This document shows, piece after piece, positions 1 to 36,402 of a stretch of 36,402 nt of DNA. Origin of the DNA: Armatimonadota bacterium (GTDB taxonomy: Bacteria > Armatimonadota > Hebobacteria > GCA-020354555 > CP070648). The stretch covers positions 3,062,501 through 3,098,902 of the forward strand of contig CP070648.1 of assembly GCA_020354555.1 (NCBI GenBank), read 5' to 3'. The position numbers and the translations under genes were made by a program. Each line of letters starts with the position of its first letter. The first letter of the stretch is position 1. Below the pieces are notes generated by a model. The model was not told the origin of the DNA. It saw only the letters and a list, made by a program, of their open reading frames with translations, and made no database searches.

Positions 1-1
1 T

Positions 2-883
2 CTGCCCGTGGACGGCTTCCGAGCGCTGAAGGACGCCGGCATCGGCACCTACCAGTGCTTCCAGGAGACGTACCATCCCGACCAGTACAGCTATCTGCAT
101 CCGTCGGGACGCAAGGCCGACTATCAGTGGCGGCTAGGCTGCATGGATCGGGCGTTCGAGGGCGGCATTGATGACGTCGGGATGGGAGTGCTGTTCGGGC
201 TGTACGATCACCGCTTCGATGTGCTGGCGCTGCTGGCGCATGCCGCGTATCTCGACGAGCGCTATGGAATCGGGCCGCACACACTGTCCTTCCCGCGCAT
301 CGAGCCGGCGCAGAACGCGCCCGCCGCTGAGGCGCCGCCCGCCCCGGTGAGTGACGACGACGTCCGCTTCATCGTCGCGGTGCTGCGCCTCGCGGTTCCC
401 TACACGGGGATCATCATGAGCACGCGCGAGACAGCCGAGATGAGGCGCGAGTTGTTCGGCCTCGGCGTGTCTCAGCTTTCCGCCGGCTCGCGCACCTACC
501 CCGGAGCCTACTCCGACGGCCGCGCGCATGTGGAGGAGGCAGAGCAGTTCGCCCTCGGCGATACGCGCTCTCTCGACCTGGTCGTGCGCGATCTGTGCGA
601 GAACCGCTACCTGCCGAGCTTCTGCACCTCGTGCTATCGCCTGGGACGCACCGGCAAGGACTTCATGGACATAGCGAAGCCGGGCCTGATCCAGCGTTTC
701 TGCACGCCGAACGCGCTGCTGACGTTCCAGGAATACTTGCTCGATTACGCCAGCCCCGATACCCGCGCGGTGGGCGAACGCCTGACGGCGCAACTGCTGG
801 GGCAAGTGGCCCCCGCCTTGCGAGCGAAGGTGAAAGAACGGCTCGCCGCGATACGCGCGGGAGAGCGAGATCTGTACCAGTGA
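2..883 (+). CDS. hydG: [FeFe]-hydrogenase maturase HydG, 5'-truncated
   Basis: HydG is the radical SAM tyrosine lyase that makes the CO and CN ligands, as an Fe(CO)2CN synthon, of the [FeFe]-hydrogenase H-cluster. The frame is open from the window edge, so the N-terminus with the radical SAM CX3CX2C motif lies outside; about 293 C-terminal residues are present. They carry family signatures such as QETYHPDQY, DVGMGVLFGLYDHRFD and SQLSAGSRTYPGAY. Most decisive is the C-terminal auxiliary-cluster motif CTSCYRLGRTG followed by a third Cys 22 residues after the second (CX2CX22C), which separates HydG from ThiH. A short Ala/Pro-rich insert (roughly codons 103-115 of the visible part) is lineage-specific. 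The stop codon overlaps the GTG start of hydE (GTGA), so the two are translationally coupled. The identification is firm; only the missing 5' end is unknown. Confidence 0.95.
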   Translation: MPVDGFRALKDAGIGTYQCFQETYHPDQYSYLHPSGRKADYQWRLGCMDRAFEGGIDDVGMGVLFGLYDHRFDVLALLAHAAYLDERYGIGPHTLSFPRIEPAQNAPAAEAPPAPVSDDDVRFIVAVLRLAVPYTGIIMSTRETAEMRRELFGLGVSQLSAGSRTYPGAYSDGRAHVEEAEQFALGDTRSLDLVVRDLCENRYLPSFCTSCYRLGRTGKDFMDIAKPGLIQRFCTPNALLTFQEYLLDYASPDTRAVGERLTAQLLGQVAPALRAKVKERLAAIRAGERDLYQ

Positions 884-1959
884 AGGACAACGCCGCAGCG
901 ATTCTGACGCGCCTGGAGGCCACCGGCCGCGCTTCGCGCGAGGAACTGACGCTCCTGCTCGGCGCGACCGGGGCGGATGCCGCGGCGCTGTATGTGGCGG
1001 CGGACCGGGTGCGCGCGGCCGCGGTTGGCGATGAGGTCCACCTGCGGGCGCTACTTGAGTTCTCGAATCACTGCCGGCGGAACTGCCTGTACTGCGGCGT
1101 GCGCCGCGAGCGGCGGGATCTCTCCCGGTATCGGATGCGCCCGGAGGAGATACTGAGAACCGCGCACGCTGCGGCGGCGCTGGGATATCGTACGGTGGTT
1201 CTACAGTCGGGCGAGGATGCGACGTACACGGCCGCCGGGCTGGCGTCATTGATACGGCAGATCAAGCGGGAATGCGACGCGGCAGTGACGCTGTCCATCG
1301 GCGAGAGAACGGAAGAGGAATACCGGCTGCTGCGCGAAGCGGGGGCGGACCGCTATCTGCTGCGGATCGAAACCTCGTCGCCCGCGTTGTACCGCGACCT
1401 GCATCCGGACTCGGACTGGCACGAGCGCCGAGAGCGGTTGCGCGTGCTTCGACGGCTTGGGTATCAAGTCGGGTCGGGGGTGCTCATCGGGGCGCCCGGC
1501 CAGACCGTGGAAATGCTCGCCGACGATCTGCTGTTCCTGCAGGAATTCGAACTGGACATGATAGGCGTCGGACCATTCATCCCCCACCCCTCCACCCCCC
1601 TCGGTGGAGCGCTCCCGGGCGCGCTGGATATCGCGCTGGGGTTCGTCGCGCTGCTGCGTTTGCTGTGTCCGCAAGCGCTCATCCCAGCGACCACCGCGCT
1701 CGGGGCGCTCCATCCCGAGGGGCGAGAGCGGGCGCTGCGCGCGGGCGCCGACGTGCTCATGGTCAACGTGACTCCGTACCGGTTCGGACGACGCTACGAT
1801 CTTTATCCGGGTAAGACATCTATAGGGGACGGGGCAGCGGGGTGCCGCCGCGCGGCGGAGGAGCTGGTTGCGAGGCTCGGGCGCCGCGCGGCCAGCGGCT
1901 ACGGGGACAGCCGACTTCCGGGCGCTCACCCCCGGGTGTGCCAGGGGGCGCCGGCATGA
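880..1959 (+). CDS. hydE: [FeFe]-hydrogenase maturase HydE
   Basis: HydE is a radical SAM enzyme that acts on the HydG-derived iron synthon in assembling the binuclear subcluster of [FeFe] hydrogenases. The 359-residue protein has the radical SAM motif CRRNCLYC (Cys65, Cys69, Cys72) in the typical HydE context LLEFSNHCRRNCLYCG. Further family marks are VVLQSGED, GERTEEEY, RIETSSPALY, GVGPFIPHPSTPL and the C-terminal VTPYRFGRRYDLYPGK. The GTG start at 880 overlaps the hydG stop by 4 nt, and a purine-rich stretch (GGGAGAGCGAG) lies upstream. The last 25 or so residues, after the usual end of the barrel, are Gly/Arg/Pro-rich and look like a lineage-specific tail. It sits between hydG and hydF. 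BioB or PylB-like radical SAM enzymes are the main alternatives, but context and motifs favour HydE strongly. Confidence 0.95.
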   Translation: MKDNAAAILTRLEATGRASREELTLLLGATGADAAALYVAADRVRAAAVGDEVHLRALLEFSNHCRRNCLYCGVRRERRDLSRYRMRPEEILRTAHAAAALGYRTVVLQSGEDATYTAAGLASLIRQIKRECDAAVTLSIGERTEEEYRLLREAGADRYLLRIETSSPALYRDLHPDSDWHERRERLRVLRRLGYQVGSGVLIGAPGQTVEMLADDLLFLQEFELDMIGVGPFIPHPSTPLGGALPGALDIALGFVALLRLLCPQALIPATTALGALHPEGRERALRAGADVLMVNVTPYRFGRRYDLYPGKTSIGDGAAGCRRAAEELVARLGRRAASGYGDSRLPGAHPRVCQGAPA

Positions 1960-2008
1960 GCGAGCGCCGCCGCGCGCCACAGGCGCCCTGCCGCAGACCG
2001 GACGTGAT

Positions 2009-3316
2009 ATGAGCCAGACGCTTAACGATACGCCGCTCGGCAGCCGGCTGCACATCGGCATCTTCGGGCGGCGGAATGCGGGCAAGTCGAGCCTCATCAA
2101 TGCGCTGACGAACCAGGATGCGGCGATCGTCTCGGACATCCCGGGGACGACCACCGACCCGGTACGCAAGGCGATGGAGATACAGCCGCTGGGGCCGGTG
2201 GTCATCATCGACACCGCAGGGATAGACGACACGGGGTCTCTCGGCGAGGCCCGCATTCGGCATACGCTGCGGGTGCTCGACAAGACGGATGTCGCGCTGC
2301 TGGTGCTCGACCCGCAGGCGGGCACGGATCGCTATGAAGACGAACTGGCGGATCGTATCGTCGGTGCCGGCGTGCCGTTGATCGCCGTCGCAAACAAGAC
2401 CGACCTCGGACTGGGCGATGATGCTCTGGTTGCCTGGGCCGCCTCGCGCGGCCTGCCGCTTGCGCGCTGTTCGGCCACCACGCGCCAGGGCATAGACATC
2501 GTGAGGACGCTCTTGATCAAGCACGCGCCGACGGGGTGGGTCATGCCCACCATCCTCGGCGACCTGATCCAACCGGGCGACGCGGTGGTCCTGGTCGTGC
2601 CGATAGACAAGGCGGCGCCCAAAGGGCGGCTCATCCTGCCGCAGGTGATGACGATTCGCGATGTAATCGACAATGAGGCGCACGCCGTTGTGGTCAAGGA
2701 GCGAGAGCTGCGGCACTGTCTGAGCACACTCGCGAGGCAGCCGGCCCTGGTGGTCACGGATTCGCAGGCGCTGCTGAAGGCCTCGGTGGACACGCCGCCG
2801 CAGGTGCCGTTCACGAGCTTCTCGATTCTGTTTGGACGATACAAGGGCGACCTGGAGGCGCTCGCGCGCGGGGCTCGCGCGGTGGATGATTTGCGCCCCG
2901 GGGACAAGGTGCTCATCGCCGAGGCATGCACCCATCATCCGGTGGGAGACGCGATCGGACAGGTGCAGATCCCGCGGTGGCTGCGTCAGCATGTCGGCGG
3001 CGAGCTTGACTTCAGCTTCGTCGCCGGGCAGGATTACCCGGAGGATCTGTCACCGTACGGGTTGGTGGTTCACTGCGGCGGGTGTATGATAAACCGTCAG
3101 GAGATGCTGTCGCGCATTGAGCGCGCCGAGCGCGCGGGCACGCCGATCGTGAATTACGGCGTGCTGCTGGGACGGATGCACGGCGTACTGGAACGGGCGC
3201 TCACGCCGTTTCCGCTTGCGCTCATGGCGTACGAGCGAGCGGAGGATGAGCGGCTGCCGACGGGCCTGCCGCTCGCAGCGAGAGGGCAGAAGTGCGCGGC
3301 GAGGCGTCGGGCATGA
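2009..3316 (+). CDS. hydF: [FeFe]-hydrogenase maturation GTPase HydF
   Basis: HydF is the scaffold and carrier GTPase on which the 2Fe subcluster is completed before transfer to apo-hydrogenase. The 435-residue protein has an N-terminal GTPase domain with P-loop GRRNAGKSS (residues 20-28), G3 DTAG and G4 NKTD. A dimerisation domain follows, then the C-terminal iron-sulfur domain with the HydF motif CTH (Cys307, His309) and, about 45 residues on, HCGGC (Cys356, Cys359), matching CxHx(44-53)HCxxC. The ATG at 2009 gives the standard N-terminus; the SD is weak (GGACGTGAT). It lies 49 nt after hydE and 75 nt before the NfnA-like gene, in the same apparent operon. With hydG and hydE it completes the maturation set, so the organism is expected to make at least one [FeFe] hydrogenase encoded outside the window. 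Confidence 0.95.
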   Translation: MSQTLNDTPLGSRLHIGIFGRRNAGKSSLINALTNQDAAIVSDIPGTTTDPVRKAMEIQPLGPVVIIDTAGIDDTGSLGEARIRHTLRVLDKTDVALLVLDPQAGTDRYEDELADRIVGAGVPLIAVANKTDLGLGDDALVAWAASRGLPLARCSATTRQGIDIVRTLLIKHAPTGWVMPTILGDLIQPGDAVVLVVPIDKAAPKGRLILPQVMTIRDVIDNEAHAVVVKERELRHCLSTLARQPALVVTDSQALLKASVDTPPQVPFTSFSILFGRYKGDLEALARGARAVDDLRPGDKVLIAEACTHHPVGDAIGQVQIPRWLRQHVGGELDFSFVAGQDYPEDLSPYGLVVHCGGCMINRQEMLSRIERAERAGTPIVNYGVLLGRMHGVLERALTPFPLALMAYERAEDERLPTGLPLAARGQKCAARRRA

Positions 3317-3391
3317 CGAGTGGCAAGGCATAAATTGTCGGTCGGGGCGGAGCGCTCGCGCGACTGCTCGCGACCGGTGGAGGGTAGCTAG

Positions 3392-4237
3392 GTGTTTCGT
3401 GTTCGTTCAGCCACTGGACTCGGGCCGGACTTGACGCGACTCGACATCGAGGCGCCGGATCTGGCCCGCGCGGCTCAGCCGGGGCAGTTCCTGATGCTAC
3501 GCATCGACGAGGAGGGGGAACGGATTCCGCTGACGATCGCGGACAGCGATCCCGACGCGGGGACGGTCAGCGTCATCTTCCTCGCCGTGGGCAAGACAAC
3601 CCAGCAGCTGAGCCGTCTCAAGCCGCGCGACGCGGTGCTCGACGTCGCCGGCCCGTTGGGGCGGCACATGGAGATCGAGAAGGTCGGGACCGTCGTGTGC
3701 GTCGGCGGCGGCGTGGGCGTCCCCGCCCTGTACCCCAAGGCGCGCGCGCTCAAGCACGCGGGCAATTACGTTATCAGCGTCATCGGGGCGCGGACCGCCG
3801 AATTGCTGGTGCTGGTGGACGAGATGAGCGCCATCAGCGACGAGGTGCGGATCACGACGGACGACGGATCGCGCGGCCGCAAAGGGTTCGTGTCCGACGA
3901 ACTCAAGGACATGTTGGAGGACACGTCACGCGGGATTGACCTCGTGGTCGCGGTCGGGCCGATTCCGATGATGGCGGCGGTGGCGGAGACAACGCGGCCA
4001 TACGGGGTGAAGACCCTGGTGAGCCTGAACCCGATCATGGTGGACGGGACGGGAATGTGCGGCGGCTGCCGGGTGACCGTAGGCGGCGAGACGAAGTTCG
4101 CGTGCGTTGACGGCCCGGTGTTCGACGCCCACGAGGTCAACTTCACAGAGCTAGCGAAGCGCCAGACGAGATTCGTTGATTTCGAGCGGCGCGCGAAGGA
4201 GGAATACGAGCATGCCTGCCGACTCCAGCAAGCCTGA
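3392..4237 (+). CDS. NfnA-like FAD/[2Fe-2S] subunit (ferredoxin-NADP+ reductase alpha / sulfide dehydrogenase type)
   Basis: Likely the small subunit of an NfnAB-type enzyme, which bifurcates electrons between NADPH, NAD+ and ferredoxin; homologues were first called sulfide dehydrogenase. The 281-residue protein has a ferredoxin-reductase flavin domain with the FAD motif RIPLT (near residue 47), an NAD-binding core beginning VVCVGGGVGVPALYP, and a C-terminal [2Fe-2S] segment GTGMCGGCRVTVGG...KFACVDGPVFDAH that holds three cysteines. The related dihydroorotate dehydrogenase electron-transfer subunit PyrK ends differently and lacks the GTGMCGGC context. The GTG start at 3392 is preceded by GGAGGG at about 8 nt spacing. 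Its 3' end overlaps the large-subunit gene by 26 nt, which supports a stoichiometric complex. Its place behind hydGEF suggests it connects H2-derived or H2-forming reduced ferredoxin to NADPH; that link is inference. Confidence 0.88.
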   Translation: MFRVRSATGLGPDLTRLDIEAPDLARAAQPGQFLMLRIDEEGERIPLTIADSDPDAGTVSVIFLAVGKTTQQLSRLKPRDAVLDVAGPLGRHMEIEKVGTVVCVGGGVGVPALYPKARALKHAGNYVISVIGARTAELLVLVDEMSAISDEVRITTDDGSRGRKGFVSDELKDMLEDTSRGIDLVVAVGPIPMMAAVAETTRPYGVKTLVSLNPIMVDGTGMCGGCRVTVGGETKFACVDGPVFDAHEVNFTELAKRQTRFVDFERRAKEEYEHACRLQQA

Positions 4238-5606
4238 GCGGCCCCCGCGCCAGCGCATGCCGGAACAGGACGCGAAGGTCCGCGCCGGCAACTTCGACGA
4301 GGTCGCCCTCGGCTTCACGGAGGAGTTGGCGATCGCCGAAGCCTCGCGCTGTCTGCAGTGCAAGAAGCCGAAATGCATCGCGGGTTGCCCGGTGGGCGTT
4401 GACATCCCGGGCTTTCTGGCTCTCGCGGGAGAGGGGAAGTTCGCCGAAGCGGCCGCGCTGCTGCGGGAGAAGAACAGCCTGCCCGCCATGTGCGGGCGCG
4501 TATGCCCGCAGGAGACTCAGTGCGAAGGAGTGTGTGTGCTCGGACGCAAGTCGGAGCCGGTTGCGGTGGGGCGCGTCGAGCGCTTCGTCGGCGACTATGT
4601 CCTGGGCCGAGGAGACTTGAAGTCCGCTGCCCCTGACGGGCCGCGCGTGGCAGTGGTCGGGTCCGGGCCGGCGGGCCTCACGGTCGCCGGCGACCTGGCG
4701 CGGCGGGGCTACCGCGTGACGGTGTTCGAAGCCTTGCACGCAGGCGGCGGCGTGCTGCGCTACGGGATTCCGAATTTCCGTCTGCCGAAGACCGTGCTCC
4801 AGGCGGAGACTGACTACGTGCGCGGCCTCGGCGTCGAGTTGCGGCTGGATGCCGTCATCGGGCGCCTGTACACCTTGCCGCAGCTCCTGGAGTCAGGCTA
4901 CAGCGCGGCGTTCATCGGCACCGGTGCGGGCACGCCGCACTTCCTGGAGATCGAGGGCGAGAATCTGAACGGGGTGTACTCGGCGAACGAGTTCCTGACG
5001 CGCGCGAATCTGATGCAGGCGTACCGCGTGGGCGAGGTCGACACGCCGATATGGGTCGGCGACCGGGTGGTCGTCGTGGGCGGCGGCAACGTGGCGATGG
5101 ACGCAGCGCGGGTCGCGCTGCGCCTGGGCGCGCGCGAAGTGAGCATCGTGTATCGGCGGTCGCGCACCGAGATGCCGGCGCGCGCCGAGGAGGTCGCGCA
5201 CGCGGAGGAAGAGGGCATCCGTTTCGAGATGCTGACCAACCCGACGCGCATTCTGTCCGACGGCGACTTCTGGGTCGGCGGCATCGAGTGTCAGCGCATG
5301 GACCTGGGCGAGCCGGACGAGTCGGGGCGGCGGCGGCCGGTGCCGCGCCCGGGGTCCGAGTTCGTCATCGCGGCGGACACGGTCATCATCGCCATCGGCA
5401 CCGCAGCCAACCCGCTCGTCCAGCAGACCACGCCGGGGCTCGCGGTGAACCAGCGCGGGTACATCGTAGTTGACAACGAAACAGGGCTGACGAGCTTGCC
5501 TCGGGTGTACGCGGGCGGCGACATCGTCACCGGCTCGGCGACAGTCATCGAGGCGATGGGCGCGGGCCGGCGCGCGGCGTCGGCGATCCACGAGGAATTG
5601 AGCTAG
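4212..5606 (+). CDS. NfnB-like NADPH-binding, glutamate-synthase-small-subunit-like subunit
   Basis: Likely the large subunit of the NfnAB-type transhydrogenase, cytoplasmic, with FAD, NADPH and two [4Fe-4S] clusters. The 464-residue protein has an N-terminal iron-sulfur domain with CLQCKKPKCIAGCPVGVDIP (first Cys near residue 47) and MCGRVCPQETQCEGVCVLG. A first Rossmann fold (VAVVGSGPAGLTVAGDLA) binds FAD, and a second (VVVVGGGNVAMDAARVALRLG, then YRRSRTEMPA) binds NADPH. A closing GGDIVTGSATVIEAMGAGR motif contacts FAD. The ATG at 4212 is chosen because AGGAGG sits 9 nt upstream; an earlier in-frame ATG at 4176 lacks this. It overlaps the small subunit by 26 nt. Glutamate synthase beta (GltD) is the closest alternative, but the partner subunit fixes the assignment as Nfn/Sud-like. 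Confidence 0.88.
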   Translation: MPADSSKPERPPRQRMPEQDAKVRAGNFDEVALGFTEELAIAEASRCLQCKKPKCIAGCPVGVDIPGFLALAGEGKFAEAAALLREKNSLPAMCGRVCPQETQCEGVCVLGRKSEPVAVGRVERFVGDYVLGRGDLKSAAPDGPRVAVVGSGPAGLTVAGDLARRGYRVTVFEALHAGGGVLRYGIPNFRLPKTVLQAETDYVRGLGVELRLDAVIGRLYTLPQLLESGYSAAFIGTGAGTPHFLEIEGENLNGVYSANEFLTRANLMQAYRVGEVDTPIWVGDRVVVVGGGNVAMDAARVALRLGAREVSIVYRRSRTEMPARAEEVAHAEEEGIRFEMLTNPTRILSDGDFWVGGIECQRMDLGEPDESGRRRPVPRPGSEFVIAADTVIIAIGTAANPLVQQTTPGLAVNQRGYIVVDNETGLTSLPRVYAGGDIVTGSATVIEAMGAGRRAASAIHEELS

Positions 5607-5875
5607 GAGGCATCGGGGCAGGCTCGCGTCGCGCCTGGCGCTGCCGGGCGGCGGCTGTTGAGGGTTACGCTCACGTTTTGGCATGGCTCGCAGGCCTTTG
5701 CGCCTGCTGATTGCTTGGTCCGGAGGGTCTCGGGCAAGGAGGAACCGAGACGAGAGGGCGGATAGCCCGGGACTCTCTTGGGGACGGGGCGAGCGATGCG
5801 ACTGCTTGCAGTCGAGTCGGGTCGCGGACCCTGCTGGGTTGGATCGAGAAGCCGGTCGGACGGAGCAGGAAGAGC
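5607..5875 (+). other. Non-coding leader between the Nfn genes and the sensor-kinase operon
   Basis: This 269-nt gap is the longest in the hydrogenase locus; the other same-strand joints overlap or span less than 80 nt. It has small inverted repeats near its 3' end: CGACTG/CAGTCG around a 4-nt loop (about 5799-5814) and GGGTC/GACCC around GCG shortly after. I could not find a convincing -35/-10 pair or a riboswitch family I know. The frame stays open through it, but the translation looks non-biological and a proper start is present at 5876. A promoter for the kinase operon is plausible here but not shown. Confidence 0.4.
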
Positions 5876-7921
5876 ATGGGCGACATGGCAAGCATTGTCC
5901 AGACCGTGCCGGAGAAGTGCAAGCGCTGCTACACGTGCGTGCGGAGCTGCCCGGCAAAGGCGATTAAGGTCGAAGGGGGGCAGGCGCGCGTGATCGAGGA
6001 GCGCTGCCTGACGTGCGGCAATTGCATCCGCGTGTGCGCGCAGCACGCCAAGTCGGTCGGGAGCGGACGGCCGGAGTTGGAGCAGATTCTGGCCGGGAGC
6101 CGCCCGGCAATTGCGTGTCTCGCGCCGTCGTTCCCGGCGGCGTTTGAGGCGGTGTCGCCGGGGCAAGTCATCGCCGGCCTGCGCCAGCTCGGCTTCGCGC
6201 AGGTCATGGAGGTTGCCTATGGGGCCGAACTCACCGCGCTCGCCTACCGCGAGCTGCTGAGCGGCAAGATCCCGACGCCGGTCATCACGACGCCGTGCCC
6301 GGCGTTGGTGTCTTACGTCGAGAAGTATCTGCCTGAGCTGATCCCGAATCTCGCGCCGATCGTTTCACCGATGATCGCGCTGGCCCGCTTCATTCGGACG
6401 AAGTACTGCCCGGAAGCGGCGGTCGTGTTCATCGGCCCCTGCACTGCAAAGAAGGCGGAGATACGCGACGAGGCGATGGCGGGCATTGTTGATGTCGTCC
6501 TCACCTATGAGGAGACGCAGCAACTGTTCGCGCAGGACGGCGTGGCGCTGCACGAACTGGCGCCAAGCGAGTTCGACGGGCCGCGCGCGCGCTTCGGCGG
6601 GATTTTCCCGGTTTCCGGCGGCCTGCTGAAGACGGCGCACATGGAGAGCGATATTCTGGAGAACGACATTATCGTCTCCGAGGGCGTGGACCGCGCCCTG
6701 GACGTGCTGCGGCAGACGATGGACGGCGCGCTCAACGCGCGCTTCCTCGATCTGCTGTTCTGCAATGGCTGTATCGCCGGCCCGGTGATGGGCAACGACC
6801 TCAGCATCGTCGCGCGCAAGGAGTTGGTAGTGCGCCATGTGCGACAGGAGCGAGCAGCGGCAAGCGAGGCCGCCACCTACTACAACGCGCTGATGGAAGC
6901 GCGGGAGGGCCTCGACCTCAGCCGGAGCTTCCACGACCGGTCGATGCCCTTGTCGATGCCGAGCGACGCAGAACTCGCGACCATCCTGGCGCAAATGGGC
7001 AAACACGAGCCGGAGGACGAACTCAACTGCGGCGCATGCGGGTATCCGACGTGCCGGGACAAGGCGGTGGCCGTGTATCAGGGGCTGGCCGAGGCGCAGA
7101 TGTGCCTGCCCTTCCTGATTGACGAGCTGGAGACGACGATCCAGGAACTGGCGGACTCCAAGGTGCAGATCGAGAAGGCGCAGAGCTTGCTGATCCAGAG
7201 CGAGCGCCTTGCCTCGATGGGGCAGCTCGCCGCGGCGGTTGCCCACGAACTGAATAACCCGCTCGGCACCGTGCTCATTTATGCGCACACCCTGCTGCGC
7301 GAACTGCAGACTGGCGATCCGCGCCGCGACGATGTGCAGATGATCGCGGCCGAATCCGAGCGCTGCCGCAAGATTGTCCGCGGCCTGCTCGATTTCGCGC
7401 GCAAGCGCAGCCGCCAGGCGGATGCGGTTGACATCGGCGCGGTGCTCGAGAACGTCATCGGGATCGTGCAGAAGCACGCGGTCTTCAGCCGAGTCAACAT
7501 TGACCTGCGTGTCGCGCACGATCTACCCACGGTTGACGGCGACGCCGACCAGCTCACCCAGGCGTTCGTGAATCTTGCGACCAACGCAGCCGAGGCCATG
7601 CCCGACGGGGGCAAGCTCACGATCTCGGCGTGCCCCCATGACGGCGATCGGGTGGACATCGCCTTCACGGACGAAGGCGTAGGCATCTCCGAGGAGAACC
7701 GCCAGCGTCTGTTCACGCCGTTCTTCACGACCAAGGCGGGAGGCAAGGGCACGGGCCTGGGCTTGCCCATCGTGTACGGCGTGGTCAAGATGCATAGCGG
7801 CGATGTCCGCGTGGACAGCGAGGTCGGCAAGGGCACCACGTTCACCATTACCCTCAACCGCTGGCGGGAGGGGATCGAGGAGACCCCGGTGGCGCCGGAG
7901 CCGGGCATCATCGGCCAGTGA
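5876..7921 (+). CDS. Sensory [FeFe]-hydrogenase-like histidine kinase (2x[4Fe-4S] + Fe_hyd_lg_C + Fes4 + HisKA/HATPase)
   Basis: Probable cytoplasmic H2 or redox sensor kinase of 681 residues. In order: a bacterial ferredoxin module (CKRCYTCVRSCPAKA, CLTCGNCIRVC, residues 15-55); an H-cluster-type hydrogenase domain (about 75-340); a Fes4 domain starting CGACGYPTC (Cys385, 388, 393) and closing with MCLP; a coiled coil; an NtrB-like kinase core with H-box AHELNNPL (His457); and an HATPase with NAAEAM, DEGVGIS and GKGTGLGLPI. The hydrogenase loops are altered. L1 reads TTPCPAL (Cys141) where catalytic enzymes have TSCCPAW, so the proton-shuttle Cys is Pro. L2 is GPCTAKKAE (Cys189). L3 is FCNGCIAGP (Cys296, Cys299). 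Cluster cysteines remain, catalysis residues do not. No transmembrane or PAS segment is visible. Start 5876 (or ATG 5885) follows GGAG/AGGAAG. It overlaps the next gene by GTGA. Confidence 0.92.
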   Translation: MGDMASIVQTVPEKCKRCYTCVRSCPAKAIKVEGGQARVIEERCLTCGNCIRVCAQHAKSVGSGRPELEQILAGSRPAIACLAPSFPAAFEAVSPGQVIAGLRQLGFAQVMEVAYGAELTALAYRELLSGKIPTPVITTPCPALVSYVEKYLPELIPNLAPIVSPMIALARFIRTKYCPEAAVVFIGPCTAKKAEIRDEAMAGIVDVVLTYEETQQLFAQDGVALHELAPSEFDGPRARFGGIFPVSGGLLKTAHMESDILENDIIVSEGVDRALDVLRQTMDGALNARFLDLLFCNGCIAGPVMGNDLSIVARKELVVRHVRQERAAASEAATYYNALMEAREGLDLSRSFHDRSMPLSMPSDAELATILAQMGKHEPEDELNCGACGYPTCRDKAVAVYQGLAEAQMCLPFLIDELETTIQELADSKVQIEKAQSLLIQSERLASMGQLAAAVAHELNNPLGTVLIYAHTLLRELQTGDPRRDDVQMIAAESERCRKIVRGLLDFARKRSRQADAVDIGAVLENVIGIVQKHAVFSRVNIDLRVAHDLPTVDGDADQLTQAFVNLATNAAEAMPDGGKLTISACPHDGDRVDIAFTDEGVGISEENRQRLFTPFFTTKAGGKGTGLGLPIVYGVVKMHSGDVRVDSEVGKGTTFTITLNRWREGIEETPVAPEPGIIGQ

Positions 7922-8340
7922 GCGCAGCGACGACGATACTGATTGTGGACGACGACGCCGACTTCGTGGCCGTTTCCCGCGCCGCTCTCGAGAGCGCCGG
8001 CTACGACGTGCTGGTCGCGGAAGACGCACCGAGCGGCTTTCGGACGGCCGTTGAGAGGCGGCCTGATCTGATCCTGCTCGACCTGATGATGGAGGAGACC
8101 GACTCGGGGGTGCGCCTCGCGCACGACCTACGACGCGATCCGGCTACCCGTCGGACGCCCATCGTCATCCTCACCGCGGTGCGGCAAGCGACCGGTTTCG
8201 ACTTCACGCCGAGTGGGCGCGAGGACCGCGAGTGGATCGCCGCCGACGAATGGATCGAGAAGCCGATCGCGCCGTGGGATCTCGTCAATCTGGCCGCACG
8301 GCTACTCGCGGCTCCGACCGAGGAGGGCGACCCATCGTGA
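7918..8340 (+). CDS. Stand-alone response-regulator receiver protein
   Basis: Single-domain receiver of 140 residues, the probable phosphate acceptor from the hydrogenase-like kinase just upstream. It shows the acidic pair after ILIVDDD (Asp11, Asp12), the phosphorylatable Asp55 in LILLDLMM, the switch Thr86 in VILTAV and the conserved Lys115 in WIEKPI. An insert, TGFDFTPSGREDREWIAADE, lies between strand 4 and strand 5; I recall similar receivers beside iron-hydrogenase-like kinases, but cannot verify that here. There is no output domain. Both ends overlap neighbours by 4 nt (GTGA at 7918-7921 and 8337-8340), so the three signalling genes are translationally coupled. Like Spo0F or CheY-type proteins it could shuttle phosphate to another protein or act by direct binding. 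Confidence 0.9.
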   Translation: MSAATTILIVDDDADFVAVSRAALESAGYDVLVAEDAPSGFRTAVERRPDLILLDLMMEETDSGVRLAHDLRRDPATRRTPIVILTAVRQATGFDFTPSGREDREWIAADEWIEKPIAPWDLVNLAARLLAAPTEEGDPS

Positions 8341-9836
8341 GCAGCGCCCGTATCCTGGTGGTGGATGACGAACAAGGCATCCGCGAAGGCTGCCGCCGCG
8401 TCCTGACGGCCGAGGGCCACGAGGTGGACACGGCGGACGACGGCGCGGCGGGGCTCGAGGCGTTCCGGGCGGACCACTACGACCTGGTGCTGGTGGACCT
8501 GCGGATGCCCGGGCTGTCGGGCATGGAACTGCTCGGCGCACTGCGCGAGCACGATGCGGACGCCGTCGCCGTCATCATTACCGCCTATGCCAGTTTGGAC
8601 ACGGCGGTCGAGGCAACCAAGCGCGGCGCCTACGATTACCTGGCCAAGCCGTTCACCCCGGACGAGCTGATGGCGATCGTCACGCGCGGCCTGGCGCACT
8701 GTCGCCTGCTGACCGAAGCGCGCAGGCTGCGCGAGCAGCGCGAGCGCGACTTGTTGGCGCTGGCGAGCGAGCAGTCGCGCCTGCGCACCATCATAGACTG
8801 CATGGCCGACGGGCTGCTGGTCATGAACCGTGATCATCAGCTCGTCCTGTACAACCCGGCGGCCCTGCGACTTCTGCGCCGGGACGAGCTGACCCTCGGC
8901 GACCTCGCCTCGAGATGCCTCGACTGCCCGGAACTCGTGGACACGATCGAGACCACCCTGAAGACGCAAGCGCCGACCAGGACGCAGCGCGAGTTCACGA
9001 TCGGGGCGGGGCAGGATGAAACCGTGGTGCGCGTCACCGCGGTGCCGGTGGTTGACGAGAAAGGCGAAGGCCTCGGCGTTATCGCGGTGCTGCGCGACGT
9101 GACGGCGCAGAAGGAAGTCGAGCGCGTGAAAGCGAGCTTCGTCAACATGGTGTCGCACGAGCTGCGGGCGCCGCTGTCCGCCGCGCGCGGCTATCTCGAC
9201 GTGATCCTGGACGGATTCGTCGGCGACAACCCTGAGAAAGAGCGGAGGATGCTGACGCGCGTGCGCGCGCGCACCGACGGGTTGCTGTCCCTGGTTGACG
9301 ACTTGCTCACCGTGTCGCGACTCGACCAGCCGAACCTGCCGCGCACCGTCGAGCCGGTCGCGGTGGCGGAGCTTCTCTCGGACACGGTGGAACTGTTCGC
9401 GGCGGAGGCAGAGGCGCACCAGGTCCGCATTCAATACGCCGTGCCCGCAACGCAGCTGTCGGTGATGGCGAATCGCGAAGAGTTGCGGCAGCTGTTCACG
9501 AATCTCATCAGCAATGCGGTCAAGTACAACCGCGCGGGCGGCTCGGTCACCGTTACCGTGGACATGGTCGGCGAGAACGTTCGGGTCGCGGTGAGTGACA
9601 CCGGGCTCGGCATACCGGCGGACGCCATCCCCGACCTCGGGCGCGAGTTCTACCGCGTCAAGACTTCCGAGACGCGCGAGATCGTGGGCACAGGCCTCGG
9701 GCTGTCGGTGGTCAAGCGCATCCTCGCCGCGTATCACGGCCGCCTCGAGATCGCCTCACGGGAAGGCGAGGGCTCAACCTTCACCGTCTTCCTGCCCAAG
9801 CTCGCGACGGCGGGGGAGAAAGCGCCGGCGACCTGA
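8337..9836 (+). CDS. Hybrid sensor kinase, REC-PAS-HisKA-HATPase
   Basis: Cytoplasmic hybrid kinase of 499 residues with an unusual N-terminal receiver. Residues 1-120 form a receiver (VVDDE, Asp54 in LVLVDLRMPGLSG, TAYAS, Lys in YLAKPF). A coiled linker leads to a PAS domain (about 145-265, beginning RTIIDCMADGLLVMN). HisKA follows with the H-box VSHELRAPL (His274), then HATPase with NLISNAVKYN, DTGLGIP and GTGLGLSVVKRI. No membrane segment is seen. The GTG at 8337 overlaps the previous stop (GTGA) and is preceded by GAGGAGGG, so I prefer it to the longer open frame from 8232. It lacks a DNA-binding domain. Together with the two upstream genes it suggests a phosphorelay that starts from the hydrogenase-like sensor; the direction of phosphate flow is inferred from order and domains only. 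Confidence 0.92.
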   Translation: MSSARILVVDDEQGIREGCRRVLTAEGHEVDTADDGAAGLEAFRADHYDLVLVDLRMPGLSGMELLGALREHDADAVAVIITAYASLDTAVEATKRGAYDYLAKPFTPDELMAIVTRGLAHCRLLTEARRLREQRERDLLALASEQSRLRTIIDCMADGLLVMNRDHQLVLYNPAALRLLRRDELTLGDLASRCLDCPELVDTIETTLKTQAPTRTQREFTIGAGQDETVVRVTAVPVVDEKGEGLGVIAVLRDVTAQKEVERVKASFVNMVSHELRAPLSAARGYLDVILDGFVGDNPEKERRMLTRVRARTDGLLSLVDDLLTVSRLDQPNLPRTVEPVAVAELLSDTVELFAAEAEAHQVRIQYAVPATQLSVMANREELRQLFTNLISNAVKYNRAGGSVTVTVDMVGENVRVAVSDTGLGIPADAIPDLGREFYRVKTSETREIVGTGLGLSVVKRILAAYHGRLEIASREGEGSTFTVFLPKLATAGEKAPAT

Positions 9837-10009
9837 GCCATTCGCCCCGGTCACGCGCCGTTCCGGGCGGCGACGCTCCACTGACTGTATAGCTGCGGCG
9901 TGTGCACGCGATGAGGGCTGGAGCGGCAGGCGCCCGCGCCGATTGCCCGCCGCGGATCTCACGACGCGCGGTGCGGCCGGCGCGAGAAGCGCGGGGGCCG
10001 CGCGGTCCG

Positions 10010-10045
10010 AAAAAGCATGGGCCGATCGAGGTGCTCGATCGGCCC
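10010..10045 (-). terminator. Intrinsic terminator of the LVIVD-repeat gene
   Basis: A perfect 12-bp stem GGGCCGATCGAG/CTCGATCGGCCC with a 3-nt loop occupies 10019-10045. On the minus strand it is followed after 4 nt by five T residues (10014-10010). It lies about 60 nt beyond the stop codon of the LVIVD gene, as expected for a rho-independent terminator. On the + strand no T tract follows, so it is probably not a two-way terminator for the convergent kinase operon. The rest of the gap 9837-10103 shows no gene. Confidence 0.85.
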
Positions 10046-10103
10046 ACCCTGAAGATCGCTCTGTTGCCCGACGACCGGGGTCGAGGCGACGGATGAGCGC
10101 CAG

Positions 10104-13100
10104 CTACTGCGGCTGGAGCCAGAAATTGACGTAGGTCGTCGCGCCGGCCGTGACCGGGATGTCCTTCCTGGTCTGACCAAGGTACCCGGCCTTGCTTGCG
10201 CCGACGACGTAGGTCCCCGCCGGCAAGTCGCTGGCGATCTCGTATACGCCCCACGGCGCCGTGGTTGTGCCCACTGCCCACAAGACGCCCCCGCTGCGCG
10301 CGAGGATCGTCGCACCGACAATCGGCGTGCCCGTGTCGTAGTCTTTGACCTGTCCTTTGAGCTTGCCCGAAACCGGGAGTGAGAAGTTGACGTAGGTGGT
10401 CGCGCTCTCGGTCACGGTGACGCTCGATTTGGACTGCCGCACGTAACCCGGCATGGATGCGATGACCGTGTAGGTGCCTGCCGGCACACTGGTGCCGAAC
10501 TCGTATACGCCGTAGGGCGCGGTCGTGACCGTGGTGGCGACTACCGAACCGTCGAGGTACATGCCGATGGCGGCGCCGACGAGCGGGAGGCTGGTGCTCG
10601 CGTCCTTTACCTGACCCTTGAGCGGGGCGGGGCGGGGCGCAAGGGCGAAGTTGACGTAGGTCGTGGCGCCGGCGGTCACCGGGATGTGGGCTTTGGTCTG
10701 TGTCACGTAACCAGCTTTGGAGGCGACGACGACGTACTCGCCCGCGGGCAGGTTGGTGAGCATGAGGTAAATGCCGCGGCTATCGGTCGTCGTGGCCGCA
10801 CGCAACTCGCCTCCGAGGTACGCGGCGACGGTGGCGTTCGGTATGTTGATCGTGGTGTCCCGCTCGCGCACTTGGCCCATGAGGATGCCGGAGATCGGGA
10901 GGTCGCAGTTGACCTCGACGGTTCCGCCCGCGGGCACGATCACCCCCGCCTGAGTCTGGCCCACGTAGCCCGGCTTGTAGGCCTTCACGGTGTATGCGTC
11001 GGGTAGGAGATCGGTAATCGTGTAGGCGCCGCTCGAGTCGGTCGTCGCCGAGCCGCGCAGTTGGTCGCCGCTGTAGGCCTCCACGGTCACGCCTTCGAGA
11101 TACGTCGCGGTGCCGGCAACGCGCACGCGCCCCGTCACGGCGCCCGGCTGGGCGGGCATTTCGGGGAAGACGAGCAGACCCCAACCGTAGTCGGCGAGGT
11201 AGGCATAGCCGCCGCCGAGGACGACGTCGCTGGCGGTGCCCGGCGTGTCCCAATAGGCAACTTCGCCCGGCGCCTGCGGGTTCCACACGGCGATGATGCG
11301 CAGCCCGCCGTACTGATCCGGCACGTACACGTACCCGCCCTCGTACTCGACGTCGACCGCATAGTGGGGGGTATTGAGGTGGCCGACTTCGACCGGAGCA
11401 GACCGGTCCGAGACGTCTATGATGCGCAGGCCCATCCACGAGTCGGCGACATAGGCGTAGCCCCCGCCGACCGCGACGTCGCGCGCGTAGCCCGGCGTGT
11501 CGCACCAGCCGACCTCGACCGGCGTCCACGGGTCGGAGGCGTCTATGATACGCAGCCCCGACCACTCATCGGTGACATAGACGTCGGTGCCGACGGCCGC
11601 CACGCCCCAGGACCAGCCGATGGTGTCCCAGTAGCCCATGCCGACCGGGTCCCACGGGTTCGATACGTCAACCACGCGTACGCCGGGGAAGTTGTCAACG
11701 ACGTAGGCATACTGCCCGGACACGGCGACGTCCACCGGGTCACCGGGGCTGAGCCACGCGCCAGCGAACACCGGATTCGCCGGGTTCGCAAGGCTCCACA
11801 CCCAGAGGCCGGCAGCATCCGTAGTGTAGAGGTAGTCCCCGGCCACGACCATGCTGTTCACGCCGCTCCATAGGTCGAAGAAGCGGACATGTGTCGGGTT
11901 GGACTTGTCCGACACGTCTACGACGCGGATTCCCGGAGGGCCATCGGCGAGGTATACGTAATCGCCGCTGACGGCGACGGCGCGGGCCCGCCCGGGCCGC
12001 TCGAGGTACGACCGCTCGACCGGGTCTTTCGGCGTCGGCAGCTCGGCGACGCGCAGGCCGCCGAAGTCGTCGGCGATATAGACGTAACCGACGGGCAGGT
12101 CTTCGAAGCCTTCTTGGAGATACATATAGCCGGGCTGGACGGCAACGTCGGTGGCGAATCCCGGGGTCACGACGGCACCGGCCTCGGTTGGATTGGCGGG
12201 GTCGGACACATCAATCAGCCGCATGCCCGCATGGTTGTCGGCCACGCACACATAGCCGCCGAGCAGTGCCACCTTGCGGGCGTAACCCGGCGTATCGCAG
12301 CGAGCCACTTCGAATATGGTGAACGGATCCGAGACGTCGATGACGCCCAGGCCCGCGTGGCCGTCCGCGACGTACACGTACGGTCCCGTGAAGCGGCCCG
12401 AGATCGCCACACCCCAGGCGTAGTCGGCGGTGCCAAGCGTTCCCTCGGCTTGCGGCGCTGCCGGATTGGAGACGTTGACGACTTGGATGCCGCCGTAGCC
12501 GCATGCGAGATAGGCGCGTCCCTGCGCGACCGCTATGTCCACGATGTCGCCGGAGACATAGAAATACCCCGCCCACGCCGGCTCCTCGAGGTCGGTCAGA
12601 TCGATGATGACGAGGCCCGTGTCCGCCGCGACATACGCATACAGCTTCTGGTTTTCCTCCTCGCCGACGGTCTGCACGACGACCTTCCAGGCCCAGCCAC
12701 CTGCCGGCACGGTGTTGACGTGAACGGGGTTGAGGGGATCGGACACGTCGACCACCTCCACGCCCTCGTAGCCGTCGGCGATGAACACCAGGTTTCCCAG
12801 AGCCGTCACGTTCTGGGCATATCCAGAGGTGTCGTAGATGCTCAGCGGCACCGGGTTCAACGGGTTGGCAATGCCGTAGATGCGCATCCCGCTGAGGCCG
12901 TCGGCAACGTATGCGTAATCGCCGATCGCAGCGACTCCCAGTGCCCAATCGGGCGTGTCGGAGTCGGCGACCTCGACGGGCTGCTCCGGGTCGACGACGT
13001 CCACGACGCGGACGCCGGCGTACTCGTCAGCGACATAGGCGTATCCGGAGTCCACCGCCACGGCACTCGGCCATGCGACGGGGGTAGGGGTTGTCCACCA

Positions 13101-13994
13101 CGAGACCTCATACGGCCACGGGGGATCAGACACGTCGAGGACAACCACGCCGCCGGACCCCATGGTGACGTACGCATATCCGTAGGGGGAGAGGGTGATG
13201 CTCTCGATGAACGGCTCCGGCCAGTCTCCCGCTTGCTCGGGCGCGGTGGGATCGGAGACGTCAATGACGTTGAGACTGCACCCGTCAACGCCGACGTACG
13301 CGTACCGTCCTCGAGCGGCGACGGCACGGTGGTACATCGGCTCTTCATCCTCCGGTGTCTGGATGACGATGCCGCCGACGAACTCCGGGCGTGCGGGATC
13401 GGATACGTCCACGATCCGCAGACCTCCGTAGCCGGCCGTCACGTAGGCGTAGTCCCCCCAGATCGCGAGCCTCACGGCGTTAGCATCTTCAAAGGCGCAA
13501 TTGCCGACGCGAACGGGGTTCTCCGGGTCAGTGATGTCTATGATGACAACGCCCTGGCACGCCGCCGCGACATAGGCGTAATCGCCGACGACCTCGACAT
13601 CCGAGGCAGCGCCCGGGCTGGTATCGCCGACTGCGACCTCCACCGGTAAGGTAGGATCGGACACGTCTATCACGCGCAGGCCGGCAGAGCTATCCGCGAC
13701 ATAGGCATAGGCGCCGGACACGTCAAGGGCGACGGCCCAGTTGGGCGTGTCGCAGTAGCCCAACTGCACCGAGCTAAAGGGATCGGTTACATCCAGCACG
13801 GTGAGCGCGCCGGCTGCTGCGACATACGCGTAACCATCCTGCACCACGACATCGTACGGGATGCCGCCCACCAACTGCCCCTCGGGCGGCCACGTGCCGC
13901 CTTCGGCGCCGACCGGCGGCGCGACCGCGCCGGCGATGACCACGAGCAACCCGATGAAGCTGACGACGGGCGCAATCCGGACAGCGCTTTTCAT
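10104..13994 (-). CDS. Large secreted LVIVD-repeat protein with C-terminal carboxypeptidase-regulatory-like domains
   Basis: Exported or cell-surface protein of 1296 residues; cellular role unknown. The start at 13994 follows GGAGGGAGAT and gives a clear signal peptide (MKSAVRIAPVVSFIGLLVVIAGAVA). The body is a tandem array of about 21 LVIVD repeats (COG5276), each of the form YAYVAD..GLRVIDVSDP..PVEVG...TPG.A..VAV. These repeats are known to build beta-propellers, and 21 fits three seven-bladed propellers (inference). The last 345 or so residues hold four carboxypeptidase-regulatory-like Ig folds, each opening with G.V(K/R)D....P..GA.V and closing with AGATTYVNF or similar. No catalytic or metal site is evident. 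There is no sorting motif at the end (it stops after NFWLQPQ). It is monocistronic between a divergent glycosidase gene and its own terminator. Adhesion, substrate binding or matrix function is possible but not shown. Confidence 0.88.
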   Translation of the reverse strand: MKSAVRIAPVVSFIGLLVVIAGAVAPPVGAEGGTWPPEGQLVGGIPYDVVVQDGYAYVAAAGALTVLDVTDPFSSVQLGYCDTPNWAVALDVSGAYAYVADSSAGLRVIDVSDPTLPVEVAVGDTSPGAASDVEVVGDYAYVAAACQGVVIIDITDPENPVRVGNCAFEDANAVRLAIWGDYAYVTAGYGGLRIVDVSDPARPEFVGGIVIQTPEDEEPMYHRAVAARGRYAYVGVDGCSLNVIDVSDPTAPEQAGDWPEPFIESITLSPYGYAYVTMGSGGVVVLDVSDPPWPYEVSWWTTPTPVAWPSAVAVDSGYAYVADEYAGVRVVDVVDPEQPVEVADSDTPDWALGVAAIGDYAYVADGLSGMRIYGIANPLNPVPLSIYDTSGYAQNVTALGNLVFIADGYEGVEVVDVSDPLNPVHVNTVPAGGWAWKVVVQTVGEEENQKLYAYVAADTGLVIIDLTDLEEPAWAGYFYVSGDIVDIAVAQGRAYLACGYGGIQVVNVSNPAAPQAEGTLGTADYAWGVAISGRFTGPYVYVADGHAGLGVIDVSDPFTIFEVARCDTPGYARKVALLGGYVCVADNHAGMRLIDVSDPANPTEAGAVVTPGFATDVAVQPGYMYLQEGFEDLPVGYVYIADDFGGLRVAELPTPKDPVERSYLERPGRARAVAVSGDYVYLADGPPGIRVVDVSDKSNPTHVRFFDLWSGVNSMVVAGDYLYTTDAAGLWVWSLANPANPVFAGAWLSPGDPVDVAVSGQYAYVVDNFPGVRVVDVSNPWDPVGMGYWDTIGWSWGVAAVGTDVYVTDEWSGLRIIDASDPWTPVEVGWCDTPGYARDVAVGGGYAYVADSWMGLRIIDVSDRSAPVEVGHLNTPHYAVDVEYEGGYVYVPDQYGGLRIIAVWNPQAPGEVAYWDTPGTASDVVLGGGYAYLADYGWGLLVFPEMPAQPGAVTGRVRVAGTATYLEGVTVEAYSGDQLRGSATTDSSGAYTITDLLPDAYTVKAYKPGYVGQTQAGVIVPAGGTVEVNCDLPISGILMGQVRERDTTINIPNATVAAYLGGELRAATTTDSRGIYLMLTNLPAGEYVVVASKAGYVTQTKAHIPVTAGATTYVNFALAPRPAPLKGQVKDASTSLPLVGAAIGMYLDGSVVATTVTTAPYGVYEFGTSVPAGTYTVIASMPGYVRQSKSSVTVTESATTYVNFSLPVSGKLKGQVKDYDTGTPIVGATILARSGGVLWAVGTTTAPWGVYEIASDLPAGTYVVGASKAGYLGQTRKDIPVTAGATTYVNFWLQPQ
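10107..11141 (-). repeat. Four tandem carboxypeptidase-regulatory-like modules
   Basis: Four modules of about 80-90 codons encode beta-sandwich domains beginning GRVRVAG, GQVRERD, GQVKDAS and GQVKDYD. Their interiors repeat the pattern TTxxxGxYxxxxxLPAGxYxVxASKxGYxxQT. The last three end with TYVNF and are closer to each other than to the first. The modules form the C-terminal stalk or binding region of the LVIVD protein. Confidence 0.75.
11142..13870 (-). repeat. In-gene tandem array of about 21 LVIVD repeats
   Basis: Repeat units of about 41-45 codons encode the YAYVAD...GLRVIDVSDP pattern. By eye I count 21, with weaker copies where the core reads YAYVADGLSGMRIYGIANP (8th), LVFIADGYEGVEVVDVSDP (9th), YLYTTDAAGLWVWSLANP (16th) and the last, YAYLADYGWGLLVFPE. 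Longer inserts interrupt the array near repeats 4-5, 9-10 and 13-14. The copies are diverged at DNA level, so this is an old protein repeat, not recent slippage. Confidence 0.8.
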
Positions 13995-14641
13995 ATCTCC
14001 CTCCGGGCCGGTGGGTTCGGGACGATCGTCCCCGTCTCGAGGCGGGTATCCAAGAAGCCGAGTGCTCGTCGGGTCAACGAGTGTTCGGCGAGCGCGGATC
14101 GGGATAGGGGAAGTACGCGGGCGTCCTGGAGCGAGCCGGCAGCGGCTCTCCAATGCGCCCCCGGAGTCGCGGAAGTCAGTGTCGCGTGGACGGCCATTGT
14201 CCAACTCCGCATGTGCCGCCGCGCGGGCTGCGAAACGCAGGTACATACGTCACAGGAGTACGCTCGCGTCCGCGGCAACGCCCGCTCCTCGCGGCACGCC
14301 TACGCCACGATCGGCGGGAAAGGTGTAACAACGGCGAGCGCCCGCACGTCGGTCACCACAGCGTGTATTCGACAGCTAACCAGTGGGCGTATTCGTTGCT
14401 TGCGCCGCCAATCCCTTCTCTTTCGCGGCAAGATTCGTGCCATCGCGGCGCCGCCCTTGGGGCCGTTACGTATCGGCGGCGGGGCCGGGCGATGCCCTGG
14501 CGGATGCACGCGCGTGACGCCGTACGGTTTGCAAGGTGTGTCGCGTGCCCGCGGCGAATGCGCCAGCAGGCGCTGCCGGTCCGGGTGTATGGACCGAACA
14601 GCCGCTATCTCGCGCGAGCGACGCCAGAGGATGGCGCGGTC
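13995..14641. other. Intergenic region between divergent LVIVD and GHL10 genes
   Basis: A 647-nt stretch separates two divergently transcribed genes, so both promoters should lie here. I found the SD of the LVIVD gene (GGAGGGAGAT next to 13994) but no convincing -35/-10 pair on either strand. Several frames are open because of the high GC content, including an upstream extension of the GHL10 frame to 14153, but their translations are Arg/Ala-rich and look non-biological. No RNA gene is recognised. Confidence 0.5.
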
Positions 14642-15628
14642 ATGCAGCTAGCCGTGTGGACACAACCGTATGTTGACCTGCGATCGTCCGCCGACATCGC
14701 GCCGCTGCTCGACCGCTTGGCGCAGGGCGGCGTCGGCCTGTTGTTCCCATGCGTGAAGTCGGAGGTGCATTTCACGGGCGGGAAGTCGCTCGCGCACTTC
14801 TCCACTGACCGCATCGAGGAAAGCCCGCTCGGGGACGTTCTGGAGCCGCTGTGCGCCGAAGCCCGCAAGCGCGGGCTGGCCGTTCACCCCTGGTTGTGCG
14901 CGCTTCTGGAGGGCGATTCGACGTTCCTGCGCGAGCATCCCGACGCAGCGTGCTGCGCCTTCGACAACTTGAACGCGGAGGTGCGCACGGGGATGGCATG
15001 CCCGGCCCACGCGGAGACCCGGACGTTCGTCCGCGATATCGTGGGCCGGATCGTCGAGGATTACGACGTCGGCGGCGTGCACCTCGATTTCATCCGCTAC
15101 CCCGGACTTCGCACGTGCGCATGCTCGAAGTGCCGCCGGGATATGGCGCGCGAGATTGGCGCGCGCCCGGAGGACATTCTCACCAGCGGCGCGGCGCGGC
15201 GCTGGTGGCTGGCGCGACGGCGAGACAACATCTCGCGGCTCGTCGAGTCGGCGAGTGAAGCGGCGCACCGCAGCGGTAAAGAAATGTCGGCCGCGGTGTT
15301 CTGCGATTATCCGCGCGCGCTTGACGAAGTCGGCCAGGACTGGGTGGACTGGTGCCGCCGGGGGCTGGTTGACATCATCGTGCCGATGAACTATAGGGAG
15401 CGGCTGACTGATTTCCTCGCGGCGGCCGTCGAGCATCGAGCTCTCATCGGCGACGATGCCAGGATTCTTGAGGGTATAGCGAAGACGACGGAAACGGTAT
15501 CATTGAGTCCGGCGGAGTTGGCGGCGCAGGTTGCAGCCGCGCGGGACCTCGGCTGCGCGGGCGCGTCCATCTTTGCCGCGCGCAGCTTGACCGAAGATGA
15601 CCTGGCGGCGCTACGCGCGCTGCGCTGA
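14642..15628 (+). CDS. Family-10-like glycosyl hydrolase (GHL10 / COG1649 type)
   Basis: Probable glycoside hydrolase-like TIM-barrel protein of 328 residues. The best signature is GGVHLDFIRYPG, typical of the GHL10/DUF187 family, with supporting segments VHPWLCALLEGD, TRTFVRDIVGRIVEDYDV and DIIVPMNYRERL. A cluster CACSKCRRDM just after the barrel signature could bind a metal. The ATG at 14642 starts the conserved barrel directly (MQLAVWTQPYVDL); the SD is poor, and no signal peptide is seen from this start, so the protein may be cytoplasmic or the start may lie upstream. It is followed after 41 nt by a sulfatase-like gene on the same strand. The substrate is unknown; relatives act on glycans, some with amidohydrolase-like roles. 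Confidence 0.8.
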   Translation: MQLAVWTQPYVDLRSSADIAPLLDRLAQGGVGLLFPCVKSEVHFTGGKSLAHFSTDRIEESPLGDVLEPLCAEARKRGLAVHPWLCALLEGDSTFLREHPDAACCAFDNLNAEVRTGMACPAHAETRTFVRDIVGRIVEDYDVGGVHLDFIRYPGLRTCACSKCRRDMAREIGARPEDILTSGAARRWWLARRRDNISRLVESASEAAHRSGKEMSAAVFCDYPRALDEVGQDWVDWCRRGLVDIIVPMNYRERLTDFLAAAVEHRALIGDDARILEGIAKTTETVSLSPAELAAQVAAARDLGCAGASIFAARSLTEDDLAALRALR

Positions 15629-15655
15629 AGCTCGGCCGCCTTGCGCTCTTCGCTC

Positions 15656-15661
15656 GGGAGG
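15656..15661 (+). promoter_or_regulatory. Shine-Dalgarno that decides a non-canonical start
   Basis: GGGAGG lies 8 nt upstream of an ATC codon at 15670. That ATC aligns with the position where sulfatases normally have their initiating Met (Met-Asn-Val-Val-Leu-Ile). No ATG, GTG or TTG occurs in frame between here and the conserved metal-binding Asp. Confidence 0.55.
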
Positions 15662-15669
15662 ATAGGATC

Positions 15670-17061
15670 ATCAACGTCGTCCTGATAGTCGCCGACACGC
15701 TGCGGGCGGACTACTGCGGCTGCTTGGGCAATCCGTGGGTGCGCACGCCGAACATTGACGCGCTGGCCGCCGCCGGCGCGTGCTTCGACTCGTTCTACGC
15801 CGCGAGTTTTCCCACAGGGCCGATGCGGCAGGATCTTCACTCCGGCCGGTACACCTTTGTCAACATGCGCTGGGGCACGCCATGGCGAAAGCAGGACAAG
15901 ACTCTGGCGCAGGTGCTGCGCGGGCGCGGGTATGTGGCCGCGCTGATCGGCGATACGCCGTCGAACCGAGGCTTTGAGACCGGCTTCGATCATTTCGAGA
16001 TTATCCCCGGGCAAAGTGGCGCGGACCTCAACCCCACCGGCCGCGGGCGTCCATTGCCCGCGAGCGCGCGCAAGCTGCGGACTCCGATCCGGCGGCTGCG
16101 CAACATCCTGCGCACCGAAGCCATGTGGCGCGGGGAGGAGGATCGCTTCGTCGCGCAGACGATGCGCGCGGCTGTGGCGTGGCTCGAATCGCAGTACCGT
16201 TCGACGCGGCCCGTCTTCCTCTTCGTGGATACGTTCGATCCGCACGAGCCGTGGAATCCGCCGCAGCATTACATCGATCTGTATGATCCGAATTACCGTG
16301 GCGATGAGCTGTTCGAGCCGGCATACGAGCCCGCCGATTACGCGAGCGCGGCCGAGATTCGCTACATGCGGTGTCTCTACGCGGCCGAGGTGACGCTGGT
16401 GGATCGGTGGATCGGGTATCTGCTGGACGCACTGGAACGCCTGCGCATGTCCGACGACACGCTGGTGTTGCTGACGAGCGACCACGGGTTCTATCACGGC
16501 GAGCACGGCTTGATCGGCAAGGTTCAACTGCAGCGGAACGGCGTCATCTGTCGCCGCTATCCGCTCTATCGGACGATTCTGCAGGCGCCGCTTATCATGC
16601 GCGGGCCGGCGGTCAAGGCGGGCAGAAAGGTGGCCGCGCTGTGCCAGCCGCCGGATCTGATGCCGACGATTCTCGATTTCGTCGGGGCGCCGATACCGGC
16701 GACGGTGCAGGGCGCCTCGCTGCGGCCGCTCATGGAGGGCAAGCGCGGCGGTGCGCGGGAGGCCGTGGGCAGCTACACGTTTCTCCAGGACGCGGCGGTG
16801 AGGTCTCCTTCGACGCTGCGGACGAAGGACTGGAGTTACATCTACGGCGGCGACGAGGCGGCCAGCGAGTTGTACGACCTGCGGAGCGATCCCGACGAGC
16901 AGAACAACGTGCTGCCGACGCGCCGCGCCCAAGCGGAGCGGCTCCACGCCCGTTACGTCGAGTTCCTGGAGCGCGTGGGGTGCCCGCGCGAGTACCTGGA
17001 ACTGCGCGCCGAGTTCGACCCGAAGCCACGCAAGGGGCTACCGCGGCAGCGCTGGCTGTGA
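15670..17061 (+). CDS. Sulfatase-like hydrolase (alkaline-phosphatase superfamily) with Thr at the nucleophile position
   Basis: Probable cytoplasmic hydrolase of 463 residues in the sulfatase/alkaline-phosphatase superfamily. Metal-site segments are visible: NVVLIVADTLRADYCG at the N-terminus (Asp9), DTFDPHEPW in the middle, TSDHGFYHGEHGL late, and LYDLRSDPDEQNNV at the C-terminus. The nucleophile motif reads FPTGPMR, so Thr49 stands where classical sulfatases have the Cys or Ser that becomes formylglycine (C/S-x-P-x-R). A Thr nucleophile is known in related phosphotransferases and phosphohydrolases, so a phosphate ester or other substrate is possible. No ATG, GTG or TTG starts the conserved frame; the ATC at 15670 has a well-spaced GGGAGG. 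A CTG at 15625, overlapping the previous stop, is the alternative and would add 15 residues. It likely shares a transcript with the GHL10 gene. Confidence 0.85.
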   Translation: MNVVLIVADTLRADYCGCLGNPWVRTPNIDALAAAGACFDSFYAASFPTGPMRQDLHSGRYTFVNMRWGTPWRKQDKTLAQVLRGRGYVAALIGDTPSNRGFETGFDHFEIIPGQSGADLNPTGRGRPLPASARKLRTPIRRLRNILRTEAMWRGEEDRFVAQTMRAAVAWLESQYRSTRPVFLFVDTFDPHEPWNPPQHYIDLYDPNYRGDELFEPAYEPADYASAAEIRYMRCLYAAEVTLVDRWIGYLLDALERLRMSDDTLVLLTSDHGFYHGEHGLIGKVQLQRNGVICRRYPLYRTILQAPLIMRGPAVKAGRKVAALCQPPDLMPTILDFVGAPIPATVQGASLRPLMEGKRGGAREAVGSYTFLQDAAVRSPSTLRTKDWSYIYGGDEAASELYDLRSDPDEQNNVLPTRRAQAERLHARYVEFLERVGCPREYLELRAEFDPKPRKGLPRQRWL

Positions 17062-17144
17062 GTGAGGGCCGGGGCGGCGCTCTACGCGAACATCATTCTG
17101 AAGACCAGGTCACCGACGCGGGCCCTCGCGGGGGACGGCCTGCG

Positions 17145-19298
17145 CTAGTCCGCCACGTAGCCGATGGCGCGCAGGTGTCTCAGCACGCTCGGCGACAGGG
17201 CGCGGGGCTCTTGAGGGTATCGCGCCCACCAGGCGATGGAGCGCGCGCTGTCTCGGGCCAACGCGATGAGCCGTTCTCGCGACTCGGCCGCCGCAGCCGG
17301 GTCACCGGCCAGGTTGCGGCGCTCGCCGGGGTCGGCTCGCAGGTCATAGACCTCTACCGCCCGGGATTCGGTATGGAAGATCACCTTGTGCTCGGGCGTC
17401 CGCAGCGCCTTGAGTTCCTCGCCGCGAAGGGCGCTCTCTGCGTACATCTCGCGCCCGTCGCGTGATGCCGGTCCATTGCTCAGGTTCTCAAGCAACGTTT
17501 GCCCCCGCACACCGCGTGGGATCGGCAGGCCGACGACGTCCAGCACCGTTGGCATCAGGTCAATGAGGCCGACCAACCTAGACACCCTTTTGCCCGCGTG
17601 GTGTCCATGCGGGAACTTGATCAGCAGTGGCACGTGAAGCAGCTCGTCGTACATGCTATGTCCATGCTCCCAGCCGCCGTGATCCCAGAACTCCTCCCCG
17701 TGGTCGGCGGAGATGATGATGAGGGTGTTGTCATACATCCCCGATTCACGCAGGTGCTTCAGGAGACGCCCAAGCCATCGGTCGGCGTATCGCACTCCAT
17801 CGTCATACAACGCCTCCATGTAACCCTTGTCGTCGGGAGTCAGTTTCGCGCGGCCGGAGCGCATATCGGAACGCAGTTTGACATAGAACTCGAGTGTAGA
17901 GTGAAAAGGGGGGTGCGGAAAAGCGGCGAGGGTCGCGGGTGATTTCTGGGGCGGATCATAGGGCGCGTGCACGTCCATGAGGTGTATCCATAGGAAGAAG
18001 GGCTGGTGTCCCTGCCGCGACAGCCACGCGCAGGTATCGTTGATCACCCGCCTGGCCCTTACGATATCGCGCTCCCCACCGCCCGAATACCGCGGAGGGT
18101 CGTGCAGCGCCCTGGCAACAGCCCGACCTAGTGAGGTCCGGACAAACCACGCTTCGTACCGTCCGAGCCGTGGTAAGGCCGGCGCCCTCTGGCCGGCAGC
18201 ATCAGGCGCGCAGCGGAAACTGACGAACCCGCTGGCGAAGCCTCGATCGCGTCTGAGGTGACCGTTCGTCAGTTCCGCCCGAGTCATGTACCCCGCTCTT
18301 CGCAGCAGCTCAGGCAAAGTCGGGTCTGGCGTGAGAACTCCTCCCTCGCGGGAAGGGCGGCTCGTTCGCACCATCGGACGCCCGGCGCCGACCTCCGACG
18401 GGAAACGGGACGCGAGCATCGAGCCCATGGAGGGAACGGTCCAGGGCGCAGGAGCAAGAGCATTCTCGAACAGGACGGCGTCGCGGGCAAAGCGATCCAG
18501 TTCCGGGGTCAGGCCTTGCACACTGCCATAGCAGCCGAGCCGGTCAGCGCGCAAAGCGTCAACGATGACCAGCAGCACGTTCGAAGCGCCTGGAGACGGC
18601 GCGGGGAACGCGATACGTATTCCCGCCAACCCAATGACCAGCAGGAAAGCAACCGGCCAGAAGGTCCACACACGCGCCCATGAGCGATGCTGCGTGGGGG
18701 CGACTCTGGTGCCGGCGCATTTGCGCCATATCAGCCAGATCGCAGCGAAGGCGGCCGCACCGGCAGTGACTGCGCCTATCTTCTCACCGGCGCTGGTGCC
18801 ATTGGCTGCCCCTCGCATCCATAAAGCCCCGCCGAGTAGATAACCGGCTGCCAGGCCGGCTGCGGCGGGAGCGCCGCTGACGCGCCGCCGGGCGGCAAGC
18901 ACGGCAGCAAGCGAGACGAACGCCCCGACCGCGCTGCTGACCAGGACGACTTTCGCGGCAAACAGAGCCAGGACATCAGCCGGCAGGTCGAGTTCAGCGC
19001 GGGCGGTCATGAAGTAGGCGGTCAGCGCCCCCGCGCCGACTGCCGAGTACAAGCGCCAGACCTTCGCAGGGCTCAGAGGCCGCAGCAAGGCAATGATGCC
19101 TCCGAGAACGCCCGCCGGGATGAGCGCGGCGGCGCCCAACGCGGAGTAGATGCCGACGGTTAGCGCCCACAACGGCCACAGACCGTCGGCGGCGGGTGAG
19201 CGCTGGTGCGCCACCGCGGGCGCCAGCGCTTCGCTGACGCCGACGGCCATGCCGATGAACATCCCGACAGTGGCCGCGACCCTCAAATGTGCTCGCAT
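17145..19298 (-). CDS. Membrane-anchored sulfatase-like hydrolase
   Basis: Integral membrane protein of 717 residues. Residues 1-235 contain about seven hydrophobic helices (for example ALTVGIYSALGAAALIPAGV, VLALFAAKVVLVSSAVGAFV and PVAFLLVIGLAGIRIAF). Residues 240-717 form a sulfatase-superfamily domain predicted to be extracytoplasmic. Metal-site motifs are VLLVIVDALRADRLGCYG (Asp247), HLMDVHAPYDPP and ISADHGEEFWDHGGWEHGH; the C-terminus has VYDLRADPGERRNL. The nucleophile region reads APWTVPSMGSMLAS: Thr287 replaces Cys/Ser and the later Arg is Met. This is therefore not a formylglycine sulfatase by sequence; phosphoglycerol- or phosphoethanolamine-transferase-like chemistry is possible. 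The ATG at 19298 has only a weak SD. It converges with the sulfatase-like gene that ends at 17061, 83 nt away. Confidence 0.88.
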   Translation of the reverse strand: MRAHLRVAATVGMFIGMAVGVSEALAPAVAHQRSPAADGLWPLWALTVGIYSALGAAALIPAGVLGGIIALLRPLSPAKVWRLYSAVGAGALTAYFMTARAELDLPADVLALFAAKVVLVSSAVGAFVSLAAVLAARRRVSGAPAAAGLAAGYLLGGALWMRGAANGTSAGEKIGAVTAGAAAFAAIWLIWRKCAGTRVAPTQHRSWARVWTFWPVAFLLVIGLAGIRIAFPAPSPGASNVLLVIVDALRADRLGCYGSVQGLTPELDRFARDAVLFENALAPAPWTVPSMGSMLASRFPSEVGAGRPMVRTSRPSREGGVLTPDPTLPELLRRAGYMTRAELTNGHLRRDRGFASGFVSFRCAPDAAGQRAPALPRLGRYEAWFVRTSLGRAVARALHDPPRYSGGGERDIVRARRVINDTCAWLSRQGHQPFFLWIHLMDVHAPYDPPQKSPATLAAFPHPPFHSTLEFYVKLRSDMRSGRAKLTPDDKGYMEALYDDGVRYADRWLGRLLKHLRESGMYDNTLIIISADHGEEFWDHGGWEHGHSMYDELLHVPLLIKFPHGHHAGKRVSRLVGLIDLMPTVLDVVGLPIPRGVRGQTLLENLSNGPASRDGREMYAESALRGEELKALRTPEHKVIFHTESRAVEVYDLRADPGERRNLAGDPAAAAESRERLIALARDSARSIAWWARYPQEPRALSPSVLRHLRAIGYVAD

Positions 19299-19640
19299 TT
19301 GGCGCCAGATCCGACCTTGAGTCCTTTTTCAGTATGACCACCCGGGCCGATGGTAGCCTCCGACAGCCAGAGGCCGCTACCTTCCTACTCAGATGGCGTT
19401 GCCGTCCGAGCGCCTCCGGCACCCCGATGGGGTGCCGGAGGCGCAGAGTCGCCCAGCCGAGGCATCGGCCTCCGACCCACGGAGGTGGGGGCTTCGCCTC
19501 GCCGGCTGCCCGGCCCCGGCACACTTGCGGCGGGGCTGGCGGGCGTGTCTTGTACGGCGGACGTGCTTACCCGCAGCGGCGTCGAAGGGCGCACGCCCGC
19601 CGCCGCTTCGGCCCTACCGGCTCACAGCAGCCCACGGATA
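19299..19640. other. Intergenic region with a perfect 16-bp hairpin
   Basis: This 342-nt gap lies between the DUF1559 gene and the downstream membrane sulfatase gene, both on the minus strand. Its main content is the palindrome at 19410-19444. A smaller inverted repeat, CCTCCG/CGGAGG with a 5-nt loop, lies near 19470-19486. Translations of the open frames are Arg/Pro/Ala-rich and look spurious. No promoter could be assigned to the sulfatase gene. Confidence 0.5.
19410..19444. repeat. Perfect 16-bp inverted repeat, terminator-like without a T tract
   Basis: Arms GCGCCTCCGGCACCCC (19410-19425) and GGGGTGCCGGAGGCGC (19429-19444) pair completely around the loop GAT. On neither strand does a run of T follow. 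It lies about 200 nt beyond the stop of the DUF1559 gene and could act as a transcript 3'-end stabiliser, a rho-independent-like element, or a REP-type dispersed repeat. Confidence 0.75.
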
Positions 19641-20531
19641 TCAGGAATAGGGATAATCGACCCACTTTATCTCGTTCGGCATCGCGAGCAGGGCCATCGT
19701 CTCGTAGAAGCCGGCCCGGTAGTACTTGACGTGACCGTCCACGAACGCCACGACCATGGTGATCGGGATGGTCGGTGGATCGCCGCCCAACTCGACCGGC
19801 GTGACGTGGGCGTTGCTGTACCGCTGGCTGTAGCCCTCGTGGGCGCCGTAGGACATGCAGCCGCCCATCGGCTTCCACACCGGGTCGTCGAAGTTGCCCA
19901 CCGCGTTGGAGCACGCCCAGAACCACTGCGGGTTAGTGGTGTCGCCGACGTACCCCAACATGACCGCGACGTCCCAGATGAGCCCGAGGTCACTGACGTA
20001 GTCCGATGCGTAGATGCCGGTGCCATAGGGGTAGTGGACGCAGCTCCACCAGTAGGAGCCGGCCCAACCCCACTCGCCAAGGCGACCGGTCTTGCGCACG
20101 CCGATTGCCGGCCCCGAAGTCAGCACCACGGTCTCCATCTGGCGCCACTCCTCGCGCCGGATGAGGGTGGGGCACTGGAACAGGTCGAGGCTTTTGACAT
20201 ACGGCGTCAGGAGGTCCGCTATCTGCCAGTAGTCGGCGGATCCCAGGCTTGCGCCGTCCGCCGTAGCGATGGTGATGTAGGAGTTGGCGGGGTCAATGGC
20301 GTGGGATGTCACACGGTCGGAGGTGCTGCACGCGGCTGGGAGCACCTCATCGTAGTCCTGGGCGTACATGATCGCCGCCAGGGCGATCTGCTTGCAGTTG
20401 GAGATACAGGTGGCCTTTCTCGCCGCCTCCCGCGCTCGGGCGAACACGGGGAACAGGATGGCGGCGAGGATTGCGATGATCGCAATCACCACCAACAGCT
20501 CAATCAGGGTAAAACCGCGGTTCTTTCGCAT
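19641..20531 (-). CDS. DUF1559 / prepilin-type N-terminal methylation-domain protein
   Basis: Type IV pilin-like or pseudopilin-like exported protein of 296 residues. The N-terminus [19 protein letters not shown] is a prepilin peptidase site (cleavage after Gly6, new N-terminal Phe7) followed by the hydrophobic helix. [19 protein letters not shown] and MYAQDYDE follow, as in the DUF1559 family abundant in Armatimonadota and Planctomycetes. The C-terminal segment with [12 protein letters not shown] matches the H-X9-DG type ending. The ATG at 20531 is chosen because AGGAGG lies 10 nt upstream; a GTG at 20555 is in frame but would sit ahead of that SD. A promoter and a structured leader precede it. 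No pilus assembly genes are nearby, so its assembly partner is unknown. Confidence 0.9.
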
Positions 20532-20706
20532 GCTGATCTTGCCTCCTTTGGCCACGCGAAAGCGCTATGGCTACCGATTGATAGATAGCAATTGGAGCCG
20601 CTGTCTCGTGCCTCACCTCCTTCCCGGCCCCGCATTACGCGGTTGATTCCTTTGGGGCAACACCAAGGCAAGCGTGCCGCGTCGCGCGCGGCTCGCAGCG
20701 CTGGCT
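20532..20706 (-). promoter_or_regulatory. 5' leader of the DUF1559 gene
   Basis: The predicted transcript has about 175 nt of untranslated leader. On the minus strand it contains GAGCCGC (20694-20688) and, about 90 nt on, the complementary GCGGCTC (20601-20595). This pair would enclose a small hairpin CCGC/GCGG around GTAAT and an isolated strong SD-like GGAGGTGA that has no start codon after it. The true SD AGGAGG lies just before 20531. I do not recognise a known riboswitch class. Confidence 0.35.
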
Positions 20707-20712
20707 ACTCGT

Positions 20713-20741
20713 ATTCTATCCTGAATTGCGGTTCCTGTAAA
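20713..20741 (-). promoter_or_regulatory. Candidate sigma-70-type promoter for the DUF1559 gene
   Basis: Reading the minus strand, TTTACA (20741-20736) is separated by exactly 17 nt from TAGAAT (20718-20713). Each hexamer matches the consensus at five of six positions. A start near 20706 is expected. It stands out from the GC-rich surroundings. Confidence 0.65.
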
Positions 20742-21002
20742 CCCGTGGCAGGGGTTCGCGCGTCCGTTGTCAAGCCCCGCCTGAAAGCGGATGTGACCGC
20801 GCAGAGTGGGGATGACCGCACAATGTCCCGGCGGCCGGGTGTGGCCGCCCGGTCACAGCCGAGGGCGGCTGCGCCACATCCGGGTGCGCACCGTCACGAT
20901 ACCCAGCAAACTCGATGACACCCCTCAAAGCCGGAAGCACGCGGTGGACCAGAGCCAGCGCTCAAATCGGCTCGCCGAGCGACGATGCCCGCCGCTTGGA
21001 CG
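20742..21002. other. Intergenic region, no gene seen
   Basis: Between the DUF1559 promoter and the 3' end of the ceramidase-like gene there are 261 nt with no convincing coding frame. A GC-rich stretch around 20830-20890 can pair with itself imperfectly, but I see no clear terminator for the ceramidase-like gene. Confidence 0.45.
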
Positions 21003-22313
21003 CTACCTGCCAACGGCCGCATGGAGCGAGCGCGCGGCGTCGAGCGCGACGTCCTCGATCTGGTCCCCAGCGGACAGTGATTCCTGGACGCCCTCCGGAT
21101 CCCACGTCTCCTTGGCGACGAAATAGCCCAGGCAGTGGTTGGCGACCGCGAGCACGAACTCGTATTCGCCGGTCATGATGTGCTTGAGCTTCGCGGTGAA
21201 CTCCGGGTGAGGCTCTCCGGGGATGGTGATCATCTGTGCGGGGCCGATGGCGATGAACTGCATGTCGCAGGTGGTCGTGTTGTCGGAGTCGAGGCGCACC
21301 GGCAGAAGGCCGGCACGGATCGCCTCAAGGAGGTCCGGCGTGGTGACCGGGAAGCGTACGCGGTCGCAGGCTATCCTGATCCCGGGCTGCCGGACGGGCT
21401 CCGCGCCCCGGGCCGCCTCGATGGCGGTCTTGGCGAGGGTGGTGCCCATGCGCTCGAGCCATTCTTCGGAGCCGGACATGTCGGCGGGCTCGATGCCGCC
21501 GAGGGCACCGTTGATGAACAGAGTCACTCCGCCAAGCGCCTTCGATACGTCGCGGTACAGGTAGTCGGCCCAATCGGCCGAGACAACGGTGCTCGCGGCG
21601 GGCAAAGCGTCGGGGTGGCTGCCGAAGTTGACGACTGTCGCCATGTTGTCGCCGGACTGCGCGTCGCGCACGAGCATGACGGTGACGCTCGGATCGAAGA
21701 CACCGGGGTTGTGCCAGTTGTGGGCGACGTTGGCCATGACGCGCTCGGGCTTGCCCTCGCGCTCCTCGACGGCGATGGGGAGATCGGCCTCGCCGAATGC
21801 TATGCTGGCAGGCCGCAGGTTCTCCGCCGCCTGAGCGATGGCCTGAATCGAGCGCCCAATGACCCAGCTTACATAGTCGAGGTTGACGGCTTTGCCGTGC
21901 GGGCCGAAGATGCCGAGGGTACACGGAGCGGAATGGGTGTGGGTGCAGGTCACGACGATGTTGTCGGGGTCGAATCCTGGCGCGCCCTGCTTGATGGCGT
22001 CAACCCACTGCGCGTAGAGGTAGATGAGGTCGAGGCTGAGCAGCGCGATCTTCGTCTCGCCGTCATCGAGCACCAGGGCCTTGACGTGGAGGTTGTCATG
22101 GATGCCGCTCTGGGGGCGGGTATCCCAATAGCCATCGAGGTAAAGAGGCTGGTTGCTGTGGAAGAGTTCGGCGGGGCCGTCCGTCCCCGGGGGGAGCGGG
22201 GTCACCAGCACGTCGGCCACTCCGGCGCGCAACTGCGCGGCATCCACCGGCGCGGCGCCAAACGCGACGCCGAGGAGCAGCGCGACGACGATTAGCACGA
22301 CGCACCCGACCAT
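21003..22313 (-). CDS. Exported neutral/alkaline ceramidase-like protein lacking the usual catalytic Ser
   Basis: Secreted protein of 436 residues related to the N-terminal domain of neutral ceramidases (PF04734-like). A signal peptide (VVLIVVALLLGVAFGA, cleaved near residue 26) is followed by family segments: AGVADVLVTPL, GIHDNLHVKALVL (His72), TCTHTHSAP (His125, His127) and NFGSHPDALP (His233), which would form the zinc site. The serine motif of true ceramidases, G-D-V-S-P, is here GGIEP (residues 272-276), so the nucleophilic Ser is replaced by Glu275. The C-terminal half of typical ceramidases is also shortened. It is therefore probably a hydrolase with a different substrate, or a non-catalytic relative. 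The ATG at 22313 has GGGAGGTG 4 nt upstream. It is divergent from the ABC importer genes. Confidence 0.8.
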   Translation of the reverse strand: MVGCVVLIVVALLLGVAFGAAPVDAAQLRAGVADVLVTPLPPGTDGPAELFHSNQPLYLDGYWDTRPQSGIHDNLHVKALVLDDGETKIALLSLDLIYLYAQWVDAIKQGAPGFDPDNIVVTCTHTHSAPCTLGIFGPHGKAVNLDYVSWVIGRSIQAIAQAAENLRPASIAFGEADLPIAVEEREGKPERVMANVAHNWHNPGVFDPSVTVMLVRDAQSGDNMATVVNFGSHPDALPAASTVVSADWADYLYRDVSKALGGVTLFINGALGGIEPADMSGSEEWLERMGTTLAKTAIEAARGAEPVRQPGIRIACDRVRFPVTTPDLLEAIRAGLLPVRLDSDNTTTCDMQFIAIGPAQMITIPGEPHPEFTAKLKHIMTGEYEFVLAVANHCLGYFVAKETWDPEGVQESLSAGDQIEDVALDAARSLHAAVGR

Positions 22314-22465
22314 GAGACACCTCCCGGATTACCCTTCACGCCAACCCAGCCCCCGCTTCCACTGCATGCCTTCCGCAGTCGCGGCATAAGTCCCTGCGCG
22401 GACGGCGCTCATGAGCCGCCGTGCAGGAGGCGCGCGCCCGCGCTACGAATCTATGCGGTGCAAAC

Positions 22466-23788
22466 ATGAGAGGGTTGTTTCCGATTGTCGTCGTCGGCCT
22501 GCTGCTTGCCGCCGCCGGGTGCGCGCGCCAGGACCGGCTCGAACGCGCCGCGGGGAAGCAGATCGAGGTCTCCGTGTTCCTCGGCGGATATGGTCTCGAC
22601 TTCTTTCACGACGTCGCGCGCAGCTACGAGCGGACGCACCCCGGTGTCAAGGTCAACCTGTGGGGCGACCCGCGCAACATCGAGAAGCTGCGGCCGCGCT
22701 TCCTCGCGGGCGACCCGCCCGATGCCTTCTGGGCGTTCCTGCCGATCTGGCGGCTGGCGGACGGAGGCGCGCTGCACCCGCTGAACGAGAGCCTCGAGAC
22801 GCCGGCTTATGGCCAGGACATCACATGGGGCGAGAGCTTCGTGCCCGCCGCGCTGGCGACGACGGTCGTCGCCGGCACGACCTACTTCGTGCCGACCGAC
22901 TTGAGCGTTCACTTGATGTGGTACAACGCCGGCATGTTTCGGGAGCACGGCTGGCAGGTGCCGCGCACGTGGCCGGAGTTCTATTCGCTGTGCGAGCAGA
23001 TTAGGGCTGCGGACATCGCGCCCATCGCCTTCCAGGGGCGATATCCCGATTACGCGTTTCCGATCCTGCTCAACTACTTCCAACGCAAGGCGGGGGAGCG
23101 GCCGCTGTTCGCGCTGATCAACCTGGAGCCGGGCGCATGGCTGCATCCGGACATGCTCGAGGCCGCGCGCGTGCTCCGCGAGATGATGGTCAAGGGCTAT
23201 TTCCAGCCCGGCTGCATGGGGATGACCCACACCGAGGCGCAGATGGAGTTCGTCAACGGGCGCGCGGCGATGGTTCCCTGCGGCACGTGGCTCAAGGCGG
23301 AGATGTCGAACACGACGCCTGACGACTTCGAGATGTCCTGCTTCAACTACCCGACGGTGCCGGGCGGGAAGGGCGATCCGTCGGTGGCAGGGATATCGCT
23401 GGGTTATTGGTGCGTGCCCGCCAAGGCCGCCAACGTCGAGGGCGGGGTGGACTTCCTGAAGTGGCTGACGTCGCTGGACAATGCCAACAAGTTCTGCAAG
23501 GAAAAGGATACGCTGTTCGCGGTGAGGGGTGCGGACAAGTACGTCGCCAAGGAGCTGGCGCCTGCGGTCGAGATCATGAACCGGGCGACGTACACGTGGG
23601 CGGCCATGATCGGCAATTGGTACCCGGAGCTGAGCAAGCGGATCGGGGACGGCCTGGCGTCACTGATGACCGGCAACATCACACCGGAGGAGTTTTGCCG
23701 CCGCCTGGAGGACATGAGCGACCGCACCCGGCGCGATGCGCGAACGCCGAAATACCGCCTCGAACTGCCGCCGGGGGCTGCATCATGA
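22466..23788 (+). CDS. ABC sugar transporter substrate-binding lipoprotein
   Basis: Extracytoplasmic solute-binding protein of 440 residues (family 1, COG1653) for a carbohydrate importer. The start at 22466 yields a lipoprotein-type signal MRGLFPIVVVGLLLAAAGC with Cys19 as the likely lipid anchor. Family features follow: IEVSVFLGGYGLDF, YERTHPGVKVNLWGDP, GDPPDAFWAF, LMWYNAGMFREHGW, EFVNGRAAMVPCGTWL and a C-terminal DFLKWLTSLDNANKF. It overlaps the first permease gene by ATGA, marking an operon. The SD is weak. The ligand is not predictable from sequence; the neighbouring PL4-like lyase and GH130 suggest oligosaccharides from plant or mannan polymers, which is inference. Confidence 0.9.
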   Translation: MRGLFPIVVVGLLLAAAGCARQDRLERAAGKQIEVSVFLGGYGLDFFHDVARSYERTHPGVKVNLWGDPRNIEKLRPRFLAGDPPDAFWAFLPIWRLADGGALHPLNESLETPAYGQDITWGESFVPAALATTVVAGTTYFVPTDLSVHLMWYNAGMFREHGWQVPRTWPEFYSLCEQIRAADIAPIAFQGRYPDYAFPILLNYFQRKAGERPLFALINLEPGAWLHPDMLEAARVLREMMVKGYFQPGCMGMTHTEAQMEFVNGRAAMVPCGTWLKAEMSNTTPDDFEMSCFNYPTVPGGKGDPSVAGISLGYWCVPAKAANVEGGVDFLKWLTSLDNANKFCKEKDTLFAVRGADKYVAKELAPAVEIMNRATYTWAAMIGNWYPELSKRIGDGLASLMTGNITPEEFCRRLEDMSDRTRRDARTPKYRLELPPGAAS

Positions 23789-24663
23789 GAAACGACGCGC
23801 GGCGAGCGGTGGTGTTGCTGCTGCTTCCGGCGTGCGGGTTGTACGCGCTGCTCTTCCTCTATCCCGTCGCGAGCAGTCTCGTGCTGAGCCTCTATGACTG
23901 GGACGGCTTCACGCAGCACCGGCAGTTCGTCGGGCTGGGCAATTTCAGCAGGCTGCTGACCGACGATCCGATGTTCTGGACCGCGCTCAAGCACAACCTG
24001 TTCTTCCTCAGCGTGCCCACGGCGGTGATCCTCGTGACGGCTCTGTTCTTCGCGGCGGCCCTGAGCAGCGACGTGTGGGGCGCGCGGTTTTTCCGCATCA
24101 CGTATTTCTTCCCGAACATCATCAGCATGGTGGCGATCACCTTGCTGTGGTTCTTCATCTACAACCCCAACTTCGGGCTGCTCAACGGCGTGCTGGGGAA
24201 GCTCACGGGGGGCAAAGTCAGCATCGTGTGGTTGGACCCCAACCACATCATGGGCTCGCTGGTGGCGCCCATCGTGTGGTGCAGCCTGGGGTTCTACCTC
24301 ATCCTCTTTCTGGCGGGCATGGAGAATATCCCGCAGACCTATTACGACGCGGCGAAGGTGGACGGCGCCAATGCGTGGCAGCAGTTCCGCAGCATCACCG
24401 TGCCGCTGCTGTGGGACGTGATCACGATGGCGGTCGTCTTCCTCATCATCGGCGGCCTGCGCATCTTCGACCTGATCTACGTCATGGCGCTGGGCTATCC
24501 GAACGAGCAGAGCCAGGTCATCGCGACGTATCTTTACGAACAGGCGTTTAACAACGCCCACATGGGCTACGGCATCGCCATCGCGGTGGTGCTGTTCGTT
24601 CTGGTCTTCGCCGCCACGTCGGTCGCCATGCGCATCATGCGCCGGGAGCAGCTGGAGTACTGA
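23785..24663 (+). CDS. ABC sugar transporter permease (MalF/UgpA type)
   Basis: Inner-membrane permease of 292 residues with about six transmembrane helices; the first is VVLLLLPACGLYALLFLYPVA and the following SLVLSLYDWDGF is typical of the MalF/UgpA type. The EAA loop that contacts the ATPase reads YYDAAKVDGANAWQQFRSIT. The ATG at 23785 overlaps the binding-protein stop (ATGA), and the TGA stop shares its last base with the next ATG (TGATG). Translation of all three importer genes is thus coupled. Confidence 0.93.
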   Translation: MRNDARRAVVLLLLPACGLYALLFLYPVASSLVLSLYDWDGFTQHRQFVGLGNFSRLLTDDPMFWTALKHNLFFLSVPTAVILVTALFFAAALSSDVWGARFFRITYFFPNIISMVAITLLWFFIYNPNFGLLNGVLGKLTGGKVSIVWLDPNHIMGSLVAPIVWCSLGFYLILFLAGMENIPQTYYDAAKVDGANAWQQFRSITVPLLWDVITMAVVFLIIGGLRIFDLIYVMALGYPNEQSQVIATYLYEQAFNNAHMGYGIAIAVVLFVLVFAATSVAMRIMRREQLEY

Positions 24664-25520
24664 TGGCAGCGACGAGTCACAACAAGTCGCCTGCGCGCGC
24701 AGCCGGGCTTGCGGTCCTCTACGCGATCCTCGTCGCCTACGCCGGCGTCGTCATCCTGCCCATGATCTGGCTGCTCTACACGTCGCTCAAGACCAACCAG
24801 GAGATCTTCGCCGGCGCATGGTCGCTGCCCCAGGCGGCGCACTGGGAGAACTACGTGTACGCGTGGGTGCGCGCGGGGATCGGCCGGTACTTCCTGAACA
24901 GCGTGTTCGTGACGGTGGTGTCGGTGGCGCTGATCCTGCTGGTGTCCGCGATGGCGGCGTACGCGCTGACGCGCTTCCCGTTCCGCGGCAACCGGATGAT
25001 CTTCTACGCCTTCCTCGGGGGGCTGATGATACCGACGCAGTTGGCGCTGGTGCCGCTGTTCTTTCTGATCAACAGCATGCGCTTGCTCGACACGTATGCC
25101 GGGCTGATATTGGTGTACGTCGCGTTCTCGCTGCCGTTCACGGTGTTTGTGCTCTCGGCGTTCTTCCGCACGCTGCCGCACGAGCTGGCGGAGGCGGCGC
25201 TGATTGACGGCTGCACGCACATGCAGGCGTTCTGGCGCGTGATGATGCCGCTCGCCAAGCCGGGGCTGGTAACGGCGGCGATTTTCAACTTCCTGGGCAT
25301 CTGGAACGAGTATCTGTTCGCGTTGGTGCTGATCTCGAGCGAGAAGCTGCGCACGCTGCCGCTCGGCCTGGCGAACCTGCTCATCGTGTCGCACTACGAG
25401 TCGGACTGGGGGGCGCTGTTCGCGGGGCTGGTGATGGTGATGATCCCGACGCTGCTCGCATACAGCCTGCTGCAGGGCCAGTTGACCAAGGGCATCACCG
25501 TCGGCGCGCTGAAGGGCTGA
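24663..25520 (+). CDS. ABC sugar transporter permease (MalG/UgpE type)
   Basis: Second inner-membrane permease of the importer, 285 residues, about six helices beginning AGLAVLYAILVAYAGVVILPMIWLLYTSLK. The EAA loop is ELAEAALIDGCTHMQAFWRV followed by MPLAKPGL, a near-consensus MalG-type sequence, and the protein closes with LLQGQLTKGITVGALKG, a common ending in this family. It starts one base inside the preceding stop codon. No ATP-binding subunit follows; in many Gram-positive and related systems a shared MsmK/UgpC-type ATPase encoded elsewhere serves several importers, which I infer here. Confidence 0.93.
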   Translation: MAATSHNKSPARAAGLAVLYAILVAYAGVVILPMIWLLYTSLKTNQEIFAGAWSLPQAAHWENYVYAWVRAGIGRYFLNSVFVTVVSVALILLVSAMAAYALTRFPFRGNRMIFYAFLGGLMIPTQLALVPLFFLINSMRLLDTYAGLILVYVAFSLPFTVFVLSAFFRTLPHELAEAALIDGCTHMQAFWRVMMPLAKPGLVTAAIFNFLGIWNEYLFALVLISSEKLRTLPLGLANLLIVSHYESDWGALFAGLVMVMIPTLLAYSLLQGQLTKGITVGALKG

Positions 25521-25566
25521 AAGTGCCGCGGCCATTGACCGAGGCGAGCTGGACGGCGCTCGACCG

Positions 25567-25872
25567 ATGATCGCCGAGTACAAGAATCGAATCCACGTCT
25601 TGGTAGTTGCCGGTGTCCTCGTGCAACTCCTGGTGCCGTTCGTCGCTTTCCACGAATCTGGAGCCGCGTACGGCGCAGGCTTTGCTCTCGGGGCGGCCGG
25701 GACGCTGTCTCTCGTCGCTGGCTTCTGCTACTACGCCAAGGCCAGAGGACATCACCCGGCATGGGGGCTGCTGGGTCTGGTGCTCGGCCTGATAGCGATC
25801 ATCATCCTCGCATGGCTGCCGGACCGGACGCAGGACGAACCGGGCGGGGACGCGGCCCCGACGGCGGACTGA
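25567..25872 (+). CDS. Small membrane protein of unknown function
   Basis: A 101-residue protein with about three hydrophobic segments: VLVVAGVLVQLLVPFVAF, YGAGFALGAAGTLSLVAGFCYYA and WGLLGLVLGLIAIIILAWL. A YYAKARGHHPAWGLLGL junction and PDR ending occur in many small bacterial membrane proteins of unknown role. A charged tail (PDRTQDEPGGDAAPTAD) follows the last helix. It begins 46 nt after the permease and may belong to the importer operon. The SD (GAGGCGAG) is distant, so the start is less certain. No function can be assigned. Confidence 0.65.
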   Translation: MIAEYKNRIHVLVVAGVLVQLLVPFVAFHESGAAYGAGFALGAAGTLSLVAGFCYYAKARGHHPAWGLLGLVLGLIAIIILAWLPDRTQDEPGGDAAPTAD

Positions 25873-25933
25873 GACGGCTCCGGAAGTGTGTGGCTGCTGT
25901 CCGTGAATGGCGGCCAGCTGTCAGCGAACGCGA

Positions 25934-27682
25934 CTAGCGGCCCGGCTCCCGCAGGGCTATGTAGTCGTACATCACGTAGCTGTTCTTCTCCGGGTACACG
26001 ACCAGCACGTTGGAGCCCGCGACGAGCGCCTGGCGAGGAACGCGGATGCGATAGTGCTGCGGCACGCCGACGTCTGCGACGCAGTAGGTACCCGCTTGGC
26101 CGCCGTCGGCGAGTTGCAGCGAGGCGAGCTTGCGTCCGTTCAACTCAACGCGATAGACGGGAGGAGAGATGTGGGCCGCCGACATTGTGTCGGCGAAGAC
26201 GATGTGGAGCAGAAGCGAACGTTGCGGCACGGCCTGTAGATCGAAACGGATGGTCCAGGGGTGCACCTTGCTCCCCGCGAAGTCGTCCAGCGGGCCGGGG
26301 TGAATCCAATACCAGTCGCGATCCGGGCGGCTCTCGCCCACGGTGTAAGCGTGGGTTTCCTGGAACTCCTCGGCGTATAGCTTGAAACCCTCGAAGTCCC
26401 AGCAATGCGGGCCGCCGGCGAACTCCTCGCAGCTGTCATCTAATGTGCCGATTTCCCACAGCAGCTTGCCGCGCGGGATGCTCGGGGCCAGTCGGACTTG
26501 CGCGACGTTCAGCCCCTCTTCGGTCACCGACACTGTCCGTGCTTTCGCCGAGGCGTGCGGCCCCTGCCGCGCGATGAGGTCGTATTCGCCCGGAAATACG
26601 CCGGAGATTCGGAAGGCCTGGCCCGGGCTGCATGTGGTCCAGAAGATGTAACGGTCGTTGCGCAGCACGACGCGCACGGGTTCTTGCAAGCTGCTGGGGG
26701 CGACCTCGCCCCGAACGGTCGCTGGTTGACCGACTTCCTCCGCTAGCCACGGCGGGGGCCAGTGGCGCCGATCCTCGTCACCACGAGCTGAGGCCGCGGC
26801 GTACATCTGACGAATCGAGCCGCCCCGGGTCAGCATGTAGAAGACCGGCCCGTACAGCTTGCGCCATCCCCGGCGGACGCGCGCCGACGACGGCCGCGAG
26901 GTAGGGAATACGCCGTAGTGCCCGGCCTCGAACATGGTGAGGATGATGCCGTCGTGCAGTGTGAGATCGCGCTGATCCGGACCGCGACACCAGTGCTTGA
27001 GGCCATAGACCGCCCACACGCTTTCCCGCGTCATCGGGTCAACCAGGCCGTGCGCGCTCCACGGCTCCCATCGACGGCTCAGCGTGTACTTCCAGTCGTG
27101 GTCGGCCCAGCGGCCGGTGCGCTGGGGCGTCAAGGCGTAGTCGGCGAAACGCTCCGCACACCGCAGCACCGCGCGCAGCTGCCCGAGTTCCATCTCACCC
27201 GCGCCGGGCTGATGCGCGGCAGTGATGTAGGAATAGAACCCCGGATCGCCTCGCTGGAGCACAACGTGCCAATCCACGATGAGCGGGGATGCCCAGGCCG
27301 CGCCGGGGTCGTAGAACCGTCCGCGCACCGCGACGTCCACGTACTGCCGGGTTCGCGCACAGACGCGAGCGCTCTCCATCGTCGGATTGCCGTGCTTGGT
27401 GAAGCCGTAGTAGCCCTCGGGCACGTTGCAGTCCAGGTACATGCCGTCCTCGGCCAAGACGTTCGCAGCGCCCGTGAATCGGAACTCGCGGACGCCGACC
27501 CGCTCCGTATCGAACGCGACTTCGACGATGCCGTTGCTGAGGGTCCAAACCGGGCCGTGCCGAATGAGCTTGACGGCAGGGCACGCGTTCGGGCTGGGCG
27601 CGGCCGGCGCACTCGCGCCAGCTCGCGGAAGCAGCATCGCTGCGGCAACTATCAGCCACGGACGACAGTTCACGTATCGCAT
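25934..27682 (-). CDS. Exported polysaccharide lyase family 4-like protein (rhamnogalacturonan lyase type)
   Basis: Probably cleaves the rhamnogalacturonan I backbone by beta-elimination outside the cell. The 582-residue protein has a signal peptide ([17 protein letters not shown]), then a beta-sandwich catalytic-type domain (about 30-310) with [19 protein letters not shown] and [14 protein letters not shown] fibronectin-III-like domain follows (about 320-395, PATVRGEV...[13 protein letters not shown]), then a jelly-roll domain opened by [17 protein letters not shown] (near residue 404), which resembles the LW.IG..D....EF start of PL4 domain III. I could not map the catalytic Lys/His with certainty. 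The ATG at 27682 follows AGGAAGGGA and fits the signal peptide better than the ATG at 27709. It is divergent from the GH130 gene. Confidence 0.75.
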
Positions 27683-27707
27683 TCCCTTCCTGCGGCGCGG
27701 CGTTTCC

Positions 27708-27737
27708 ATTATCGCACACTCGACCAGGCGTGACCAA
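27708..27737 (-). promoter_or_regulatory. Candidate promoter for the PL4-like gene
   Basis: On the minus strand TTGGTC (27737-27732) is 18 nt from GATAAT (27713-27708). The -10 matches five of six consensus bases; the -35 is poor (TTG conserved). The expected start lies about 20 nt before the start codon at 27682. Confidence 0.4.
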
Positions 27738-27782
27738 TCCGGTCAGCGGCTGTCAGGCGGCCTTGTCCCGGCGTTCGCGGCA

Positions 27783-27811
27783 TTGCTTTCCCGCGCGGCT
27801 TGGGCTAGAAT
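27783..27811 (+). promoter_or_regulatory. Candidate sigma-70-type promoter for the GH130 gene
   Basis: TTGCTT (27783-27788) and TAGAAT (27806-27811) are separated by 17 nt. The -10 hexamer is the same as in the DUF1559 promoter. A transcription start near 27818 would leave a leader of about 50 nt before the ATG at 27871. Confidence 0.6.
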
Positions 27812-27870
27812 CGCAGCGGCGCGCGGGCTCGATGGAACGCGCGGCATCCCCGAGTAGAGAGGAATATGAA

Positions 27871-28869
27871 ATGAGCGCTTCGCGGAGTCCAACGATCATT
27901 GGCGAGCCGCTGCCGAACATGCCGTGGGAGGACAAGCCGCAGGGCTATGCGGGTGTGATGTGGCGGCACAGCGGCAACCCGGTCATCCCGCGCGACTTAT
28001 TCCCCGGTGCCAACAGCATCTTTAACAGCGCGGTGGTGCCGTTCGACGGCGCGTTCGCGGGGGTGTTTCGCTGCGACGACACGCGGCGGTTCATGCAGCT
28101 CCACGCCGGGCAGAGTAAGGACGGCGTGGCGTGGCACATCAACTCGGAGCGCATTCATTTCGCCTGCGACGACGATCCCGACGTGACGCGCTGGGAGTAC
28201 GGCTACGACCCGCGCGTGTGCTGGATCGAGGACCGGTATTACGTGACGTGGTGCAACGGCTACCACGGCCCGACCATCGGAGTGGCGTGGACGACCGACT
28301 TCGAGACCTTCCACAAGATGGAGAACGCGCTGCTGCCGTTCAACCGCAACGGGGTGCTGTTCCCGCGCAAGATCGGCGGCAAGTACGTGATGCTCAATCG
28401 CCCGAGCGATAACGGGCACACGCCGTTCGGGGATATCTTCCTCAGCCACAGCCCGGATCTCGTCCATTGGGGCTGCCACCGCCACGTCATGTCGCCGAGC
28501 GGCGGCTGGCAGAGCACGAAGATCGGCGCGGGGCCGGTGCCTATCGAGACGACCGAGGGGTGGCTGTTGATCTACCACGGCGTGCTGACGAGCTGCAACG
28601 GGTTCGTGTACAGCGCGGGGGCAGCACTGCTCGACCTTGAACAGCCGTGGAAGGTGATGTACCGCACCGCGCCCTACATCATGTCGCCGCAGGAGCTGTA
28701 CGAGTGCGTCGGCGACACGCCCAACGTCGTGTTTCCGTGTGCCGCCCTCGCCGACGCGCCCACGGGGAGGATCGCGGTGTACTACGGCTGCGCGGACACG
28801 GTCACCGGTCTTGCATTCGCGCACGTGGACGAGTTGATAGAGTTCACGAGGTCGAACTCGCGGGTGTAA
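27871..28869 (+). CDS. GH130 family beta-mannoside phosphorylase or hydrolase
   Basis: Cytoplasmic five-bladed-propeller enzyme of 332 residues in glycoside hydrolase family 130, which includes phosphorylases of beta-mannosides (mannosylglucose, mannobiose, mannooligosaccharides). Signatures are [47 protein letters not shown] (Asp113 is the likely proton donor), [30 protein letters not shown] and [20 protein letters not shown]. The pattern resembles the mannosylglucose-phosphorylase subfamily (GH130_1), but subfamily and substrate need a tree. There is no signal peptide, consistent with action on imported oligosaccharides. The ATG at 27871 follows AGAGAGGA at 7 nt spacing. A candidate promoter precedes it, and the PL4-like gene is divergent. 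Confidence 0.9.
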
Positions 28870-28920
28870 GCGGATGGATGTGGCGCGGCATCCGGAAGAT
28901 CCGCGCCTCCGCGAAGGCTA

Positions 28921-29238
28921 TCACAGGGATCGTTTCTCGCGCGCCACGTCCTTTGGGTCATTGCCATCGCGCAGGCCGAGGAAGCGCGGGTGGCGCAGCC
29001 TGCCGTCCGGCGTCCATTCGGTGAATCCCACGTGGCACACCGACTCCCGCCTCACCCAGTGCACGGCCAGGCGCGGGACAGCCGTTTCGGCGAATGGCCG
29101 ATCATCGGTCTGTCGCGGAGCGAGCATATCGGTGAGGGGGTCGAGCGTGTCGTCGTCATAGCCGGTACCCACGCGCTCCGCGTAACGCAGGTCGCCGCCC
29201 TCGTAGTATCCGATGAGCAGCGCGCCGAAGGCGATGCG
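28921..29238 (-). pseudogene. Relic of an ATP-dependent DNA ligase (LigD-type), C-terminal OB domain only
   Basis: About 105 codons encode the end of an ATP-dependent DNA ligase: FGALLIGYYEGGDLRYAERV, then GTGYDDDTL, VHWVRRESVCHVGFTEWTPD and GRLRHPRFLGLRDGNDP, closing with a normal stop at 28921. This is the C-terminal oligonucleotide-binding part characteristic of LigD-like ligases. The nucleotidyltransferase domain with the active-site Lys is absent: similarity begins sharply at about 29238, next to a strong hairpin, and the sequence beyond belongs to the HEAT-repeat gene. The frame has only a TTG inside the hairpin as a possible start. I read it as a 5'-deleted remnant; the remaining frame is intact, so the loss may be recent. 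A misassembly is the alternative. Confidence 0.8.
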
Positions 29239-29240
29239 GC

Positions 29241-29270
29241 AGCCGGGCGGGGCCAAAGCCCCGCCCGGCT
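29241..29270. repeat. 13-bp inverted repeat after the HEAT-repeat gene
   Basis: AGCCGGGCGGGGC (29241-29253) pairs fully with GCCCCGCCCGGCT (29258-29270) around a 4-nt loop. It lies 37 nt beyond the HEAT-gene stop (29308) on the minus strand, where a terminator is expected, but no T run follows. It also marks the broken 5' edge of the ligase relic. Confidence 0.7.
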
Positions 29271-29307
29271 ATCGCCGGCTTCACAACGGACGCCGGCCGC
29301 ACTCGCG

Positions 29308-31686
29308 CTATTGCTTGCGCTGCTCGAGCCGCAGGGGAACGTTGTTCGCATCCGTGATGCGCAGGCCGCCGGCCCAATCGGCGCCGCCGTTGAGCACCTT
29401 CATTAGGATGGCGTTCATCCCCGACCGCAGGCGCGTGGGCACGAGGTCCTGATCCGGACCGTAGCCGCGATCGACGTCATTGAAGTGGATGCGCTTGCCG
29501 TTGAGCCAGCACACGACGGCGTCGTCGCTGCCGATCTTAAAGATGACGTCGCGGGCGGTGTCGCTTGTCACCTCGGCGTAGGCGTACGCGGCGACATCAT
29601 CCCTGGGGGCCACCGCCTCGCGGAAGTCGAGCATGCCGAGCGGGTCGGCGACGTGCACGTACTTCCAGCTGAAGGGGGTGCCGTCCACGGTGACCGGTGC
29701 ATTGACGTTTATTGCGCGATCGGTCGGCACGACGTCGCGGGTGGTCATCGCCTCGCGAGCGGAGAACGGACCGAGCACCCACCAGTGGGTGATGAAGCCG
29801 GTCTCCGCCGCGATGTCCATCTCGACGCCGAGATCACGCAGGCGCTCGACCGCAGTGCTCAACACGCCGCGGTCGGAGGTCGCGGGGATGACTTCCCGGT
29901 ACAGCTCGATGGCTTTGTCCTTATCGCCGGCCTGGGCCAGCTTATCGGCGATCGGCATGGCGGCCGCAGCCGCCTCGCTCATGACGCCACCTTGGATCAG
30001 GAACGGCTCGACGAACGGCGCCGAGTCAACGCTGGCGATGGCGGCGATGCCGCGCAGGGCGGTGCGGCGATTCTCGTCGTCAGGCGCAAGCCGCAGCGCG
30101 CGGTGGTACATATCGAGTGTGTCGGCGCCTTCAGTCGCGCGGCGGCGATCGGCAATCGTGAGGTAGCCTTGGAGCGCGGCGGCCTTGACCGCGGGCGATC
30201 CGCCGCTCGCGAGGCGCATAAGTCCGGTTTCGATGCGCGATGCTTGCGCCGGCTCGATCTCAAGCGCCAGCAAGCGGGTGATGCCGAGCAGCCCCGCGAC
30301 GACGATCTGTTCGTTGGAGTCGGCCGCCGCCTCGAGGAAGGTGGGCAGGAGTGCCGGGGCTTCCCAGTGCGCCATGACGCGCAGGAGCGGAGCGCGCAGC
30401 GCCGGGGAGGTGTCAGCCAGGGCCTTGATTTCCGCGCGGGCCGCGGGAGCAGTGGAGAGGCGCACGACAGATGCCAGCGCCGCGTCGCGCACCTCGCGCG
30501 ACGGATCACGCAAGCGCGGCGTGAGGGCCGACAGAGCCGCGGCGTCGCCGGTCTGTCCCAGGGCTGCGGTTGCGGCAACGCGCACAGACTTGTCGCGGTC
30601 GCGGCTTGCTGCGGCTAGTTGTCTCACGGCCGCAGGGTCGCCGCGCCGGCCGAGCACGTCGGCGAGCAGCGCCCTTGGGCAGGTATCGCAGCTTAGCATA
30701 CGGTCGGCGATCAGCGTGGTCGCCTGCGGACCGGGCGCGGCCACGAGCGCTTCGATCGCCGCACCCCTCAGGTTACGTTCGGGCCCGGCGAGCGCGTCGA
30801 GCGCTGCGGTGACGCCCATCTCGCGGCCCGCTCTGCCGAGGCCGATCAGGCCGGCGCAGCGCAGTTGCTCGGCCGGGGCGGCCTCATAGGCGTGGCGGAA
30901 TGCCTTCGCCGCGGCGCCGCGCTTGCGATCCGAGAGCAACGCCTCGGCCAGGCGGACGTAGGCGTCCCACGCGGTTACGTTGTCCCCGCCCTGGGTGTCA
31001 TCAAGTCGCCTGCGCAGAAACTGCTCGGAGCGGCCTGTCGGTATGCGCGCGATGGCCTGAAGTGCCGCTGCGCGAACCGCGGGGTCGTCGGCAGCGGCTG
31101 CGCTCTCGAGCGCCGGCAGCGCGGATGCCGCGCCGCGCGCGCCGAGGGCATTGACAAGGCCGATCTTCATGTCACCGGTCGCACCCGGCATGGCGCCGGC
31201 AAGCGCACCGAGACTGGCTTTGCCGGGAATGCGCACCAGCGCCCAGCGGGCGATCTCGCCGAGATCAGGGTCACCGAGCAGGCCCGCCAGCGCGGGGACC
31301 GCCTCGTCGCGTCCCACGAAGGACAGCATCCTGATTGCGAACGTGCGCACCTGTGCCGGCTGCGAGGAGACTGCCCGCTCGACCAGCGCGCGGGAAACCG
31401 CGGCGCGGTTGAGATCCGATGCCGGGGCCGCCGCCTGATGCACCATCGCCTGCACGGCGAGACGCGCGGCGAGGGCGGCCGTCTCGTTCTCGCCGTCCAT
31501 GAGTTCGAACAGCGGCGCGACCGCCTCCGCGCCGGCCCGGCTTGCGGCTTCGACCGCGGCCATCCGGGTTTCCGTGTCGGAGCTGCGCAGATTGTTGAGC
31601 AGCGCCGCCGGGTCCTCGGCCGCGAGCGCGGCCCACGTGAAAGCGGCGATCACAAACAACGTCAACAAGCATGTCACACGGCGCAT
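29308..31686 (-). CDS. Exported HEAT-repeat protein with C-terminal beta-sandwich domain
   Basis: Secreted protein of 792 residues; function unknown. A signal peptide (CLLTLFVIAAFTWAALA) is followed by about 500 residues of HEAT or PBS-lyase-type repeats, recognisable by repeated AVPALAGLLGDPDLGEIARW, RDAALASVVRL and VRVAATAALGQTGDAAALSA segments. A helical tetratricopeptide-like stretch (DMYHRALRLAPDDENR, AQAGDKDKAIELYREV) comes next. The last 160 residues are a beta-rich domain with WWVLGPFSA, VIFKIGSDDAVVCWLNGKRI and a closing GMNAILMKVLNGG, which resembles modules of large exported proteins in Planctomycetes and Verrucomicrobia. The start at 31686 is preceded by AGGAGG (10 nt). Only 16 nt separate it from the upstream Gfo/Idh/MocA gene, so they are probably co-transcribed. 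Confidence 0.85.
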   Translation of the reverse strand: MRRVTCLLTLFVIAAFTWAALAAEDPAALLNNLRSSDTETRMAAVEAASRAGAEAVAPLFELMDGENETAALAARLAVQAMVHQAAAPASDLNRAAVSRALVERAVSSQPAQVRTFAIRMLSFVGRDEAVPALAGLLGDPDLGEIARWALVRIPGKASLGALAGAMPGATGDMKIGLVNALGARGAASALPALESAAAADDPAVRAAALQAIARIPTGRSEQFLRRRLDDTQGGDNVTAWDAYVRLAEALLSDRKRGAAAKAFRHAYEAAPAEQLRCAGLIGLGRAGREMGVTAALDALAGPERNLRGAAIEALVAAPGPQATTLIADRMLSCDTCPRALLADVLGRRGDPAAVRQLAAASRDRDKSVRVAATAALGQTGDAAALSALTPRLRDPSREVRDAALASVVRLSTAPAARAEIKALADTSPALRAPLLRVMAHWEAPALLPTFLEAAADSNEQIVVAGLLGITRLLALEIEPAQASRIETGLMRLASGGSPAVKAAALQGYLTIADRRRATEGADTLDMYHRALRLAPDDENRRTALRGIAAIASVDSAPFVEPFLIQGGVMSEAAAAAMPIADKLAQAGDKDKAIELYREVIPATSDRGVLSTAVERLRDLGVEMDIAAETGFITHWWVLGPFSAREAMTTRDVVPTDRAINVNAPVTVDGTPFSWKYVHVADPLGMLDFREAVAPRDDVAAYAYAEVTSDTARDVIFKIGSDDAVVCWLNGKRIHFNDVDRGYGPDQDLVPTRLRSGMNAILMKVLNGGADWAGGLRITDANNVPLRLEQRKQ

Positions 31687-31702
31687 CAATGAAGGCCTCC
31701 TC

Positions 31703-32995
31703 TCACAGGTGCCACGGGGCGCGATATGGTTTGCTGATCCAGCGGTTGGCTTCTTCGTCATTAACGAAGCGCTCTTTGTCCGGATCCCAGTGCAGCGTCC
31801 GGCCGGTGCGAATCGCGATATTCTCGAGATGGCACACGACGATGGACTTGTAGCCGATCTCGACATCGCAGATCGGCCGCTCGCGCGTCTCGATGCAGTT
31901 GAGCCAGTCCTCGTGGTGCCCCGGGCTGCGGTAGAGGTGAACGTCGCCCGGCCCAAGTTTCTCTTCCAGCAACTCTTTGGGTGAAGCGTCGAGGAAGCCG
32001 CGGTCAACGTGCACCCAGCCGTCGGGCCCCTCGAAGCGCGCGCCGTGACCGTCGCTGGAGGTGATGAGGGTCACGCCGTTGGCGTACTCACACGCGATCT
32101 CGAAGGAGGTCGCGGTTTCGTACAAGCCGTCGGTGGGGAAAGTCGCACGCACCGGCGTGACGCGTATCGGCCCGGTGCGCTCGGTGCCCATGCCCCACTG
32201 TGCGATGTCATTGTGGTGGGCGCCCCAGTCCGTCATCTTGCCGCCGGAGTACTCCCAGAACCAGCGGAAGTTGTAGATGCAGCGCTGCGGGTTAAACGGC
32301 ACCCACGGGGCAGGGCCGAGCCACATGTTCCAGTCGAGCCCGGGCGGGGGATCGGTGTCCGGGTCCCAGCCGGAGGTCGGGCCGCCGCCGATGCCGGAGC
32401 GGACGGTGTGGAGCTTGCCGATGCGTCCGCTGCGGACGAGCTCGCAGGCGAAGCGGAAGTTGTCGTCGGAGCGCTGCTGGCTGCCGGTCTGGAACACGCG
32501 TCCGTAGCGGCGCACCGCATCTACCATGGCGCGCCCATCCTCGATAGTTAGGGACAACGGCTTCTCGCAGTAGATGTCCTTGCCCGCCTGGCAGGCGTGG
32601 ATGCTGGTCAGCGCGTGCCAGTGATCTGGAGTGGCGATGACGACGGCGTCAATGTCGTCGCGGTCGAGGAGTTCGCGGTAATCGTTGTACGCCGCGCAGC
32701 CCTCCCCCACTCGCGCCTGGGCGCGGCTGCGGTGCGGCTCGTACACATCGCAGACCGCGAGCACCTTGACGCGCGGATTGTGGACAAACCCGCCAAGATG
32801 CCCGCTGCCCATGCCGCCGACGCCGATGAAACCCATCGCGATCTTATCATTCGGGCCCACGCCGTCGGCGCCGAGCGCCTTTGCCGGTACGAAATAGGGC
32901 AGCGCCGCGCCGGCGGTCACTGCCCCCGCCGTGCGCAGTGATTTGCCGAGGAACTCGCGTCGCGTGAGTTTTGGCTTGTCGCGTTTCTCCGTCAT
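31703..32995 (-). CDS. Tat-exported Gfo/Idh/MocA family oxidoreductase
   Basis: NAD(P)-dependent sugar or cyclitol oxidoreductase of 430 residues. The N-terminus has a twin-arginine signal, LTRREFLGKS (Arg12, Arg13), followed by a hydrophobic stretch ending near AKA, so export in folded form with bound cofactor is likely. The Rossmann motif is GFIGVGGMGSGHLGGF; further signatures are AVCDVYEPHR, VVIATPDHWHALTSI and the catalytic-site segment YCEKPLSL with its Lys. The C-terminal domain has NPQRCIYNFRWFWEYSGGKM and DWGAHHNDIAQW, common in the Tat-type subgroup. The ATG at 32995 follows GAGAGG at 7 nt. The substrate is unknown; exported members occur widely in Planctomycetes and Armatimonadota and some act on glycosides. 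Confidence 0.92.
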   Translation of the reverse strand: MTEKRDKPKLTRREFLGKSLRTAGAVTAGAALPYFVPAKALGADGVGPNDKIAMGFIGVGGMGSGHLGGFVHNPRVKVLAVCDVYEPHRSRAQARVGEGCAAYNDYRELLDRDDIDAVVIATPDHWHALTSIHACQAGKDIYCEKPLSLTIEDGRAMVDAVRRYGRVFQTGSQQRSDDNFRFACELVRSGRIGKLHTVRSGIGGGPTSGWDPDTDPPPGLDWNMWLGPAPWVPFNPQRCIYNFRWFWEYSGGKMTDWGAHHNDIAQWGMGTERTGPIRVTPVRATFPTDGLYETATSFEIACEYANGVTLITSSDGHGARFEGPDGWVHVDRGFLDASPKELLEEKLGPGDVHLYRSPGHHEDWLNCIETRERPICDVEIGYKSIVVCHLENIAIRTGRTLHWDPDKERFVNDEEANRWISKPYRAPWHL

Positions 32996-33091
32996 GCTTG
33001 TACCTCTCTGAAGCGTTTTCCCGCTCTCACATCGTATGGCGCCCGCCCAGCTTCCGCCGAACGAGACAAGGCTGCGTCGAGCCGGTGTCCA

Positions 33092-33913
33092 TCACGGTTT
33101 ACCCACCGCTTGCCTGGTCAGGGCATCATAGCCCGCGGCGAACGCGGCAATACCGATCGGGGTGGTCACGACGATGCCGACGAGCATCGCCGACTGCCCC
33201 GCGTAGATTAGAGCGACTACGATGAAGGTGAAGAGCAGCATCATCCACAGCCGGCCGCGCATGGCGTTCCAGGCGAATTCCAGCGCCTCGCCTCCGCCGC
33301 AGTTCCTGTCCACGATCCGGAAGACAGCGAGCCACCCGAGGCTGATCAGCGCAAAGATAAGCGGCAGGCCGACGAGTATGAGGAGAAACGGGACGCACAA
33401 GAGGATGCCGAGGTACAGCAACCACACCACCCACGTGCAGGCCCACCAGTTGCGGAAGCCGACCCCCAGGTTGTCGGTGGTCAGCTTGCCGGTTCGTATG
33501 CCCGCCAGAAAGCACGCGCATATGCCCGCCCAAAGTGCCGGCATGACGAGGACGACGATCAGACCGAGCAGGCCGATCAGAGCGCCCAACGACGCTACCG
33601 CAGTGACGACGGCCCCGCCGCGCATGGTATCGCTGAGCACGGCCACAATGACGGTGCCGATGTAGCCGAGAACCACGAGAATGATGGCGGGCCCGAGTGC
33701 GACGAGCGGGATGCCGATTGCGGGGCCGGCGTTCTTGACGAACAGGTCCCATCCCGCCTTGAACCAGCCGCCGACATCAACGTCGGGCGGCGCGGCGGCC
33801 AGCATGCGGCCACACGAGGGGCAGTAGCGTGCCGATTGCGGCAGCGGCTGTCCGCACGACGCGCACTGCGGGAGGTTGCCCCTCGGTTGCTCTGCTGTCG
33901 GCTGTTCGTTCAT
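33092..33913 (-). CDS. Zinc-ribbon polytopic membrane protein of unknown function
   Basis: A 273-residue protein with an N-terminal double-CxxC zinc ribbon (CASCG...CPSCG; Cys17, 20, 31, 34), followed by about six hydrophobic segments, for example IPLVALGPAIILVVLGYIGT, LLGLIVVLVMPALWAGICACF, LGILLCVPFLLILVGLPLIF and WMMLLFTFIVVALIYAGQSA. The arrangement resembles families of zinc-ribbon membrane proteins of unknown function; GWFKAGWDLFVKNAG opens the membrane part. The start at 33913 (MNEQPTAEQPRG) has a weak SD. It stands alone between the oxidoreductase gene (97 nt away) and the CocE gene. Function cannot be assigned; a membrane adaptor or stress-related role is only a guess. Confidence 0.75.
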   Translation of the reverse strand: MNEQPTAEQPRGNLPQCASCGQPLPQSARYCPSCGRMLAAAPPDVDVGGWFKAGWDLFVKNAGPAIGIPLVALGPAIILVVLGYIGTVIVAVLSDTMRGGAVVTAVASLGALIGLLGLIVVLVMPALWAGICACFLAGIRTGKLTTDNLGVGFRNWWACTWVVWLLYLGILLCVPFLLILVGLPLIFALISLGWLAVFRIVDRNCGGGEALEFAWNAMRGRLWMMLLFTFIVVALIYAGQSAMLVGIVVTTPIGIAAFAAGYDALTRQAVGKP

Positions 33914-34101
33914 GCCAGTGAAGATCGCGGGCAGACCGCGACGCCGGCTTTTGCGGCTCGCCGGTAGCGATTCACTGTTGGGGGGCGGATTCCCTCTTGG
34001 GGAAGACGTCGTATGTGGCGGCGAAAGCCCTGAGCGCGACCGGCGCGTGGCGCGTTGTTCCCGTCATCCGAGAGGGTCGGAGCTGCGGCTTGGGATGGAG
34101 G
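33914..34101. other. Intergenic region, no gene seen
   Basis: The 188 nt between the CocE gene end and the zinc-ribbon gene start contain no coding frame with sensible composition, no clear terminator and no clear promoter. Confidence 0.45.
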
Positions 34102-35733
34102 CTACTCCGTTATCGCCACGATGGGCAGGATCACCGCCGAGGGGTGGTCGCCGCCGAAGTAGATGGTCTGATGCGCTACCTGAGGCGCGCCTTCGCCCCA
34201 CACGTTCGGGTGTGTGGCAAAGCGGGGGTAGTTGCTGGATGAGATCGCCACACGGATGCGGTGGCCCTGGTTGAAGATGATGCTGGTCGAACCAACGTCT
34301 ATGTTGAACTCGTACATCTCGCCCGGCTCGATCGGCGACAGTTCGGAGAACGATTCGCGGCACGCCGCGCGCAGCGCGCCGTCGCAGAGCAGCATCGAGC
34401 GGCCGTCGGGATACACGTCGCAGAGCTTGGCCGTGAAAGCCGTATCGCGGGCCGAACTCGACGCCCACAACTGCACCGTCACCTGCCCTGTGACCTCCAC
34501 CGGATACGTCAGGGTCGCGGTTGTGAAAGACAGCACGTCAGGGCGCTGCTCCACCTCGCGTTGATCCATCGGGCCGGCGGGGATCAACAGATTCCCGCCG
34601 CCGCGAGTGGGTACCGGGTCGGCGGGATCGTAGTCGTAGGTCGCGGTGCTGGTCGTCGTCGGCGCTTGGCGCACCAACTCCCCTGCGGGCGCGAGGAAGA
34701 ACCTGGTCGGCTGCGCCGCGACCGGCCAGGAGTCAGCGGTCCGCCATTGGTTGCCGGGCGCACCCTCCTCGTCGCACGCGCCCATGACGTAGTAGTGCAC
34801 GCGCGGAATGCCGCGCAGCCCGGTGTCCTTGCCAGCGAGCCAGAAATCGAACCACAGCGGCCGCTGTTCGGGGTCGGCCAGGGGCGGAAGCTCGATTGCG
34901 TTCGATGGGAAGGCGAACTCGCCGATCTCGCGCTTGATGGCATGGGCCCACGGGCCGATGATCATCCACTGGTTGGGGGCAACGCGACTGCGCGACACGA
35001 AGCTGTCAATCGTGCCCTGGGCGAAGATGTCGAACCAACCGCCGATATGAACCGCGGGTATGGTCACGCGTTCCTGTGCGACGCACGCGACGGAGTCCAC
35101 GGTCCGCCACAGCTCGTCATATGCGGGATGGTTGAAGATCAGGCCGAGGTTGTCCGCCGGCCATGCGGCTTCCTCGAGCCAGCCGGCGACCAGCGCCTGG
35201 CGGAAGGTTCCTCCGGGATATGCCATGTGATGGTAGAGACTCCCGCACGCGACGCTGATGTGCTGGCACAAGACTCCGGGGGGGTCGGTGCCCGCGAGCA
35301 GGCTCTGGGTGATGCCGAGGGCGGAGGGGCCGAGGGTGCCGATCTTGCCGTTGCACCATGGCTGGGCGAGAATCCACGTCACGGTGTCGAAACCGTCCTG
35401 ATGCTCGCCCCATCCGTCATCGAAGAACGGGCGCGCGCAGCCCTCGGAATCACCGCGCCCACGTACGTCCTGGCATACGATTGCGTAGTGTTCGAGACCG
35501 CCCGCTGTTCTGCTCCTGCCGTAGGGTGTGCGCATCAGAACCGCCGCCCAGGGGCCGCTGCCGTCGGGCAAGCGGACATCGGTGGCGAGTCGCACGCCGT
35601 CGCGCATCGGCACCATATAGGTGCGTACGTCGGAAACCTGCCGGGCGGACGCGCGCGGCAACACAAGGAGGCACGCGAACGCGGCGGCAGCAAGACGTGG
35701 GGCCGCAGCCCGAAACCGAGGCCCACGTGTCAT
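34102..35733 (-). CDS. Exported CocE/NonD family hydrolase (X-Pro dipeptidyl-peptidase S15 / cocaine esterase type), copy 1
   Basis: Secreted alpha/beta-hydrolase of 543 residues acting on esters or amides; natural substrate unknown. A signal peptide (RLAAAAFACLLVLPRASA) precedes the hydrolase domain: MRDGVRLATDVRLPDGSGP, VCQDVRGRGDSEG, and the nucleophile elbow GTLGPSALG with Ser137, a Pro variant of the usual GxSYxG. The His of the triad is likely the one in GPWAHA. The C-terminal jelly-roll (about 370-543) has VEVTGQVTVQLWASSSARDT and FNQGHRIRVAISSSNYPRF, as in CocE. The ATG at 35733 has GGAGGT 9 nt upstream. A second, very similar gene lies 69 nt upstream, presumably in the same operon. 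Confidence 0.9.
   Translation of the reverse strand: MTRGPRFRAAAPRLAAAAFACLLVLPRASARQVSDVRTYMVPMRDGVRLATDVRLPDGSGPWAAVLMRTPYGRSRTAGGLEHYAIVCQDVRGRGDSEGCARPFFDDGWGEHQDGFDTVTWILAQPWCNGKIGTLGPSALGITQSLLAGTDPPGVLCQHISVACGSLYHHMAYPGGTFRQALVAGWLEEAAWPADNLGLIFNHPAYDELWRTVDSVACVAQERVTIPAVHIGGWFDIFAQGTIDSFVSRSRVAPNQWMIIGPWAHAIKREIGEFAFPSNAIELPPLADPEQRPLWFDFWLAGKDTGLRGIPRVHYYVMGACDEEGAPGNQWRTADSWPVAAQPTRFFLAPAGELVRQAPTTTSTATYDYDPADPVPTRGGGNLLIPAGPMDQREVEQRPDVLSFTTATLTYPVEVTGQVTVQLWASSSARDTAFTAKLCDVYPDGRSMLLCDGALRAACRESFSELSPIEPGEMYEFNIDVGSTSIIFNQGHRIRVAISSSNYPRFATHPNVWGEGAPQVAHQTIYFGGDHPSAVILPIVAITE
34123..34640 (-). repeat. Direct repeat unit A of the CocE tandem duplication
   Basis: This segment matches 35824-36341 without gaps at a constant offset of 1701 bp. 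A run of 71 identical bases lies at 34409-34479. By eye roughly nine in ten positions agree over the jelly-roll part. The offset is a whole number of codons and equals one gene plus its spacer. Confidence 0.85.
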
Positions 35734-35802
35734 GAGGCCCTACCTCCGCACGAGGGAGTCACGTCTGCTGACCGGCCGGACAACGGAGCGCGCGGCACGG
35801 TG

Positions 35803-36402
35803 CTATTCGGCGCCGGATACGACGGGCAGGATCACCGCCGAGGGGTGGCCGCCGCCGAAGTAGATGGTCTGATGCGCGACCTGAGGCTTGCCGTCACCCC
35901 AGACGTTGGGGTGCGCGGCAAAGCGGGGGTAGTTGCTGGATGAGATCTCCACCCGAATGCGATGGCCCTGGTTGAAGATGATGCTGGTCGAGCCGAGGTC
36001 CATATTCAACTCGTAGATCCTGCCCGCCTCGATGGGCGACAGGTCGGAGAAGGACTCCCGGCAGGCGGCGCGCAGCGCCCCGTCGCAGAGCAGCATCGAG
36101 CGGCCGTCAGGATACACGTCGCAGAGCTTGGCCGTGAAAGCCGTATCGCGGGCCGAACTCGACGCCCACAACTGCACCGTGACCTGCCCTGTGACCTCCA
36201 CGGGATAGGCCAACGTCGTGGTGGAGAAGGAGAGCACGTCAGGGCGCTGCTCCACCTCGCGTTGATCCATGGGGCCGGCAGGTATCAACAGATTCGCGCC
36301 GCCGCGAGTGGGAACCGGATTGGCGGGATCGTACTCGTAGCTTGCGCTGCCCGCGGTGATGGGACGGGAAGTGCGGAGGCGGCCGCCGGGCGCGAGAAAG
36401 AA
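35803..36402 (-). CDS. CocE/NonD family hydrolase, copy 2, 5' part outside the window
   Basis: The frame is open to the window edge and encodes the last 199 residues of a second CocE-type hydrolase: the end of the hydrolase domain and the whole C-terminal jelly-roll (PVEVTGQVTVQLWASSSARD, AKLCDVYPDGRSMLLCDGAL, FNQGHRIRVEISSSNYPRF). It is collinear with copy 1 and differs mainly by scattered substitutions. The stretch before PTRGG, with LRTSRPITAGSASYEYD, is more diverged than the jelly-roll. The catalytic residues are not in view. A signal peptide is expected but lies outside. Confidence 0.88.
   Translation of the reverse strand, partial: FFLAPGGRLRTSRPITAGSASYEYDPANPVPTRGGANLLIPAGPMDQREVEQRPDVLSFSTTTLAYPVEVTGQVTVQLWASSSARDTAFTAKLCDVYPDGRSMLLCDGALRAACRESFSDLSPIEAGRIYELNMDLGSTSIIFNQGHRIRVEISSSNYPRFAAHPNVWGDGKPQVAHQTIYFGGGHPSAVILPVVSGAE
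35824..36341 (-). repeat. Direct repeat unit B of the CocE tandem duplication
   Basis: Partner of 34123-34640; the 71-base identical run is at 36110-36180. The repeat must extend beyond the window edge if copy 2 is full length. Confidence 0.85.

Follow-up and report, generated by a model that had tools for sequence, protein, structure and literature searches.

Group C1 of the [FeFe]-hydrogenases is listed in HydDB as histidine-kinase-linked (PMC5037454) and has also been met in Cloacimonadota (PMC8542988). Kinase-type ATPase domains in C1 have already been reported for Hydrogenedentota; the accessible part of that report states that standard H-cluster signatures were hardly found in this group and describes neither a CxxC L3 loop nor a linker register (PMC11406978). 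In group C, the enzyme that has been characterised is T. maritima HydS; it is of the PAS type (M2f), has Ala, Gly, and Ser in place of C299, M353, and M497, respectively, incorporates the [2Fe] site, and turns over H2 slowly (PMC10055695, PMC8163306). T. mathranii TamHydS, a putative sensor of group D (M2e), has two Fer4 motifs, an H-domain, and a Fes4 cluster (Cx2Cx4Cx16C), and has lost the proton relay Cys (PMC8163306, PMC13104023). No characterised member carries a CxxC L3.

Here we describe hydS-HK (5876..7921), a 681-residue fusion of a group C-type [FeFe]-hydrogenase with a histidine kinase, identified by translation, Pfam, and comparison with relatives in a 36,402-nt stretch of an Armatimonadota bacterium (GCA_020354555.1, CP070648.1 positions 3,062,501 to 3,098,902, forward strand; hereafter, the window). 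By the description of C1, hydS-HK is a member of an already named class, histidine-kinase-linked group C (PMC5037454), with HisKA and HATPase_c in the same chain; shared traits are the group C H-domain, Fer4 and Fes4 modules, the histidine kinase link, and a place beside group A3 bifurcating hydrogenases. Like T. maritima HydS, it has lost C299 (Ala there, Pro here), has Gly at M353, carries a Fes4 C-terminal cluster, and is linked to a catalytic hydrogenase operon, whereas in the T. maritima protein Fes4 is followed by a PAS domain, no kinase is fused (PMC10055695), and Ser occupies the M497 position where hydS-HK has Leu. Because PAS is lacking after Fes4, hydS-HK is not M2f in the strict sense. 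TamHydS shares the Fer4x2-H-domain-Fes4 order and the loss of the relay Cys but differs in having Ser at M353 and no fused output domain (PMC8163306, PMC13104023). The evidence presented below makes it probable that hydS-HK is a C1-type sensory hydrogenase kinase that senses H2 or redox state at a low-turnover H-cluster and relays the signal mechanically to its kinase.

Domain organization of hydS-HK and its operon

Unless stated otherwise, all features given are on the plus strand. The N-terminal region contained two [4Fe-4S] ferredoxin-type motifs (C15 C18 C21 C54 and C44 C47 C50 C25; 5906..6043; Pfam Fer4, residues 11-56), and the Fe_hyd_lg_C (H-cluster) domain followed at residues 78-303 (6107..6784; PF02906, E 4e-51, and AlphaFold model). 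The initial annotation had read the loops of this domain as TTPCP, GPCTAKK, and CNGC, with Cys141, Cys189, Cys296, and Cys299 kept, and the translated sequence confirmed every one of these readings. L1, TTPCP (residues 138-142; 6287..6301), placed Pro140 and Cys141 at the C299 and C300 equivalents; L2, GPCTAKK (residues 187-193; 6434..6454), contained Gly187 (M353 equivalent), Cys189, and Lys192 (K358 equivalent); and L3, CNGC (residues 296-299; 6761..6772), aligned with C499 and C503 with one residue deleted between them. The catalytic group A motifs (TSC[CS]P in L1, MPC in L2, and EVMxCxGGC in L3) were absent from hydS-HK, which has TTPCP, GPC, and LLFCNGC instead, and so was the CxxxC spacing of L3, the one-residue deletion being clade-wide. 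The explanation that these loops arose by chance or frameshift was rejected, the same motifs recurring in relatives with 45-55% identity over 430 aa.

Downstream of the H-domain were the Fes4 [4Fe-4S] motif, Cx2Cx4Cx16C (C385 C388 C393 C410; 7028..7105; Pfam PF04060, residues 383-412), a signalling helix of 47 residues from C410 to the phospho-acceptor His457 (7106..7246; relatives' linker lengths and model), and the kinase core of HisKA (448-512) and HATPase_c (555-661) (7217..7858; Pfam). The active-kinase motifs His457, N566/N570, D599-G601-G603, and GKGTGLGL were present. The Fer4 and Fes4 cysteines, His457, the N-box, and the G-boxes were invariant in 50 relatives, and Pfam found no PAS domain in hydS-HK or in the 50 relatives scanned. 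The closest solved relatives of the kinase core were ZraS and KinB; the core resembles those of NtrB/ZraS/AtoS-type HisKA kinases, but its input is an [FeFe]-hydrogenase module instead of a periplasmic or PAS domain. The ATG at 5876 is preceded by AGGA; an alternative in-frame TTG start at 5711 was unsupported, relatives' homology beginning at about residue 7.

hydS-HK shares its operon with the maturase genes hydG (1..883, 3' part; TIGR03955 over cut-off), whose 5' part, interrupted by a run of N, falls outside the window; hydE (ORF 595..1959; TIGR03956 over cut-off), with homology from ~880 and a start probably near 880, where it would touch the hydG stop; and hydF (ORF 1868..3316, likely start near 2009; TIGR03918, 549 bits). 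Between these and hydS-HK were genes for an NfnA/sulfide-dehydrogenase-like FAD/NAD-binding subunit (3392..4237; NF004862) and an NfnB/glutamate-synthase-small-subunit-like Fer4_20 and FAD subunit (4176..5606; TIGR01316 over cut-off), the latter separated from hydS-HK by 269 bases. Domain searches identified a stand-alone receiver (REC) protein (7918..8340) and a REC-PAS-HisKA-HATPase kinase (8337..9836) downstream. Each start overlaps the preceding stop by 4 bases (GTGA), and the three genes therefore look translationally coupled. The downstream kinase follows the logic of LvrB-type Rec-controlled kinases (PMC13269768), whose kinase activity is governed by a receiver by way of a helix, with the difference that a DNA-binding or anti-sigma partner was not identified at the hydS locus. 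A sigma54 promoter scan of the window gave 9 matches against 4.7 expected, not above chance, with none just upstream of hydS-HK. Adjoining the operon on the minus strand (10104-14246) was a large repeat protein with LVIVD-like repeats followed by carboxypeptidase-regulatory-like domains.

Besides hydS-HK, the 4.88-Mb assembly has one other PF02906 gene, at 4.61 Mb, which encodes a group A HydA and is accompanied by HydC and a HydB-GltD fusion. The sensor-receiver-kinase trio is joined here to hydG-hydE-hydF and not to hydABC. Runs of N interrupt both this HydA and hydG. The HydB (L004:5368-8424, 1018 aa) is fused to a GltD-like NADPH-oxidoreductase domain, the NfnB-like part elsewhere being the next gene. 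The L1 of the host HydA (L004:8845-10110) reads TSCSP, as in many group A3 HydA proteins, including several in L067-L097, and as in A. woodii HydA1 (PDB); Ser is thus found at the C300 position, where a ligand of the [4Fe-4S] cluster would be expected. A protein encoded beside this hydA (L004:10388-13336) has C-terminal repeats similar to those of the large repeat protein in the window.

A large group C clade with a shortened L3

A scan of 84,980 species genomes yielded 80 named loci; the scan patterns included VF[IV]GPCxAK and therefore inherently bias how often Gly appears in L2, whereas they did not cover L1 and L3. The layout of hydS-HK was found in about 60 further proteins from about 15 phyla, which by record titles included Hydrogenedentota, Planctomycetota, Bacteroidota, Ignavibacteriota, Calditrichota, Myxococcota, Thermodesulfobacteriota, Acidobacteriota, Elusimicrobiota, Chloroflexota, and Bacillota. 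The direct fusion of ferredoxin, hydrogenase, Fes4, and kinase modules without PAS, which the initial annotation had called unusual, was shared by all 50 clade members scanned and fits HydDB C1 (PMC5037454); a unique architecture was accordingly rejected. In the same phylum, CxxC sensors occurred in 14 genomes, the host included, and other genomes carried classical group C proteins with CxxxC.

Among the group C sequences scored, L3 was CxxC in 71 and CxxxC in 31, with the longer spacing retained in 31 of 31 of the latter. The C299 position of the 71 CxxC proteins was occupied by Pro (21), Asp (15), Thr (13), Ser (11), Ala (8), or Asn, Tyr, or Lys (1 each) and never by Cys; in the 31 CxxxC proteins, it was Ala (19), Cys (9), Ser (2), or His (1). 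The equivalents of C300, C355, C499, and C503 (CpI numbering) were present in 71 of 71 CxxC sequences, and those of A230, P231, S232, and K358, which hold the cyanide ligands in CpI, were kept in 69 to 70. Furthermore, the Q325 equivalent was Met in 65 of the 71, and the M497 equivalent was Leu in 69. Published frequencies for sensory hydrogenases are 17% Cys, 43% Ala, ~10% Pro, and 10% Ser at position 299 and ~51% Gly at position 353 (PMC10055695); by these figures, too, Pro at 299 and Gly at 353 are ordinary for such proteins. The proposed kinship to sensory group C was upheld: the Cys of the proton shuttle is replaced, as is the Met that corresponds to M353 of CpI, and the four H-cluster cysteines are retained; two of the three loop changes that the initial annotation had pointed out are published group C traits (PMC10055695), and the third shortens L3 by one residue relative to the group C proteins with CxxxC.

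In the tree, which the initial annotation had proposed as a check, hydS-HK grouped with group C and was separate from group A, 107 non-A rows separating from 7 group A rows with a support of 100. The CxxC label required 3 changes on a quick maximum-likelihood tree, compared with a shuffled mean of 35, and may be of single origin. The branching of group D inside the CxxC clade was disregarded as an unreliable placement of a long branch (3.4 changes per column). In the open-access literature, we found no description of the shortened L3 as a clade mark, of its link with kinase or AAA+ output, or of the heptad register described below.

Several other branches and variants were observed. A gut/clostridial group C branch (L130-L144; mostly Lachnospiraceae and Clostridium) has CxxxC, and Cys at C299 (TTCCP) persists in most of its members of the Lachnospiraceae type. 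The hydrogenase-Fes4 module also occurs in fusions with sigma54-type AAA+ activators in some Firmicutes and a Desulfuromonas (L109, L119, L145, and L099), possibly forming one-component H2/redox regulators. Six loci of the same phylum (L007, L009, L010, L013, L015, and L018), mostly with a C-terminal receiver fusion, have lost the phospho-acceptor His at +47 (replaced by Ala, Ser, Gln, or Glu) with G-boxes intact; the His is kept in L008, L012, and L016.

The gene neighbourhood was counted among 51 named kinase-type loci. Catalytic HydA was encoded immediately upstream of hydS in 36 of the 43 loci with enough sequence, and a receiver gene lay immediately downstream in 46 of 46. In 40 of 44 loci, a longer receiver protein came after this receiver or incorporated it, most of these longer proteins being REC-(PAS)-kinases; maturase genes came next in 12 of 36. 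A divergent HydG paralogue lies between catalytic hydA and the CxxC sensor in L146, L148, L149, L151, L153, and L156; its radical-SAM CxxxCxxC is kept, and the C-terminal auxiliary-cluster motif is absent in four of the six (L146, L149, L153, and L156) and in a related L152 copy.

The active-site pocket and its alternative readings

Modelled with AlphaFold from 50 sequences, residues 1-430 reached a pLDDT of 93.3, and the H-domain matched CbA5H, CpI, and DdH with Z scores of 35-43 (up to 42.6) and an rmsd of 2.3-2.8 A over about 346 aligned residues. The match to CpI and CbA5H, with Z scores of 40-43, included L1-L3. A single cubane can be ligated by a CxxC pair, as in ferredoxins. Together, these points and the pocket residues favour a full H-cluster, although they do not prove it; cytosolic Nar1-type homologues keep cysteines and have no [2Fe] site.

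hydS-HK could instead be an Fe-S-only redox sensor kinase, with a plain [4Fe-4S] cluster at Cys141/189/296/299 and no [2Fe], that reads ferredoxin/NADH poise via Fer4; we consider this unlikely, with a real if minor chance of being correct. It would suit the clade-wide CxxC spacing and absence of the relay Cys (71 of 71 sequences), as well as the scarcity of standard H-cluster signatures reported for Hydrogenedentota C1 (PMC11406978). Leu at the M497 position in 69 of 71 points the same way, the [2Fe] cluster being improperly integrated in CpI M497L, but replacement of M497 alone is no bar to [2Fe] insertion in T. maritima HydS (PMC10055695). Against an Fe-S-only centre stand the near-invariance of the [2Fe]-holding residues, the maturase genes in the same operon, and the constant adjacency to catalytic hydA. 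HydG was present in 14 of 14 same-phylum genomes with a CxxC sensor compared with 51 of 291 genomes overall, a co-occurrence of HydEFG with the sensor that is confounded by the presence of catalytic HydA in all these genomes. About 18 of the 50 MAGs holding the sensor or a close relative (G291, G293-G297, G301, G303, G304, G307, G311-G313, G323, G325, G326, G335, and G340) lacked both HydF and HydG, a frequent joint absence that could also speak for an Fe-S-only centre; however, the HydA proteins read beside the sensor in such MAGs have canonical L1-L3, so assembly gaps are the likelier reason, and the missing maturases do not prove that the [2Fe] cluster is absent.

A sensor of CO or another diatomic gas, rather than H2, at a non-catalytic H-cluster is very unlikely: the small Gly at the M353 position and the changed pocket could favour ligand trapping, but the constant linkage is to bifurcating hydrogenase genes and not to CO metabolism, and greater CO resistance has been reported for HydS proteins of groups C and D (PMC8163306). 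It is likewise very unlikely that the protein is a metabolic hydrogenase that happens to bear a kinase domain. Its Fer4 electron-transfer motifs and H-domain are complete, and NfnAB-like subunits are encoded in the operon; relay positions of group A, C299 among them, are nevertheless replaced, a separate HydABC-type hydrogenase is encoded at 4.61 Mb, and functional kinase motifs and receiver neighbours are present. The suggestion in the initial annotation that H2 might be bound without turnover is doubtful, T. maritima HydS slowly turning over H2 with equivalent losses (PMC10055695, PMC8163306). For the H2/redox-sensing kinase that we favour, slow turnover, with a cluster that reports occupancy or redox state instead of serving metabolism, would be expected from the loss of the group A proton relay.

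Linker register and the proposed signal path

In 57 of 57 kinases whose H-box is intact, the last Fes4 Cys and the phospho-His were 33, 40, 47, or 54 residues apart (n = 1, 18, 37, and 1, respectively), in steps of exactly seven. Linker length changed at least 8 times on the tree, always by multiples of 7; the odds of eight arbitrary indels all being multiples of seven are estimated at ~1 in 6 million, independence being assumed. In the full-length AlphaFold model, a single helix (residues 411-476) runs from just after C410 through His457. Heptad-dependent linker length is a hallmark of coiled-coil signalling in sensor kinases (PMC6798134), and the lengths and the model support a signal that passes directly, by way of a coiled coil, from the Fe-S domain into the kinase. 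The C-terminal cluster of TamHydS is not reduced by H2 (PMC13104023), so a mechanical role of Fes4, rather than one in electron transfer, is the simpler reading.

We propose that the H-domain carries an H-cluster built by HydE, HydF, and HydG from the same operon, the state of which would be altered by H2 or by redox poise via the N-terminal [4Fe-4S] clusters. The change would pass mechanically via Fes4 into the helix that starts at C410 and continues unbroken into the DHp helix, where it would alter the balance of kinase and phosphatase activity at His457. The phosphate would then be transferred to the coupled receiver protein, to the receiver domain of the REC-PAS-kinase, or to both, and the phosphorelay may end in regulation of the hydrogenase and maturation genes.

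More tentatively, hydS-HK may represent a broad uncharacterised class of [FeFe]-hydrogenase-derived sensors, with kinases as output and sigma54 AAA+ domains in some Firmicutes, in which an H-cluster sits in a shortened-L3 pocket and the output domain is driven directly, without an intervening PAS, through a coiled coil that extends from a [4Fe-4S] domain. The kinase-fused clade, with its output in the same chain, soluble, and assayable, offers a way into the signalling route of sensory [FeFe]-hydrogenases, in which the seven-residue linker register would be a direct handle on the H2 response; in addition, the CxxC clade bears on whether the H-cluster tolerates a CxxC L3.
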